64,000 nt of DNA from assembly GCF_900094595.1 (NCBI RefSeq), contig NZ_FMAD01000011.1, forward strand, positions 62,001-126,000, in the 5' to 3' direction. The position numbers and the translations under genes were made by a program. This DNA is from Cupriavidus alkaliphilus. Lineage in GTDB: Bacteria > Pseudomonadota > Gammaproteobacteria > Burkholderiales > Burkholderiaceae. Below the pieces are notes generated by a model. The model was not told the DNA's origin. It saw nothing but the letters and a program-made list of their open reading frames with translations, and did no database searches. This document shows positions 1 through 64,000 of the stretch, piece after piece (the stretch's first letter is position 1; every line of letters begins with the position of its first letter).

Positions 1-2646
1 CGCTACCTGGAATCGCTCAATGCGTACGCGCGTTCGATCGTGCAGCCCGCGGGCCGGCCCGAAGTCGATGCGGTCTACGGCATCCCGCCGACGGTGGCGA
101 TCGAGCAGCGGCTGTCGCGCGGCGGCCGCAAGAGCACGGTGGCGACCACCTCCGAGGTCTGGCACTTCCTGCGCCTGCTGTACGTCAAGCTGGGCATCCA
201 GCACTGCGTGCATGACGGCGCGCCGGTGACGTCGCAGAGTCCCGAGTCGATCGCCGCACAGCTGCTGCGCGACCATCGCGGCCAGCACGTGGGGCTGCTG
301 GCGCCGCTGGTGGTCAACCGCAAGGGGGTCTACACGGACCTGGCCAAGTGGGCCAAGGCGCGCGGCAATACGCACCTGCGCGTCGACGGAGAGTTCCTGC
401 CGGTGGACCCGTGGCCGCGGCTGGACCGCTTCCGCGAGCACACCATCGAGCTGCCCGTCGGCGACCTGGTGGTGTCGGCCGAGCACGAGGCCGAGTTGCG
501 CGCGCTGCTGGCGCAGACGCTGGAAGCCGGCAAGGGCGTGATGCACCTGCTGGCGCCGCTGGACGGCCTGGACCATGCCATGCACAACGGCGGCACCGCG
601 CACGTGGGCGAGGTCAAGGTATTCTCGACCAAGCGGGCCTGCCCGCAATGCGGCACCAGCTATCCGGAACTGGACCCGCGCATGTTCTCGTACAACAGCA
701 AGCACGGCTGGTGCGGCACCTGCGTCGGCACCGGGCTGGCGCTGACGCGCGAGCAGCGCGCGGCTTTCGACGACACCGTGCTGGCCGACGACAACCGCGG
801 CCGCGAGCAGAGCCTGCCGTCGGAAGAGCAGGAGCCCGAAGGCGTGGTCGACACGCCGTGCCCGGACTGCCACGGCACCCGCCTGAACCCGGTGGCGCGC
901 GCGGTGACGTTCGATGAAAACGCGATCGTCGACGTGGCGCAGTGGACCGTATCGGAGACCCGCCGCTGGGTCGATGGCCTGCGCCTGGCCGGGCGCGATG
1001 CCGAGATCGCGCGCGACGTGGTCAGCGAGATCGGCAGCCGCCTGCAGTTCCTGGAAGAAGTGGGGCTGGGCTACCTCAGCCTGGACCGTGCCGCGCCCAG
1101 CCTGTCCGGCGGCGAGGCGCAGCGCATCCGTCTGGCGGCACAGCTCGGCAGCAACCTGCAGGGCGTCTGCTACGTGCTGGACGAGCCCACCATCGGCCTG
1201 CATCCGCGCGACAACCAGATCCTGCTGGATGCGCTGCGCAAGCTGGGCGACAAGGGCAACACGCTGGTGGTGGTGGAGCATGACGAAGACACCATCCGCC
1301 GCGCCGACCACATCATCGACATCGGCCCGGGGGCCGGCAAGCGCGGCGGCACGCTGGTGGCGCAGGGCGGCGTGGCCGAACTGGCTGCGGCGACGGCTTC
1401 CACCACCGGCCAGTTCCTGGCCAATCCGATCGTCCATCCGCTGCAGGCGCGGCGCACGGTCAGGCCCGGCGCCGCGGGCAAGCCGGCGGATCCGCCGGAA
1501 TGGCTGACGGTGCACGGCGCGTCGCTGCACAACCTGCGCAATGTGACCGCGCGCCTGCCACTGTCGCGGCTGGTGGCGATCACGGGGGTGTCCGGCTCGG
1601 GCAAGTCGACGCTGGCGCGCGATGTGCTGATGACCAACCTGCTCGACGCGGTGGGCCGCTCGGTGCTGTCGTCGCCGGCGACCCGGCGTGCGCGCAATGC
1701 GGCGAAGGGTGACAACGGCGCGGGCAAGGCCACTGCCAGGAAGCCGCTCAACGTCCAGCACAACTGGCATGGCTGCGAAGCGATCACCGGCTGGGAATCG
1801 ATCGACCGCGTGCTGGAAGTGGACCAGACCCCGATTGGCAAGACCCCGCGCTCCTGCCCGGCGACCTATATCGGCGTGTGGGACACCATCCGCCGGCTGT
1901 TCGCCGATACGCTGGAAGCACGCGCGCGCGGCTACACCGCGTCGCGCTTCTCGTTCAACACCGGCGACGGGCGCTGCCCGGCGTGCGAAGGGCAGGGCGT
2001 GCGCACCATCGGCATGAGCTTCCTGCCGGACGTGAAGGTGCCGTGCGATGTCTGCCACGGGCAGCGCTTCAACCCCGAGACCCTGGCGGTGACCTGGCGT
2101 GGCAAGAATATCGGCGAAGTGCTGACCATGGAGATCGACGAGGCGGTGGAGTTCTTCTCGGCGATGTCGAACATTGCCCATCCGCTGCAGCTGATGAAGG
2201 ACGTGGGCCTGGGCTACCTGACGCTGGGCCAGCCGTCGCCGACGCTGTCGGGCGGCGAGGCGCAGCGCATCAAGCTGGTCACCGAACTGAGCAAGGTGCG
2301 GGACGACATCACGCGGCGGGGCCAGAAGGCGCCGCATACGCTGTACGTGCTGGACGAACCCACCGTGGGCCTGCACATGGCCGACGTGGCGCGCCTGATC
2401 CGCGTGCTGCACCGGCTCACCGACGGCGGCCACAGCGTGGTGGTGATCGAGCATGACCTCGACGTGATTGCCGAGGCCGACTGGATCATCGATCTCGGCC
2501 CGGAGGGCGGCGCGGGCGGCGGCACCATCGTCGGCGCGGCCGATCCCGAAGCGCTGGCGCGCAACCGCGCCAGCCATACGGGTGCGGCGCTGGTACCGGT
2601 GCTGGCGCGGGGCAACGCCGACGCGGGCAAGGTAAGTACCGCCTGA
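1..2646 (+). CDS. uvrA: UvrA-type excision-repair ATPase, 5' end outside window
   Basis: This is the C-terminal 881 residues of a UvrA-family DNA-damage recognition ATPase; the frame is open from base 1. The first visible residues ([12 protein letters not shown]) correspond to about residue 60-70 of ordinary UvrA, so the first Walker A is missing. Visible in order are a zinc-finger cysteine pair starting near nt 640 (CPQC), the first ABC signature and Walker B ([11 protein letters not shown], then [11 protein letters not shown]) near nt 1100-1200, the second Walker A (GVSGSGKST) near nt 1587, a second zinc module (CPACEGQG) near nt 1977, and the second signature and Walker B near nt 2250-2370. 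After the second Walker A there is a basic, Ala/Gly/Lys-rich linker not usual in housekeeping UvrA. It differs enough from standard UvrA to be a second copy; whether it is half of a double-length UvrA depends on upstream sequence. The stop is followed by a strong hairpin. Confidence 0.9.
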
Positions 2647-2663
2647 GGCCGGCGTGCGGCGGC

Positions 2664-2691
2664 GCGAAAGGCGTACGGGCACGCCTTTCGC
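2664..2691 (+). terminator. Stem-loop after uvrA-like gene
   Basis: A perfect 11-bp stem (GCGAAAGGCGT paired with ACGCCTTTCGC) with a 6-nt loop begins 17 nt after the uvrA-like stop. Only a weak T-run follows, so this is a probable but not classical intrinsic terminator. Confidence 0.6.
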
Positions 2692-2738
2692 TTGCCCATG
2701 GTTACTGGCGCGCACATCGCGCCCCAATGGAGGTAACC

Positions 2739-3104
2739 ATGAAGCATATCCGCACCAGCCGACTCCTCGCTGCCATCGCCGTGGCCGCGGTCGCCATCCC
2801 CGCCATGGCGCAGACGCCGGGTACGCCGCGCGGCTCCTACGACCCGTATTCGCAGGGCGCGCGCAGCACCGACAAATTCGATCCTTATTCCCAGGGCGCC
2901 AACGCGCCAACGCGTACTGACCTGGCCCCGACGGCACCGGCCACCGCGCCCGAGGCACAGCCGTCGACCATGCCGGCGCAGCCTGGCATGCCTGGCACCA
3001 CCATGCAGCGCACGCCGGACCCGTATATGGAAGGCGCCCGCTGGGAAAGCCCTGACCTGGGCCGCCGCACCGGCAAGCCCAACCAGTTCCTCGACGGGGC
3101 CTGA
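2739..3104 (+). CDS. Small secreted protein with DPYSQGA repeats
   Basis: 121 residues. The ATG at 2739 is chosen because GGAGGT lies 4-5 nt before it; another ATG at 2727 has no ribosome site. The N-terminus is a clear signal peptide: basic MKHIRTSRL, a hydrophobic Ala/Val core and an AMA cleavage site near residue 23. The mature part is Pro/Ala/Thr-rich and repeats DPYSQGA twice, with a third variant (DPYMEGA). No catalytic domain is visible. It is probably periplasmic or exported. Function unknown; it sits beside BON-domain envelope-stress genes. Confidence 0.7.
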   Translation: MKHIRTSRLLAAIAVAAVAIPAMAQTPGTPRGSYDPYSQGARSTDKFDPYSQGANAPTRTDLAPTAPATAPEAQPSTMPAQPGMPGTTMQRTPDPYMEGARWESPDLGRRTGKPNQFLDGA

Positions 3105-3133
3105 GCATCTCCAACCGCTCATCGAGACCGGCC

Positions 3134-4021
3134 ATGCGAATGCAACCGGACTTACCGTCCCTTGTAAATCCTGCCCACGCGCGTGAGCCCGACGATACCC
3201 GTGTCGTGGCCGAGGCCTCGGCGGCGCTGCACTGCCCGCCGACGCGCGCGGCGGGCCTGGCCCAGATGACAGTAGTCAGCTACAACATCCACCGCGCCGT
3301 CGGCACCGATCGCCGCTACCGCCCGGACCGGATCGCCGCGGTGCTGGAGGAACTCGATGCCGATATCGTGGCGCTGCAGGAGGTGGAATCGGGCAGCAGC
3401 AACGACCATACGCTGGAATATCTTGCCGGACATACCGGCATGCATGTGGTGTCGGGCTTTACGCGGGTGCGCGGCAGCGCCGACTACGGCAATGCGCTGC
3501 TGACGCGCTTCGCACCCGAGGCCGTGAACCAGATCGACCTGACCGTCAAGGGCTGCGAGCCGCGCGGCGCCATCGACGCGACCGTGGCGTGCACGGCTTC
3601 CGGCTGCGCCAATCCGCTGCGCGTGATCGCCACGCACCTGGGCCTGCGCCCGGGCGAGCGCCGCCACCAGGTGCAGCAGTTGCTCAACTACGTCGCCACC
3701 GCGCCGCCGTTGCCGACCATCCTGCTGGGCGACGTCAACGAATGGTTCTTGTGGGGCCGGCCGCTGCGCTGGCTGCACGCCTATTTCGAACACACGCCGC
3801 ACACGGCGACCTTTCCGTCGCGGCTGCCATTGTTTGCGCTCGACCGCATCTGGGTGTCGCCGCGCGCGCACCTGGTGTCGGTGGCAAGCCACCGCTCGCC
3901 GCTGGCGCGCGTGGCCTCGGACCACCTGCCGCTGGTGGCCTGTTTCGAGGTGCCGGAAGGCGGGTGGAATGAGCGGCGTACCACTGCGCACGCGAAGGAG
4001 GATTTCAATGAAACACCGTGA
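3134..4021 (+). CDS. Endonuclease/exonuclease/phosphatase-family protein
   Basis: 295 residues. The fold of DNase I, exonuclease III and sphingomyelinases is recognised from VVSYNIHRAVG (residues 47-57, metal and phosphate site), ALQEVE (catalytic Glu, about residue 80), GDVNEW (about residue 202) and SDHLPLV (C-terminal Asp-His). The conserved domain starts only at residue 45, where another ATG lies (3266), so the first 44 residues may be untranslated. There is no obvious signal peptide. Substrate is unknown: nucleic acid, phospholipid and sugar phosphate are all possible. The 3' end overlaps the next gene by 14 nt, implying co-transcription with the BON-domain gene. Confidence 0.75.
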   Translation: MRMQPDLPSLVNPAHAREPDDTRVVAEASAALHCPPTRAAGLAQMTVVSYNIHRAVGTDRRYRPDRIAAVLEELDADIVALQEVESGSSNDHTLEYLAGHTGMHVVSGFTRVRGSADYGNALLTRFAPEAVNQIDLTVKGCEPRGAIDATVACTASGCANPLRVIATHLGLRPGERRHQVQQLLNYVATAPPLPTILLGDVNEWFLWGRPLRWLHAYFEHTPHTATFPSRLPLFALDRIWVSPRAHLVSVASHRSPLARVASDHLPLVACFEVPEGGWNERRTTAHAKEDFNETP

Positions 4022-4682
4022 CGATGAATACCTGCGCAGGCGCCCCGATCACCAGTACGGCAGCAGCGACCAGGGTTATAGCGGCATCCCCGCGCAGGCG
4101 CACAACCGCAGGCAGCGCAACCTGACCGCGGGCCGCTATGGCAATACCGCCGAACGCCTGCCGCGCGATGACACCCGTCCGTTCGAAGGCACGGAGGAAG
4201 GCTGGTACGGCCGGGAGGTCGAATCCTCGCGCTGGGGGCCCGCAACCGAGCCCTGGGACGAAGTCCGCTATGAAGACGAATGGTCGCGCCGCCGCGTGCC
4301 GTATGGCGCAGAGCGGTGGGAGGGCCGGCGCGACTGGTATGGCGGGCCGGCCGGCGCCCCGTACGGCAGCGGGGGCGGCTACGGCGCTGACGACTGGGAC
4401 GTGCCGGCGTACCGGGGCTACCGCCGCGGCGGCCCGAAGAACTACCGCCGTGGCGACGACCGTATCCACGATGAAGTCTGCGACCGGCTCGCGCATGCGC
4501 AGGAGCTCGATGTCAGCGAAGTCACGGTGCGGGTGCAGGACGGCCTGGTGACGCTGGAAGGGCACGTCGGCGACCGCCGCAGCAAATACGACATCGAAGA
4601 AATCACCGAACGCGTGTTCGGCGTGCAGGACGTGATCAACCACATCCGGGTGCGGCCCTACGGCATCCTGGCGTCCGAATGA
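4008..4682 (+). CDS. BON-domain protein, long N-terminal low-complexity region
   Basis: 224 residues, starting at an ATG with AGGAG 7-8 nt upstream, inside the end of the preceding gene. Residues 1-145 are rich in Arg, Gly, Tyr and charged residues, with no predicted fold that I recognise. The C-terminal 75 residues are a BON domain, with the typical VTLEGHVGDRR core and a closing VFGVQDVINHI strand-helix. BON domains bind phospholipid or act in envelope stress. No signal peptide is visible, so location is uncertain. The BON part is clearly paralogous to the protein at 32407-32964. Confidence 0.8.
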   Translation: MKHRDDEYLRRRPDHQYGSSDQGYSGIPAQAHNRRQRNLTAGRYGNTAERLPRDDTRPFEGTEEGWYGREVESSRWGPATEPWDEVRYEDEWSRRRVPYGAERWEGRRDWYGGPAGAPYGSGGGYGADDWDVPAYRGYRRGGPKNYRRGDDRIHDEVCDRLAHAQELDVSEVTVRVQDGLVTLEGHVGDRRSKYDIEEITERVFGVQDVINHIRVRPYGILASE

Positions 4683-4685
4683 ACA

Positions 4686-4714
4686 GGGCGGCTCCGTAGC
4701 CTCCGGAGCCGCCC
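4686..4714 (+). terminator. Stem-loop after BON gene
   Basis: An 11-bp perfect stem (GGGCGGCTCCG with CGGAGCCGCCC) and a 7-nt loop start 3 nt after the BON stop codon. The gene on the other side is convergent, so it may serve both directions. Confidence 0.7.
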
Positions 4715-4752
4715 GGCTTGTGGTTTTGCGAAGCCGCGCTGCGGCCGCCGGG

Positions 4753-5151
4753 TTAATCCACCCGGGGCGGACGCGGCGGATTCTCTTCCCGGTCGTCGGT
4801 GCGGTCGGCCTTGTCGACCGGCACGTCGCTTGGCAGTGCCTCGGCGGCGCGCACCACTTCATCGGCGATCTCTTCCTCGGGGGTTTCCTCTTCCTCGGGG
4901 CTGTGCGCGTCCTCGTCACGCTGCGCGAGTTCGTCCTCGATATCGTTGGTTTCCTGGTCGAGGTCCGGGTCCAGCGTGCTGGGGATGTTGCCTGCCTCGG
5001 CGCGCGCCGCACCGGTGGCCGTGTTCTGGCGCGAACGGCCGCGGCCCGAGGCGGCTTGCGCGCCTTCGCGCCGGCCCGCTGACGGGCTGCCCACGCGGTC
5101 GGTGCGGGTGCCGGCATGCCGGGTGGGGCCGGTACGTACGGTCTTGCTCAT
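4753..5151 (-). CDS. Acidic low-complexity hypothetical protein
   Basis: 132 residues. Two ATGs are adjacent; the second is chosen because GGAGG lies 4 nt before it. The N-terminal half is basic (many Arg, Gly, Ser) and the C-terminal half strongly acidic, with runs such as EEEETPEEEIADEV. This reads as an intrinsically disordered soluble protein. No family recognised. It lies just downstream of another small charged protein on the same strand, suggesting one transcript. Confidence 0.55.
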   Translation of the reverse strand: MSKTVRTGPTRHAGTRTDRVGSPSAGRREGAQAASGRGRSRQNTATGAARAEAGNIPSTLDPDLDQETNDIEDELAQRDEDAHSPEEEETPEEEIADEVVRAAEALPSDVPVDKADRTDDREENPPRPPRVD

Positions 5152-5193
5152 CATGCCTCCTGTTCGGATGGGTGCAAGGCGGGTCGCCGAGGT

Positions 5194-5424
5194 TCAGTAG
5201 TTCTCGACCGGCGGCTCGCTTTCCTCGGGCTTGCCGCCGGGGCGCTTGACCGAGGGCGGCTCGCCGTTCTCGTCGGGGATGTCGTGCTCGCGCTCGACAT
5301 CGTGGCGCCGGTCGCGTCCCGGCTTGCCGCGTTCGTGCTCGGTGTCGGGGCCGCCCTTGTGCGGGTCGCGGGGCTCGCTGCGGCGACGGGTGGTGTCGTG
5401 GTCGGGCTGGCGATGGGTGCTCAT
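5194..5424 (-). CDS. Small highly charged hypothetical protein
   Basis: 76 residues from the ATG that has GGAG 5 nt upstream; an in-frame GTG one codon earlier is less likely. Composition is dominated by Arg, Asp, Glu, His, Pro and Gly with almost no hydrophobic residues, so it should be disordered. No family recognised. It lies between a BON protein and another disordered protein on the same strand; the three may form one stress-related operon. Confidence 0.55.
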   Translation of the reverse strand: MSTHRQPDHDTTRRRSEPRDPHKGGPDTEHERGKPGRDRRHDVEREHDIPDENGEPPSVKRPGGKPEESEPPVENY

Positions 5425-5472
5425 CACGTCTCCATCATGTTGGCATGGCGCTGCCGGTCAGGCGACAGCTCG

Positions 5473-5844
5473 TCAATCGGTGCCGGCGCGCAGTTCATCC
5501 GAAACCGCGCTGACGCCGCGTACGGAACGGGCCAGTTCCATGGCCATCGTACGCTGTTTGTCGTCGCGCACGGTGCCTTCGAGCTTGACCACGCCGTCGG
5601 TGGTCGACACCCGGATCTTGCTCGGATCGAGCGTACGCGCGTTGGCCAGGCGCGCCTGCACCTCGGCAGTGATGGTACGGTCGCTGGTGGCGGCCGTGTC
5701 GCGCGGCGCCGCGGTGCGGCCGGTGGAAGACGGCGCGGCGGGCGCGTCGGTCGGTGCCGCGATGCCCGGCCCGGAGGCCGCCATGGCCAGCACGGCCAGC
5801 GGCAACGCCAGCGCGGCGATGCGGAAGCGGTAGCGTGCTGTCAT
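5473..5844 (-). CDS. Periplasmic BON-domain protein
   Basis: 123 residues, ATG with AGGAGGG just upstream. Residues 1-30 form a signal peptide (basic start, hydrophobic Ala/Leu core, GIAA end). After an Ala/Pro/Thr linker comes one BON domain (about residues 52-123) with the TDGVVKLEGTVRD core. It resembles the OsmY type of periplasmic stress proteins but has one BON domain where OsmY has two. It leads the minus-strand group 5844 to 4753. An 11-bp inverted repeat shared with other stress genes lies 181 nt upstream. Confidence 0.8.
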   Translation of the reverse strand: MTARYRFRIAALALPLAVLAMAASGPGIAAPTDAPAAPSSTGRTAAPRDTAATSDRTITAEVQARLANARTLDPSKIRVSTTDGVVKLEGTVRDDKQRTMAMELARSVRGVSAVSDELRAGTD

Positions 5845-6313
5845 AGGGCCCTCCTGTACATGCTGGCGGGCCTGCGGTTCAGCCCGCACCTGCAATTTGC
5901 CTGCAAGCTCCGTTCCCGCCTGGCCACTGGCGCAGGCACTGCCACCAGCCGGCCGATGCTGCGCCACGGCGCGGGCTGTGCGCCATGCGGCAGAGCCGCC
6001 GGCGCGGCGTGGTGCCGCATGCGCCGTAGTTTTTACCGGCGCTGCAGAAACTGCATGGCGCGCGGGGCTGAGCCGGCGCAGGGCGCCGGCGGCGCTGCGC
6101 GGGGCTGTGGCGCGGCGGCTGGCGTGCCGCTTGCGTTCCGTCCTGTGCTGGCGTGCGGTCCTGTCTATAGTGAAGGAGATGCTGGCAACAACTGGCGTGC
6201 GGCAGGTGCCGGCGAGCACCCGTAACGCCGGCCTTCGCGCCGCGGCCCAGCTTGCGGCCGTGTGCTGCCGGGCTCGACAGCGCGGGGGAGCGTATAGCCG
6301 TTGCGAGGAAGCT
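5845..6313. promoter_or_regulatory. 469-nt divergent intergenic region
   Basis: No credible gene. It separates the minus-strand BON gene from the plus-strand unknown gene and must hold both promoters, but I could not place convincing -35/-10 pairs. TATAGT at 6166 is a possible -10 without a good -35. The only clear signal is the inverted repeat at 6026-6036. Confidence 0.5.
6026..6036. promoter_or_regulatory. GYANYTTYTRC motif, copy A
   Basis: GTAGTTTTTAC, an AT-rich inverted repeat (GTA...TAC) in very GC-rich surroundings. One of six related copies in intergenic gaps; see findings. It lies 181 nt before the BON gene start. Confidence 0.35.
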
Positions 6314-6892
6314 ATGAACCTAGCCAGCATTCTGTCCGCCGTGGTCCTGGCGTCGTCGGTATCGGTGTCGTCGGCACCGGTCGAGCGCCAGCTGCTTGCG
6401 ATCACGCCTTCGGACTTCGCCCAGCGCTTCAACACCGTCGCACAGGACACCGGTTCCGGCCTGGCCCTGCCCAGCTTCAAGGTCAAGCCGGGATGGCACC
6501 GCGCCGCGCCCAGTGCGGGGGTGTCGGTGCTGGTGCGCGCCAGCCGCGCCGGCTATGCCATTGATGAAGTGGTGGTGGTGTGCCGCGAGGTCGAACGCTG
6601 CTTCCTGACCATCTGCACCGCCGCCCTTGCCATCGACGACAGCGTCAATCCGATGCTGCTGCAGCGCTTTATCGTGGCGCGCATTGCCACCGAACTCGGC
6701 GAGGTCGGCCTGGTGATGTCGGGGCTCGCGTACATCGTGGTCACGCCCAAGGAAGACGACTACGTGGCCGTGGTGATCCGGCCCTACCTGCCGCAGGAAC
6801 GCAGCGCCTCGCCGACCCAGGCCTCGCGCGGGCCGTTCGCGCCGGTCGTATGGCCGGTCGTATGGCAGCCGGCGGCGCCGCCGCACTCGTGA
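6314..6892 (+). CDS. Hypothetical protein with hydrophobic N-terminus
   Basis: 192 residues from the ATG at 6314 (AGGAAGCT upstream). Residues 1-22 are hydrophobic with a Ser/Ala-rich end and could be a signal sequence. The rest is a compact alpha/beta-looking domain, with CREVERCFLTICT near residue 100 and a conserved-looking PKEDDYVAVVIRPYLPQ near 155. I do not recognise the family. Its stop is 10 nt from the convergent treY stop, with no terminator between them. Confidence 0.6.
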   Translation: MNLASILSAVVLASSVSVSSAPVERQLLAITPSDFAQRFNTVAQDTGSGLALPSFKVKPGWHRAAPSAGVSVLVRASRAGYAIDEVVVVCREVERCFLTICTAALAIDDSVNPMLLQRFIVARIATELGEVGLVMSGLAYIVVTPKEDDYVAVVIRPYLPQERSASPTQASRGPFAPVVWPVVWQPAAPPHS

Positions 6893-6902
6893 GCCTGGCG
6901 CG

Positions 6903-9560
6903 TCAGGGCTCGCGCAGCAGCAGCGCGACCGGCAGGCCGCCCAGCACTTCGCGCAGCCGCAGGCGGCCCATGGGTGCGTCGATGACATGGCCGGTCAGGG
7001 CATCGGTCCAGCGGCTCGGTTGCGGCGCACCGACGTTGAGCGTGGTATCGCCCCAGGCCGATTGGGGAATGCGCGGCAGGGCGGGGTCGACGCGCGCGGC
7101 GGCAAGCCGGGTCACCACGGTGATGGCCTGGCGCCCGTCGGCGCTGCGCGCGAACGCCAGCACCTGCGGCACCAGCGTCCCCTGCGCGGCGAGCATGCTG
7201 TATTGGCCATCGGCGAACAGCGCCGCATGCGCGCGGCGCACCGCCAGCACCTGGCGCACCAGCTGCTGCTTGATGCGGCCGTCGCGCCAGTGCGCCAGCC
7301 AGTGCGCCCAGCCCGCGCTGCAGCTCAGGCGCGCCTGCAGCCGGGCGTAGTCAGGCGGGCGCCGGTTGTCGGGATCGACCAGGCTCAGGTCCCAGCCTTC
7401 GCAGCCCTGGTAGCGGTCGGGAATGCCGGGCGCGGTGAGCTGCACCAGCACCTGCGCCAGGCTGTTGAGCGCCCCGGCCGCGGCAATGCGCTGCGCGAAC
7501 TGGCCGATCTGCGCCAGCACACTGCCGGCTCCGCCCGCGGCGAGGCCGCGCAGCCATGCCTCGCATGCGGCTTCGTAGTCGGTGTCGGGGCAGGTCCAGT
7601 TGCCATGGCGCTTGGCTTCGCGGATGGCCTTGCGCTGCCACGCACCCACGCGCTCCAGCAAGGGCTGCGCGGCGCCGGCATCGTCGGCAAGGCTCAGGTC
7701 TTCCATCGGCCAGGCGCCGACCAGGGTCTGGTACAGCATCAGCCGGTCGCCCGGGTCCGGCGTTTGCGGCAAGGTCGCCAGCAGCCCGGCCGACGCAGCC
7801 TCCCATGCCGCCACGGCATCGGCCCATGCGCGCGGCACCTCGCTCAGCACCGCCAGGCGCATGCGCGCGTCTTCGCCGCGCTTGTGGTCGTGGGTAGCCG
7901 TGGCGAGCATGGCATGGGGACAGGCCAGCCGCCGCGCCGCCATGCGGGCGTGGAACTGCGCCGGCGGCATCGCCAGCCGGGCCGGATCGCTGCCCACTTC
8001 GTTGCGCGACAGCAGCCGCCCGTAGCGGTAGAAGGCGGTGTCCTCGCCGGCCTTCGCTGCCAGTGCTGGCATCAGTTGCTGCAGCCGTCGGCGCAGTGCG
8101 CCGGTTTCGCTGTCGGCTGGCGCGGCGGTGCGCAGGCAGCCGCCGATAAAGGCCAGCGCCACCGCTTCGTCGGGCGCCAGGCCGGCGCGCGCGGCCAGCA
8201 TGGCTTGTTCGAGCATGGCGTCATCGGCATGCGCCGCGGCCGCATCGCGTTCGGCCGGACGCGCGTCGAAGTAGCTGCGATACACCGGCACCGCGGCCAT
8301 CAGCGCGGCCAGCGCGCGCCGCAGCGCCGCCCGGGTCAGGTCGCGCGTGCCGGGCTCCTGCTCGGCGCAGTCGCGCAGGCAGGCGGCGGCGCCTTCGAAT
8401 TCCGTCACCAGGTGCCGCTCCAGCAGCTGGCGCCGCGCGGCCTCGACATGCTCGGGAAAGCCGCGCGCATCGCCGCTGACCGTCGCCCACAGCGCCTCCA
8501 GCGGTGCCTCGCCGTCGCCGTCATGCAGCACCGCGGCGACCTCGTCCATGAAGTCATAGCCGGTGGTGCCATGCACCTGCCAGTCCGGCGCCAGGCGCTC
8601 GCGCGGGCCCAGGATCTTCTCGACCACCATCCACGGACGCTCCAGCCGCAGCGTGGGCGGGCGCGCGGCGGCATGGCGGTCCAGTTCGGCGCGCAGCCGG
8701 CGGCAGTAACCGGCGGGATCGGCCAGGCCGTCGACGTGGTCGACGCGCACCCCGTCGATCCAGCCTTCGCGCAGCAGCCGCAGGACCAGCGCATGGACCG
8801 CATCGAACACCCGCTCGTCCTCCTCGCGCACGCCGACCAGGTCGCTGATCTCGAAGAAGCGGCGCCAGTTCTGCGCGGCGGCGGCGGTGCGCCACCAGGC
8901 CAGCCGGTAGTGCTGGCGTTCCAGCAAGGCATGCAGCCGGCCGCGGCCGTCGGCATGCGTGGCGTCGTACCAGGCCGGGCCGTCGCGCTCGGCCTCGGCA
9001 TCGACGCTGCCCGGCGCCAGCGGCAGCGTGTGGTCGAAATAGCGCAGGTGGGCGGGCGCATCGTCGCTGGCCGGGACCCAGCGCAGCTCGCCGGCCACCA
9101 CGGTGTCCCAGTACGACTGCCCCAGGATCGGCAGCAGCACCTTGCCGTGCAGCGCCGGGTCGCGCGGGGTCCAGTCGATGTCGAAGGTAGCCGCGCAAGG
9201 GCTGCCGCGGCCATGCGCCAGCACATCGCGCCACCAGCCGTTGTGGGTGGGGTCGGCTGCCATATGGTTGGGCACGATGTCGACGATCAGGCCGAGGCCG
9301 GCGTCGCGGGCGCGCGCGGCCAGCGCTTTCAGGCCGGGCTCGCCGCCCAGCTCGGCGCGCACCGCGGTGAAGTCGGTGACGTCATAGCCATGGGTGGAGC
9401 CGGGCCGCGCGCCGCAAATGGGCGACAGGTACAGGTGGCTGACGCCCAGCGCGGCGTAGTAGCCGACCACGGCTGCGGCATCGGCAAAGGTGAAGCCCCC
9501 GTGCAGCTGCAGCCGGGCGGTTGCGCGCGGCAGCGCTTGCGGCGCGCCGTCAGGCATCAT
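6903..9560 (-). CDS. treY: Maltooligosyl trehalose synthase TreY
   Basis: 885 residues. It isomerises the reducing-end bond of maltodextrins to give maltooligosyl trehalose, the first step of TreYZ trehalose release in the cytoplasm. It is a GH13-type barrel with family-specific insertions: YLSPICGARPGSTHGYD near residue 45, IVDIVPNHMAAD near 93, GVRVDHVDGLADP with nucleophile D274, and MVVEKIL with acid/base E314. Length fits the family (700-950). Start: the ATG at 9560 overlaps the treZ stop (ATGA), so translation is coupled to treZ. It is the last gene of the glycogen/trehalose cluster. Confidence 0.95.
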   Translation of the reverse strand: MMPDGAPQALPRATARLQLHGGFTFADAAAVVGYYAALGVSHLYLSPICGARPGSTHGYDVTDFTAVRAELGGEPGLKALAARARDAGLGLIVDIVPNHMAADPTHNGWWRDVLAHGRGSPCAATFDIDWTPRDPALHGKVLLPILGQSYWDTVVAGELRWVPASDDAPAHLRYFDHTLPLAPGSVDAEAERDGPAWYDATHADGRGRLHALLERQHYRLAWWRTAAAAQNWRRFFEISDLVGVREEDERVFDAVHALVLRLLREGWIDGVRVDHVDGLADPAGYCRRLRAELDRHAAARPPTLRLERPWMVVEKILGPRERLAPDWQVHGTTGYDFMDEVAAVLHDGDGEAPLEALWATVSGDARGFPEHVEAARRQLLERHLVTEFEGAAACLRDCAEQEPGTRDLTRAALRRALAALMAAVPVYRSYFDARPAERDAAAAHADDAMLEQAMLAARAGLAPDEAVALAFIGGCLRTAAPADSETGALRRRLQQLMPALAAKAGEDTAFYRYGRLLSRNEVGSDPARLAMPPAQFHARMAARRLACPHAMLATATHDHKRGEDARMRLAVLSEVPRAWADAVAAWEAASAGLLATLPQTPDPGDRLMLYQTLVGAWPMEDLSLADDAGAAQPLLERVGAWQRKAIREAKRHGNWTCPDTDYEAACEAWLRGLAAGGAGSVLAQIGQFAQRIAAAGALNSLAQVLVQLTAPGIPDRYQGCEGWDLSLVDPDNRRPPDYARLQARLSCSAGWAHWLAHWRDGRIKQQLVRQVLAVRRAHAALFADGQYSMLAAQGTLVPQVLAFARSADGRQAITVVTRLAAARVDPALPRIPQSAWGDTTLNVGAPQPSRWTDALTGHVIDAPMGRLRLREVLGGLPVALLLREP

Positions 9561-11614
9561 CGCGCGCGTGCCGCGGCGGGCTCGCACACGGTGGCCACGC
9601 ACGAGCGTTGCGGCAGCAGCCCGGCCGACAGGGCCGCGGCCGCACCGGCGCTGCTCTCATGCAGCGCGGTGCTGCGGTCGTGGCACGGCCGCGTGCACGG
9701 CACGGCTTGGTCGCCCAGGTTGAGCCACAGGCTCAGCTCCACGCCGTCCATCAGCCGCCAGCGCGCGCACAGCGCCGCCGGCCCCAGCACGTCGACGCCG
9801 GCGCTCTGGCAGCCGGCCAGCCGGTGCAGCAGTTCGCGCCGCCGTACGGCGAGCAGTTCGCGGTAGTACGGCGTCCAGTCGCCGTCATCGTCCAGGCGCG
9901 GGCGCGAGGCTTCGAACGTGGCGGGGTCATTGGGATCGGGAATGGCCGCCGCGCGGGCGTCGTCGCTGAACGCGGCGGTCGCGGCGAACTCGCGCCGGCG
10001 CCCGTCGCGCACGGCCCGGGCCAGCTCGGGCGGATGGCTGGTGAAATACAGGAACGGCTGCGCGCTGCCGGTTTCCTCGCCCATGAACACCAGCGGCACC
10101 TGCGGGCACAGCAGCTGCAAGGCGATTGCCGCGCGCAGCGCGTCGCGCCCGGCCAGTTGCGCCAGCCGTTCGCCGAGTGCGCGGTTGCCGGTCTGGTCGT
10201 GGTTTTGCAGGAAGCAGACAAAGGCCGTCGGCGGCAGGTGCGCGCTGGGCTGGCCGCGCCGCACCCCATCCGCCGCCGCGGGCAGCGCGGCCGAGCGGAA
10301 CGCCGAGCGTTCGCCCTGGTAGGCAAAGCCTTCGCCCAGCACGCGCGCGAGGTGGCGCAGCGCCGGCACCCCGCGCCCGGCGGCGGCGCTGTCGCCATTG
10401 CCGCTGTCGCCCGGGTCCGGCGCCGTGCTGTAGTCGCGGTAGTAGCCATCGTCCTCGCCGGTCAGCAGCACGTGCAGCGCGTGGTGCGCGTCGTCGTTCC
10501 ACTGCGCGTCGTAGCCCGCGGCCAGCAGCGCGGCATCGTTGTTGTCGTTCTCGAGCACGAGGTGGACATGGCGGCGGGGGCCATCGCCATCGGCCAGCGC
10601 GGCGCGCAGTTCGCCCGGCAGCGCCGCCAGCCAGCCTTCATCCTCGATGGCATGCACGGCGTCCAGGCGCAGGCCGTCGAAGCGGAACTGTTCTAGCCAG
10701 TAGCGCGCGTTCTCGGTAAAGAATCGCCGCACCTGCGGCCGGCGGAAATCGATGGCCGGTCCCCAGGGGGTCTGGCGGTCCGTACGGAAAAAGGCGCTGG
10801 CATAGCGGTGCAGGTAGTTGCCCTCGGGACCGAAGTGGTTGTAGACCACGTCCAGCAGCACCATCATACCTAGCTGGTGGGCGCGATCGACCAGTGCGCG
10901 CAGTTCGTCGGGCGTGCCGTAGCCGGACTCTGGCGCAAACGGCAGCACGCCGTCATAGCCCCAGTTGCGCGTGCCGGGAAACTCGGCGACCGGCATCAGC
11001 TCGACCGCGGTAAAGCCCAGCGCCGCCAGCCGCGGCAGTTGCCGCGCGGCGCCCGCGTAGCCGCCGCACAGGCCCACGTGCATTTCATAGACGATGGCTT
11101 CGGGCCAGGGGCGGCCGCGCCAGTCGGGGCAGGTCCACGCAAACGCGCCGGCGGCGTCCGGTGCCGGCACGATGCTGGGGCCGTGGACATCGTCGGCCTG
11201 CCAGCGCGAGGCGGGGTCCGGCACGGTGGTGCCGTCGTCGAGCCGGAACCAGTAGCGCGCGCCCGCGCAGCCCGGCACGATCGCCTCGAACCAGCCGTTG
11301 GGGCCGCAAGCCATCGGCACCGGGCCGAGCCCGGCGATCTCCACGCGCACCGCCTGGCCGTGCTCGGCGGCGTCGGGCGCCCACAGCCGGAAGCGTACCC
11401 GCCCGTCCGGCAGCCAGGCCGGCCCGAACAGGTAGTCCTGGGTGGGTTCGTCGTGGGCGCTGAAGGCGGAGGCCGAAGGCGCTGCAAAGCAGTCGAACGG
11501 CCCCAGCGGCGGCACCGCAGAGCGGGTGCCGGGGGCGAGCAGAAAGGGGTCGGCGTTCAAATTCGGCTCCTGCTTTCTGGGGGGAATAGGATCCTTGCGC
11601 AATGCGAACTCCAT
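9557..11614 (-). CDS. treZ: Maltooligosyl trehalose trehalohydrolase TreZ
   Basis: About 685 residues. It hydrolyses maltooligosyl trehalose to free trehalose and a shortened maltodextrin. An N-terminal beta-sandwich (VRFRLWAPDA) precedes the GH13 barrel: LDVVYNHFGPEGNYL, LRLDAVHAIEDEG (nucleophile D318), VLENDNND (acid/base E355), FLQNHDQTGNR (catalytic Asp). Start is uncertain: the frame stays open upstream into glgP, the ATG at 11614 has no clear ribosome site, and ATG 11632 is an alternative. Family proteins are nearer 600 residues. The 137-nt gap to glgP may hold a separate promoter. The stop overlaps the treY start. Confidence 0.92.
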   Translation of the reverse strand: MEFALRKDPIPPRKQEPNLNADPFLLAPGTRSAVPPLGPFDCFAAPSASAFSAHDEPTQDYLFGPAWLPDGRVRFRLWAPDAAEHGQAVRVEIAGLGPVPMACGPNGWFEAIVPGCAGARYWFRLDDGTTVPDPASRWQADDVHGPSIVPAPDAAGAFAWTCPDWRGRPWPEAIVYEMHVGLCGGYAGAARQLPRLAALGFTAVELMPVAEFPGTRNWGYDGVLPFAPESGYGTPDELRALVDRAHQLGMMVLLDVVYNHFGPEGNYLHRYASAFFRTDRQTPWGPAIDFRRPQVRRFFTENARYWLEQFRFDGLRLDAVHAIEDEGWLAALPGELRAALADGDGPRRHVHLVLENDNNDAALLAAGYDAQWNDDAHHALHVLLTGEDDGYYRDYSTAPDPGDSGNGDSAAAGRGVPALRHLARVLGEGFAYQGERSAFRSAALPAAADGVRRGQPSAHLPPTAFVCFLQNHDQTGNRALGERLAQLAGRDALRAAIALQLLCPQVPLVFMGEETGSAQPFLYFTSHPPELARAVRDGRRREFAATAAFSDDARAAAIPDPNDPATFEASRPRLDDDGDWTPYYRELLAVRRRELLHRLAGCQSAGVDVLGPAALCARWRLMDGVELSLWLNLGDQAVPCTRPCHDRSTALHESSAGAAAALSAGLLPQRSCVATVCEPAAARAR

Positions 11615-11693
11615 GCCAGCAGAACGGCGCATTCGCGGCGCCACCGGCAAGCCCGCAGCGCAGCGCGGCGCGGGCTTTGTTACCTGTGGCATT

Positions 11694-11704
11694 GTAGAAA
11701 CTAC
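11694..11704. promoter_or_regulatory. GYANYTTYTRC motif, copy B
   Basis: GTAGAAACTAC on the plus strand (GTAGTTTCTAC on the minus), a perfect 4-bp inverted repeat with a 3-nt centre, in the glgP-treZ gap 79 nt before the treZ start. It differs by one base from copy A. Confidence 0.35.
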
Positions 11705-11751
11705 GCTGCGCCTTGCGCCCATGCCATCAACGCAAGCAACCGTTGCGCGCC

Positions 11752-14295
<2,544 letters not shown>

Positions 14296-14415
14296 GGCGG
14301 GGCTCCTGCGCATGGGAGTGGGTCAAGCTTAGCGGATCGCACGGCGGTTGCACGATCGATGCGGACGGCGGTTTCGGACACAGCACATTGGTGCGGGCGG
14401 TGGGGCCTGTAGCCC

Positions 14416-16658
14416 TCATGGCTGCGTTGGCGGATGGCGTGCGCCGGGGCGGATGCCACGCCATGCGTCGGCGCGCGCGCGCAGCGCCGGGGTGCCGAAC
14501 CACGCACGCACCTCGGTATCGAGCCGGCGCTGCCAGTTGGGGTGGCCACTGGTGGTGCCGGGCAGGTTGGGCTGCTCGGCCAGGCCCAGCAGGTCTTCCA
14601 CCGGCAGCAGCCGCATCGCGGTGCGTGCCGTGCCCAGCCAGGCCAGCACTGCGTCCAGCGGCGCGCGTTCCGGCGCGGGGACGGCGCCGCTGCATAGCCC
14701 GGCTTCGCACAAGGCCTGCCAGAGCGCCCCGCGCTCGCGCGCGCGGCCGTCCTGCGCCTGCGCCAGGGTTTCGCCGGGCGCCAGCAGCCGCAGCCGGTCG
14801 CGCCACGCCAGGTCCTGGCCGGCCCACCAGCCGGCGACGGTGGGCAGGTCATGCGTGGTGGTGGTGGCGACGGCATCCGCGGGCCAGTCTTGCGGTGGCA
14901 GGAAGGCCGCTGCCCCGGCTTCCTGGTCAGCCAGGTCGGCGGCATCTTCGGTTGCCTCATCCCGAGCCTCGTCCTGCGCGCGCGCCTCGCGCTGGAACCA
15001 CAGCACGTCGATGCCCAGCACGCCGCGCGCCGACAGCGCCTCATTCAGCTCCGGCGGCACCGTGCCGAGGTTCTCGCCGATGACGATGGCGCGATGCCGC
15101 CACGACTCGAGCGCCACCAGCCGCAGCAAGTCCTGCAGCGGATAGCGCAGGTAAGCGCCGTCGCTGGCGGGCGCGCCGGCCGGCACCAGCCACATGCGCG
15201 CCAGGCCCAGCACGTGGTCGATGCGCAGTCCGCCGGCGTGGCACAGGTTGGCGCGCAGCATCTCCAGGAACGCCGCGTAGCCGTGCCGGCGCAGGCCGCG
15301 CGGCGAGAACACCGCCACGCCCCAGTCCTGCCCGAGCGGGTTGTACAGGTCCGGCGGCGCGCCGGCATGGAAGCCGGCCAGCGTTTCGGCCTGGCGTGTC
15401 CAGGCCTGGCTGCCGCCGGGGTCGGCGCCGACGGCAAGATCACGGATGATGCCGATGGCCATGCCGGCGTCCCGCGCCGCGCGCTGCGCCCGCGCCAGGC
15501 CATCGTCGGCCAGCCATTGCAGGAAGGCGTGGAAGGCGACGTCGTCGGCGTGAGCCTGCGCAAAGGCGGCCACCGCGGCATCGGCCGGGGAGCGCAGCGT
15601 GACCGGCCAGCAGCGCCAGTCCGGCGCGGCGTGCTGGTTGTTGCCGTTGGCGCTGTCGCCGAGCCGTCGGGCCTGGATGGCCTCATAGCACGCGTGTGCA
15701 TGCAGCGCCGTGCCGCCGCGCGCGCGGAACGCGGCATAGTCGTCCAGCGCCGCGCGCGGCAGCAGGGACTCGCGGCGCTGCCACAGCCAGCGCACGATGG
15801 CGTAGCGCAGCGGCGCCAGCGCGATCCAGTCGATCTCGCCGCGGGCGTCGAGCGCCTGCAGCGTGTCGGCCGCGCCCAGGCCGGCGATGGCGGCATCCAC
15901 CGCGGCCTGGCCGAACACCGTGGCAGGGTCGGCATAGAGCGGGTTCAGGAACAGCCGGCTGGATGGCGCATACGGGCTGTAGCGCTCGGGCAGCGCGGCG
16001 AAGGGCGCATGCAGCGGGTTGATGGCCATGGCGTCCGCGCCGGCGCGCGCGGCGCTGGCGCAACCTTCGGCCAGCGCGGTCAGGTCGCCCATGCCGCAGG
16101 CCGCGCCGCGCCGCAGGCTGTAGAGCTGCACCGCCAGGCCCCACGGCGGCGTGCGCGCGCCTTCGCCCTCCTTGCCCCGGCCGGCATGCCGCAGCGCGTC
16201 GGCAACGCCGTAGCAGCGCCGCGGCGCCACCGCCAGCGTGGCATGGGCATTGCCGAGGTCCAGCCGGTGGTAGCCGCAGACATCGATGGCGGGCAACTGC
16301 ATCAGCGCGGCATCGGCACCCGCGCCGCGCACCGCGGTGCCGGCGATGATCGCGCCGTCTTCCAGCGTCACCCGGTAGGCGCGCTGCGGCACGGTATGCG
16401 GCCACGGTACCGCGACCGGCAGGCCGCGTTCCGCCGTCAGCAGCGGCGGCAGCGCATGGGCCGCGTCGTCGGCGGCCAGCCACGCGTGCGAGGCGGCGCA
16501 CTGGCCAGGACTGCCGCAGGGCAGGCCCAGACCTTCCAGCACGCGCCGCAGGGCCGCGTCGCCGACCTCGCGCGGCTGGTCCCAGGCATCGGTCCAGTGC
16601 GGCTGCAGGCCGGCGCGCAGCGCCAGCGCGTGCAGCGGCGAGGTTGCGCCTGCGCGGC

Positions 16659-16662
<4 letters not shown>
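14416..16662 (-). CDS. malQ: 4-alpha-glucanotransferase (amylomaltase)
   Basis: 748 residues. It transfers maltodextrin segments between chains, recycling short products of debranching and phosphorolysis. GH77 motifs: WGLAVQLYSLR near residue 180, GLRIDHVLGLARMW with nucleophile D482, VIGENLGTVP with acid/base E530, and TTTHDLPTVAGWW with the third acid. Length is near the usual 690-750. The start is GTG at 16662: it overlaps the glgX stop (GTGA) and has GGAGG 7 nt upstream. The open frame continues far upstream through glgX, but that part is out-of-frame shadow. Confidence 0.94.
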
Positions 16663-18850
<2,188 letters not shown>

Positions 18851-18854
<4 letters not shown>

Positions 18855-21141
18855 GTCGCGGCGCCTTCGCTGCCGTCACCCTGGTCGAAGCGCAGCACCA
18901 GCGTGGCCAGCGGCGGCAGCGTCAGCGCCAGCGAAGCCGGCTGGCCGTGCGAAGGCACCTCGACCGCCATCACGGCGCCGCCGTTGCCGACGTTGCTTCC
19001 GCCGTAGGCGGCGGCATCGGTATTCAGGCATTCCCGCCATGCGCCGGCAAAAGGCACGCCGACACGGTAGCCCTGGCGCGGCACCGGCGTCATGTTGACC
19101 ACCGCCAGCACCACCTCGGGGCTGTCCGCCCCCGCGCGGCGCAGCCACGCGAACACGCTGTTGTGGTTGTCGTCGCCGACTACCCACTGGAAGCCTTCGG
19201 GGCTGTGGTCCAGCGCATGCAGCGCGGGCAGCTCGCGGTAGAGCCGGTTCAGGTCGCGCACCAGCGTGTGCATGCCGCGGTGCATGGGTTGGTCCAGCAG
19301 CGGCCAGTCGAGCTCGGCATCGTGGTTCCATTCCTGCCACTGCGCCAGCTCGCCGCCCATGAACAGCAGCTTCTTGCCGGGATGCGCCCACATGAAGCCG
19401 TAATAGGCGCGCAGGCCGGCAAAGCGCTGCCAGTCGTCGCCCGGCGCCTTGCCGAGCATCGAGCCCTTGCCGTGCACCACCTCGTCGTGCGACAGCGGCA
19501 GCACGAAGGCTTCGGACCAGGCGTAGACCAGGCCGAAGGTCATGTTCTGGTGGTGCCAGGCGCGGTGGACCGGCTCATGGGCCAGGTAGTGCAGGGTGTC
19601 GTGCATCCAGCCCATATTCCATTTGAAGTCGAAGCCGAGCCCGCCGCTGGCCACGCTGGCGGTCACGCCGGGCCACGCGGTCGACTCTTCGGCGATGGTC
19701 AGCGCGCCCGGGCAGCGTTCATGGACCACCGCGTTGAGTTCGCGCAGGAAGTCCACCGCTTCGAGGTTCTCGCGGCCACCGAAGCGGTTCGGCACCCATT
19801 GGCCGGGCTGGCGACTGTAGTCGCGGTAGAGCATCGAAGCCACCGCGTCGACGCGCAGGCCGTCGGCGTGGAAGTGCTCGAGCCAGTGCAGCGCGCCGGC
19901 CAGCAGGAAGCCGCGCACTTCGTTGCGGCCCAGGTTGTAGATAAGCGTGTTCCAGTCCTGGTGGAAGCCTTCGCGCGGATCCTGGTGCTCGTACAGCGCG
20001 GTGCCGTCGAACTGCGCCAGCCCGTGCGGATCGGTGGGGAAGTGCGCCGGCACCCAGTCCAGGATCACGCCGATGCCGGCCTGGTGGCAGCGGTCGATGA
20101 AGGCGGCAAAGGCCTGCGGCGGTCCCAGCCGCGCGGTGGGGGCATACAGCGACAGCGGCTGGTAGCCCCACGAGCCGCCGAACGGGTGCTCGGTGATGGG
20201 CAGCAGCTCGATATGGGTGAAGCCCAGTTCCTGCACGTAGGGCACCAGCCGGTCGGCCAGGAGGTTCCAGCCGTGCTGCGCGTCGTTGGCCGCGCGCAGC
20301 CACGACAGCACGTGGACCTCGTAGACCGACATCGGCGTGCGGTACGGGTCGCGCTGCTGGCGGCGCGCCATCCAGTCGTCATCGTGCCAGGTGAACGGAG
20401 GCGCGCCCTGGCCGGGACCGGTCACGACCGAGGCGGTGGCGGGCGGCGGCTCGGCGGCCAGCGCCAGCGGGTCGGCCTTGTCGGGCAGTTCGGTGCCGTG
20501 CGGGTCGAGCAGGTCGTACTTGTAGCGGCTGCCCGGCTGCGCCCCCAGCGCGGCGGGGACGAACAACTCCCAGATGCCGCTGGGATGGCGCAGCCGCATC
20601 GGATGCCGCGCCGGGTGCCAGCCGTTGAAGTCGGCGATCACCGAGACCCGCCGCGCATTCGGTGCCCACACCGCGAAGCGCACGCCGTCGATGCCGTCCA
20701 CGCGCTGGCATTGCGCGCCCAGGCAGGCGCTCAGCTCGAAGTGCCGGCCCTCGGCGATCAGGTGCAGGTCCAGTTCGCCCAGCAGCAGGCCGAAGGCGTA
20801 GGGGTCGGCGCTGCACTGCTCGGTGCCGTCGGACCATTGCACGCGCAGGCGGTAAGCCGCGGCGCCGGTGCCGGTGCCGCGCGGCAGGCGCGCGGCGAAC
20901 ACGCCGCCGCCATGCAGGCGCTCCATCTCCGCCAGCGGCGCGCCGCCGGCATCGGCCAGCTGCACCGACGCCGCCCCGGGCAGGCAGGCGCGCACCAGCG
21001 TGGCGTCGCCATCCGGATGCGGTCCCAGCACGCCGAACGGATCGGGATGGCGGCCGCCCAGCAGGGCGTCGAGTTCATGGCCCGGCAGCAGTCCGGCCTG
21101 CTTGCCGGTGCGCGGGTCGCCGCCGGCGCTGGCGGGGGGGC

Positions 21142-21145
<4 letters not shown>
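18851..21145 (-). CDS. glgB: 1,4-alpha-glucan branching enzyme
   Basis: 764 residues. It makes the alpha-1,6 branches of the glucan produced by GlgE. Two N-terminal sandwich regions ([13 protein letters not shown] near residue 150) precede the barrel: [32 protein letters not shown] (nucleophile D433), [12 protein letters not shown] (acid/base E486) and [15 protein letters not shown]. The 53-residue spacing of D433 and E486 equals that of E. coli GlgB (D405/E458). The ATG at 21145 overlaps the treS stop and has GGAG 7 nt upstream. No ADP-glucose genes (glgA, glgC) are in the window, which points to the maltose 1-phosphate route. Confidence 0.96.
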
Positions 21146-24495
<3,350 letters not shown>

Positions 24496-24516
24496 CCGTG
24501 TCTCCACGTATGCCTG

Positions 24517-27500
24517 TCAGGCGCCGTGCGGGTCGGTCGAGACCGGCGCAGCAGGTGGGCGGGGGGCGGGACGTTCCAGCGGCTGCACATGCCAGACCGC
24601 GAACGGCAGCTGCGCGGGGTCGAGCCGGATGCGCTGGTGCTTGCCGCGCAGCTCGAAGCGCTGGCCGCGCATCAGGTCCTGCACCGCCAGGCCGGCCTGG
24701 TCGGGCAGGCCCCATTCCCACAGCGGGATTTCGATATCGGCATCGTGCGCGGTGCGCGGATCGAGGTTGATCGCCACCAGCAGCACGTCGTCGCCGAACA
24801 GGTAGTCGGTGCCAGGCACGAAGCGCGCGAACCACAGCACCGCGTCGCTGCCGGCCTGGTAGAAGCGCAGCCCCAGGTGGTTCTGCAGCGCGGGGTGCCC
24901 GGCACGGATCTCGTTGAGCCGCGAGATCTCGGCAACGATATTTCCGGGCTGCTGCCAGTCGCGCACGCGCAGCTGGTATTTCTCGGAGTCCAGGTACTCC
25001 TCGCGCACCTTGCCGTCGAGCACGAACGGCGCGCTCTCGCACAGCTCGAAGCCGCTGTACATGCCCCACAGCCCGGACAGCAGCGTCGCCAGCGCCGCGC
25101 GGATCAGGAATGCGGGGCGGCCGCCGTGATGCAGGAAGTAGGGGTTGATGTCGGGGGTATTGACGAAGAAGTGCGGCCGGAAGAAATCGCGCAGCGGGCT
25201 CTGCGTCAGCTCGGTCAGGTACTCGGTCAGCTCCCACTTGGCGTTGCGCCAGGTGAAGTAGGTGTACGACTGGCTGAAGCCCAGCTTGGCCAGGCGCGCC
25301 ATCATCTTGGGCCGGGTAAACGCCTCGGCCAGGAAGATGGTGTCGGGGTGGCGCGCGCGCACGTCGGCGATCATCCATTCCCAGAACGGCAGCGGCTTGG
25401 TGTGCGGGTTGTCGACGCGGAAGATGCGGATGCCGTGGTCGGCCCAGAACATCACCACGTCGCGCAGCGCCTGCCACAGCGCGGCACCGGCCGGCGGCGC
25501 GGCGTAGAAATCGACGTTGACGATGTCCTCGTATTTCTTCGGCGGGTTCTCGGCGTAGCGCAGCGAGCCGTCGGGCCGGTGCGCGAACCACTCCGGATGG
25601 TGCTTCAGCCACGGATGGTCGGGCGAGCACTGGATCGCGAAGTCCAGCGCCAGTTCCAGGCCGTTGGCCGCGGCGGCGTCGATCAGGCGGCTGAAGTCCT
25701 CGAACGTCCCCAGCTCGGGATGCAGCGCATCGTGGCCGCCTTCGTCGCCGCCGATGGCATAGGGGCTGCCCGGGTCGCCCGGCTCGCTGCGCAGGCTGTT
25801 GTTGCGGCCCTTGCGATGGGTGCGGCCGATCGGGTGGATCGGCGGGAAGTACAGCACGTCGAAGCCCATCGCGCGGATCGCGGGCAGGCGCGCGATGACG
25901 TCGTCGAAGGTGCCATGGCGCTGCGCGTCGTTGCTTTGCGAGCGCGGAAACAGCTCATACCAGCTGGCGTAGCGCGCGGCCAGCCGGTCGGCCTCGACCG
26001 GCATCGCGACCGGATGGCGCGACGCGAACGGGCGTCCGGCCGGGGTCTGCATCACGGCCTGCATGGCCGCGGCGGTGCGCTCGGACAGCAGCAGCTGCAG
26101 GCGGCGTTCGTCATCGCCGGCGGCGGCGGTCAGCTCATCGACGATGGCGGACAGTTCGCTGTCGATGGCGGTCTTCTGGCTGTCCTTCCTGCCGGACTTT
26201 TTGCCGTTGCCCGCCTTGCCGTTGCCCGCTTTTCCATTTCCCGCCGGCCGCAGCAGCGCATCGGCCACCAGCCGCGCGCCTTCCTCGGTCTCGAGCGCGA
26301 CGTTGAGTCCCGCCGCGCGCTTCTTGCCGATCTCGTCGAGCCAGCTGGCGTAGGTGTCGCGCCAGGCCTCGACCGTGAATTCATGCCGGCCCAGCGCCAC
26401 CAGCGGGAAGCTGCCTTCCCAGCGGTCGTTGATGCCGGGCTGCATCGGCGTCTCGCGCCAGTCGCTTTCGCCCGGCGCGCGCCACAGCACCGCCGCGGCC
26501 AGCTTGTCGTGGCCATCCATCCAGATATCGGCGCTGACGGCGACGCGCTCGCCCACCACGCGGCGCACGGCGAAGCGGCCGGCGTCGCAGGCGGGCTCGA
26601 CCTGTTCGATGGCGATGCGCGGCGCCTCCATGGCGGCCACCACGCTGCCCAAGCCGGTGACCGCCAGGGTTTCGTGGCCGTGCGGCGCGGTCGCGTCGGG
26701 CCGCGGCATGCCGGGCCGGGTCAGCGGCACCGGCGGCACTTCATACAGGCGGATATCGGCCGGCGCCAGCGTGATGCTGGACAGCGCATCGAGCCGGCTG
26801 GTGCCGTCGAGGGTGCCGCCCGGGCCGCCCGCGGCCGGCTCCAGGCGGGCGCTGGCATGCGGCATGGCGCTGAGCACGCGGTCGGCGCCGAGGCTGGCCG
26901 GCTCCATCGGATCGGGATTGAGCACCACCGCCAGCGCGGGACCGGCATCGGGCACGGCCGGATCCTCGCGGCGCGGCGCGGCATCGGTCCCGTTGCCATG
27001 GCCGTTGGGGGCGGGCAGGCGCGCCAGCACGGTCAGCGGCGCGTCGGGGCCGCTCAGCAGGCGCACCGCCAGCGCCGGCGCGGGGTCGCGCGCGGCCAGC
27101 CAGGTATTGGCCTCGAGCACTTCATGGGTGATGTCGTAGGGCACGCCGTCGTGCGCGTGGCCGTCCGGCGCCAGCGGATCGCGCGCCTGCGCGCCGCCGG
27201 TCTCGAAACCCGCCGGCACCAGGATGCCGTCGCCGATCGCCGCGGCGGTCCACAGCGCGCGCCGCGCGCTGAGCGCGTCATGGCGCGCCGGCGCCAGCGC
27301 CGGCGCCGCGAGCACCCGGCCGAGGCGGCGCAGCCGCGCCATTTCCTCGGTCAGCCAGGCGCTGCGGTAGTCCCACCACGGCAGCGAGCAGAAGGCGCCG
27401 TCGAAGCCGGCGGGCGCCAGCTCGTCGAGCTGTGCCGGCGTCAGCCCCGGGGTCCACGCGAGGAAGCGCGGCGTGCCGCGCGCCGTTTCCGGCACCGCAT

Positions 27501-27960
27501 CGCCGCGCAAGGTTGCCAGCAGGGCGGCCCAGGACTCACCGGGCACGCGTGCCGGCGCGCGGCAGCAGAAGCCGGCGGCGCCGGCGGCCCACGCCAGGCG
27601 CAGCCGCGCCGCCCACCATTGCACCAGCGCCTCGGCAATCTGGCGGTCATGCCAGCGCAGGCGCGTGCCGGGGATGTGGTTGTCAGTCTCATGCGGCGCG
27701 AAGGCGGGCGCCGCGGTGTCGATCCAGGCGGCATCGGGAAGGTCGTCGGTCCCGGCGGCGCCATCCGCCATATAGCGGTCCAGTGAAATATCGAGCAGGG
27801 GGGCCAGTCCATGCCGGGCGCACGCCGCGAGCGTGTCGTCCTCAGGCAGGTGCGGCCAGCCGCCGATCAATACGTGGTCGAACCCCAGTGCCGCCACGCG
27901 CTGCAGCGCATGTTGATCGGCTTCGGGCGTTCCGGTCAGGTCGATCTGGCAGATCCGCAC
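24517..27960 (-). CDS. glgE: Maltosyltransferase GlgE with long N-terminal extension
   Basis: 1147 residues. It extends alpha-1,4-glucan with maltose from maltose 1-phosphate. The catalytic part begins near residue 440: an N-terminal sandwich, then LYFPPIHPIGRTHRKG, LALDFAIQCSPDHPW, IRIFRVDNPHTKP (nucleophile D850) and TIFLAEAFTRPKMM (acid/base Glu). Ordinary GlgE is about 660-700 residues with its nucleophile near 394, so about 440-455 residues are extra. The extension starts like a TIM-barrel strand (VRICQIDLTG) but shows no clear GH13 catalytic triad. A GNGKAGNGKAGNGK repeat and a coiled-coil-like stretch sit near residue 580. The start is GTG at 27960, with GGGAGG 4-5 nt upstream. First gene of the cluster. 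Confidence 0.93.
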   Translation of the reverse strand: MRICQIDLTGTPEADQHALQRVAALGFDHVLIGGWPHLPEDDTLAACARHGLAPLLDISLDRYMADGAAGTDDLPDAAWIDTAAPAFAPHETDNHIPGTRLRWHDRQIAEALVQWWAARLRLAWAAGAAGFCCRAPARVPGESWAALLATLRGDAVPETARGTPRFLAWTPGLTPAQLDELAPAGFDGAFCSLPWWDYRSAWLTEEMARLRRLGRVLAAPALAPARHDALSARRALWTAAAIGDGILVPAGFETGGAQARDPLAPDGHAHDGVPYDITHEVLEANTWLAARDPAPALAVRLLSGPDAPLTVLARLPAPNGHGNGTDAAPRREDPAVPDAGPALAVVLNPDPMEPASLGADRVLSAMPHASARLEPAAGGPGGTLDGTSRLDALSSITLAPADIRLYEVPPVPLTRPGMPRPDATAPHGHETLAVTGLGSVVAAMEAPRIAIEQVEPACDAGRFAVRRVVGERVAVSADIWMDGHDKLAAAVLWRAPGESDWRETPMQPGINDRWEGSFPLVALGRHEFTVEAWRDTYASWLDEIGKKRAAGLNVALETEEGARLVADALLRPAGNGKAGNGKAGNGKKSGRKDSQKTAIDSELSAIVDELTAAAGDDERRLQLLLSERTAAAMQAVMQTPAGRPFASRHPVAMPVEADRLAARYASWYELFPRSQSNDAQRHGTFDDVIARLPAIRAMGFDVLYFPPIHPIGRTHRKGRNNSLRSEPGDPGSPYAIGGDEGGHDALHPELGTFEDFSRLIDAAAANGLELALDFAIQCSPDHPWLKHHPEWFAHRPDGSLRYAENPPKKYEDIVNVDFYAAPPAGAALWQALRDVVMFWADHGIRIFRVDNPHTKPLPFWEWMIADVRARHPDTIFLAEAFTRPKMMARLAKLGFSQSYTYFTWRNAKWELTEYLTELTQSPLRDFFRPHFFVNTPDINPYFLHHGGRPAFLIRAALATLLSGLWGMYSGFELCESAPFVLDGKVREEYLDSEKYQLRVRDWQQPGNIVAEISRLNEIRAGHPALQNHLGLRFYQAGSDAVLWFARFVPGTDYLFGDDVLLVAINLDPRTAHDADIEIPLWEWGLPDQAGLAVQDLMRGQRFELRGKHQRIRLDPAQLPFAVWHVQPLERPAPRPPAAPVSTDPHGA

Positions 27961-27994
27961 ATGTCCTCCCGGTGTTTCGCTCCGGCGGAGCAAC

Positions 27995-28032
27995 AAAAAA
28001 CCCGGAGCGGCGCCTTGCGGCCAGCCGCCGGG
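27995..28032 (-). terminator. Terminator-like hairpin in the glgE leader
   Basis: Read on the minus strand, CCCGGCGGC, a 12-nt loop and GCCGCTCCGGG can pair over 9 bp with a 2-nt bulge, followed at once by TTTTTTG. That is the form of an intrinsic terminator, yet no minus-strand gene lies upstream. It sits 35-72 nt before the glgE start, so it is more likely a leader attenuator than a gene-end terminator. Confidence 0.5.
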
Positions 28033-28149
28033 ATGGCTCAGCCATGCGAAGTGCGTGCCAGCGCGCCCGCGCGCGGCGACGGGCCCGTTCACCGAGGCAC
28101 CGCAAGGGCGTGCGGCGCCGCGGCGCATGTGCCGATTCGGCAACGGCTT

Positions 28150-28160
28150 GTAAAAAGTAC
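28150..28160. promoter_or_regulatory. GYANYTTYTRC motif, copy C
   Basis: GTAAAAAGTAC on the plus strand (GTACTTTTTAC on the minus), 189 nt before the glgE start and 138 nt before the membrane-protein gene on the other side. Confidence 0.35.
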
Positions 28161-28298
28161 TGGTGGCCGCCGCGTTGATGGAAATATTCGCGCAAGGCCG
28201 CGCGCGCTGCCGGCCGGTGCATTCGCCGGTATGGTTCTTGCCCCTGTGAGCCCATGCGTGCCATGGCCGGCACGTTGGCAAGCCATCTAAGGGGACCC

Positions 28299-28598
28299 AT
28301 GGATCAGTGGCTGGAGGCGGCGCAATGGCCGGCAATGGTGGTGACGGTACTGGCGACCTGGCTGGTCGGCTCGCGCTCGATTTCGCGGCGGCGCGCCGGC
28401 TTCTGGGTGTTCCTGGCCAGCAACGTGCTCTGGATTGCATGGGGCTGGCACGGCGACGCCCATGCGCTGATCGTGCTGCAACTGGCGCTGATCGTCATGA
28501 ACCTGCGCGGCATGCGCGAGGCGCGCAAGGCGTGGCGGGCCGCCGCGCGGCACGCCTTCGCCGCAACTGGCGCCAGGCCGGGCCAGCCGCTATCCTGA
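28299..28598 (+). CDS. Small integral membrane protein
   Basis: 99 residues, ATG with AGGGG 4-5 nt upstream. Three hydrophobic segments are visible: about residues 9-24, 32-48 (FWVFLASNVLWIAWGW) and 54-68 (ALIVLQLALIVMNL). A basic, Arg/Ala-rich tail follows. The aromatic pattern in segment two recalls small half-transporter or PnuC-like proteins, but this is only an impression. Function unknown. It is divergent from glgE and may share control with it. Confidence 0.6.
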   Translation: MDQWLEAAQWPAMVVTVLATWLVGSRSISRRRAGFWVFLASNVLWIAWGWHGDAHALIVLQLALIVMNLRGMREARKAWRAAARHAFAATGARPGQPLS

Positions 28599-28706
28599 GA
28601 CCAGTCCGGCATGCGCCGCATGTCCGGCGCCAACGCGCAACCGCCGGCAGGCGCCGGCTCCGATCGGTGACTTCACGGTCCGCCCGCGGACCAGGGCAGG
28701 TGTGCC

Positions 28707-29159
28707 ATGGCGAAGAAAAAAATCCTGTTGCTCAACGCGCTGATCGCGGCCTCGCGAGAGGGCGAGCTGGGCTGCCGCCGCGCTGCCAGCGCGGCCGCCA
28801 ATCCGCATCTCAAGTCGGTGCTGACCAGCCGCGCCAATGCGTTCGCGCAGGCCGCGCATGAACTGCAGGCTTGCCTGCTCGAACTGGGTGAGGTGCCGGA
28901 GGCCTTGCCGCAACCTGCCCCTGGCCCGGCCCCGGTGCCCCCGGGCATCGGCAAGCACAGTTCCGACCGATCCATCGTGCAGGCCATCAGCAAGCGCGAG
29001 CACGCCGTGCAGCGGCGCTATGCGCGGGCGCTGCGCACGCATGTGCTGGGCTCGCGCCTGCGCGCCGTGGTGCGCAGGCAGTATCGCGGCGTGCAGTTGA
29101 ACCACGAACTGTTCCGGGTGCTGCGGCAGCAGTACCGCGCGCCGCAAGAGCGGCCGTAG
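28707..29159 (+). CDS. DUF2383 (PA2169-type) four-helix-bundle protein
   Basis: 150 residues, almost wholly helical by composition. The opening LLNALIAASREGELGCRRAA and the later SRANAFAQAAHELQACLLELGE match the pattern of the DUF2383/PA2169-type ferritin-like four-helix proteins. A Pro-rich loop (about residues 68-85) separates two helical hairpins. No metal-ligand set of a true ferritin is evident. These proteins are often found in stress gene sets; activity unknown. A membrane-protein gene follows after 28 nt, probably in the same transcript. Confidence 0.65.
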   Translation: MAKKKILLLNALIAASREGELGCRRAASAAANPHLKSVLTSRANAFAQAAHELQACLLELGEVPEALPQPAPGPAPVPPGIGKHSSDRSIVQAISKREHAVQRRYARALRTHVLGSRLRAVVRRQYRGVQLNHELFRVLRQQYRAPQERP

Positions 29160-29187
29160 CCGGCGTGCATCGGAACCTAGTCCTGCC

Positions 29188-29805
29188 ATGCCGGCCGACC
29201 TCCATGCCTTCGAACATGCCGCCCGGCTCGTGCTGATGTACGGGCTGGTGCCGCTGTGGCTGCTGGCGGGCGTGGGCGACTGGCTGTGTCACCGGGCCAC
29301 GCAGATCGAACGCAACGCCGGCGTGACCGAGTCGCTGCTGCACATGCTGATGCTGGCCGAGGTGGGCCTGCCGCTGCTGCTGGTGCTGTTCCTGGAGGTC
29401 AACGCGCTGGTGATCGCGGTGGTGCTGGCGGCGCTGGTCATCCACGAGATCACCGCATGGTGGGATGTGCACTACGCCAGCAAGCGCCGCCATATCGCAC
29501 CGGTCGAGCAGCACATGCACAGCCTGCTGGAAGTGCTGCCGCTGGCCGCGGCGTCATATGTGGTGGTGTTGCACTGGGACCAGTTTCTCGCCTTGTCCGG
29601 GCGCGGCACCGAGCCGGCGCGGATGGCGCTGGGATGGAAGGCCGAGCCGCTGCCGCCGGCGTATCTGGCCGGCCTGCTGGTGGCGGTGGTGCTGCTGGCG
29701 GGGCTTCCGTATCTGGAGGAACTATGGCGCTGCGTGCGCTGGCGCCGGCGTGAACGCGAGGCCCTGCTGGCGCAGGCGACGCGCGCCATGCGCGGCGGCG
29801 GCTAG
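29188..29805 (+). CDS. Four-helix membrane protein with conserved-looking His residues
   Basis: 205 residues. Hydrophobic spans lie near residues 12-28, 48-64, 65-86, 112-128 and 150-172. Between spans is a His-rich cytoplasmic-looking stretch, VIHEITAWWDVHYASKRRH, then VEQHMHSLLEVLP. Spaced histidines between membrane segments recall metal-dependent membrane hydroxylases, but the full eight-His signature is absent. Family not recognised. A Arg-rich tail ends the protein. It follows the DUF2383-type gene closely, and a stem-loop follows its stop. Confidence 0.6.
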   Translation: MPADLHAFEHAARLVLMYGLVPLWLLAGVGDWLCHRATQIERNAGVTESLLHMLMLAEVGLPLLLVLFLEVNALVIAVVLAALVIHEITAWWDVHYASKRRHIAPVEQHMHSLLEVLPLAAASYVVVLHWDQFLALSGRGTEPARMALGWKAEPLPPAYLAGLLVAVVLLAGLPYLEELWRCVRWRRREREALLAQATRAMRGGG

Positions 29806-29815
29806 GCTGCCGCGA

Positions 29816-29851
29816 CGCCCGCGAACGCGATCATCCGTCCGGTCGCGGGCG
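29816..29851 (+). terminator. Stem-loop between convergent genes
   Basis: A 9-bp perfect stem (CGCCCGCGA with TCGCGGGCG) with an 18-nt loop, 11 nt after the membrane-protein stop and before the end of the convergent gene at 29909. There is no T-run, so it is a weak or bidirectional terminator. Confidence 0.4.
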
Positions 29852-29908
29852 CTGCAGGGGACCTGCCGGCGCGCACGGCGCGCCGCGTCTTCAGGCTCGG
29901 TCGGGCGC

Positions 29909-30265
29909 TTACTGCTTCGGCGCCGGATCCGGCGAATCGCCCTTGGGGCCGCTTGGCGCATCGGCGGTCGGTGCGGCGGGCGCGCCTTGCTCGCGCGGCT
30001 TCTTGCTGCGCGCGGTGTTCGAGGCCTTGTCCGACTTGGACTTCGACTTCTTCATGGTGTCCTTCGTGGTGTCCCTGGCGCCAGGGGCGGAAGCTGAGCC
30101 CATGTCGGTAGCAGCCGGCTGGTTGCGCGAGGACGGAGGGGAACCTTCGATCGGCGGCGCGCTGGGGTTCGGCACGTTCGGCGACGCCGGTGCTTGTTGG
30201 GCAAAGGCCGGCAGGCAGAGCGCGGTGCCGACGACCAGTGCCGTGGTAGCGAGAGTGCGTTTCAT
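29909..30265 (-). CDS. Small secreted Pro/Ser/Lys-rich protein
   Basis: 118 residues, ATG with GGAG 8 nt upstream. Residues 1-23 form a signal peptide (MKRTLATTALVVG... LPAFAQ). The mature region is low complexity: Pro/Asn/Ser first, then a basic stretch (TMKKSKSKSDKASNTARSKK), then Ala/Pro/Asp. Likely a disordered periplasmic protein. It resembles in build the secreted proteins at 2739 and 33350. No known family. Confidence 0.6.
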   Translation of the reverse strand: MKRTLATTALVVGTALCLPAFAQQAPASPNVPNPSAPPIEGSPPSSRNQPAATDMGSASAPGARDTTKDTMKKSKSKSDKASNTARSKKPREQGAPAAPTADAPSGPKGDSPDPAPKQ

Positions 30266-30346
30266 GATGGTCTCCGTTGCAAGACTACGTCGGTCGGGCC
30301 CAGGGCCCTCGGGATTGCCGGCATGCCGTTTCGGCGCGCCAGCCAT

Positions 30347-30940
30347 TCATGCGCGCGTCCATGCGCGCGGCGCGCGGCCTTGCCCGCTGCGCGCCAGTTC
30401 GTGGTAATGGCAGATGCGTGCCAGCGCCCAGTCGGCGGCGGCTTCGCGCACGGCGTTGCGCGCGCCGGCAAAGCGGCGGGTCTCGGTAAACATCGCAATG
30501 CCTTGCGCGTGCGACACCACATCGTGCGCGGCATGGCCGTGGCGGCGGAACACCCAGGCAAAGCATTGCGTGCCGGCGGGGATATCGCCGTCGCCGCCGC
30601 CATCGGCAACGCCGGTGTTGGCGATCGCCAGGTCCGCGCCGGTCAGTTGCATGGCGCCGCGCGCCATCGCCAGCGAAACCGCCTCGCTGGTCAGGCCATG
30701 GCGCCGGATGGTCTCGGCCGGGACGTGCAGCAGCTGTTCCTTGGCGGACGGTGAGTAGGCCACGATCGCGCAGCGCAACACATCGCCACAGCCCGGCACC
30801 TCGGCGATGCGCGAGGCGATCAGGCCAGCGGTGCAGGATTCCGCCGTGACCACGTGCAGCCCATGGCGCAGCAGATAGCGCGCGATGCCGACGTTATTGC
30901 TGCCGCCTGCGCCGCCGTGGCTCATCGCAATCACTCGCAT
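30347..30940 (-). CDS. Stand-alone CinA C-terminal (PncC-type) amidase domain
   Basis: 197 residues, CinA_C family: nicotinamide-nucleotide (NMN) deamidases that return NMN to the NAD cycle. The diagnostic block TAESCTAGLIASRIAEVPG lies near residue 35 with the catalytic Ser, and AYSPSAKEQLL with the conserved Lys follows. ADLAIANTGVADGGG is the expected third block. The N-terminal molybdopterin-like domain of full CinA is absent, as in E. coli PncC. Start: ATG 30940 has GGAG only 3 nt upstream; ATG 30949 is possible. Divergent from a flavodoxin-fold gene. Activity on NMN is by family only. Confidence 0.8.
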   Translation of the reverse strand: MRVIAMSHGGAGGSNNVGIARYLLRHGLHVVTAESCTAGLIASRIAEVPGCGDVLRCAIVAYSPSAKEQLLHVPAETIRRHGLTSEAVSLAMARGAMQLTGADLAIANTGVADGGGDGDIPAGTQCFAWVFRRHGHAAHDVVSHAQGIAMFTETRRFAGARNAVREAAADWALARICHYHELARSGQGRAPRAWTRA

Positions 30941-31105
30941 GTTCTCCATTGCGGTATCCGCAGCGATTTCCCGCAGGGGCGGCAGGTTCCGTGCCAGCAC
31001 CGTGGATATCGCACGCGCGGCGCTGCAGGGACAGCGCGCGACCGCTGGCGGCAGCGGCGGGTGCAAATGCGGGGAAAAATGTACATGCAGCGCCGGACCG
31101 TGCCT

Positions 31106-31116
31106 GTAAAAGCTGC
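31106..31116. promoter_or_regulatory. GYANYTTYTRC motif, copy D
   Basis: GTAAAAGCTGC on the plus strand (GCAGCTTTTAC on the minus), in the 258-nt divergent gap: 165 nt from the PncC-type start and 82 nt from the oxidoreductase start. Confidence 0.3.
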
Positions 31117-31198
31117 GCGCCGCGCGCGGCGCACACCTTGCGCGGCGGTGGCGCTCATCTTGCATGTCCGGTGCGCAATGACCTGTACGGAGACCGAC

Positions 31199-32362
31199 AT
31201 GCCCGAGCAGCCGCCGAAGCCGCCCATGCCAGCCGCGCCCCCCGATCGACCGGCACACGATGCGCCGCGCGCGCCGCGCCACGCCGGCAACCCCGAGGAT
31301 GTGCGCAAGGGCCAGGTAACCAGTCCGCTGCCGCGCGAAGTCTTTCGTCAGCGCTTCCTGGCGCGCTTTACCGACCCGGCCTACCGGCAGGAGGACGAAG
31401 CGCTGGACCGCCTCGAGCGCATTGCGTGGGACGCCTATGCGCAAAGCCGCAAGGCGCCGCATACGCACAAGGCAGGGGCGGGCTATGCCGATCCCGAATA
31501 CGACCTGTCCGACGAATGGCGCGCGGCCAGCGAGGCGGTGCGCGTGGCCCAGCAGCGCCAGGCCGATCCTGCCACGCGCTCGCGCGTGCTGCTGGTGTGC
31601 GCGGCCGCGCGCAACGACTACACCTGCCCGGGCGAAATGTCGAAATCCTGGCGCCTGGCCGGGCGTGCGCGCGAGCGGCTGGAAGCGCAGGGCATCGAGG
31701 TCGACCTGCTCGACCTGAGCCACCTGACGTCCGACGCCCAACTGCAAATCCATCCGTGCAAGGGCTGCGTATCGACCGCGATGCCGCTATGCCACTGGCC
31801 GTGCAGCTGCTATCCCAACCATGCGCTGGGCCAGGTCAATGACTGGATGAACGAGATCTACCCGCGCTGGGCCGCCTGCCACGGCGTGCTGATCGTCACC
31901 CCGGTGTACTGGTACCAGGTCAGCAGCCCGCTCAAGCTGATGATGGACCGGCTGGTCTGCGCCGATGGCGGCAACCCGGATCCCACCAGCACGCGCGGCA
32001 AGGACGTGGCAAGGGCCAAGGCGATCGAGCTGTCGGGCTGGGACTATCCCAAGCACCTGGCCGGGCGCGCCTACGGGCTGGTGGTGCATGGCGACGTCGC
32101 CGGCATCGAAGGCGTGCGCCGCGCGTTGTCGGACTGGCTGGACTGGATGGGACTGATCGATGCCGGGGCCCAGGCACGGCTGGACCGGTATATCGGCTAC
32201 TACGAGCCATATGCCACCAGCCACGTCGCGCTGGACCGCGATACCAGCGTGCAGGGCGAAGTCGACAACGTGGCGCGTGCGCTCGCTTGCGCGGTCGAGC
32301 AGTTGCGCCATGGCCAGCTGCGCACCGCGGACCATGGGCTGGTACCGCCGCGGCTGAAGTAG
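31199..32362 (+). CDS. Flavodoxin-fold NAD(P)H-dependent oxidoreductase
   Basis: 387 residues; ATG with GGAG 7 nt upstream. Residues 1-115 are a hydrophilic Pro/Arg-rich extension not found in normal members. The fold starts near residue 120 (RVLLVCAAARNDYTCPGEMSK). It continues with IEVDLLDLSHL, a cysteine-rich segment (HPCKGCVSTAMPLCHWPCSC) and GVLIVTPVYWYQVSSPLKLMMDR, the FMN-binding and dimer region of NADPH-dependent FMN reductases. The four-cysteine segment resembles that of iron-sulfur flavoproteins and could bind a cluster. Substrate unknown. The next gene, a BON protein, follows after 44 nt. Confidence 0.75.
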   Translation: MPEQPPKPPMPAAPPDRPAHDAPRAPRHAGNPEDVRKGQVTSPLPREVFRQRFLARFTDPAYRQEDEALDRLERIAWDAYAQSRKAPHTHKAGAGYADPEYDLSDEWRAASEAVRVAQQRQADPATRSRVLLVCAAARNDYTCPGEMSKSWRLAGRARERLEAQGIEVDLLDLSHLTSDAQLQIHPCKGCVSTAMPLCHWPCSCYPNHALGQVNDWMNEIYPRWAACHGVLIVTPVYWYQVSSPLKLMMDRLVCADGGNPDPTSTRGKDVARAKAIELSGWDYPKHLAGRAYGLVVHGDVAGIEGVRRALSDWLDWMGLIDAGAQARLDRYIGYYEPYATSHVALDRDTSVQGEVDNVARALACAVEQLRHGQLRTADHGLVPPRLK

Positions 32363-32373
32363 CGCGGCGGACC

Positions 32374-32409
32374 GAGGCAACAACGGAGGCAAGAACGGAG
32401 GCAACGATG
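32374..32409 (+). repeat. Three 12-bp repeats carrying ribosome sites
   Basis: GAGGCAACAACG, GAGGCAAGAACG and GAGGCAACGATG lie head to tail. Each brings a GGAGG-like or GAGG ribosome site; the last one ends in the ATG start of the BON gene at 32407. Confidence 0.75.
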
Positions 32410-32964
32410 GATCGCAGAGACAACTGGCGCGGCCCTCCATGGCACGAAAGTGCCGTGCCCGAGGCCGATATGCGCAGCCACTACGTGGGTGCCTATGGCG
32501 TGTACGACTATGACCAGCCTGTCGACCCCGGCGAATTCGGTGGCGGCCGCGGTACCGGGGAATGGCGGCCGCACGAGGGCCAGGTCCCGCAAGCCCGGGG
32601 CAGGACCGATCCCTACCGCCAGTTCACCGGCTACAACGAGCGCATGGATCTCTACCGTGGCGGGACGGAGCCATCATGGCGGCCGGTCGGGCCGCGCAAC
32701 TACCAGCGCAGCGACGAGCGCATCCTGGAAGACCTGTGCGAGCAACTGACGCGCAGTGGCCGGCTGGACCTGAACGAGGTGGAGGTGCGGGTCGAGCAGG
32801 GCGTGGTGACGCTGGAGGGCAGCGTGCCGGACCGGCACCAGAAGTACCGCATCGAGGATATCGCCGACGAGGTCTTCGGCGTCAGGGACCTGGTCAACCA
32901 CCTGCACGTGGCAAGGCCGGCCGGGGCCGAAGGCCATCCTGGCCACGGCATGCGCATGTATTGA
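32407..32964 (+). CDS. BON-domain protein, paralogue of the one at 4008
   Basis: 185 residues, ATG with GGAGG 6 nt upstream. The N-terminal 95 residues are Gly/Arg/Tyr/Pro-rich. The C-terminal BON domain (about residues 98-175) has GVVTLEGSVPDRHQKY and VFGVRDLVNHLHV. It matches the protein at 4008-4682 across the linker (GPRNYQRSDERI against GPKNYRRGDDRI) and the whole BON domain, so the two are duplicates that drifted. No signal peptide. A second BON gene follows after 19 nt. Confidence 0.8.
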   Translation: MDRRDNWRGPPWHESAVPEADMRSHYVGAYGVYDYDQPVDPGEFGGGRGTGEWRPHEGQVPQARGRTDPYRQFTGYNERMDLYRGGTEPSWRPVGPRNYQRSDERILEDLCEQLTRSGRLDLNEVEVRVEQGVVTLEGSVPDRHQKYRIEDIADEVFGVRDLVNHLHVARPAGAEGHPGHGMRMY

Positions 32965-32983
32965 GGGCGGCGGCGCGGAGACC

Positions 32984-33265
32984 ATGCCCATGCCCGGTCC
33001 CACCAAGACCACCGCCAACCCGCGCGGCAACGCCGTGGGCGCGGCCGACACGGCGCTGCAGGCCTCGCTGTGCGAGCGCCTATGGGAAAGCGGCCTCGAC
33101 GTCAGCGAGATTGCGCTGGACGTGGCGCAGGGCCGCATCACGCTGCGCGGCGCGATCGGCAGCGCCGCTGACCGCGACGCGATCGAGGCCTGCGTGCGCA
33201 AGCATGCCGGCGGGCGCGACGTCGTCAATCACATCGAGGTCGCGCCCGACCGCACCGGCGGCTGA
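32984..33265 (+). CDS. Single BON-domain protein
   Basis: 93 residues, nearly all one BON domain (about residues 20-88), with GRITLRGAIGSAADRDAIE and DVVNHIEVAP. No signal peptide or linker. It directly follows the larger BON gene and is probably co-translated with it. Function unknown beyond possible lipid or protein binding. Confidence 0.75.
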   Translation: MPMPGPTKTTANPRGNAVGAADTALQASLCERLWESGLDVSEIALDVAQGRITLRGAIGSAADRDAIEACVRKHAGGRDVVNHIEVAPDRTGG

Positions 33266-33349
33266 GTGTGCGCTGGCATGGCTTTCGCAACGGAGCCAGT
33301 TCCGGCCACTGCCAGACGGCGCTGGCCGTTCACGAGGAAGGAGACTGTC

Positions 33350-33667
33350 ATGAGATACACCGCGATTTTTGCGCTGGCCGCGTTGCTCAGCGTACCCGCG
33401 TGGGCCCAGACCACCACCACGCGTCCTGGCGCCGACACGCGCGCGCCAGGCACCTCGGCCTCGGACGTCATGCCGGGGCAGGGCGACACGCGCCGCGCCA
33501 CCCCTGCAACGCCGGCCACACCCGCGACGCCGGGCGGCCCGGGCACCCGTGCCACGCCGGCAACGCCTGCCACGCCGGCCAGCCCCGCCGTCAACGAGGG
33601 GCCGCAATCGCCGCAACGGTACGACTATCCGGCTTCGGAACCGAAAGCGCCGAAGAGCCGCAAGTAA
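33350..33667 (+). CDS. Secreted protein with ATP/TPA repeats
   Basis: 105 residues. The ATG has AAGGAG 7 nt upstream. Residues 1-20 are a signal peptide (MRYTAIFALAALLSVPAWAQ). The mature protein has two runs of Ala-Thr-Pro repeats (about residues 48-80) and a basic end. The repeat region could expand or shrink by slippage. Likely a periplasmic disordered protein; function unknown. Convergent with the erythromycin-esterase-family gene, 34 nt away. Confidence 0.65.
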   Translation: MRYTAIFALAALLSVPAWAQTTTTRPGADTRAPGTSASDVMPGQGDTRRATPATPATPATPGGPGTRATPATPATPASPAVNEGPQSPQRYDYPASEPKAPKSRK

Positions 33668-33701
33668 CCGAGGCAAAGCGCGGCGGGGTTGCGCCAGCGT
33701 C

Positions 33702-35087
33702 TCAGAGACCCCAAGGCCAGGTCTCAGGCGCGCCCGGCGCCGGCGCCTCCGGCAGCGCCGGGACCGCGCTGCTGCGGTCGAACCACGCCAGCACGTCGAA
33801 CTGCCGCGGCAGGATGGCGCGCGCGTAGTGGCTCTGCAGTTCAGTCTCCGGGCGGTAGATCACGCCGATAAAGCGTTCCTGCCGCGCCGGCATCAGCAGT
33901 TCGCGCAACTCGGCGTGCACGACGCTGCCATTGCTGTCGCCGACGCCGCCACCCCGCAAATCCGTCCAGCCCTGCGCATGGCCGGCGGCGTGGAACAGGT
34001 GCTCGTAGCTGTCCGCCCGCGCGGGGCGCACCTGCTTGATTTCCATGGGCCCGTCCCACGAAGTTGCCGCCGCGACGGTGCCGTCGTAGGTGCTGAAGCC
34101 GACCAGCGCGGCCGCATCGCCGAATGCCTCGCGGCATAGCTGGCCGATATTCAGCTGGCCCTGGGTGGTGCCCATCTCGGTCTGCGAAGCATCGCCGATA
34201 TGCGAGTTGTGCGCCCACACCACCGCGCGCGATGCCGGCCCATGGGCGTGCAGCAACTGTTCCAGTGTCTCGAACATGTGCGTGTCGCGCAGGTTCCAGC
34301 TGTCGTCGCTGCCGTGGTACATGACGCGGTAGTAGCGTTCGGCCGACGCCACCAGGCGCGCATTCTGCGCGGCGTCCAGGAAGTCCTCGTGTCCGTCGCG
34401 CGCGTAGGCCAGGCGCTTGTCGAGCAGGGCCTGCAACTGTTCGACCACGGCGTCCTCGCAGTCGGCATGGGTGCCGTGCAGCACGGCGCGGCCGTAGCGC
34501 GCCGGGTCGCGCCGCCACGGTTCCAGGCAGCCATAGCGTTCGCGCGCGGCCTGCGCGGCGCGGGGATCGACGCCTTCCAGGTAAGCCAGCACCGCCGCCA
34601 TCGAGGCGCCCAGGCTGTAGATGTCGAGGCCGAAGAAGCCGGCGCGCCGGGCCGGCGCCAGCGCGGCGTTGTGCGCGTGCAGCCAGCGGATAAAGCGCGC
34701 CACCTCGAGGTTGCGCCACATCCAGACCGGGAAGCGCGTAAAGGCGGCGCCAGGGGATTCGGCGGGCCGCGGCGGGCGCCCGCGCACATGGCGGTCGACC
34801 GCGGCGGCGTCCGGCCAGTCCGCCTCCACCGCGATGATGCCGAAGCCGTGCCGCGCCACCAGGTGCGCGGTCAGCGCGGCGCGGGCGTGATAGAACTCGG
34901 CGGTGCCATGCGTGCTCTCGCCCAGCAGCACCACGCGGTGGCCGCCGAGCCGATCGGCCAGCGCCGCGGCGCCGTTGGCGAAGGGTCCGGTGAAGGGGCT
35001 CTCGGCCGCATGGTCGACCGCCGGCCACGGCACCGTCGCGGCCGCGATGGCGGCCACGGTGTGCGGGTCGGCAAGGTGTCGAGGCAT
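33702..35087 (-). CDS. Erythromycin-esterase-family protein
   Basis: 461 residues. The family block VVLLGESTHGTAEFYHARA (about residues 50-68) carries the Glu and His known as active-site residues of EreA/EreB-type esterases. IIAVEADWPDA and a late VVWAHNSHIGDA complete the pattern. Most chromosomal members are not resistance enzymes and their substrates are unknown. It lies among stress genes, not resistance genes. No ribosome site is clear before ATG 35087, so a later start is possible. Cytoplasmic by lack of a signal. Confidence 0.85.
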   Translation of the reverse strand: MPRHLADPHTVAAIAAATVPWPAVDHAAESPFTGPFANGAAALADRLGGHRVVLLGESTHGTAEFYHARAALTAHLVARHGFGIIAVEADWPDAAAVDRHVRGRPPRPAESPGAAFTRFPVWMWRNLEVARFIRWLHAHNAALAPARRAGFFGLDIYSLGASMAAVLAYLEGVDPRAAQAARERYGCLEPWRRDPARYGRAVLHGTHADCEDAVVEQLQALLDKRLAYARDGHEDFLDAAQNARLVASAERYYRVMYHGSDDSWNLRDTHMFETLEQLLHAHGPASRAVVWAHNSHIGDASQTEMGTTQGQLNIGQLCREAFGDAAALVGFSTYDGTVAAATSWDGPMEIKQVRPARADSYEHLFHAAGHAQGWTDLRGGGVGDSNGSVVHAELRELLMPARQERFIGVIYRPETELQSHYARAILPRQFDVLAWFDRSSAVPALPEAPAPGAPETWPWGL

Positions 35088-35146
35088 GGCTGCGCGGATT
35101 GCCGGCAGCGTGCCGGCATCCTCAGCGTTGCGGCAGGCAGCGCGGG

Positions 35147-35368
35147 TCAGCCGTGAATGGTGCGGGGATCGTGGCCAAAGCTGTTGCGCGAGCGGATCTG
35201 GCCGTCGCGGCCATGGATCAGCAATTCGACGTGCTCGCGCTGGGCCTGCGAGGTGCCGGCGGCGACCGCCTCTTCCTGCGTGGCGTGGTGCGATTCGGCG
35301 TAGCGTGCCCCTTCGTGGATGACGTCCCAGCCTTCGTCGTGCGGAACGACGTGTATGTTGCTGCCCAT
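35147..35368 (-). CDS. DUF2188-type small protein
   Basis: 73 residues, ATG with GGAG 7 nt upstream. The pattern NIHVVPHDEGWDVIHEGA, then SHHATQEEAVAAG and VELLIHGRDGQI, fits the DUF2188 family of small soluble proteins. Role unknown; such genes often accompany stress or hibernation genes. It lies 59 nt upstream of the erythromycin-esterase-family gene on the same strand. Confidence 0.7.
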   Translation of the reverse strand: MGSNIHVVPHDEGWDVIHEGARYAESHHATQEEAVAAGTSQAQREHVELLIHGRDGQIRSRNSFGHDPRTIHG

Positions 35369-35541
35369 GTCGGGTCTCCTCGGATATCGGTCCTTTTATT
35401 GTGGTCGATCTGCGCGCGCTGTCTATCCGGCGGCGTCTGACAGGCGCGAAGCGCTTCCGGTTCCACTTTCCGATGGAAATCCCTGGTTATTTATCCGGCC
35501 TCTTGTAAGCTGGACTTGGATCGCAATCAGAGGAGCGGACC

Positions 35542-35850
35542 ATGCGAGCAAGATTTGCCAGGGGGCTGACGCAGTCGCCGGTGACCGTGGTGGCCCGGGC
35601 GTTCGACGGAGAAGCGGTGCGCACTCCCCAGGTGGGCGACCTGGTGACGGTGTATAGCCAGGACCAGGACACCGAATTCAATATCCGCCTGTGCGAGGCC
35701 GTCGAGCCCGGCCGCTGGCGCGGCGTGGTCTACGCGATCGGCCGCGGACAGGACGTGCTGGTCACCGCCGAGGGGCTGGAAATCGACGATGTGGTCGAGG
35801 TGATGCGCGAGGAAATCGCCTCCGTGATTCCCTGCGGCCGATCCCACTGA
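35542..35850 (+). CDS. Conserved-looking hypothetical protein
   Basis: 102 residues, ATG with GAGGAG about 7 nt upstream. An N-terminal basic segment is followed by beta-rich sequence (VGDLVTVYSQDQDTEFNIRL, GRWRGVVYAIG), then an acidic helix ending with CGRSH. It may be a small barrel or PilZ/SH3-like fold, but I do not recognise a family. It has its own promoter gap shared with the divergent DUF2188 gene and its own terminator. Confidence 0.6.
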   Translation: MRARFARGLTQSPVTVVARAFDGEAVRTPQVGDLVTVYSQDQDTEFNIRLCEAVEPGRWRGVVYAIGRGQDVLVTAEGLEIDDVVEVMREEIASVIPCGRSH

Positions 35851-35853
35851 ACG

Positions 35854-35873
35854 CCGCACCCGCGCGGGTGCGG
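35854..35873. terminator. Perfect 20-bp palindrome between convergent genes
   Basis: CCGCACCCGCGCGGGTGCGG, giving an 8-bp stem and 4-nt loop, starts 4 nt after the unknown gene's stop and lies before the end of the MFS gene. Likely a bidirectional terminator. Confidence 0.55.
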
Positions 35874-35906
35874 ACCATCCGGAATTGAAGTTGCCCGAGA
35901 CCGGCC

Positions 35907-37265
35907 CTACGCCGGCCGCGCGGGCTGTTTCGGCACGCCCAGCCACATGGCCAGGCCGCTTGCCAGCAGCAGCGCCGCGAGCAGGTAGAGGGCATGGTCG
36001 AGGCTGCCGGTGCGGGTCTTGATCTGCCCGATCACCCACGGGCTGACGATGCCGCTGGTGATGCCGATGCTGCTGATAAAGGCGATTCCGGCGGCGGTGC
36101 CGGCGCCCGGCAGGTAGCCCGGCGGCAGCGCCCAGAACACCGGCAGCGCGGCAAAGATCAGCACCGCCGCCACCGACAGGATGGCCAGCATCGCGCCCAG
36201 CCCGGGCAGCGGCAAGGTCAGCGCCGCCAGTGCCAGCGCGCCGCCCGCCGTGCACAGCAGGAAATGGCGATGGCGCTCGCCGGTGCGATCCGAATGCCGC
36301 GCAATCAGGATCAGGCCGACCGCGCCCACCGCATTGGGCACCACCGAATACAGGCTCACCGACATCACGTCGGTCACGCCGAAATCGCGGATCATCAGCG
36401 GCATCCAGAAGCTGAGCGCGAGCGAGCCGCAGGTCAGCGAAAAATAGATAAAGGCGAACAGGTACACGCGCGGGTTGCGCAGCACCTGGCGCAGCGCGTG
36501 CAGCGAATGGCCGCCGCCCTGCGTGTGCGCGGCGGTGTCGCGCAGCAGGTGGGCGCGTTCGCGCTCGCTCAGCCAGCCGGCCTGCTGCGGCCCGTCGACC
36601 AGCAGGCGCGCGGCCGCCAGCCCCAGCAGCACCGCCGGCGCGCCTTCGATCGCGAACATCCACTTCCAGCCCTGCAGGCCCAGCACGCCCGCCATGTCGC
36701 GCATGATCCAGCCGGACACCAGCCCGCCCAGCACGCCCGCCACCGCCACGCCGGCAAAGAAGATCGCCATGACCGCGGCACGCCGGCGCGCCGGGAACCA
36801 GTAGGTCAGGTACAGCACGATGCCGGGGAAGAAGCCGGCCTCGAACACGCCCAGCAGGAAACGCAGGGCGTAGAACTGCGCTGGCGTCGACACCGCCATC
36901 ATCGCCACCGACACGATGCCCCACAGCACCATGATGCGGGTAAAGGTGCGGCGCGCGCCGAAGCGTGCCAGCAGCATGTTGCTCGGCACCTCGCACAGCA
37001 CGTAGCCGACGTAGAACACCGCGGCGCCAAGGCCGTACATGGCGTCGCTGAAGCCCAGGTCCTGCTTCATCTGCAGCTGCGCGAAGCCGATGTTGATGCG
37101 GTCCAGGAACGACACCACGTAGCAGACGAACAGGAAGGGAATGATGCGCAGCCAGACCTTGCGGTAGAGCGCGTCCTCGTCGCGCGCGGCGAGTGCTGCG
37201 GGGGCCGGGGCGGAAGGCGCCAGGCTGGATAGGGACGAAAGCTCCCCTGAGACCGGATGGCTCAT
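35907..37265 (-). CDS. MFS transporter, anion:cation symporter type
   Basis: 452 residues, about 12 membrane helices in two blocks with a central loop near residues 215-250. SFLDRINIGFAQLQMKQDLG near residue 53 is the mark of the ACS branch, which carries aromatic and sugar acids. LLARFGARRTFTRIM is the loop 2-3 signature. The ATG has GGAG 9 nt upstream. It is the last gene of a minus-strand unit with a DUF2783 protein, an FAD monooxygenase and a metallo-beta-lactamase-fold protein, so the substrate is probably the compound that monooxygenase attacks. Confidence 0.88.
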   Translation of the reverse strand: MSHPVSGELSSLSSLAPSAPAPAALAARDEDALYRKVWLRIIPFLFVCYVVSFLDRINIGFAQLQMKQDLGFSDAMYGLGAAVFYVGYVLCEVPSNMLLARFGARRTFTRIMVLWGIVSVAMMAVSTPAQFYALRFLLGVFEAGFFPGIVLYLTYWFPARRRAAVMAIFFAGVAVAGVLGGLVSGWIMRDMAGVLGLQGWKWMFAIEGAPAVLLGLAAARLLVDGPQQAGWLSERERAHLLRDTAAHTQGGGHSLHALRQVLRNPRVYLFAFIYFSLTCGSLALSFWMPLMIRDFGVTDVMSVSLYSVVPNAVGAVGLILIARHSDRTGERHRHFLLCTAGGALALAALTLPLPGLGAMLAILSVAAVLIFAALPVFWALPPGYLPGAGTAAGIAFISSIGITSGIVSPWVIGQIKTRTGSLDHALYLLAALLLASGLAMWLGVPKQPARPA

Positions 37266-37418
37266 CGATGTTGTCTCCGTGCGGTGGTGGCTGCGGCGGC
37301 AGGCAGCCGGGCGGTTGCCGCCAGTGGGCCGCGTCTGGTGCGCGTTGGCCCGGGATGTGTTGAAGGACAGCGCGTGGCGCAGGCTCGGGCTGGGCCGCGC
37401 CTGCGCCTGGCTATCCGG

Positions 37419-37643
37419 TCAGGCCGGCGCCGTGTCGGGGCTGGCGACGACGCCGGCGCGCGCTTCGGCCATCGCCGCCAGCAGCACCTCGTGGTCGCCG
37501 ATATGGTTGGCCAGCAGCAGGATCAGCTGCGCGTTGGCGGCCTGGCTCTGGGACTCGTCGAGGTCGCGGTGCATCTCGATCAGCGCTTCGTAGAAGTCGT
37601 CGGGCCGCGCCAGGTTGGGCTGGGTGTTGAGCAGGTTGGGCAT
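37419..37643 (-). CDS. DUF2783-type small protein
   Basis: 74 residues, helical. The sequence PDDFYEALIEMHRDLDESQS followed by NAQLILLLANHIGD fits the DUF2783 family, which commonly sits beside FAD-dependent aromatic monooxygenases, as here (36 nt after one). It has no cofactor motif. A small partner or stability factor for the monooxygenase is possible but unproven. Confidence 0.7.
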   Translation of the reverse strand: MPNLLNTQPNLARPDDFYEALIEMHRDLDESQSQAANAQLILLLANHIGDHEVLLAAMAEARAGVVASPDTAPA

Positions 37644-37679
37644 GGCAATCTCCGTGGGGCAGGGCTGGCGTCGGGGCGA

Positions 37680-39422
37680 TCAGGCGGCCATGCGGCCTGG
37701 CTGCGGCGCGCGCAGGTCGGCACCGGTGGCGCGCGCCAGCGCGGCGCGGATCGCGGCCGGGTCGGCGCGGTGCCAGCGCGCGCACACATGCTGGTCCGGA
37801 CGGACCAGGTAGCAGGTGCCGGGCGTGGCGCCGTAGCGTGCCGCCGCCAGGCCTTCGTCGTCGCGCAGCACGGTGGCGTGGGTGCAGGTCATGGGCGGCT
37901 GCGCGGCGTCGGTCACATAGACCAGCTGCAGTGGCGTGCCGGCCTGCTTCAGTGCGGCCAGGTCGGCCAGCGTGCCGGCTTCGATGGCTTCCGGATTGCC
38001 GAACACCAGCAAGGTGAAATCACCGCCGAGGTGCGACAGCAGCCAGCCCGCGCCGTCCACAGCGGACACCGGCGCATCGCAGCAGACCGCACCCGGCACC
38101 AGCTTGCCGCCCGCATCCGGGGCGGCGTCCTCGGTGTTCAGTGGCGAGTCATGCAGCACCGCCGGCACCGACAGCCTGCCGCTGTTTACCAGGCCGCGCG
38201 CAAACGCATGGCGCCTGGACAGCGCCAGCACCGCGTCGCGGAACACGCGGCTGGCGGCGCTCTTGGGCGTGATGAAGTCGGTCGAGCGGGTGGAGTTGCG
38301 GATGTTCTCGTCGGCGGCGAATTCGCGCTCGCTGGCGTAGGTGTCGAGCAGCCGGTCGCAGGCATGGCCCTGCAGCACGTAGGCCAGCTTCCAGGCCAGG
38401 TTCTCGGCGTCCTGGACACCGCTGTTGGCGCCGCGCGCGCCGAACGGCGAGACGCCGTGCGCGGCATCGCCGGCGAACAGGATATTGCCGTGGCGGAAGC
38501 TGTCCATGCGCTGGCAGGAAAAGGTGTAGACGCTGACCCACTCCAGTTCGAACTTCACGTCCTTGCCCAGCAGCGCCTGCACCCGCGGGATCACGCGCTC
38601 GGGCGATTTCTCCAGCACCGGATCGGCGTCCCAGCCGAGCTGGAAGTCGATGCGCCAGACGTTGTCCGGCTGCCGGTGCAGCAGTACCGACTGATGGGGG
38701 TGGAAGGGCGGATCGAACCAGAACCAGCGCTCGGCGGGGAAATCCGCCTCCATCCGGACGTCGGCAATCAGGAAGCGGTCGCGGAAGGTGCGGCCCTTGC
38801 TGTCCAGCCCCAGCAGCTTGCGCATCGGGCTGCGCGAGCCGTCGGCGGCCACCACATAGCGCGCCGCCAGGGGGTAGCAGCCGTCGGGGGTCTCGACGGT
38901 CAGCACCACGCCGGCGTCGGCGCCGCCGCGGCTTTCCACGCCGACCACCTTGTTGTGCCAGCGAATCTCGATATTGGGCAGCGCCTGCGCGCGTTCCAGC
39001 AGATAGCCTTCGAGGTAGTACTGCTGCAGGTTGATGAAGGCCGGGCGGCGGTGGCCGCTCTCCGGCAGCAGGTCGAAGCTGTAGACCTGCTCGTCGCGCA
39101 GGAACACCCTGCCGACATGCCAGCGCACGCCCTTCTCGACCATGCGTTCGCCGCAGCCGAGGCGGTCGAAGATATCGAGCGTGCGCTTGGAAAAGCAGAT
39201 CGCGCGGGAACCCGTGGACAGCGTGCAGTCGTCGTCCACCAGCACCACGGGCACGCCGCGTTGCGCCAGGTCGATGGCGGTGGCCAGCCCCACCGGGCCG
39301 GCCCCGACCACCACCACCGGATGCACCGCCGCGGGCGCGGCATCGGCGGATTGGCCGGTGCGCTGCTGCTCCGCGCAGGGCTGGTATGGGAACGATAGCC
39401 GCTGGTAGTCGATGCTGCTCAT
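37680..39422 (-). CDS. FAD-dependent aromatic monooxygenase
   Basis: 580 residues, group A flavoprotein hydroxylase of the phenol/3-hydroxyphenylpropionate hydroxylase type. VVVVGAGPVGLATAIDLAQRG (residues 36-56) binds the FAD ADP part. DG in VVAADGSRSPMR (about 195) is the NADPH/FAD loop, and NILFAGDAAHGVSPFGARG (about 310) binds the flavin ribityl. The C-terminal 150 residues form the thioredoxin-like domain of this class. The ATG has GGAGGAG about 9 nt upstream. It probably hydroxylates a phenolic acid with NAD(P)H and oxygen; the exact substrate cannot be read. Followed by the DUF2783 and MFS genes. Confidence 0.88.
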   Translation of the reverse strand: MSSIDYQRLSFPYQPCAEQQRTGQSADAAPAAVHPVVVVGAGPVGLATAIDLAQRGVPVVLVDDDCTLSTGSRAICFSKRTLDIFDRLGCGERMVEKGVRWHVGRVFLRDEQVYSFDLLPESGHRRPAFINLQQYYLEGYLLERAQALPNIEIRWHNKVVGVESRGGADAGVVLTVETPDGCYPLAARYVVAADGSRSPMRKLLGLDSKGRTFRDRFLIADVRMEADFPAERWFWFDPPFHPHQSVLLHRQPDNVWRIDFQLGWDADPVLEKSPERVIPRVQALLGKDVKFELEWVSVYTFSCQRMDSFRHGNILFAGDAAHGVSPFGARGANSGVQDAENLAWKLAYVLQGHACDRLLDTYASEREFAADENIRNSTRSTDFITPKSAASRVFRDAVLALSRRHAFARGLVNSGRLSVPAVLHDSPLNTEDAAPDAGGKLVPGAVCCDAPVSAVDGAGWLLSHLGGDFTLLVFGNPEAIEAGTLADLAALKQAGTPLQLVYVTDAAQPPMTCTHATVLRDDEGLAAARYGATPGTCYLVRPDQHVCARWHRADPAAIRAALARATGADLRAPQPGRMAA

Positions 39423-39481
39423 GCTTGTGTCTCCTCCACCTGAAAAGCTTTGTTATGCGATGGCTTGCTCGGGTGCCGTCG

Positions 39482-40441
39482 TCAGTCCTGCAGCGCGGCC
39501 CACATCTCCTTGTCGCGCTGGGCGGTCCAGATGCGCGGATGGCGCATGCCGCTGGCCTCGTCATAGGCGCGCGAGACATCGAAGGGCAGGCAGTGCTCGT
39601 AGATGAAGACGTGGCCGAACTTCGGGTCCATGGCGCGGCGCGTATGCGCCATCGCGGCCTTCAGGTCGAGCTTTTCCGCCACCGCTTCCTGGCCGGCGGT
39701 GAACAGCGTGGTGACGAAGTCCTTGGTGTAGGCGATGCCCTTCTTCACTTCATCGGGCGTGGTCAGCGCGGGGCCGCGGCCCGGCACCAGCTTCTCGGGG
39801 TTGAGCGCCTGCAGTGCATCGAGCGTGGCCGGCCATTCGGCCAGCTGTGCGTCGCCGCAGTAGCACGCGGCGTCGTATTCGACCAGGTCGCCGGAGAACA
39901 GCACCTTCTGCTGCGGCAGCCAGACCACGGTGTCGCCCTTGGTATGGCCCGAGCCCAGGTGGGCAATGCGCACTTCCAGCTGGCCCAGGAACAAGGTGAT
40001 TTCCTTCTCGAACACCAGCGTCGGCCAGGTCAGGCCGGGCACGGTCTCGACGCCGGCGAACAGGCGCGGGAAGCGTTCGATCTCGGACTTCATGTCGGCC
40101 TCGCCGCGCTCGACGATCATCTCGTAGGTGCCGCGGCTGGCGATGATCTGCTGCGCGCCCTCGGCAAAGTACGCCGACGCGCCCAGCACGCGCACGGCGT
40201 GGTAGTGCGACAGCACCACGTACTTGATCGGCTTGTCGGTGATGGTGCGGATGCGCGCGATCAGGTCCTGCGCCATGGCCGGCGTGGCCGTGGTGTCGAC
40301 GATCAGCACGCCGTCATCGCCGATCACCACGCCGGAGTTGGGATCGCCCTCGGCGGTATAGGCCCACGCGTTCTCGGACAGCTGGGTAAAGGTGATCTGC
40401 TTGGCTTCCAGGTCAGCCTGCGATGCGAATGCCTTGGACAT
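39482..40441 (-). CDS. Metallo-beta-lactamase-fold protein with incomplete metal site
   Basis: 319 residues. The fold is clear: GVLIVDTTATP near residue 45, VVLSHYHAVRV at 75-85, HLGSGHTKGDTVVWLP at 161-176, VLFSGDLVEYD at 180-190. The usual HxHxDH motif reads H79-Y-H81-A-V83-R84, so the metal-2 Asp and His are missing. H166 and D185 are kept. The last His reads R222 (VPGRGP). It may bind one metal or have another role. First gene of the unit with the monooxygenase, 59 nt before it. A good promoter lies about 150 nt upstream. The ATG has AGGA 9 nt upstream. Confidence 0.85.
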   Translation of the reverse strand: MSKAFASQADLEAKQITFTQLSENAWAYTAEGDPNSGVVIGDDGVLIVDTTATPAMAQDLIARIRTITDKPIKYVVLSHYHAVRVLGASAYFAEGAQQIIASRGTYEMIVERGEADMKSEIERFPRLFAGVETVPGLTWPTLVFEKEITLFLGQLEVRIAHLGSGHTKGDTVVWLPQQKVLFSGDLVEYDAACYCGDAQLAEWPATLDALQALNPEKLVPGRGPALTTPDEVKKGIAYTKDFVTTLFTAGQEAVAEKLDLKAAMAHTRRAMDPKFGHVFIYEHCLPFDVSRAYDEASGMRHPRIWTAQRDKEMWAALQD

Positions 40442-40589
40442 GGCGTCTTTTCCTTTTGTGGGGAGGGCAAGACGGCACGGCCCCCGGGATCCCGGTGATG
40501 CGTGCGTGGCACTGGCTGTCTCGCCCCCGTTCGTATGGAGTTCCGGATGTCGCACGGCTGCGTGTGCCGGGTCGCGACGGGGTAATGCC

Positions 40590-40618
40590 ATCTTAGGAAA
40601 GCTGGCGAAATTAATCAA
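40590..40618 (-). promoter_or_regulatory. Sigma-70-type promoter of the MBL-monooxygenase-MFS unit
   Basis: On the minus strand TTGATT (40618-40613), a 17-nt spacer, then TAAGAT (40595-40590). Start of transcription would be near 40583, giving a leader of about 140 nt. Confidence 0.6.
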
Positions 40619-40632
40619 TAGCGAAATGATTA
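40612..40632. promoter_or_regulatory. Inverted repeat TAATCA-N9-TGATTA, likely IclR operator
   Basis: Two perfect 6-bp arms 9 nt apart. The left arm lies on the -35 of the minus-strand promoter. Position and divergent gene layout suit an operator of the adjacent IclR-type proteins. Confidence 0.5.
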
Positions 40633-40754
40633 GCCTATGACAAATAATTGAGGGGGCGAACTTAGGCCGGATCGGGATGGGGGTAAACCCGCGTGCGGCG
40701 GGATCGGGGAGGCGTTCGATTAATATCCGGTTTTTCCGATCACACAGGACGCTG

Positions 40755-41582
40755 ATGGCCAGACCCAGGGCGGGGACAGCGATGACGCCGGCGGGCGCGC
40801 CGGGGGCGCGTGCCGACAAGGCGCAGCGGGGCATCCAGAGCGTGGAGGTGGGCGCGCGCCTGCTCGCGGCGCTGGCCGCGGCGCGCGTACCGATGCCGCT
40901 GGCGGCGCTGGCCGACGCCGCGCAGCTGACGCCGGCGCAGGCGCATGCCTATCTGGTCAGCCTGGCGCGGCTGGGCCTGATCAAGCGCGACCATCTGTCC
41001 GGCCGCTACGAGCCCGGACCGCTGTCGCTGCGCCTGGGCCTGCTGCACCTGGAGCAGGACGACGCCTGGCGCGCCGCGCTGCCACGCGCGGACGCGCTGG
41101 CGCAGGCGCTGGGCTGCAGCGTGGCGATCTGCCTGGCCGGGCCGCAGGGGCCGACCATCGTGCGCTATGTGCCGGCGAGCGCGCCGCTGCACGTCAACCT
41201 GCACGTGGGCACGGTGATGGCGCTGGCCGCCACCGCCACTGGCCGCGTGTTTTGCGCCTTCCAGCCGCCGGCGCAGTGGCAGCCGCTATGGCAGGCGCAG
41301 CAACCGGAGGCCACCGCGGCGGACCTGGCCGCGTTCGGCGCCAGGCTGGCGGAGATTCGCGCGCGCGGCATCGAGCGCAGCATCGATGCCCCCAGCCCGG
41401 CCGTCAGCAGCCTCAGCGTGCCGGTGCTCGACGGCGCCGGCGCGCTGCGGCTGGTGCTGACGCTGGTGGGATCGACCGGTGCCATCGACGTCGACTGGCA
41501 CGGCGCGGCGGCGCGGGCGCTGCTGTGCGCGGGCGCGGAGATCGGCGCGGCGCTGCGCGAACCGAACGGTGAACAGGCATGA
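40755..41582 (+). CDS. IclR-family transcription regulator (first of a pair)
   Basis: 275 residues. The N-terminal winged helix (about residues 23-85; QRGIQSVEVGARLLAAL, then LTPAQAHAYLVSLARLGLIKRD) is followed by the IclR effector domain (LHLEQDDAWRA to the end; VNLHVGTVMALAATATGRVF). The ATG at 40755 has AGGA a few nt upstream; the longer frame to 40677 crosses the promoter region. It probably controls the divergent monooxygenase unit. Its stop overlaps the next IclR gene by 4 nt. Confidence 0.85.
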   Translation: MARPRAGTAMTPAGAPGARADKAQRGIQSVEVGARLLAALAAARVPMPLAALADAAQLTPAQAHAYLVSLARLGLIKRDHLSGRYEPGPLSLRLGLLHLEQDDAWRAALPRADALAQALGCSVAICLAGPQGPTIVRYVPASAPLHVNLHVGTVMALAATATGRVFCAFQPPAQWQPLWQAQQPEATAADLAAFGARLAEIRARGIERSIDAPSPAVSSLSVPVLDGAGALRLVLTLVGSTGAIDVDWHGAAARALLCAGAEIGAALREPNGEQA

Positions 41583-42409
41583 GCGGCGCGAACGAAACCC
41601 CGCAGGACCCCGACGGCGGCAAGCCGCAGCGCGGCATCCAGTCGCTCGACAGCACCGGCCAGTTGCTCGGCGCGCTGGTGGCCGCGGGCCGGCCGCTGCC
41701 ACTGCGCGACCTGGCGCTGGCCGCGGGCATGCCGGCGGCGAAGGCATTTCCGCACCTGGTCAGCCTGCAGAAGACCGGACTGCTGGCGCGCGATGCCGCC
41801 GGCAATTACCTGTGCGGACCACTGGCGCTGGAGCTGGGGCTGATCGCGCTGCAGCGGCTGTCGCCGACGCGCGAGGCCGAACCCGAGGTGATCGAACTGG
41901 CCGGGACCACGGGCCTGAGCGTGGCGATGGCCGTGCTGGGGCCGCTGGGGCCCACCGTGGTGCGGCTGGAAGAATCGGCGCGGCCGCAGCATGTCAGCCT
42001 GCGCGTGGGCACGGTGCTGTCGCTGGTCCATACCGCCATCGGCCGCACCGTCGCCGCGCACCTGCCGGCCAACGTGCTGGCGGGCCTGCTGCAGAACGAT
42101 GCGCTGCGCATGGCGGGCGCCGCCGCCGGCCAGGTGCTCGGAGCGGGCGGCAGGCTGGCGCCGGCCTACGCCGCGCGCCTGGCGCAGGTGCGCGCGGCGC
42201 GCATCGACAATGCACTGAGCCATCCGGTGCCGGGCATCGACACGCTGGCGGCACCGGTGTTCGACCACACCGGCAGCCTGGCGCTGGTGATCGCGGTGAT
42301 GGGTTCCAGCGGCAGCTTCGACAGCGGCACCGAAGGCGCCACGGCCGCGCTGGTGCGGCAGGCGGCGGCACGGCTGTCGTGGCGCTTCGGCGCGCCGGAC
42401 GCCGCCTGA
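41579..42409 (+). CDS. IclR-family transcription regulator (second of a pair)
   Basis: 276 residues, same build as its neighbour: PQRGIQSLDSTGQLLGALVAAG, a winged helix with MPAAKAFPHLVSLQKTGLL, then the effector domain with VSLRVGTVLSLVHTAIGRTV. The shared QRGIQS start and VGTV core show a tandem duplication. The ATGA overlap couples the two, so they are made in similar amounts and could form mixed dimers. A short hairpin follows. Confidence 0.85.
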   Translation: MSGANETPQDPDGGKPQRGIQSLDSTGQLLGALVAAGRPLPLRDLALAAGMPAAKAFPHLVSLQKTGLLARDAAGNYLCGPLALELGLIALQRLSPTREAEPEVIELAGTTGLSVAMAVLGPLGPTVVRLEESARPQHVSLRVGTVLSLVHTAIGRTVAAHLPANVLAGLLQNDALRMAGAAAGQVLGAGGRLAPAYAARLAQVRAARIDNALSHPVPGIDTLAAPVFDHTGSLALVIAVMGSSGSFDSGTEGATAALVRQAAARLSWRFGAPDAA

Positions 42410-42419
42410 GGCCAGGCGG
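42402..42419. terminator. Short stem-loop at convergent gene ends
   Basis: CCGCCT, GAGGCC loop, AGGCGG: a 6-bp stem covering the end of the second IclR gene and the 10-nt gap to the convergent Bug gene. Weak, without a T-run. Confidence 0.3.
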
Positions 42420-43400
42420 TCAGTTGTCGAGCTTGATGTTGGCGGACTTGATCAGGCCGTCCCACTTCTCGTATTGCGCGCGGATATAGCTGCCGAACTG
42501 CGCCGGCGTGGCCGGGAAGGGCACCGTGCCCTGGCTGGCCAGCCGGGCGGCCAGGTCCGGCTGCCTGAGCGCGGTCACGATCTCGCCGTTGAGGCGGTCG
42601 ATCACGGCCTTGGGCGTGCCCGCGGGGGCCGCCACGCCGAACCATGCGGTTAGCTCGTAGCCGGGCACGCCGGCAGCGGCCAGCGTCGGCACGCCGGGCA
42701 GTTGCTCGGACGGCTTCTGCGTGGTCACCGCCAGTGCGCGCACGCGCTTGTCGCGGATATACGGCAGTGCCGTGGAGACGCTGTCGAACATCATGGTGAT
42801 GCGCCCGCCGATCAGGTCGGTCATCGACGCGGCGCTGCCCTTGTACGGAATATGCGTGATGTCGACACCAGCCAGGTGCGTGAACAGCTCGCCCGCCAGG
42901 TGCGACGACGAGCCGTTGCCGAACGAGCCGTAGGTCAGCTTGGCCGGCTCCTTGCGCGCCAGCGCCAGCAGTTCCGGCACGGTGCGCGCCGGCACGCTGG
43001 GATGCACCAGCAGCACGTTGGGCAGGTAGGCCACCGACGCCACCGGCGCGAAGTCCTTGAGCGGGTCGTAGCCGGGCTTGTCATAGAGGCTTTTGTTCAC
43101 CGCGAGCGAGCCGAAGGTGCCGAACAGCAGCGTGTAGCCGTCGGCCGGGGCCCGCGCCACGGCGATCGCCGCCAGGTTGCCGCCGGCGCCGGGGCGGTTT
43201 TCGATCACCACCGGCTGCTGCAGCCGCGCCGACAGCGCGTTGCCGATCTCGCGCGCCAGCAGGTCGGTGGCGCCGCCCGGCGGGAACGGCACCACCAGCC
43301 GCACCGGCTTGTCGGGGTAGTCCGCCAGCGCGGTGCCTGCGGCCGTGGCCGCGCATGCAAACAGCAGCCCCATGGCCGCACGCCTGATCCAACCCTGCAT
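42420..43400 (-). CDS. Bug-family periplasmic substrate-binding protein
   Basis: 326 residues. Residues 1-26 are a signal peptide (ACAATAAGTALA). The Bug/TctC signatures are present: YPDKPVRLVVPFPPGGATDLLAR, VVIENRPGAGGNLA, and ITHIPYKGSAASM. These proteins bind carboxylic acids in the periplasm. No TctA or TctB membrane genes are nearby, as is usual for the expanded Bug sets of beta-proteobacteria. The ATG has AAGGAG 7 nt upstream. It has its own promoter gap (43401-43513). Ligand unknown. Confidence 0.92.
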   Translation of the reverse strand: MQGWIRRAAMGLLFACAATAAGTALADYPDKPVRLVVPFPPGGATDLLAREIGNALSARLQQPVVIENRPGAGGNLAAIAVARAPADGYTLLFGTFGSLAVNKSLYDKPGYDPLKDFAPVASVAYLPNVLLVHPSVPARTVPELLALARKEPAKLTYGSFGNGSSSHLAGELFTHLAGVDITHIPYKGSAASMTDLIGGRITMMFDSVSTALPYIRDKRVRALAVTTQKPSEQLPGVPTLAAAGVPGYELTAWFGVAAPAGTPKAVIDRLNGEIVTALRQPDLAARLASQGTVPFPATPAQFGSYIRAQYEKWDGLIKSANIKLDN

Positions 43401-43513
43401 CGCTGTCTCCTTTCCTTGATTTGTTGCGATGGAACGGGCGTCAGTGTGTCGCAGCCGCGGCGCGCGCGGGTTCGGGATTGGCGAAGGTCGGGTTAGGCCG
43501 GAGGCCGTGCCGC

Positions 43514-45487
43514 TCAGTCAGGCTGGCGCAGCCGCGCGATGGTGCCGAACAGGGTCTCCAGCTCCACCGGCTTGACCAGGTGCGCATCGAAGCCGGCGGC
43601 CTCGGTATGCTGCCGGTCCGCCGGCTGGCCGAAGCCGGTCAGCGCGACAAAGCGGGTCGATTCGGTGCCCGCCACGCCGCGCATGGCGCGCACCACCTCG
43701 AAGCCGTCCATGCCCGGCATGGCCAGGTCGATCAGCGCAATATGCGGACGGCAGCGCGGCGCCACGTGCAGGGCTTCGGAGCCGTCGTAGGCGATGGTCA
43801 CCTCATGGCCGCACATTTCGAGCAGCATCGCCAGGCTGTCGGCGGCGTCGCGGTTGTCGTCGACCAGCAGGATGCGCTGCACCTGCAGGTCGGTATTGGC
43901 CTGGCCGGTGGCGGGCATGCCGGCGCCGTGCGCATCGTCGGGCTGGCGCGCGGCCGGCAGCGGCAGCCGTAGCGTGAAGGTGCTGCCCAGCCCCGGCCCG
44001 GCGCTGGTGGCCGCGATGGTGCCGCCATGCAGTTCTACCAGCGAGCGGCACAGCGACAGGCCGATGCCCAGTCCGCCTTGCACATCGGTGCCCGGCCGGC
44101 TTTCCTGCACGAACAACTGGAAGATGTCCTCGAGCGCGTGCGGCGAGATGCCGCGGCCCTGGTCGGTCACGCGCAGCTCCAGGGTACGTTTCTGCACCGC
44201 CGTGGCTATCGTCACCACCGTGCCCGCCGGTGAAAACTTCGACGCATTGAGCACCAGGTTCTGCAGCACCTGCACCAGCCGGGTCTTGTCGGCATCCAGG
44301 CGGATCGCGCCGGGCGCGCCCTGCACGTCTACGCGCTGCGACTTGGCATCGAGCGCCGGGCGCGCGCCCTCGATCGCCAGGCCGATGATCTCGTCGAGTT
44401 CCACCGGTCCGGTGCGCAGCTCGATCCGGCCGGAGGTGATGCGTCCGATATCGAGCAGGTCGTCGACGAGCCGGCTCAGGTGCGTCACCTGGCGCTCGAT
44501 CAGGGCCAGGCTCTGGTTGGCCAGCGCGCCGTCGCCCGGGGCGAGCCGCATCGCGGTCAGCGCGCTGCGCACCGGCGCCAGCGGATTGCGCAGCTCATGC
44601 GAAAGCGTGGCCAGAAATTCATTCAGGCGCTGGCTCGAGCGTTCCAGCTCTTCGCGGCGGCGGCGTTCGCTCATGTCGCGCGTCACCTTGGCAAAGCCGC
44701 GCAGCGCGCGCGAATCGTCGTAGACGGCGGTCAGCGTGACATTGGCCCAGAACAGCGAGCCGTCCTTGCGCACGCGCCAGCCCTCGTCCTCGATGCGTCC
44801 GGCGCGCCGGGCCAGGTCCAGGTGCCGCGCCGGCTTGCCGGCGGCGACGTCCTCCTGCGGATAGAACAGCGAGAAATGGCGGCCGATGATTTCATCGCGG
44901 CGGTAGCCCTTGATATAGGACGCGCCCGAGTTCCAGCTGACGATATGGCCGCCGGGATCGAGCATGAAGATCGCATAATCCTTGACCCCTTCGACCAGGA
45001 GGCGCAGCGATTCCTCGCTCTGGCGCAGCGCCTCGGCGGCGCGGCGCTGCTCGGTCAGGTCACGCGTGACCTTGCCGAAGCCGATCAGCCGGCCCTCGGG
45101 GTCGCGCAGCGCGGTGATGACGACGTTGGCCCAGAAGCGGCTGCCGTCCTTGCGCACGCGCCAGCCCTCGTCCTCGAAGCGGCCCAGTTCGGCGGCCGCC
45201 TTCAGCTCGGCGTCGGGCCAGCGCCGGGCCACGGCGTCGGGCGTATAGAAGTGCGAGAAATGCTTGCCCAGGATCTCCTCGCGCCGGTATCCCTTGATGC
45301 GGGCCGCGCCCTTGTTCCAGCTGGAGACATGGCCACCCACGTCGAGCGTGAAGATGGCGTAGTCCTGCACGGCTTCCACCAGCGTCCGGTAAGGGGTATC
45401 CGCCGCGTTCGGATGGTCGGGGCCGCCGGCCTCGGGGCTGCTGGCGTTGCCGGCAAGGGGTTGTGGATCGTCGGGGCGTCTTGTCAT
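43514..45487 (-). CDS. Hybrid histidine kinase with two PAS domains
   Basis: 657 residues, no membrane helix, so a cytoplasmic sensor. PAS1 lies at about residues 30-150 and PAS2 at 155-280. The two are near copies (YAIFTLDVGGHVSSWNKGA and YAIFMLDPGGHIVSWNSGA; both have DEGWRVRKDGS and end in KVTRD). Then comes HisKA with H297 in TLSHELRNPL, the HATPase (QNLVLNASKFSPAG; GGLGIGLSL), and a C-terminal receiver with D587 in LIDLAMPGMDGFE. No separate response regulator is adjacent. It faces an FNR-type operon. The ribosome site before ATG 45487 is weak. Confidence 0.92.
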   Translation of the reverse strand: MTRRPDDPQPLAGNASSPEAGGPDHPNAADTPYRTLVEAVQDYAIFTLDVGGHVSSWNKGAARIKGYRREEILGKHFSHFYTPDAVARRWPDAELKAAAELGRFEDEGWRVRKDGSRFWANVVITALRDPEGRLIGFGKVTRDLTEQRRAAEALRQSEESLRLLVEGVKDYAIFMLDPGGHIVSWNSGASYIKGYRRDEIIGRHFSLFYPQEDVAAGKPARHLDLARRAGRIEDEGWRVRKDGSLFWANVTLTAVYDDSRALRGFAKVTRDMSERRRREELERSSQRLNEFLATLSHELRNPLAPVRSALTAMRLAPGDGALANQSLALIERQVTHLSRLVDDLLDIGRITSGRIELRTGPVELDEIIGLAIEGARPALDAKSQRVDVQGAPGAIRLDADKTRLVQVLQNLVLNASKFSPAGTVVTIATAVQKRTLELRVTDQGRGISPHALEDIFQLFVQESRPGTDVQGGLGIGLSLCRSLVELHGGTIAATSAGPGLGSTFTLRLPLPAARQPDDAHGAGMPATGQANTDLQVQRILLVDDNRDAADSLAMLLEMCGHEVTIAYDGSEALHVAPRCRPHIALIDLAMPGMDGFEVVRAMRGVAGTESTRFVALTGFGQPADRQHTEAAGFDAHLVKPVELETLFGTIARLRQPD

Positions 45488-45735
45488 GGGATGGGTTGGG
45501 CGAAGTGCCGGCGCTGCCGGCGCATCCGATCCTGATGGTGGGGTAAGGATACGCCTGCTTGCGCTTCGTTGGCACCGTCCCGCGCGGTCATGTGCAGCAC
45601 GGACGTCCCGGGGGCCCACGCGCGGCAAGGTCGGACGCTTCCATGCCCAGAATCGGAATGTACGGATTGTCTGGTGAGGGCTGCTCCATAGAATTGACGC
45701 ACGAGGTTCTCAAGGTTTCACAGCCCACAGTGCCG

Positions 45736-46539
45736 ATGACACAGTCCGATGATCGCCAGCCGCAGCGCGAAGCCATGCCATGCAGCACGTGTTGCCAGAT
45801 GGCCGGCGCCTGCCCGGACTGCGCGCCGGCCGGCCAGGCACGCGGCGCGCCAGGCGTCGAAGCGGCGCAACGCATGGTGCGCCTGCGCAAGGGCGAATTC
45901 CTGTACCTGCTGGGAGACCCGGTGACCTCGGTCTATGCCATTCGTGTCGGCACCATCAAGACCCATGTCACCACCGAAGACGGGCGCACCCAGGTGGTCG
46001 CCTTCCACTTTCCCGGCGACATGGTGGGACTGGACAGCCTGGCGCGTCCGCACTATGCGTCGTACGCCACCGCGCTGGAAGACACCAAGCTGTGCCTGTT
46101 CACCGTGGACGCGCTGCGCCTGGCCGCGACCACGCTGGCGCCGCTCGGGCGGCAGCTGCTGCTGGCGCTGGACGGCCAGCTGCAGCGCGCGCGGGCGGTA
46201 CAGACCATGCTGGCGCTGATGACGGCCGAAGAACGGCTGGTGACGTTCCTGCTGTGGCTGGCGGACGGCTTCGCGCTGCGCGGATTTTCCTCGTCGGCCT
46301 TTGTACTGCGCATGAGCCGCGAGGAAATCGGGAGCTATATCGGCCTGACGCTGGAAACGGTGAGCCGTCAGTTCTCGCGGCTGGCCGATGGCGGCTTGAT
46401 CACGGTACGGCACCGCACCATCACACTGCTCGACAAGCCCGCGCTGCGGGCCATTGCCGCCCGCCCGATGATCCTCGCCCACGCACCCGCGCCGCGCTTG
46501 CGCATGGCGGGCGGCGCGTCCGCACCGGCAAAAGAATGA
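45736..46539 (+). CDS. FNR-type oxygen-sensing regulator
   Basis: 267 residues from ATG 45736 (ribosome site weak; ATG 45775 would still keep the cysteines). N-terminal cysteines C16, C19, C20, C26 and C29 (CSTCCQMAGACPDC) and central C120 match the FNR set C20, C23, C29 and C122 that holds an oxygen-labile 4Fe-4S cluster. A cyclic-nucleotide-type barrel follows. The DNA-reading helix GLTLETVSRQFSRL keeps E207, S210 and R211 (FNR E209, S212, R213), so it should read TTGAT-N4-ATCAA sites. It is followed after 1 nt by a FlhD-like gene. Confidence 0.9.
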   Translation: MTQSDDRQPQREAMPCSTCCQMAGACPDCAPAGQARGAPGVEAAQRMVRLRKGEFLYLLGDPVTSVYAIRVGTIKTHVTTEDGRTQVVAFHFPGDMVGLDSLARPHYASYATALEDTKLCLFTVDALRLAATTLAPLGRQLLLALDGQLQRARAVQTMLALMTAEERLVTFLLWLADGFALRGFSSSAFVLRMSREEIGSYIGLTLETVSRQFSRLADGGLITVRHRTITLLDKPALRAIAARPMILAHAPAPRLRMAGGASAPAKE

Positions 46540-46540
46540 C

Positions 46541-46894
46541 ATGGAACAGGACAGGCCCTCTTGCGCAAGCGTGCCGGACACGCAACAGGAAACGGACACC
46601 GACGGCCAGCGCCAGCTCGAGGCGCTGAATCTGTCCTACCTGCTGGTGGTACAGCGGCTGATGCGCGAGAACGAGGCCGAGGCGCTGTTCCGGCTCGGCC
46701 TCGGGCGCGAGATGGGCCGCCTGCTGGCATCGCTGACGCCGACGCAGATCATCGCGCTGGCGCGGTCCAGCCTGATGCGGTACCGCTTCCGGCTGGATGA
46801 CGGCCTGCTGGTGGCCGCGCTGACCGGGGCCGAGCCGCTGCACGCCTTGCACGGCATGCATGCCGCGATCGTGATGGCATCACGGCGGGATTGA
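46541..46894 (+). CDS. FlhD-like transcription regulator
   Basis: 117 residues. The core LNLSYLLVVQRLMRENEAEALFRLG, then EMGRLLASLTPTQIIALA and FRLDD, matches the flagellar activator subunit FlhD (116-119 residues) along its length. The cysteine that bridges the E. coli FlhD dimer (in LVCHFRF) is not present here (LMRYRFRL). FlhD needs FlhC to bind DNA, and no FlhC-like gene is in the window; the next gene has no FlhC zinc cysteines. It is translated just after the FNR-type gene (1-nt gap). Confidence 0.75.
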   Translation: MEQDRPSCASVPDTQQETDTDGQRQLEALNLSYLLVVQRLMRENEAEALFRLGLGREMGRLLASLTPTQIIALARSSLMRYRFRLDDGLLVAALTGAEPLHALHGMHAAIVMASRRD

Positions 46895-46921
46895 GACATG
46901 ACTTCTGGAATCGGAGGGTAT

Positions 46922-47755
46922 ATGACGGGCAATGCGATGACGCATGTCGAGCTGAAGCGGATGACCATGGCCGCCGACCGCCGCGGCGGCTGGCCGCCCG
47001 CGGTCGACCGCACCGAAATCGCCGGCACGCTGCAGATGCAGGACATCGTCCAGGCCCTTGGCGCCGAGGCCGCCGAGCAGCGCTGCATCGAAGCCGGCCT
47101 GGAAACGCTGGCCATGGCCGGGCGCCCGCCCGTCCGGGCGGTGGTCTCGGTGGGCCACGGCCGGCAGCCGGCGCTGGACTTCTATGTCGATGCGGATATC
47201 AAGACGTGCTGCGCGCTGGACCGCACCCTGCAGCAGGCCATCGCCAGCCGCTTCACCAGCGTGCTGCCGCCAGGGCTGTCGGTGTCGGTGCTGCCGCTGG
47301 AGGTCTATGCGCGCGAATGCGCCGGGCAGGACCCCGGGCCCGGGGCGCAGGCCTGGGGCGCGTGCGCGCGTGAGCTGCTGGCCGGCGGCGAGATGCAGCA
47401 GCGGCTCGCGGTCGTATGCGCCTATCTGTCGGTGCTGCAGGACGCGCAGGGACTTGCCGAGCGGCTCGGCTACCTGCAGCAGAACCTGCTCGACCAGGGC
47501 CAGGAGGCGCTGTCCTGGCGCCTGCGGCGGCACCGCAGCGTCGAGGGACGCACGCTGGCGCAGTCGCTGGAAGGGCTGGCCCGCGCCGCGGACGGGGCGC
47601 TGTATGAGTTCGGCACCCGTTACAGCCGGGAGCGGGCCAGCTACCAGATCGAACAGATGCAGCAGGTGCACGACCAGATCGCCCGCTTTCGGGACAGCTG
47701 CCGGCTGGCGCCGCCGCAGTCCTGCCCCCGGCACGCCGCGGGCACGGCGGGCTGA
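46922..47755 (+). CDS. Unknown protein in the FNR-FlhD-like operon
   Basis: 277 residues from ATG 46922, which has GGAGGG 4-5 nt upstream; ATG 46898 lacks this. The N-terminal 130 residues appear alpha/beta (VRAVVSVGHGRQPALDFYVDADI; LSVSVLPLEVYAREC). The C-terminal 140 are helical and Gln/Glu/Arg-rich (LQQNLLDQGQEALSWRLRRH; YQIEQMQQVHDQIARFRDSC), possibly coiled coil. No family recognised. It overlaps neither neighbour and ends 12 nt from convergent gabD. Confidence 0.6.
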   Translation: MTGNAMTHVELKRMTMAADRRGGWPPAVDRTEIAGTLQMQDIVQALGAEAAEQRCIEAGLETLAMAGRPPVRAVVSVGHGRQPALDFYVDADIKTCCALDRTLQQAIASRFTSVLPPGLSVSVLPLEVYARECAGQDPGPGAQAWGACARELLAGGEMQQRLAVVCAYLSVLQDAQGLAERLGYLQQNLLDQGQEALSWRLRRHRSVEGRTLAQSLEGLARAADGALYEFGTRYSRERASYQIEQMQQVHDQIARFRDSCRLAPPQSCPRHAAGTAG

Positions 47756-47767
47756 GGGCGCGCCGGG

Positions 47768-49216
47768 TCAGATGCCGGCCATGCAGGTGTACTTGATCAC
47801 CAGGTAGTCGTCGATGCCGTAATGCGAGCCCTCGCGGCCCACGCCCGATTGCTTGACGCCCCCGAACGGCGCCACCTCGTTCGAGATCAGGCCCGTGTTG
47901 ACGCCGACCATGCCGTATTCCAGCCGTTCCGAGACGCGCCAGACCCGGCCCAGGTCGCGCGCATAGAAGTAGCTGGCCAGGCCGAACTCGGTGTCGTTGG
48001 CCATGGCGACCACGTCGTCCTCGGTGTCGAAGCGGAACAGCGGCGCGAGCGGGCCGAAGGTTTCCTCGCGCGCGACCAGCATGCCGGGCGCGACGTCGGC
48101 CAGCACCGTCGGCTGGAAGAAGGAGTGCCCGAGCGCATGGCGCTGGCCGCCCTGCAGCAGGCGCGCGCCCTTGCCGAGCGCGTCGGCGATATGCTCCTCG
48201 ACCTTGGCCACGGCCTTGTCGTCGATCAGCGGGCCGATGCGCACGCCGTCGTCCATGCCGTTGCCCACCTTCAGCGCCGCCACCGCGGCCACCAGCTTCT
48301 GCGCAAACGCCTCATACACGCCGGACTGCACGTAGATGCGGTTGGCGCAGACGCAGGTCTGACCGGCATTGCGGTACTTGGAAACGATCGCGCCTTCGAC
48401 GGCGGCGTCGAGGTCGGCATCGTCGAACACGATAAAGGGCGCGTTGCCGCCCAGTTCCATCGACACCTTCTTGATGGTGGCGGCGGTCTGCGCCATCAGC
48501 ACGCGCCCGACTTCGGTCGAGCCGGTGAAGGTCAGCTTGCGCACCAGCGCATTGCTGCTCATCTCGCCGCCGATCGCGCTGGCCGAGCCGGTCACCACCG
48601 ACAGCACGCCGGCGGGGATGCCGGCACGCTCGGCCAGGGCCACCAGCGCCAACGCCGTCAGCGGCGTCTGCGAGGCGGGTTTGACCACCATGGTGCAGCC
48701 GACCGCCAGCGCCGGGCCGGCCTTGCGGGTGATCATGGCGGCGGGGAAGTTCCACGGCGTGATCGCGGCACAGACCCCCACCGGTTCCTTGGTCACCACG
48801 ATGCGCTGGTTGCTGACCGGGGCGGGAATGGTATCGCCATAGACCCGCTTGCCTTCCTCGGCAAACCATTCGATGAACGAGGCCGCATAGGCGATCTCGC
48901 CACGCGCCTCGGCGATCGGCTTGCCTTGCTCCGCGGTCATGATGCGGGCCAGGTCCTCCTGGTTCGCCATGATCAGCTCGAACCATTTGCGCAGCAGCGC
49001 CGAGCGCTCCTTGGCGGTGCGGGCGCGCCACGCCGGCAGCGCGCGATTGGCGGCTTCGATGGCCTGGCGCGTCTCTTCGGCGCCCAGCTGCGGCACCTGG
49101 CCGACGCGCTCGCCGGTGGCGGGGTTGGTCACGTCGATGCGGCGCTCGCCATCGATCCAGCGGCCGTCAATCAAGCACTGCTGCCGCAGCAGCGAGGAAT
49201 CCTGGAGGTTCAGCAT
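47768..49216 (-). CDS. gabD: Succinate-semialdehyde dehydrogenase
   Basis: 482 residues, aldehyde dehydrogenase superfamily, GabD branch. ITPWNFPAAMITRK binds cofactor, E254 (ELGGNAP) is the general base and C288 (GQTCVCANR) the nucleophile; the C-V-C pair and these exact positions match E. coli GabD. It oxidises succinate semialdehyde to succinate with NAD(P)+, the last step of 4-aminobutyrate use. No gabT or gabP is nearby, so it may serve another semialdehyde route. GAG is the only ribosome-site trace before ATG 49216. Confidence 0.9.
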   Translation of the reverse strand: MLNLQDSSLLRQQCLIDGRWIDGERRIDVTNPATGERVGQVPQLGAEETRQAIEAANRALPAWRARTAKERSALLRKWFELIMANQEDLARIMTAEQGKPIAEARGEIAYAASFIEWFAEEGKRVYGDTIPAPVSNQRIVVTKEPVGVCAAITPWNFPAAMITRKAGPALAVGCTMVVKPASQTPLTALALVALAERAGIPAGVLSVVTGSASAIGGEMSSNALVRKLTFTGSTEVGRVLMAQTAATIKKVSMELGGNAPFIVFDDADLDAAVEGAIVSKYRNAGQTCVCANRIYVQSGVYEAFAQKLVAAVAALKVGNGMDDGVRIGPLIDDKAVAKVEEHIADALGKGARLLQGGQRHALGHSFFQPTVLADVAPGMLVAREETFGPLAPLFRFDTEDDVVAMANDTEFGLASYFYARDLGRVWRVSERLEYGMVGVNTGLISNEVAPFGGVKQSGVGREGSHYGIDDYLVIKYTCMAGI

Positions 49217-49288
49217 GGTTGTCTCGGTGTATGCCGGCAGTGGCGCCGGGTCTTTGTCGTTGGGCCGGAGACAACGATTGTAATCCCG

Positions 49289-49501
49289 CTACCCGGGGGT
49301 GGCCCCGGACGGTGCCCGGGCGGGCGGCGCCTCGATGCCCCAGTCGCCGTATTCGAGCCAGTCGTCGCCAAGCAGCTCGACGGGGTGCTGGGTGCGGCTG
49401 GAGCCGTTGCCGCAGCGCATCGAGTCGACCGGGCAGTATTGGTCGCAGCCCCAGCAGACGCGCTCGGGATGGCTGGGATGGATGGGAAATTTCTTGGCCA
49501 T
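49289..49501 (-). CDS. DUF3079-type small cysteine-rich protein
   Basis: 70 residues from the ATG that gives MAKKFPIHPSHPERVCWGCD, the usual start of this family; an ATG three codons earlier is possible. Cysteines in CWGCDQYCPVDSMRCGNG suggest a metal site. The rest is acidic, with QHPVELLGDDWLEYGDWG. Function unknown in the family. It lies between gabD and another small zinc-ribbon-like protein, both on the same strand. Confidence 0.7.
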   Translation of the reverse strand: MAKKFPIHPSHPERVCWGCDQYCPVDSMRCGNGSSRTQHPVELLGDDWLEYGDWGIEAPPARAPSGATPG

Positions 49502-49553
49502 GATGGCCATTATCTCGACGCTTCCGGATACCGGACTTGTGCGCGATCAAGGC

Positions 49554-49586
49554 GGCACCAACAAGGCACCAACATGGCGCCAACAG
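49554..49586. repeat. Three 11-bp direct repeats
   Basis: GGCACCAACAA, GGCACCAACAT and GGCGCCAACAG follow without gaps, about 53-85 nt upstream of the DUF3079-type start and ending 15 nt from the stop of the next gene. The period is one DNA turn. Confidence 0.7.
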
Positions 49587-49600
49587 CGGCGTAGCGCCGC

Positions 49601-49816
49601 TCAACGCCAGCCGTCGGCGTCGAGGCGCGTCCAGCGGTCCGGCGCTTCACCGTCGTCGGCTGCAAGCAATAGTGTCTCGCCGCAGTGGCCGCAGCGGTAC
49701 ACAAACGCATTCTGTCCGCTCGCCATGCGCAGCGTCGCCGATATCGCCAGCCGCGGATGCGGCGGCACATGGCCGGGGCGGTCCAGTTGCGACTCGCACA
49801 GGTCGCATAAAGACAT
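49601..49816 (-). CDS. Small zinc-ribbon-like protein
   Basis: 71 residues, ATG with GGAGG 8 nt upstream. Two CxxC pairs, CDLCESQ at residues 4-10 and YRCGHCGETLLL near 42, form a likely zinc ribbon. No other domain is visible. Function unknown. It lies 99 nt upstream of the DUF3079-type gene, with direct repeats in the gap. Confidence 0.65.
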   Translation of the reverse strand: MSLCDLCESQLDRPGHVPPHPRLAISATLRMASGQNAFVYRCGHCGETLLLAADDGEAPDRWTRLDADGWR

Positions 49817-49923
49817 GGTGTTTTTCCTCCGCGCGAAACGCCGTGCCCGATAATGCTGTGGTGCAGCATTCGCTGTTTCAGTATAGCGGTGCGGCTCCGG
49901 TGCGACAGGTGCGCAAACGCACG

Positions 49924-51135
49924 TTACTCGCCAAGGAACTCGGCCACCACTTCCATGCCTTCAATGTGATCCGCCACCACCTTGGCGATGGTAATCAGCG
50001 GGATCGCGAGCAGCATTCCCCACACGCCCCACAGCCACGTGAACAAGAGCAGCGCCACGAACACCGCCACGGCGTTCATGCGCGCCATGCGGCCGGTCAT
50101 CCACGTGGTGATGACCGAACCGATCAGCGTGGCGATCAGCAGCGAGCCGCCGGCCGCCGCGGCAGCCATCCCCAACGTGCCGAACTGCATGAACGTGACC
50201 ATGCCCAGGCACAGCGCGATCGCCAGCGCGCCGAAGTAGGGCACCAGGTGCAGTGCCGCCGCCGCGATCGACCAGCTGCCGGCATTGTCGACCCCAAGCC
50301 ATTTCAAAAGCAGCCAGGTGCACACGCCCAGGCCGGCGTTGGTCACCAGCAGCATCCCCATGTAGCGGCGGATGGAGCGGTTGACCTCATCCAGCATGTG
50401 CACGCTGATCTTCTTCTCCGAGATGGTGGTGCCCACCATCTTGATGAACTTGCGCTTGAAGGTATCGCCGGCAAGCATCAGGAAATACAGCAGGAACACC
50501 ACCACCACCGCCTGCGCCGCCATGGTGAAGATGCTGACCGAGCCGGCGAGCAGCATGTTGTTGATCTGGCCCGACGACTGCTCCACCACCACCTGCGTGC
50601 CGCGCGCCGGCGGCGGCTGGCCGGTGCCGCTGAGCACGGTGGCGGCGCGGCGTATCTTCTGCCACATCGAGTCGTCGCCGCTGAGCAGCGCGCCGACGGA
50701 CCGCGACAACTTGCTGGCCATCTCCGGCAGGCTGTTGACCATCGACTCGACCTGGCCCTGCAGCAGGTAGGCGCCGCTGAGCAGGGCGGCCAGCAGCGCC
50801 AGCAGTACGATGGTGCTGGCCAGCGAGCGCGCCAGTCCCAGCCGCTGCAGCGCGCACACCAGCGGATCGAGCAGGTAGGCCATCACCACCGCGATCACCA
50901 CCGGCACCAGGAAGTCGCGCGCCACGTGCACGGCGTACAGCGAGAACAGCACCGCCAGCACCATCAGCGCGGTGCTGGCGCGATGCAGCGCGCCGGCGAC
51001 GGCGGCATCGGTCAGCAGCGCGGGCGCTGGCGCGGACGGATCGGCGGCGCCAGCGGCGCGGCCATCGTCGGTCAGTTGTGGGACGGGCTGCGCTGGCGGC
51101 AGCGCCGGGGCGGTGGGATCGGGAACGGTCGACAT
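49924..51135 (-). CDS. AI-2E-family (TqsA/PerM-type) membrane permease
   Basis: 403 residues. A Pro/Ala-rich cytoplasmic start of about 55 residues is followed by paired helices (LMVLAVLFSLYAVHVARDFLVPVVIAVVMAYLLDPLV), a soluble loop with QVESMVNSLPEMASKL, and six further helices. GMLLAIPLITIAKVVADHI is the typical end. The family exports small molecules or Na+(Li+)/H+; substrate not readable. Start: ATG 51135 lacks a clear site, while an in-frame TTG at 51153 has a weak AGG upstream. Confidence 0.82.
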   Translation of the reverse strand: MSTVPDPTAPALPPAQPVPQLTDDGRAAGAADPSAPAPALLTDAAVAGALHRASTALMVLAVLFSLYAVHVARDFLVPVVIAVVMAYLLDPLVCALQRLGLARSLASTIVLLALLAALLSGAYLLQGQVESMVNSLPEMASKLSRSVGALLSGDDSMWQKIRRAATVLSGTGQPPPARGTQVVVEQSSGQINNMLLAGSVSIFTMAAQAVVVVFLLYFLMLAGDTFKRKFIKMVGTTISEKKISVHMLDEVNRSIRRYMGMLLVTNAGLGVCTWLLLKWLGVDNAGSWSIAAAALHLVPYFGALAIALCLGMVTFMQFGTLGMAAAAAGGSLLIATLIGSVITTWMTGRMARMNAVAVFVALLLFTWLWGVWGMLLAIPLITIAKVVADHIEGMEVVAEFLGE

Positions 51136-51280
51136 AGCCGGGCGCTTCGGCAAAAGGCCTGGCGCTACTCTCGAAGATAGCGTCCTGGCAGGCGTTGGAC
51201 TGTCGGACGCCGCCGCCTGCCGCTGTCAGACAAGCGCGGCAGCGCGGCTGCATGCGCCGCCGCATGCGCCCCGTAAACGA

Positions 51281-51321
51281 CACCGCCCGGCGGCCAGCAT
51301 TGCGCTGGCGGCCGGGCGGTG
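51281..51321 (-). terminator. Long stem-loop after the aldehyde dehydrogenase operon
   Basis: CACCGCCCGGCGGCCAGC and GCTGGCGGCCGGGCGGTG pair over 18 bp with one mismatch and a 5-nt loop. It lies 21-61 nt after the aldehyde dehydrogenase stop. Clear structure, no T-run. Confidence 0.65.
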
Positions 51322-51342
51322 CATGACGGGGCCGGGACGCCG

Positions 51343-52764
51343 TCAGCCCGTCACGGTCTTGGTCTCGAGGAACTCGGCGATGCCTTCGGGGCCGTATTCG
51401 CGGCCGTTGCCGGAAGTCTTGTAGCCGCCGAAGGGCGCGGTGATATCCATCATCGCGCCATTGATGCGCACGTTGCCGGCGCGCAGCCGCGCCGCCAGCT
51501 TGCGCGCCCGCGCCGGGTCGGCCGAGGCGATATAGGCGGCCAGGCCGAAGTCCGTATCGTTGGCGATGGCCACGGCTTCCTCTTCGCTGTCGTAAGGCAA
51601 CAGGCACAGCACCGGCCCGAAGATCTCCTCGCGGGCGATGGTCATGTCGTTGCGCACGTCGGCAAAGATGGTCGGGCGGGCATAGAAGCCGTGCGCGAGG
51701 CCGTCGGGTCGGCCGGGCCCGCCGGCGGCCAGCCGCGCGCCTTCCTCGAGGCCGACGCCGATCAGGCGTTGCACCTTGTCGTACTGGCCGCGGTTGGAAA
51801 TCGGGCCCATCCTGGTCTCGGGGTCCGACGGATCGCCGACCTTCACCGCATTGGCCACCGCCGCCGCGATCTGCACCGCTTCCTCGTAGCGTGCGCGCGG
51901 CACCAGCACGCGCGTGGGCGCCACGCAGGTCTGGCCGGAATTGACCATGCACTGGGCCACGCCGCTGGTCACCGCGGCCTGCAGGTCGGCGTCGTCCAGC
52001 ACGATCAGCGGCGACTTGCCGCCCAGTTCCTGTGCCACGCGCTTGACGGTGGGGGCGGCGCTGATGGCCACTTCCACGCCGGCGCGGGTCGAGCCGGTGA
52101 TCGACACCATGTCGACCTCGGGATGCGACGACAGCGCGGCACCGACCACGCGCCCTTCGCCATAGAGCATGTTGAAAACGCCCGGCGGCGTGCCGGCGGC
52201 ATCCATGATCTCGGCGAAGATCTGCGCGTCCAGCGGCGCGATCTCCGAGGGCTTGAGCACCACGGTGCAGCCCGCCGCCAGCGCCGGCGCCACCTTTGCC
52301 GCGATCTGGTTCAGCGGCCAGTTCCACGGCGTGATCAGCGCGGCCACGCCGATGGCCTCGCGCAGCACCAGGCTCTTGCCGCGCGGGCTTTCGAAGGCAA
52401 AGTCGCGCAGCGCCTGCAGTGTCGCCTGCAACTGCCCCAGCCCGATTGCGGCCTGCAGGTTGGTAGCCAGCGTGATCGGCGCGCCGATCTCCTGGCGCAC
52501 CGCCTGCGCCAGGTCGGCCATGCGCGCCTGGTAGGCGGCGATGATGCGCTCGAGCAGCGCGATGCGGGTTTCGCGGGTGGATACCGACCACGCCGGGAAG
52601 GCCGCGCGCGCGGCGGCGACGGCGCGGTCCACGTCCGCGGCGGTGCCCATGGCGAGCCTGCCCGCCACCGCTTCGGTGGCCGGGTCGATGATGTCGGCGT
52701 GGGCCACGCCCTGGGCGGGCTGCACCCATTGGCCCTGGATATAGAACTTGTCGATGCTATGCAT
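51343..52764 (-). CDS. Aldehyde dehydrogenase family protein
   Basis: 473 residues. ITPWNWPLNQIAAKVAPAL binds the cofactor; E246 (ELGGKSP) and C280 (NSGQTC) are the catalytic pair; GYKTSGNGREYGPEGIAEF ends the fold. It oxidises an aldehyde to an acid with NAD(P)+. Last gene of an operon with a GMC oxidoreductase and a TauD-type dioxygenase; the likely substrate is the aldehyde formed by that oxidoreductase. It follows the dioxygenase by 30 nt, and GAGG stands 9 nt before the ATG. Confidence 0.9.
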   Translation of the reverse strand: MHSIDKFYIQGQWVQPAQGVAHADIIDPATEAVAGRLAMGTAADVDRAVAAARAAFPAWSVSTRETRIALLERIIAAYQARMADLAQAVRQEIGAPITLATNLQAAIGLGQLQATLQALRDFAFESPRGKSLVLREAIGVAALITPWNWPLNQIAAKVAPALAAGCTVVLKPSEIAPLDAQIFAEIMDAAGTPPGVFNMLYGEGRVVGAALSSHPEVDMVSITGSTRAGVEVAISAAPTVKRVAQELGGKSPLIVLDDADLQAAVTSGVAQCMVNSGQTCVAPTRVLVPRARYEEAVQIAAAVANAVKVGDPSDPETRMGPISNRGQYDKVQRLIGVGLEEGARLAAGGPGRPDGLAHGFYARPTIFADVRNDMTIAREEIFGPVLCLLPYDSEEEAVAIANDTDFGLAAYIASADPARARKLAARLRAGNVRINGAMMDITAPFGGYKTSGNGREYGPEGIAEFLETKTVTG

Positions 52765-52794
52765 GTCCGGTTGCCTCGATGGGTTGGGTTTCGG

Positions 52795-53706
52795 TCAGAC
52801 CGGACGGTCGCCGATGATGGTGGCGCGGTTCATGTGGCGCACCGCGGGGAAGTAGTCCTGCACGGCGTAGTGCTGGGTGGAGCGGTTGTCCCACAGCGCG
52901 ATCGTGTCCGGCTGCCAGCGCAGCCGCACCTGGTATTCGGGCGCGGCGGCCTGGCGGTACAGGTACTGCATCAGGTCCAGTTCCGCCGGCCGGAAATCGG
53001 AACCAAAGCGGTACGGCTGTTCCTTGGCGAAGTTGGCGAAATGGGTGGTGAAGGCCTCGTTGACGAACAGGATCTTCTCGCCGGTTTCCGGATGGGTGCG
53101 TACCACCGGGTGCACCATGGGCGGATACTTGGCGCGCATCTCGGCGTATTTTTCCTCGCTCAGCGCGGTGCCGAATGCCGGCATGGCGTCGTGCACCGCT
53201 TTCAGGTTGGCGATGCGGTCCTTCATCTCCTGCGGCAGGTTGTCGTAGGCGGCGGCCATGTTGATCCAGATGGTGTCGCCGCCGACCTCCGGGCACTCCA
53301 GGCAGCGCAGCATCGAGCCCATCGACGGGATCTCGCGCCACGACACGTCGGAGTGGTACAGGTTCTCGCGGCCGCGGGTCTTGTCGTTGCGGCCGAACAC
53401 CACCAGTTCCGGATGCTCCGGATGGTTGGTGAACATCGGGTGGACTTCGAGTTCGCCGAAGCGCCGCGCCACCGCAACGTGCTGGGCCGGCGTGATGGCC
53501 TGGTTGCGGAAGATCAGCACCTTGTACTTCAGCAGCGCGCGGCGCAGCGAGAGATAGGTGTCGTGGTCCAGGGTCTCGCGGAAATCGATGCCCTCGACCT
53601 CGGCGCCAATGGTCGGCGTGCAGCGGCGCACGGTGAAGGGAAAGGGCTCCTGCCCGAGCGCCCGGTAGTCTTGCGGGCTGATGGTGGCGGGTGCGGTGGC
53701 TTGCAT
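52795..53706 (-). CDS. TauD/TfdA-type Fe(II)/2-oxoglutarate dioxygenase
   Basis: 303 residues. Iron ligands H118 and D120 (YHSDVSW) and H279 (STQHYAV), with a late Arg (about 290-294) for 2-oxoglutarate. The start (CTPTIGAEVEGIDFRETL) and length match taurine and 2,4-D dioxygenases. These enzymes hydroxylate a carbon next to sulfonate, ether or similar groups and so cleave them, using oxygen and 2-oxoglutarate. The ATG has AAGGAG 7 nt upstream. It lies between the GMC oxidoreductase (40 nt) and the aldehyde dehydrogenase. Exact substrate unknown. Confidence 0.9.
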   Translation of the reverse strand: MQATAPATISPQDYRALGQEPFPFTVRRCTPTIGAEVEGIDFRETLDHDTYLSLRRALLKYKVLIFRNQAITPAQHVAVARRFGELEVHPMFTNHPEHPELVVFGRNDKTRGRENLYHSDVSWREIPSMGSMLRCLECPEVGGDTIWINMAAAYDNLPQEMKDRIANLKAVHDAMPAFGTALSEEKYAEMRAKYPPMVHPVVRTHPETGEKILFVNEAFTTHFANFAKEQPYRFGSDFRPAELDLMQYLYRQAAAPEYQVRLRWQPDTIALWDNRSTQHYAVQDYFPAVRHMNRATIIGDRPV

Positions 53707-53746
53707 GGTGGTCTCCTTGGTTGTGTCGTGCCAATCCAGGTCGGGC

Positions 53747-55417
53747 TCAGCGGAGCGCGGCCCTGAGCAGGTCCGCGGCCTTTTCGCCGATCATGATGGC
53801 CGGCGCGTTGGTGTTGCCGCCGACCAGGGTCGGCATGATCGAGGCGTCGGCGACGCGCAGCCCTTGCACGCCGCGCACGCGCAGTTCAGGGTCGACCACG
53901 GCCATGTCGTCGACGCCCATCTTGCAGGTGCCGACCGGGTGGTAGACCGTATCGGCATGGTTGCGCACGAAGTCCTGGATCGCCGCCTCGTTGCTGCTGT
54001 CGGGGCCGAACGCATCGGTCAGGACCTCGCGCCCGCCGTGCTGCGCCAGCGCGGGCTGGGCGAAGATGCGGCGGATCGCGCGCACCCCTTCGACCATGCC
54101 GGCCATGTCTTCCTCGGCCGACAGGAAGCGCGGGTCGATCAGCGGCGCTTCGCGCGTGTCGGCGCTGCGCAGGCGCACGTGGCCGCGGCTCCTGGGGCGC
54201 AGCACGCAGGCATGGCAGGAATAGCCGTGGCCGAGGTTGCCCAGGTTGCGGTTGCCTAGCAGCGCCACCGCGAAGTGCAGCTGCACGTCGGGGATCTCCA
54301 GTTCCGGCCGGCTGCGCAGGAACGCGCCGGCCTCGGCGATATTGGACGTCACCATGCCGGTGCGGGTGCGGCGGTAGCGCAGTACCTCGCGCGCCAGCTT
54401 CAGCATGCCGCGGCCGGTCTTGCCGAACAGCTCGGTGGTCTGCAGCTGCTTGTTGACGATGATGTCGAGATGGTCCTGCAGGTTCTCGCCCACGCCCGGC
54501 AGTTCGTGAACCACGTCGATGCCGACCTCGCGCAGGTGCGCGGCCGGGCCGATGCCCGAGGCGAGCAGCAGTTGCGGCGAATTGAAGGCGCCGCCGCTGA
54601 GCACGATCTCGCGCCGCGCGCGCAGCACCTGCACCGTGCCGCCTCGGACCACCTCCACGCCGGTGGCGCGCTTGCCGTCGAACACGATGCGCAGTGCCTG
54701 CGTGTCGGTCATCACCGCCAGCCCGCGGCGGCCGCCGTTCAGCGCGGTGTCGACCGCGTTGCCGCTGTGCAGGTAGGCGCGCGCCGCGTTCCAGCGCTCG
54801 CCGTTGCGCTGCGTTACCTGGTACAGGCCCGCGCCTTCCTGGGTGGCGCCGTTGAAGTCGTCGTTGCGCGGCAGTCCGGCCTGCATCGCGGCCTCGACGA
54901 AACGCTGCGCGAACGGGTTGGGCGAGCGCAGGTCGCTGACGTGCAGGGGGCCGTCGCTGCCATGCAGCGCGTCCTGGTGTCCGCCCAGGCGGGGATTGCG
55001 CTCGCTGCGGCGGAAGTAGGGCAGCACGTCGTCATAGCCCCAGCCGCTGCAACCCAGCGCGGCCCAGTCGTCATAGTCGCGCCGGTGGCCGCGGATATAG
55101 ACCATGCCGTTGATCGACGAACTGCCGCCCAGGCCGCGCCCGCGCGGCTGGTAGGAGCGGCGGCCGTTCAGGCCCGCCTGCGGCTCGGTGTAGTAGGCGT
55201 AGTTGCGCGGCCCGGCCCTGGGCACCACGGCGGCGATGCCGACCGGCGCCCAGATCGCGTAGTGATGGTCATGCGGGCCCGCCTCGAGCAGCGCCACCGT
55301 GACGCTCGCATCCTCGGCCAGGCGGCCGGCCACGGCACAGCCCGCCGATCCGGCACCGATGACGATGTAGTCGAACTCCGCCGGCGCGCCGGCGGTGTCA
55401 TTTGCCCTGGTATCCAA
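53747..55417 (-). CDS. GMC-family FAD alcohol dehydrogenase (choline dehydrogenase-like)
   Basis: 556 residues. YIVIGAGSAGCAVAGRLAED near residue 18 binds FAD; GLGGSSSINGMVYIRGHRRD is the GMC signature; HPVGTCKMG carries the catalytic His and GGNTNAPAIMIGEKAADL ends the protein. It oxidises a primary alcohol to an aldehyde, passing electrons to FAD and then probably to a quinone. The start is TTG at 55417, with AGGAG 8 nt upstream; there is no nearby in-frame ATG. First gene of the operon facing the GntR regulator. Not necessarily active on choline. Confidence 0.9.
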   Translation of the reverse strand: MDTRANDTAGAPAEFDYIVIGAGSAGCAVAGRLAEDASVTVALLEAGPHDHHYAIWAPVGIAAVVPRAGPRNYAYYTEPQAGLNGRRSYQPRGRGLGGSSSINGMVYIRGHRRDYDDWAALGCSGWGYDDVLPYFRRSERNPRLGGHQDALHGSDGPLHVSDLRSPNPFAQRFVEAAMQAGLPRNDDFNGATQEGAGLYQVTQRNGERWNAARAYLHSGNAVDTALNGGRRGLAVMTDTQALRIVFDGKRATGVEVVRGGTVQVLRARREIVLSGGAFNSPQLLLASGIGPAAHLREVGIDVVHELPGVGENLQDHLDIIVNKQLQTTELFGKTGRGMLKLAREVLRYRRTRTGMVTSNIAEAGAFLRSRPELEIPDVQLHFAVALLGNRNLGNLGHGYSCHACVLRPRSRGHVRLRSADTREAPLIDPRFLSAEEDMAGMVEGVRAIRRIFAQPALAQHGGREVLTDAFGPDSSNEAAIQDFVRNHADTVYHPVGTCKMGVDDMAVVDPELRVRGVQGLRVADASIMPTLVGGNTNAPAIMIGEKAADLLRAALR

Positions 55418-55492
55418 TGTCCTGTCTCCTGAGTTGCCAGCATGCGGTGTGGTACGGGGCGCAGAGCGCTGGTGACGACGGATACTGCCATT

Positions 55493-55508
55493 ACCTGTTA
55501 TAACAGGT
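55493..55508. promoter_or_regulatory. Operator 1 of the GntR regulator
   Basis: ACCTGTTATAACAGGT, a perfect 16-bp palindrome, 76 nt before the GMC gene start. Its centre is 33 bp from that of operator 2. Confidence 0.7.
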
Positions 55509-55525
55509 CAATAGGTTATGACGGC

Positions 55526-55541
55526 ACCTGTCATGATAGGT
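55526..55541. promoter_or_regulatory. Operator 2 of the GntR regulator, on its own promoter
   Basis: ACCTGTCATGATAGGT, the same palindrome with one mismatched pair. It ends on the first base of TATAAT (55541-55546), a perfect -10 for the regulator gene; the -35 is poor (TTATGA at 55516). Binding here should block the regulator's own transcription. Confidence 0.7.
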
Positions 55542-55588
55542 ATAATCCGCCTCACTCAGTTCGGAGCCGCCCGCGGGGCGGGACACAC

Positions 55589-56299
55589 GTGGCGCAGCCC
55601 AGGTTCAAAGAGATCGAAAGCGAGATTCGCCAGCGAATCGCCAGCAACACATTTGGCCCGGGCGCCAAGCTGCCGTCCGAGGCCGAGCTGATGGCCGAGT
55701 TCGGCGTCAGCCGCATCACCGTGCGGCAGGCCTTGTCCGGCCTGCACAACGCCGGCCTGATCGAAAAAGTGAATGGCAAGGGCAGTTTCGTGACGCGGCC
55801 GGCCGATACCCCCAGCCTGGGCGCGCTCACCGGTTTCTATGAGACCGGCCGGGCGCGGGGCCAGTTGGCCTACGGCAAGCTGGCATCGGTGCGGCTGTTG
55901 CGGGCGCCGCCGCATGTGGCCGCGGCGCTCAGCCTGCAGCCGGGCGAGAAGGTGCTGAGCGTCGCCACGGTGCGCTACTGGGACGACGTGGCGGTCGCGT
56001 ATTTCAACCTGATGGGGCCCGAGCCGCTGATGCGCCGCCTGGTGCAGGAAGATGTCGAGACCAACGACGCCATGGCGCTGTTCGAAAGCCGGCTGGGGTA
56101 TCGCTTTCGCGACGTGGCGATGGAAGCCAGCGCGATCCCGGCGCCGGCGGACGTGGCCCGCAAGCTCGGCGTCGCCGAAGGGCTGCCGCTGTTGCGCCTG
56201 CGCTGCACGCCGTACGACATCGAAGGCACGCCCCTGTTCTGCGCGGACTTGCTGTTCCGCCCGGACCGTTATGCCTACAAGTGGACGCTGACGCGCTGA
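55589..56299 (+). CDS. GntR-family (HutC/UTRA-type) regulator
   Basis: 236 residues. The N-terminal winged helix has LPSEAELMAEFGVSRITVRQ (residues 29-48) and the wing GKGSFVTRP. A UTRA effector domain follows (GEKVLSVATVRYWDDVAVAYF; GLPLLRLRCTPYDIEGTPLF). The start is GTG 55589, with a GGGGCGGG stretch upstream; no ATG suits. Transcription likely begins near 55553. It probably represses itself and the divergent GMC-dioxygenase-dehydrogenase operon until a pathway compound binds. Confidence 0.88.
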   Translation: MAQPRFKEIESEIRQRIASNTFGPGAKLPSEAELMAEFGVSRITVRQALSGLHNAGLIEKVNGKGSFVTRPADTPSLGALTGFYETGRARGQLAYGKLASVRLLRAPPHVAAALSLQPGEKVLSVATVRYWDDVAVAYFNLMGPEPLMRRLVQEDVETNDAMALFESRLGYRFRDVAMEASAIPAPADVARKLGVAEGLPLLRLRCTPYDIEGTPLFCADLLFRPDRYAYKWTLTR

Positions 56300-56376
56300 T
56301 GTGCTGAGTCGGAGGCTGGCCCTTGCAGCAAGCGCCGCACGGGCGCGCCGATCCATTGTCATCAGGTACCCGCACG

Positions 56377-56387
56377 GTAACTTTTAC
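56377..56387. promoter_or_regulatory. GYANYTTYTRC motif, copy E
   Basis: GTAACTTTTAC, inside the larger perfect repeat CGGTAA-CTT-TTACCG (56375-56389). It lies 194 nt before the lipoprotein start. Confidence 0.4.
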
Positions 56388-56581
56388 CGGCCGAGCGTAC
56401 TTCTTACTGCGGCGAAGGCCCGGCCCGCGGCCGTGCGCGCTTCGCCGCAGCGCCGCGCCCGTCCCACCCAATCTGGTACGTCAGTTGCGTCTTCTCCAGC
56501 GCAGCGGCGCCATCGGCGCCCCGCCGGCAGGCATGCGCCATGCAGCAAGGCTTGCCGCCAACCTGCCTGATGGAGGACAAC

Positions 56582-56833
56582 ATGAAAACACCCTTACGCA
56601 TCGGCACAGCCTTGCTTGCACTTGGCATCCTGGCGGGTTGCACCGCCACCGGCAGCACCAGCGGCTCCGGCTCGCTGTCCGGGTCGGGTTCGGTGACGGA
56701 ACAGAACCGCAGCCGCAGCACGCCTGGCGCCAGCACGTCCACCGGCACCTCCGGCGCGACCAGCACCACCAGCCCGAGCGGTACCTCGAGCGGCAGCAGT
56801 GGCGCCGCCAGCGGCTCCGGCACCGCCCGCTGA
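56582..56833 (+). CDS. Small Ser/Gly/Thr-rich lipoprotein
   Basis: 83 residues, ATG with GGAGG 5 nt upstream. The signal MKTPLRIGTALLALGILAGC ends in a lipobox (LAGC), so Cys20 should be lipidated and the protein held in the outer or inner membrane. The mature part is almost wholly Ser, Gly, Thr and Ala (SGSGSLSGSGS and similar), a disordered low-complexity chain. Function unknown. A hairpin follows, then the convergent host-attachment-family gene. Confidence 0.7.
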   Translation: MKTPLRIGTALLALGILAGCTATGSTSGSGSLSGSGSVTEQNRSRSTPGASTSTGTSGATSTTSPSGTSSGSSGAASGSGTAR

Positions 56834-56839
56834 CGGCGG

Positions 56840-56871
56840 CGCAGCCGCCTGCGCCAGCACGGGCGGCTGCG
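56840..56871. terminator. Stem-loop between convergent genes
   Basis: CGCAGCCGCC and GGCGGCTGCG form a 10-bp perfect stem with a 12-nt loop, followed by TTGT on the plus strand. Suits a terminator for the lipoprotein gene and perhaps for both sides. Confidence 0.6.
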
Positions 56872-56887
56872 TTGTCATGCCCCTGCG

Positions 56888-57412
56888 CTAACGGTCGCGG
56901 CCGGTATTGACGCGTTCGTCGCGCCGCGCCGGTACGATGCCCTCGTCGGCCAGCCGCTGCTGCAGGTCGTTGTTGGCCACGTACTTGAAATCCTTGTCGA
57001 TTTCCCTGGTGACCACATCGGTGACGCCCGGCGGCAAGGTCTTGCGCAGCAGCCCCAGGAAGCGCGGCGCCGCGATCAGCGCCAGTTCATCGAAGCGCTG
57101 CTTGTTGCGCGCGTCGTCGAGGTAATCGGCCACGCGCCGGGCAAACAGCTGCGCTTCCTGGTGCAGCTCGTCCTCGCCTGCCGAAGACGTGACCGTGGAC
57201 GGTCCCACCTGGTGGGCGCCGGGATGTCCCGCGTCGCCCTGCACGGCGGCCTGGCCCCGGCGGCCATAGGCGTCGCGGCGCAGGTCGGCGCGGTCGGCAT
57301 GCGCGGCCGCGTCGGTGATTTCCTCGATGACTTCCAGCGGGGCGCTGTCGCCATGCGAGGCAAAGATGCGGGCGACGGATTCGTCCGCTACCAGGATCCA
57401 GATGTTCTTCAT
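56888..57412 (-). CDS. Host-attachment-family protein
   Basis: 174 residues, ATG with GGAG 5 nt upstream. The opening WILVADESVARIFASHGDS, the later EAQLFARRVADYLDDAR and ALIAAPRFLGLLRKTL, and the end VVTREIDKDF match the family named after a plant-attachment protein of Agrobacterium. The fold resembles the peptide-release-factor/eRF1 domain, and a role in stress or translation has been suggested for relatives. The name should not be taken as proof of attachment. The middle (about 45-80) is a charged insertion. Confidence 0.78.
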   Translation of the reverse strand: MKNIWILVADESVARIFASHGDSAPLEVIEEITDAAAHADRADLRRDAYGRRGQAAVQGDAGHPGAHQVGPSTVTSSAGEDELHQEAQLFARRVADYLDDARNKQRFDELALIAAPRFLGLLRKTLPPGVTDVVTREIDKDFKYVANNDLQQRLADEGIVPARRDERVNTGRDR

Positions 57413-57569
57413 GATCGCTCCGGTTGCCGGCCCGAACACAGGGCCCTCCGGCACCTGTTGCAAGGGACACGCCATCCGCACCGCCGCAGGGCCTTGGCCG
57501 CGGGCGGTGCCAGACGCGGCCTGAGATGACGGTCGCGGCACACCGTTGCAGTATCGACAGGCAAACCGT

Positions 57570-57580
57570 GCAACTTTTGC
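57570..57580. promoter_or_regulatory. GYANYTTYTRC motif, copy F
   Basis: GCAACTTTTGC, inside the perfect repeat TGCAA-CTT-TTGCA (57569-57581), 157 nt before the host-attachment-family start. Confidence 0.35.
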
Positions 57581-57625
57581 AGGCAACCGGCCCTGCACGC
57601 GCCGGCCACGGCGGCAGCGATCCCG

Positions 57626-59194
57626 TTACCAGACGCCGAAGAACACGCCGGCCTGCTTGTACACGTTGGTCTTGGCCGCGACCTCTTCGTTGGTCACCGT
57701 CACGCGCGGCTTGAGCGTGCAGAACCAGTCCAGCAGGCGCAGCCGCATGGCACTGCGCACGGCTTCGTGCCCGGGGTCGGCGCCCAGGTCGAAGTATTCT
57801 TGCGGATCGTTGTGCAGGTCGAACAGCTGTGGCCGGAACCCCTGCCAGTGCACGTACTTCCAGCGCGCGTCGCGCACCATCCAGGCGCGGCATTCGGCGG
57901 GATGGCGGCCCAGCGCGACGCGCGCGCCGCGGTAGGCATAGTCCAGCTCGGAGACCACGGCATCGCGCCACGCACCCGCCCCGTCGCGCGCGGCGGCGCG
58001 CGTCAGGTCGAGCAGCGAGCGGCCTTCGACGCGGTGGTCGGCGGGCGGCAGCGCCAGTGCATCCAGCACCGTCGGCACCACGTCGACCGCGCTGACCAGG
58101 CTGTCTTGCGCGGTGCCGCGGGTCGCATCGGCCTGCGGCGAGGGGTCGTAGACGATCAGCGGGATGTTCTGCACGGTGTCGTAGAACTGCTCCTTCTCGC
58201 CCAGCCAGTGGTCGCCCAGGAAGTCGCCATGGTCGGCGGTGAAGACGATCAGCGTGTCGTCCCAGCGGCCCAGCCGCTCGAGCTGTTCCCACAGCAGGCC
58301 CAGCCGGTCGTCGATCTGCTGGATCAGGCCCTGGTAGGCGGGGCGCACCGTGTCCGAGACCTCGGCGCGCATGAAGTTGGCGCATTCCTCCTGCGTGCGA
58401 TACGCCGACAGCACCGGATGCGGGTCTTCCAGTTCGGCGTCGTGGCGCTGCAGCGGCAGGCAATCGTCGAGCGAATAGGCGGCGTGGTACGGCGCCGGCG
58501 CCAGGTAGGGCCAGTGCGGCTTGACCAGCGACAGGTGCAGCACCCACGGATCGTCGCCGCGCGCTGCGATGTACTGCATGGCCTGGCCGACGGTGTAGGC
58601 GGTCTCGGAGTGCGGCTCGGCCACGCGCGCCGGCAGCCCGGCATTGCGCATGTGCCAGCCCGAGACGATCTCGCCGCGCGCGTTCTCGGCGCTGATCACG
58701 TAGTCGGTCCAGGGGTCGGCGCTGTCGTAGCCTTGCCGGCGCAGCCATTCGGCATAGGCGCTGCGCGGCTCGGCGTGATGGCCGTCGTGGCGGTCGACTT
58801 CGGTGAAGTGCCCGCTGCGCAGCAGTGTCTCCAGTTCGGTGCCGCCATCCAGGTGCAGCCGCTTCAGGTTGGCGTTGTCGGGCATCACATGGGTCTTGCC
58901 CGCCAGCGCCAGCGCGCGGCCGCTGTCCTTCAGGTATTCGCCCAGCGTGACTTCTCCGACCGACAGCGGCACGCGGTTCCAGGTGGCGCCGTGGCTGCTG
59001 ACGTAGCGGCCGGTGTAGAAGCTCATGCGGCTGGGGCCGCAGACGCCGGAGGTGACATAGGCGCGGTCGAAGCGCACGCCGCGCGCGGCCAGGGCATCGA
59101 TATTGCGCGTGCGCAGCGTCGGGTGCCCGTAGCAACCGAGATGGTCGCGCCGCAGCTGGTCGCACATGATGAAAAGGGTATTGCGGATCGTCAT
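57626..59194 (-). CDS. Sulfatase / phosphonate monoester hydrolase family enzyme
   Basis: 522 residues, alkaline-phosphatase fold. IMCDQLRRDHLGCYG at the start has the metal-binding Asp; C52-G-P-S-R56 (then MSFYTGRY) is the CxPxR site where Cys becomes formylglycine; FTADHGDFLGDHWLGEKEQFYD carries the second metal pair. Length and the late GDHWLGEK block resemble phosphonate monoester hydrolases. It removes sulfate or an organophosphonate/phosphodiester group; which one cannot be told. No signal peptide, so cytoplasmic. It lies 34 nt after a Bug receptor gene, so both are probably one operon. Its ribosome site is weak. Confidence 0.88.
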   Translation of the reverse strand: MTIRNTLFIMCDQLRRDHLGCYGHPTLRTRNIDALAARGVRFDRAYVTSGVCGPSRMSFYTGRYVSSHGATWNRVPLSVGEVTLGEYLKDSGRALALAGKTHVMPDNANLKRLHLDGGTELETLLRSGHFTEVDRHDGHHAEPRSAYAEWLRRQGYDSADPWTDYVISAENARGEIVSGWHMRNAGLPARVAEPHSETAYTVGQAMQYIAARGDDPWVLHLSLVKPHWPYLAPAPYHAAYSLDDCLPLQRHDAELEDPHPVLSAYRTQEECANFMRAEVSDTVRPAYQGLIQQIDDRLGLLWEQLERLGRWDDTLIVFTADHGDFLGDHWLGEKEQFYDTVQNIPLIVYDPSPQADATRGTAQDSLVSAVDVVPTVLDALALPPADHRVEGRSLLDLTRAAARDGAGAWRDAVVSELDYAYRGARVALGRHPAECRAWMVRDARWKYVHWQGFRPQLFDLHNDPQEYFDLGADPGHEAVRSAMRLRLLDWFCTLKPRVTVTNEEVAAKTNVYKQAGVFFGVW

Positions 59195-59228
59195 GGTCGG
59201 GAAGGTTGCGGGAAGCCGGCTGGCGGCA

Positions 59229-60206
59229 TCAGTCGCCGGTATAGCCCGAGGCCCTGACCACCGGCGCCCATTTGGCGGCGTCGGCCTTCAGCACCCCGGC
59301 GAAGGCGTCGGCGGGGCCGGTGGCTGGCTCCAGCCCCAGCTTCAGGAACTTGTCGCGCACATCGGGCGACTGCACCGCCTTTACGATGGCGGCGTTGAGC
59401 CGCTCCAGCGCCGCGCGCGGCGTGCCGGCGGGCGCCAGCACGCCATAGCGGCCTTCGCCCTCGATGCCCTTGTAGCCGAGTTCCGTAAAGGTCGGCACGT
59501 CCGGCAGCGCCACCGAACGGTGCGTGCCGGAGGTCGCCAGCACGCGGATCTTGCCGGCGCGGTGCATCTCGGTCAGGTCGGCCAGGGTGTCGACCGAGGC
59601 CGGCACCTGCCCGCCGACCAGTGCGCTCATCAGCGGCGCCGAGCCGTTGAACGGCACATGCAGCATGTCGACGCCGACCTGCTTGCCGATCATCAGCCCG
59701 AAGAAATGCGGAATGCTGCCGAGCGCGGGCGAGGCGTAGGAATTGTTCTGCGCACCGGCCCTGAGCCAGGCGACGTAATCCTTCAGCGTGCGCGCGGGGC
59801 TGCCCGGACCGGTGGCCAGCGCCAGCTGGAAGTTGGCGGCCTGCGCCACCGGCGTGAAATCGCGCTGGATATCGTAATTGAGCTTGCGGTAGACCAGCGG
59901 CGCGATGGTCATCACCGCCGAGTTGGCCACCACCAGCGTATTGCCGTCGGCCGGCTGCGTGCGGGCGTAGTCCATCACCAGCCGCCCGCCGGCGCCGGGC
60001 TTGTTCTCGATCACCACGGTCTGGTTCAGGGTCTCGCGCAGCTTGTCGCCGACCAGGCGCGCGGCCAGGTCGGCGGTGCCGCCGGCGGGGTAGCCCACCA
60101 GGATGCGCAGCGGCCGGTCCGACTGCGCGCTGGCCGGCGCGGACCACGCCGCGGCGACGGCCAGCAGGCATGCGACGAGGCGGGGAAAGAAGTTGCTGGG
60201 GCTCAC
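59229..60206 (-). CDS. Bug-family periplasmic substrate-binding protein
   Basis: 325 residues. The start is GTG at 60206 with AGGAG 7-8 nt upstream. Residues 1-27 are a signal peptide (VAAAWSAPASAQ). RPLRILVGYPAGGTADLAARLV, VVIENKPGAGGRLVMDYA and LHVPFNGSAPLMSAL are the family blocks. It probably binds the acid or sulfated/phosphorylated compound handled by the sulfatase encoded next. The TctA/TctB membrane parts are absent nearby. The divergent MarR gene probably controls it. Confidence 0.92.
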   Translation of the reverse strand: MSPSNFFPRLVACLLAVAAAWSAPASAQSDRPLRILVGYPAGGTADLAARLVGDKLRETLNQTVVIENKPGAGGRLVMDYARTQPADGNTLVVANSAVMTIAPLVYRKLNYDIQRDFTPVAQAANFQLALATGPGSPARTLKDYVAWLRAGAQNNSYASPALGSIPHFFGLMIGKQVGVDMLHVPFNGSAPLMSALVGGQVPASVDTLADLTEMHRAGKIRVLATSGTHRSVALPDVPTFTELGYKGIEGEGRYGVLAPAGTPRAALERLNAAIVKAVQSPDVRDKFLKLGLEPATGPADAFAGVLKADAAKWAPVVRASGYTGD

Positions 60207-60271
60207 GGTGTCTCCTGTCTGTTATGCGCCGGCGGCCGGCATGGAGAGGAAGCTAACACCCGTCGATATAA

Positions 60272-60284
60272 TTGACAAAGTCAA
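60272..60284. promoter_or_regulatory. Palindrome TTGAC-AAA-GTCAA, likely MarR operator
   Basis: A perfect 13-bp inverted repeat starting on the last base of TATAAT (60267-60272), in the 96-nt divergent gap and 19 nt before the MarR start. It could block both promoters. Confidence 0.55.
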
Positions 60285-60302
60285 CTAAATCGCGGGGGTG
60301 GC

Positions 60303-60854
60303 ATGGCACACGGCAACGGCGGCAACCGCCTGCAGCGGCCGCGGCGGCTGGCCGATTTCATCAACTACCGGGTGTATCACCTGAACCGCGTCGCGCTGGG
60401 CGCGGCCGCGTTGCACCTGCGCGCGCGGGCGGGCGTGACCCGGCGCGAATGGCGCATGATTTCCTTCCTCGGAGAGCAGCCCGGCACGCGGCTGACCGAA
60501 CTGGCAGAGAGCGCGGGCCTCGACAAGGTGCTGGCCAGCCGCGCCGTGCACGCGCTGGTGGAGCGCGGCCTGGTGCGCCGGGAAACGCGTTCGCAGGACC
60601 GGCGCGCGGCCGCTTTCACGCTGACGGAGGAGGGCGAGGCGGTCTACCGCACCGCCTTCGCGCAAGCGCGCGACTTCAATACGCAGCTGGCCGCCTGCCT
60701 GACGGCCGAGGAGGCCAGGATCCTGTCACGCTGCCTGGACAAGCTGCAGGCGCAGGCCGGCGCCATGCTGGCCGAAGCCCAGGCGTTGCCGCAGCCGGAG
60801 GACGAGGCGCCGGCGTGGGAACTGCAGCAGTTGTGGCGCGCAGAGAAAGGGTAG
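60303..60854 (+). CDS. MarR-family transcription regulator
   Basis: 183 residues, ATG with GGGGG upstream. The winged helix is clear: GVTRREWRMISFLGEQPG, LTELAESAGLDKVLASRAVH (recognition helix) and the wing RRETRSQDRRAAAFTLTEEG. Helices at both ends form the dimer. It probably represses itself and the divergent Bug-sulfatase operon and lets go when a phenolic or acidic ligand binds. Convergent with the beta-propeller gene, 27 nt away, without a clear terminator. Confidence 0.88.
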   Translation: MAHGNGGNRLQRPRRLADFINYRVYHLNRVALGAAALHLRARAGVTRREWRMISFLGEQPGTRLTELAESAGLDKVLASRAVHALVERGLVRRETRSQDRRAAAFTLTEEGEAVYRTAFAQARDFNTQLAACLTAEEARILSRCLDKLQAQAGAMLAEAQALPQPEDEAPAWELQQLWRAEKG

Positions 60855-60881
60855 CGGGGCTGCCTGGGAGCCGGCGCGCCT

Positions 60882-62171
60882 TCACCCAGCCACGAAATCC
60901 GCGTCGAGAACGTACATCTGCCGATCGCCGTCATGGATCGAATCGATGCAGATCTGCGTGCCATGGCGGCTCCAGCGTGGATGCAGGTCACACCGGTTCT
61001 CTTTCTTCAGGTTGGGGCTGGTGTAGAACGTGCCGATGTCGTAGCGACTGCCGTGCCCGACATGGTAGAGGAACAGCACACGCTCGTTGGTCTGCGCGTC
61101 AGGATAGGTATCGCTGAGCAGCCATTGCGGATGCGTGCGCGAGAACGTCATGTGGCCGTTCTCGGTCAGCAGCCCCGCGCCAATCACCGCGACCTCGCCG
61201 CCGCGGCGGTCTTCGTACAGATGGTAATGGATGCTGCCGTCATGCGGGCCCCAGACGACGATGTGCGTGTCGTCCTTCCACAAGGGGTGCGAGATCTGGT
61301 ACTCAGACTTTTCGTAGTCGAAGGTGCCCACCGCATCCGGATCGAAGTGCTCGGCCAGTTGCGGCAACGGATGGTCGGAGCACTCCAGCAGCCGCATGTC
61401 CGAGCCATCCGGATTGACGGTGATCAGGCGATGCAGGAAGCAGGTCTCGTCCTCCACGCGTTCGGTCCAGCGGTGCAGGAACAGCACGCGCGAAGACGAC
61501 GGATTGATCTCGATGTGGCTGACCCAGTGGATCGCCTTGTCCATCGAAGGGACGGGATGGAAGTTCCGGAGATCCTGGTAGCTGACGATCAGGCGTGATT
61601 GCCCGGTCCCGATCTCCATGGCATGGATGCCATCGTGCGCCGGGGCCAGTTCTGGCGACGGTCGGGCATGCAGCGAGCTTTCATCGCTGTAGCCGATGGT
61701 CTGGTGCGTCACGTAGAGCCGGCGGTAGTCGACACACAACGCATAGCGGCTGTCCGGTGCGACGACGTACACAGGCATGGGCAGGTAGCGCAGGGAGCCG
61801 TTTTCGACGTCGCAGACGGCCGCGCCCAAGCCGGGATAGAAGAGCGATTCGTCATCGATGCGGCAGTTGTAGATCACCTGCCGGCCGGGCGCGCCGTCCA
61901 GCCATTGCAGTTGTGCCCCCATCTGCCAGTTCCAGGCCCGGGTCTCGCCGACGGTGACGAAGCGGTCCTCATCGTGGGTGTCGAAATAGCCGATCTGCGC
62001 CACCAGGTCTGGCGTGAGGTCGGCGTCGGCCATCGGAACCCGGTGCGCGAGCACGTAGCGGTCGCTACGATCCCATGGGCTCTTGTTGTAGTAGCCGAAG
62101 AAGTGGTGGTACTTGCCGTCGCCAAGGCGGCGGCAAGGAAGGGTCAGGCGTTGGATGGCCGGGTGTTGCAT
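60882..62171 (-). CDS. Beta-propeller protein, distantly like oligogalacturonate lyase
   Basis: 429 residues, no signal peptide. Repeating strands with WD/YWTD-like turns, such as HIEINPSSSRVLFLHRW and CDLHPRWSRHGTQICIDS, suggest a seven-bladed propeller. The early HHFFGYYNKSPWD and the His-rich loops (SYQDLRNFHPV, HPLWKDDTHIVVWGPHDGS) recall oligogalacturonate lyase (PL22) metal-site histidines, but I cannot confirm that. It may act on a uronic-acid-type or other sugar compound. It follows a Bug receptor gene by 44 nt and should share the LysR control. No ribosome site is clear before ATG 62171. Confidence 0.65.
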   Translation of the reverse strand: MQHPAIQRLTLPCRRLGDGKYHHFFGYYNKSPWDRSDRYVLAHRVPMADADLTPDLVAQIGYFDTHDEDRFVTVGETRAWNWQMGAQLQWLDGAPGRQVIYNCRIDDESLFYPGLGAAVCDVENGSLRYLPMPVYVVAPDSRYALCVDYRRLYVTHQTIGYSDESSLHARPSPELAPAHDGIHAMEIGTGQSRLIVSYQDLRNFHPVPSMDKAIHWVSHIEINPSSSRVLFLHRWTERVEDETCFLHRLITVNPDGSDMRLLECSDHPLPQLAEHFDPDAVGTFDYEKSEYQISHPLWKDDTHIVVWGPHDGSIHYHLYEDRRGGEVAVIGAGLLTENGHMTFSRTHPQWLLSDTYPDAQTNERVLFLYHVGHGSRYDIGTFYTSPNLKKENRCDLHPRWSRHGTQICIDSIHDGDRQMYVLDADFVAG

Positions 62172-62215
62172 GGGATGCGCGAAGTTGACGGTTGGTGAAG
62201 CGGAGCGGTGTCGGG

Positions 62216-63205
62216 TTATTCAGCGTTGAGCTTTGCCTTCTTGATGACTTCATCCCAGCGCGCCTTCTCCGCGCCGATGAATTTCGCGGCCGCGTCGCGG
62301 GTATTGGCGACCGGCGTCATGCCTTGCTCGGCCAGTCCATGGCGGAATTCCGGCGTGGCGACGATGGCGCGGATGTCGGCATTCAGCTTGTCCGCGATGG
62401 CTTCGGGCACCTTGGCGCCAACCGCGACGGTAGTCCACGAGGTTGCGACCAGGCCAGGCACCCCCGATTCCATCGCCGTGGGCACCTGCGGCAGCGCCGG
62501 CAAGCGCGTCTTGCCGGTCACGGCGACGGCGCGCAGCTTGCCGGCACGGATGTAGCCCAGCGTGGTCGGCGGATTCTCGAACATCATGTCGATCTGGCCG
62601 CCCAGCAGGTCAGCCATGGCGGCCGAACTGCCCTTGTAGGGCACATGTGTCAGCGGTGCGCCCGTGGCAACCCGGAACAGCTCGCCGATCATGTGCACCG
62701 ACGAACCCACCCCGGCCGAACCGAACGTCATGCCCTGCGGCCGCTTCGCGGCGGCCTCGGCAAGCTGCTTCAGGCTTGCCACCTGAATTTGCGGATTGAC
62801 CACGACCACATGCGGCATCTCCGCCAGCACGGTCACGACCTTCAGGTCGGTCGCCGGGTTGTAGTTCAGCTTGGGGTAGGTGCCATAGGTTGCGTGCAGG
62901 CCGATGGAACCGAGCAGCAGCGTATAGCCGTCGGGCGGGGCGTCGGCGACGGCCTTGCCGCCGATATGTCCGCCGGCACCCGGGCGGTTCTCTACCACCA
63001 CGGTCTGGCCATACAGCTTGCCCAGCCGGTCGGCGAGCATGCGAGCCTGCAGGTCGGAGCTGCCGCCGGCGCTGAATGGAACGATCAGGCGGATGGCATG
63101 GTCCGGGTAGGCGGCGTGGGCGCCGAACGTGAGCAGGGACAGGGCGCCTGCGAGCAGGGTGGTTATCGGGGGCAGGCAGCGTGCTTTTTTCAGCTTGCGC
63201 GGCAT
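62216..63205 (-). CDS. Bug-family periplasmic substrate-binding protein
   Basis: 329 residues, ATG with AGGAG 8 nt upstream. The start is basic (MPRKLKKARC) with a hydrophobic core ending GAHA, a signal peptide of about 32 residues. YPDHAIRLIVPFSAGGSSDLQAR, VVVENRPGAGGHIGGKA and THVPYKGSSAAMADL are the family blocks. Its SSDLQAR differs slightly from the other two receptors here. It probably delivers the ligand for the propeller protein. TctA/TctB are absent. Control by the divergent LysR is likely. Confidence 0.92.
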   Translation of the reverse strand: MPRKLKKARCLPPITTLLAGALSLLTFGAHAAYPDHAIRLIVPFSAGGSSDLQARMLADRLGKLYGQTVVVENRPGAGGHIGGKAVADAPPDGYTLLLGSIGLHATYGTYPKLNYNPATDLKVVTVLAEMPHVVVVNPQIQVASLKQLAEAAAKRPQGMTFGSAGVGSSVHMIGELFRVATGAPLTHVPYKGSSAAMADLLGGQIDMMFENPPTTLGYIRAGKLRAVAVTGKTRLPALPQVPTAMESGVPGLVATSWTTVAVGAKVPEAIADKLNADIRAIVATPEFRHGLAEQGMTPVANTRDAAAKFIGAEKARWDEVIKKAKLNAE

Positions 63206-63305
63206 AGGGAGTCTCCTGAGTCAGTCTGGTGGCCCAATCGGCCGTTAGCTGCAGCCAAGTGTAGGCGTGCCATCCAATGCCGGAAAATTCAATGTTGCGT
63301 GGTGG

Positions 63306-63324
63306 GTATGCATATTTGATATAC
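63306..63324. promoter_or_regulatory. LysR-type box GTAT-N11-ATAC
   Basis: GTAT, 11 nt, ATAC: the T-N11-A inverted repeat bound by LysR proteins. It lies in the 149-nt divergent gap, 30 nt before the LysR start, in an AT-rich stretch (GCATATTTGAT). Confidence 0.6.
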
Positions 63325-63354
63325 ACTCGGCCTGCCTTGCCATCTCTTGCCCCG

Positions 63355-64000
63355 ATGCCACGCCCGCCCACTTTCCGCGAAATCGAAGCGTTCCGCGCCG
63401 TCATGCTGACCGGCACGACGACCGCTGCCGCGGCCATGCTGCACACCACCCAGCCCTCGGTGAGCCGGCTGCTGACGCAAATGCAGTCCGGCGCCAACCT
63501 GAAGCTGTTCGATATGGACAAGGGCCGGCTGCGCCCGACCCCCGAAGCGCAACGGCTGTTCGAAACGGTCCAGGGCCATTTCCAGGGGCTGGCGCGCATC
63601 GGTCAGGAGGTAGAGTTGCTGCGCCGGTCCGGCACGGGATGGCTGCGGCTGGGTTGTACGCCAGCGCTGGGGCTCGGGTTGATGCCTGGCATCCTGGCGC
63701 AATTCATCGGGCTGCATCCCGACGTGCACGTCGACCTGCAAACGGTGGGCAGCCACCAGCTCAGCGAAGGGCTGTTGCACGGGCGCTTCGACCTGGTGCT
63801 GGCAACCGGGCGGCTGGATCATCCCCAGTTCGATATCCGGGTGATGCACCGTGCCCGCGCCGTCTGCGTGATGCACCCGGAACATCCGCTGGCTTCGCGG
63901 CAGCGCATCCATGCTTCCCAGCTGGCGGCGCATCGGCTATTGACGCTGAACGCGGATGACGAACTCTCGACCGCGCTCTGGCAGGCGTTGCGCGATGCCG
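63355..64000 (+). CDS. LysR-family regulator, 3' end outside window
   Basis: The frame is open from ATG 63355 to the window end: 215 complete codons of an expected 300. The N-terminal winged helix (FREIEAFRAVMLTGTTTAAA, then TTQPSVSRLLTQMQ) is typical of the family. The ligand-binding part begins with WLRLGCTPALGLGLMPG and has GRFDLVLATG. No strong ribosome site is seen. It faces the Bug-propeller operon and has a T-N11-A box in the gap, so it most likely controls that operon and itself. Confidence 0.9.
   Translation, partial: MPRPPTFREIEAFRAVMLTGTTTAAAAMLHTTQPSVSRLLTQMQSGANLKLFDMDKGRLRPTPEAQRLFETVQGHFQGLARIGQEVELLRRSGTGWLRLGCTPALGLGLMPGILAQFIGLHPDVHVDLQTVGSHQLSEGLLHGRFDLVLATGRLDHPQFDIRVMHRARAVCVMHPEHPLASRQRIHASQLAAHRLLTLNADDELSTALWQALRDA

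Follow-up and report, generated by a model that had tools for sequence, protein, structure and literature searches.

FlhD and FlhC are the subunits of FlhD4C2, the flagellar master regulator of enterobacteria. FlhDC-type activators of non-flagellar genes have also been described, namely SetCD of SXT/R391 ICEs (PMC4344509) and AcaCD of IncA/C plasmids (PMC4605294), both of which are carried by mobile elements and switch on transfer genes. Tls of E. coli B2, a chemoreceptor-like protein, is described as sequestering FlhDC (PMC12623472), and the EAL-like protein YdiV/RflP as inhibiting it, with YdiV forming complexes with FlhD (PMC3510510). Duplicated FlhD and FlhC homologues have been reported in D. 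aromatica (PMC2907700), and the accessible part of PMC4803752 names flhDC in its reference list only. Among the matches listed, literature on second or multiple FlhDC systems was mainly enterobacterial, including SetCD and AcaCD. A search for papers joining at least four of the five terms flhDC, globin, chemoreceptor, Fnr and Paraburkholderia found none, and a description of the FNR-FlhD2-FlhC-C12 module reported here was not found in the literature searched, a scope outside which lay preprints and most subscription papers.

The window analysed here, a 64,000-nt stretch of Cupriavidus alkaliphilus DNA, contains a plus-strand operon whose three open reading frames are real, as an earlier sequence-only reading had described. 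An FNR/CRP-type regulator (45736..46539, +) is followed, after the 1-nt gap that this reading had correctly noted, by a FlhD paralogue (46541..46894, +; hereafter FlhD2) and then by an unknown protein (46922..47755, +; hereafter THIRD). The conserved start of the third protein is the ATG at 46922 (MTGNA...), preceded by GGAGGG, and not 46898. FlhD2 scores 98.6 bits against PF05247 (cut-off 27) and 93.4 against the NCBIfam FlhD profile (cut-off 90). In profile searches the regulator matches HTH_Crp_2 (E 5.8e-18) and cNMP_binding (E 2.9e-15), and it reaches 158.2 bits against PRK11161 Fnr (NF008365), below the cut-off of 228; a separate housekeeping FNR gene in the genome scores 250.9 on the Fnr profile. 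Since the genome holds this housekeeping FNR as well as an ordinary FlhD-FlhC pair, the FNR-type and FlhD-like genes of the operon are paralogues, which for the FlhD-like protein had been suspected and which the FlhD tree corroborates. The opposite case, in which FlhD2 is the only genuine FlhD with its FlhC encoded elsewhere, does not apply, the ordinary pair being present too.

The operon had been described as a FlhD without FlhC. This is true of the window locus, where no flhC lies beside flhD2, but not of the genome, which encodes a second, orphan FlhC as a candidate partner on another contig (C17; PF05280, 240.4 bits against a cut-off of 27). A FlhD lacking any partner was therefore rejected. 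All four zinc-type cysteines are intact in each of the 22 orphan FlhC rows and likewise across the full set of 62 FlhC rows, and both subunit families exceed the Pfam and NCBIfam cut-offs, features shared with FlhD4C2. A reading of FlhD2 as a DUF2857 or mobile-element protein was also discarded, as the DUF2857 match has an E value of 0.019 and flank synteny is conserved; a PLSDB plasmid search, whose 7 records were all under 60% identity, counted against a mobile element as well. Unlike SetCD and AcaCD, the Cupriavidus loci show synteny conserved within one clade and a chemoreceptor/FNR setting.

Whether the three genes travel together was answered in the affirmative: of 60 Cupriavidus genomes, 28 have the FNR-FlhD-THIRD operon. 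Of these, 7 (the complete class) carry a second flhC between flhD and THIRD, and 21 (the split class), the window genome included, lack it there. C. necator SHC 2-3 and C. lacunae S23 are examples of the split form. All 21 split genomes carry an extra flhC elsewhere, the copy in G019 being broken into two frames, and a small unknown gene, C12, comes after it in 20 of them. One genome, G039, has both the operon flhC and the distant flhC. C12 is present in 27 of 28 operon genomes, the exception being G045, whose contig ends just past flhC. The 32 genomes that lack the operon have no extra FlhC match above 41 bits, save for a FlhD-FlhC pair in C. metallidurans (G016). Because every genome with an flhC-less operon encodes an extra flhC at another locus, a FlhD-FlhC pair split between two loci is the better reading. 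In contrast to FlhD4C2, the FlhDC described here is an extra copy alongside an ordinary pair, and in the split class its subunits come from two separate loci.

Trees of FlhD and FlhC were built with the ordinary copies thinned to 10-12, the FlhD tree excluding rows of unrelated solitary FlhD copies and the G018 FlhD, which was too short. FlhD2 proteins of the split class and the complete operons form one clade (support 100/99). The FlhC tree resolves an operon clade (100/100) and an orphan clade (99/97) that join each other (97/78). The FlhD of G039 falls outside all other operon FlhD (90/77) and not beside the split class; on a species tree from ordinary flhDC DNA, a quick tree with SH-aLRT support only that omits three genomes for which no ordinary FlhD region was retrieved (G014, G047 and G058), G039 sits beside the 21 split genomes (SH-aLRT 89). 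The operon genomes make up a single clade, consistent with about one gain plus one loss of each flhC copy, so the genome counts are not independent and around three evolutionary events underlie the whole pattern. Sister lineages here provide a natural example of paralogous subunits being sorted in different ways, and one genome still holds both copies.

The distant flhC is preceded by a putative FNR-type site, another difference from FlhD4C2. Among 21 of the 22 orphan flhC upstreams that could be scored (L124 was without an anchor), 20 contain an FNR box (TTGAY-N4-RTCAN) matching at least 9 of 10 positions, and in 20 of 20 a -10-like hexamer (at least 4 of 6) lies 21-23 nt downstream of the box, a class II-like spacing. 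For comparison, such boxes occur in 23 of the 695 other upstreams (the figure is 21 among the 329 whose intergenic space is 150 nt or longer), and 6 of the 23 boxed upstreams have a -10-like hexamer at 22 or 23 nt, two spacings being allowed for this background and three for orphan flhC. A site before the likely partner flhC strengthens the FNR link that had been drawn from the operon. Upstream of the operon itself, 26 of 28 loci were scored (L116 and L122 were dropped as their FNR anchors failed), and none of the 19 split-class rows among them showed an FNR box (6-8 of 10). Instead, a promoter element, TCGGAATGTACGGATTG (45653..45669, +), is conserved when the upstreams of the split and the complete operons are aligned; it was ruled out as an FNR box and is nearly private, with one further near-match (1 mismatch) elsewhere in the whole genome. 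A putative -10 hexamer that matches the consensus, TAGAAT (45689..45694, +), is TARAAT-like in most of these upstreams.

Oxygen-sensing FNR proteins ligate their cluster through CX2CX5C and a distal cysteine, and recognize DNA through an ETVSR-type reading helix. The window paralogue resembles FNR/FixK regulators in its cNMP-binding fold, Crp-type HTH, ETVSR helix and LEDxxC cysteine, and differs from them in its sub-threshold Fnr score and in carrying CX3CX5C. The DNA-reading residues are thus retained as claimed, with ETVSR in the window protein and 26 of 27 operon rows. The companion claim that the cluster cysteines are kept holds for the distal one (LEDTKLC) but not for the spacing of the others, and the third cysteine is gone in three close relatives (G022, G031 and G055). 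CX2CX5C is present in the FNR of all 7 complete operons, and 14 of the 20 split-class rows have a changed or missing motif. Because the cysteine motif drifts in this lineage, oxygen sensing by the window-lineage paralogue is uncertain.

Building on the gene content and linkage, the split, the phylogeny and the promoter site established by computation, we propose with moderate confidence that the window operon supplies half of an accessory FlhD-FlhC regulator, whose orphan FlhC is encoded elsewhere under FNR-type control. FlhD2 would work with the orphan FlhC encoded at the distant locus beside C12. An FNR-type factor, either the operon paralogue or housekeeping FNR, would bind the class II-like site before flhC-C12 and raise FlhC when oxygen falls, so that FlhD2C2 would form mainly at low oxygen. 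The complex would then activate a set of targets that probably extends beyond flagella, and C12 and THIRD may modulate it, with C12 perhaps tying it to a chemoreceptor.

The sequence-only reading had suggested a link from oxygen to motility or to another process. Motility as the output of the FNR-FlhD2 system is doubtful in light of C. laharis (G014). This species retains the operon and C12, and its assembly was searched for flagellin, FlhA and ordinary FlhDC, none of which was found; flagella are therefore unlikely to be the only target of the second FlhDC. Such retention again departs from the enterobacterial FlhD4C2. Flagellin is found in 27 of 28 operon genomes, C. laharis being the one genome without a match, and no literature on this species appeared among the matches listed. 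If the reading is true, a chromosomal FlhDC paralogue has been retained for a role outside flagella or in addition to them.

FlhD2 might instead pair with ordinary FlhC to tune normal flagellar genes at low oxygen, with the orphan FlhC joining ordinary FlhD. FlhD-family subunits could in principle mix, and ordinary-type FlhD and FlhC are available in all searched genus genomes except G014, G047 and G058. We nevertheless consider this exchange unlikely, as orphan and operon-type FlhC occur only in genomes having FlhD2, the complete operons encode an FlhC of their own next to FlhD2, and in C. laharis, which has FlhD2 and an operon FlhC, no further FlhC match exceeds 30 bits. The same restriction of orphan FlhC to genomes with FlhD2 makes it very improbable that FlhD2 acts without any FlhC and uses THIRD as its partner, leaving orphan FlhC-C12 as a separate device. 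In each of the 21 FlhC-less loci FlhD2 lies next to THIRD (the G018 FlhD is a fragment), but FlhC sits between them in the 7 complete operons. Protein distances across 19 of 21 split genomes (all five proteins in 153 pairs) also favor the accessory FlhD2-FlhC pair, since FlhD2 tracks orphan FlhC with a partial r of 0.63, compared to 0.42 for THIRD, 0.42 for C12 and 0.35 for FNR; counting against it, the values are numerically higher in other pairs, FNR-THIRD at 0.87 and FNR-C12 at 0.80.

A different concern is decay of the module in the window's lineage, where FlhC was lost from the operon, FNR ligands drift and FlhD would be under relaxed constraint, leaving a remnant of little function. Besides the altered FNR cysteines, FlhD2 changes rapidly in the window's clade (median dN/dS 0.57, against 0.11-0.20 in complete operons), and broken or truncated copies occur in G018 (FNR and FlhD), in G019 (FlhC and the FNR end) and in G042 and G059 (THIRD). 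Most of the clade, however, keeps open frames, the site before orphan flhC is retained in nearly every upstream scored, and median dN/dS stays at 0.22-0.28 across FNR, THIRD, orphan FlhC (0.26) and C12 (0.22) in ten relatives. We consider decay distinctly unlikely, and the split FlhD2-FlhC regulator remains our preferred reading.

C12 is an uncharacterized family whose scanned members reach no Pfam or NCBIfam cut-off. It is often encoded beside chemoreceptor genes: at some loci C12 or flhC-C12 adjoins MCP-type genes, and C12 may be a chemoreceptor-to-transcription adaptor. Among 20 C12 loci outside Cupriavidus, hand-picked from matches beyond the genus and mostly the higher scoring ones, 3 combine FNR, chemoreceptor (MCP), C12, EAL, FlhD and FlhC genes in a single cluster, where FNR boxes lie at the MCP and flhD genes. 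The chemoreceptor-type neighbor recalls Tls, with FlhDC contact putative here; the two MCPs scanned differ from Tls in having 4HB/Tar, HAMP and MCPsignal domains, and C12 has no counterpart in the accessible part of the Tls account (PMC12623472). EAL genes adjoin accessory FlhD genes or diverge from the complete operon, a likeness to YdiV/RflP, with FlhD binding putative here; in contrast to YdiV/RflP, the three EAL proteins scanned comprise a fusion to a protoglobin-like domain, a stand-alone protein and a partial match. With FlhD-FlhC, FNR, chemoreceptor and EAL/globin genes united in a single module, we raise the tentative possibility of a second, complete FlhDC device in Burkholderiaceae, in which a chemoreceptor (via the adaptor C12) and EAL/globin proteins would gate an FNR-controlled FlhD2C2 that runs a non-flagellar program. 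Its subunits would have become separated in one Cupriavidus lineage, where the FNR site before the remote flhC would keep them coupled. Routes from chemoreceptors, c-di-GMP or oxygen signals to an FlhDC-type activator thereby become testable.

No Pfam or NCBIfam match to THIRD was found at E values up to 1, and its predicted fold combines an alpha/beta domain with a helical HEPN-like domain. Compared with the four-helix HEPN fold, the C-terminal half gives a best Foldseek E of 0.03 and a VIA-align Z of 12.8 (rmsd 3.2 over 120 residues), the latter within the tool's chance range for helical models. Only this half of the model is well covered by the VIA-align list, so the absence of other families there is uninformative. 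HEPN RNases carry an RX4-6H motif; the C-terminal half of THIRD has a conserved W-R-x-R-x-H-x-S with an R-to-H spacing of X3. A fused nucleotidyltransferase-HEPN protein was rejected, as the N-domain, which folds alone with a pLDDT of 89.3, gives a model without a clear PDB match in Foldseek.

The flanks of the operon were also compared. The facing PAS kinase noted earlier, a divergent PAS-PAS-HisKA-HATPase-REC hybrid (43514..45487, -; start inferred from 657-aa relatives), is tied to the FNR-FlhD2-THIRD system by position only. It is conserved at 21 split-class loci, the window's among them, and in G039, but does not extend to 6 of the 7 genomes with flhC in the operon, which have an EAL-type gene (one of the six scanned) in its place. 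On the other side, a succinate-semialdehyde dehydrogenase gene (47768..49216, -) forms a conserved syntenic flank outside the system.

The FNR-type regulator gene of the window (45736-46539, + strand; an open frame with a family match) is followed after a single base by an FlhD-like gene, flhD2 (46541-46894, +; PF05247, 98.6 bits), as the sequence-only reading had stated, and then on the same strand by a gene of unknown function, here called THIRD. Sequence comparison places the conserved start of THIRD at the ATG at 46922, which has GGAGGG upstream and aligns with MTGNA in close relatives; the protein gave zero Pfam or NCBIfam matches at E up to 1. Because the genome also encodes an ordinary FlhD-FlhC pair (contig C10) and a housekeeping-type FNR (contig C28, 250.9 bits), the three window genes form an accessory set. 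The earlier description of an FlhD paralogue without FlhC holds at the locus itself, where none is encoded, but not for the whole genome, which has a further FlhC on contig C17, one with no FlhD beside it.

Among 60 Cupriavidus genomes, relatives of THIRD were found in 33, and 28 of these have an extra FlhD beside it, together with the FNR-type gene in the loci fetched (FNR and FlhD are fragments in G018). The survey proposed with the sequence-only reading, on whether the three genes travel together, finds them as neighbors in 28/60 genomes of the genus. The remaining five THIRD-positive genomes (G003, G004, G005, G016 and G026) hold weaker relatives only, and all 14 named loci with relatives of THIRD are from Cupriavidus. 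In seven of the 28 operon genomes (G014, G023, G033, G039, G042, G050 and G059) an flhC gene lies between flhD2 and THIRD, giving a complete operon; it is missing there in the other 21, the window's genome included, and every one of these split-class genomes has an additional FlhC elsewhere (split over two frames in G019). G039 has FlhC at both places. The 32 genomes without the operon gave no additional FlhC match above 41 bits, apart from an FlhD-FlhC pair in G016 (C. metallidurans CH34), a type of pair (Y) also present in G023 and G059 besides their complete operons. The divergent PAS kinase that the window operon faces gives way to a different gene family (382-402 aa, loci L066-L071) in 6/7 complete operons; the one member scanned, from L066, matches part of the EAL model (48.8 bits, model positions 104-236). 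A flank conserved in most operon loci (window 40782-42409, genes named by eye) comprises two IclR-type regulator genes in tandem plus a divergent gene for a Bug-type receptor. Solitary divergent FlhD-family genes were also seen at L077, L078, L079 and L080 (G015, G023 and G047, the last only 54% complete), with no FlhC found nearby; they do not group with the window's FlhD.

FlhD2 proteins from split and complete operons form a single clade (100/99). In the FlhC tree, orphan copies (22 rows, 99/97) and operon copies (7 rows, 100/100) form separate clades that join at 97/78. A quick species tree built from ordinary flhDC-region DNA of 57 genomes (G014, G047 and G058 missing) places all operon genomes in one clade, with five complete-operon genomes branching first (100), then G039 (89) and then the 21 split genomes (100); the FlhD tree conflicts with this order, placing G039 outside all other operon FlhD (90/77). 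The simplest history is that the module was gained once with both flhC copies, after which one branch lost the orphan copy and the other lost the operon copy. The split/complete pattern is clear, yet it is based on about three events, not 28.

After orphan flhC lies a gene for a protein of ~110-140 aa, C12, with no Pfam or NCBIfam match above cut-off among members scanned. C12 occurs in 28/60 genus genomes, namely 27 of the 28 operon genomes and the Y locus of C. metallidurans; the sole operon genome without it, G045, has a contig that stops just past flhC. Six of the seven complete-operon genomes keep C12 without flhC beside it. Its divergent neighbor in G014 is a chemoreceptor (MCP) by family scan, and those in the other five resemble it by eye (fragmented in G042); in G039, flhC-C12 adjoins a divergent MCP-like gene called as two pieces. 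Three complete-operon genomes (L173, L174, L177) have a gene of ~905-908 aa after C12, with repeats that look autotransporter-like by eye.

A TTGAY-N4-RTCAA-type site scoring at least 9/10 lies upstream of orphan flhC in 20/21 loci scored, a count that overstates independence because these loci share descent. All 20 have a -10-like hexamer (at least 4/6) 21-23 nt downstream, which is the geometry of class II FNR promoters. For comparison, 23/695 upstream regions belonging to other genes of these loci score at least 9 (21/329 with at least 150 nt intergenic), and 6 of these 23 have a -10-like hexamer at 22 or 23 nt. The orphan flhC site is kept while its spacer differs by subclade (TTGACAAGAATCAC, TTGATGCATATCAG and TTGACAAAAGTCAA). 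Upstream of the operon, the best match is 6-8/10 in 19 split-class rows scored (6 in the window) and 9/10 in 7/7 complete operons by box score alone, at -74 in G039 and as TTGAT-N4-GCCAA, 277-289 nt upstream of the anchor codon in FNR, in all six of L066-L071. This distribution indicates that a good FNR-type match tends to accompany flhC. The window operon has a different conserved promoter element (45653-45669), nearly unique in the genome.

The claim that the FNR-type protein keeps both cluster cysteines and DNA-reading residues was only partly upheld. ETVSR is present in 26/27 paralogue rows and LEDxxC in 27/27, so DNA reading is likely kept in the window's lineage, judging from these residues. 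The CX2CX5C spacing is found in 7/7 complete-operon paralogues, but the 20 split-class rows divide into CX2CX5C (6), CX3CX5C (10, the window's among them) and neither (4), and whether proteins of this lineage sense oxygen via the cluster is uncertain.

Median dN/dS in the window's clade (ten relatives) is 0.26 for FNR, 0.57 for FlhD, 0.28 for THIRD, 0.26 for orphan FlhC and 0.22 for C12, and the corresponding values for another split clade, with five members, are 0.37, 0.42, 0.25, 0.21 and 0.14. Complete operons (G014 against four relatives) give 0.08-0.30 across the four proteins, and thus FlhD2 is evolving more quickly in the window's clade. After regression on species distance (19 genomes, 153 pairs; coefficients without a significance test), FlhD2 distances track orphan FlhC best (0.63, versus 0.35 for FNR and 0.42 for both THIRD and C12); other pairs correlate more highly (FNR-THIRD 0.87, FNR-C12 0.80, THIRD-C12 0.75).

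We favor, with moderate confidence, a model in which FlhD2 partners the orphan FlhC under FNR-type control. An FNR-type factor would switch on the distant flhC-C12 genes while the window operon supplies FlhD2, and the resulting complex would activate its own targets, adjusted by THIRD and by C12, a member of an MCP-linked family. Three published cases serve as precedents: in one, FlhDC is sequestered by a chemoreceptor-like protein (PMC12623472); in another, FlhD is bound by an EAL-like inhibitor (PMC3510510); and in the third, FlhDC-type proteins activate non-flagellar genes (PMC4344509).

A modulator of FlhD2 is our guess for THIRD. Its AlphaFold model (mean pLDDT 74.4) combines an alpha/beta domain with a helical one. 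The latter is HEPN-like at a best Z of 12.8, a value inside the span that the tool assigns to unrelated helical models, and the N-domain, which folds well by itself (pLDDT 89.3), had no clear structural match in Foldseek. Distant THIRD relatives in G003 (L081 8726-9511), G005 (L082), G004 (L083) and C. metallidurans G016 (L084) adjoin a response-regulator-like gene, with a large putative sensor gene near those of G004, G005 and G016 (both by eye). A fimbrial-subunit-like gene, also named by eye, lies close to the G003 relative.

Flagellin was found in 58/60 genus genomes (exceptions G014 and G058) and in 27/28 operon genomes. Of six genomes searched for FHIPEP (FlhA-type), G014 and G058 gave no match and the remaining four did. 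In G014 (C. laharis LMG 23992, 100% complete), ordinary-type FlhD and FlhC were not found; it retains the accessory FNR, FlhD, FlhC, THIRD and C12. Its flagella could have been lost recently or in the laboratory. The window's genome has a second FHIPEP gene (FlhA/type III export; contig C22, 205251-207236, 666.5 bits), outside the window and ~97 kb from the operon, besides the flagellar-type copy on C10; G054 also has two.

In a sample of 398 genomes of the family, 60 have relatives of C12, and 32 of these 60 are not Cupriavidus. Among 20 hand-chosen loci outside the genus (18 genomes), C12 directly adjoins an MCP-type gene in 12, and FlhD is nearby without FlhC in two. Three of the 20 (L230, L231 and L234) have codirectional MCP, C12, EAL, FlhD and FlhC genes with two FNR-type genes upstream, and FNR boxes of 9-10/10 precede their MCP and flhD genes. 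L234 was the one scanned: its EAL protein has a further match to Protoglobin, right at cut-off (25.1 versus 25), and its cluster includes an intervening PAS kinase and response regulator. A similar gene set is seen at the Y loci of Cupriavidus. We infer that such clusters represent the undivided form of the module, with its parts dispersed in the window's lineage. Near MCP-C12 pairs in another genus are solitary FlhD genes (L228 12436-12801 and L229 5160-5576) whose branch in the tree is very long.
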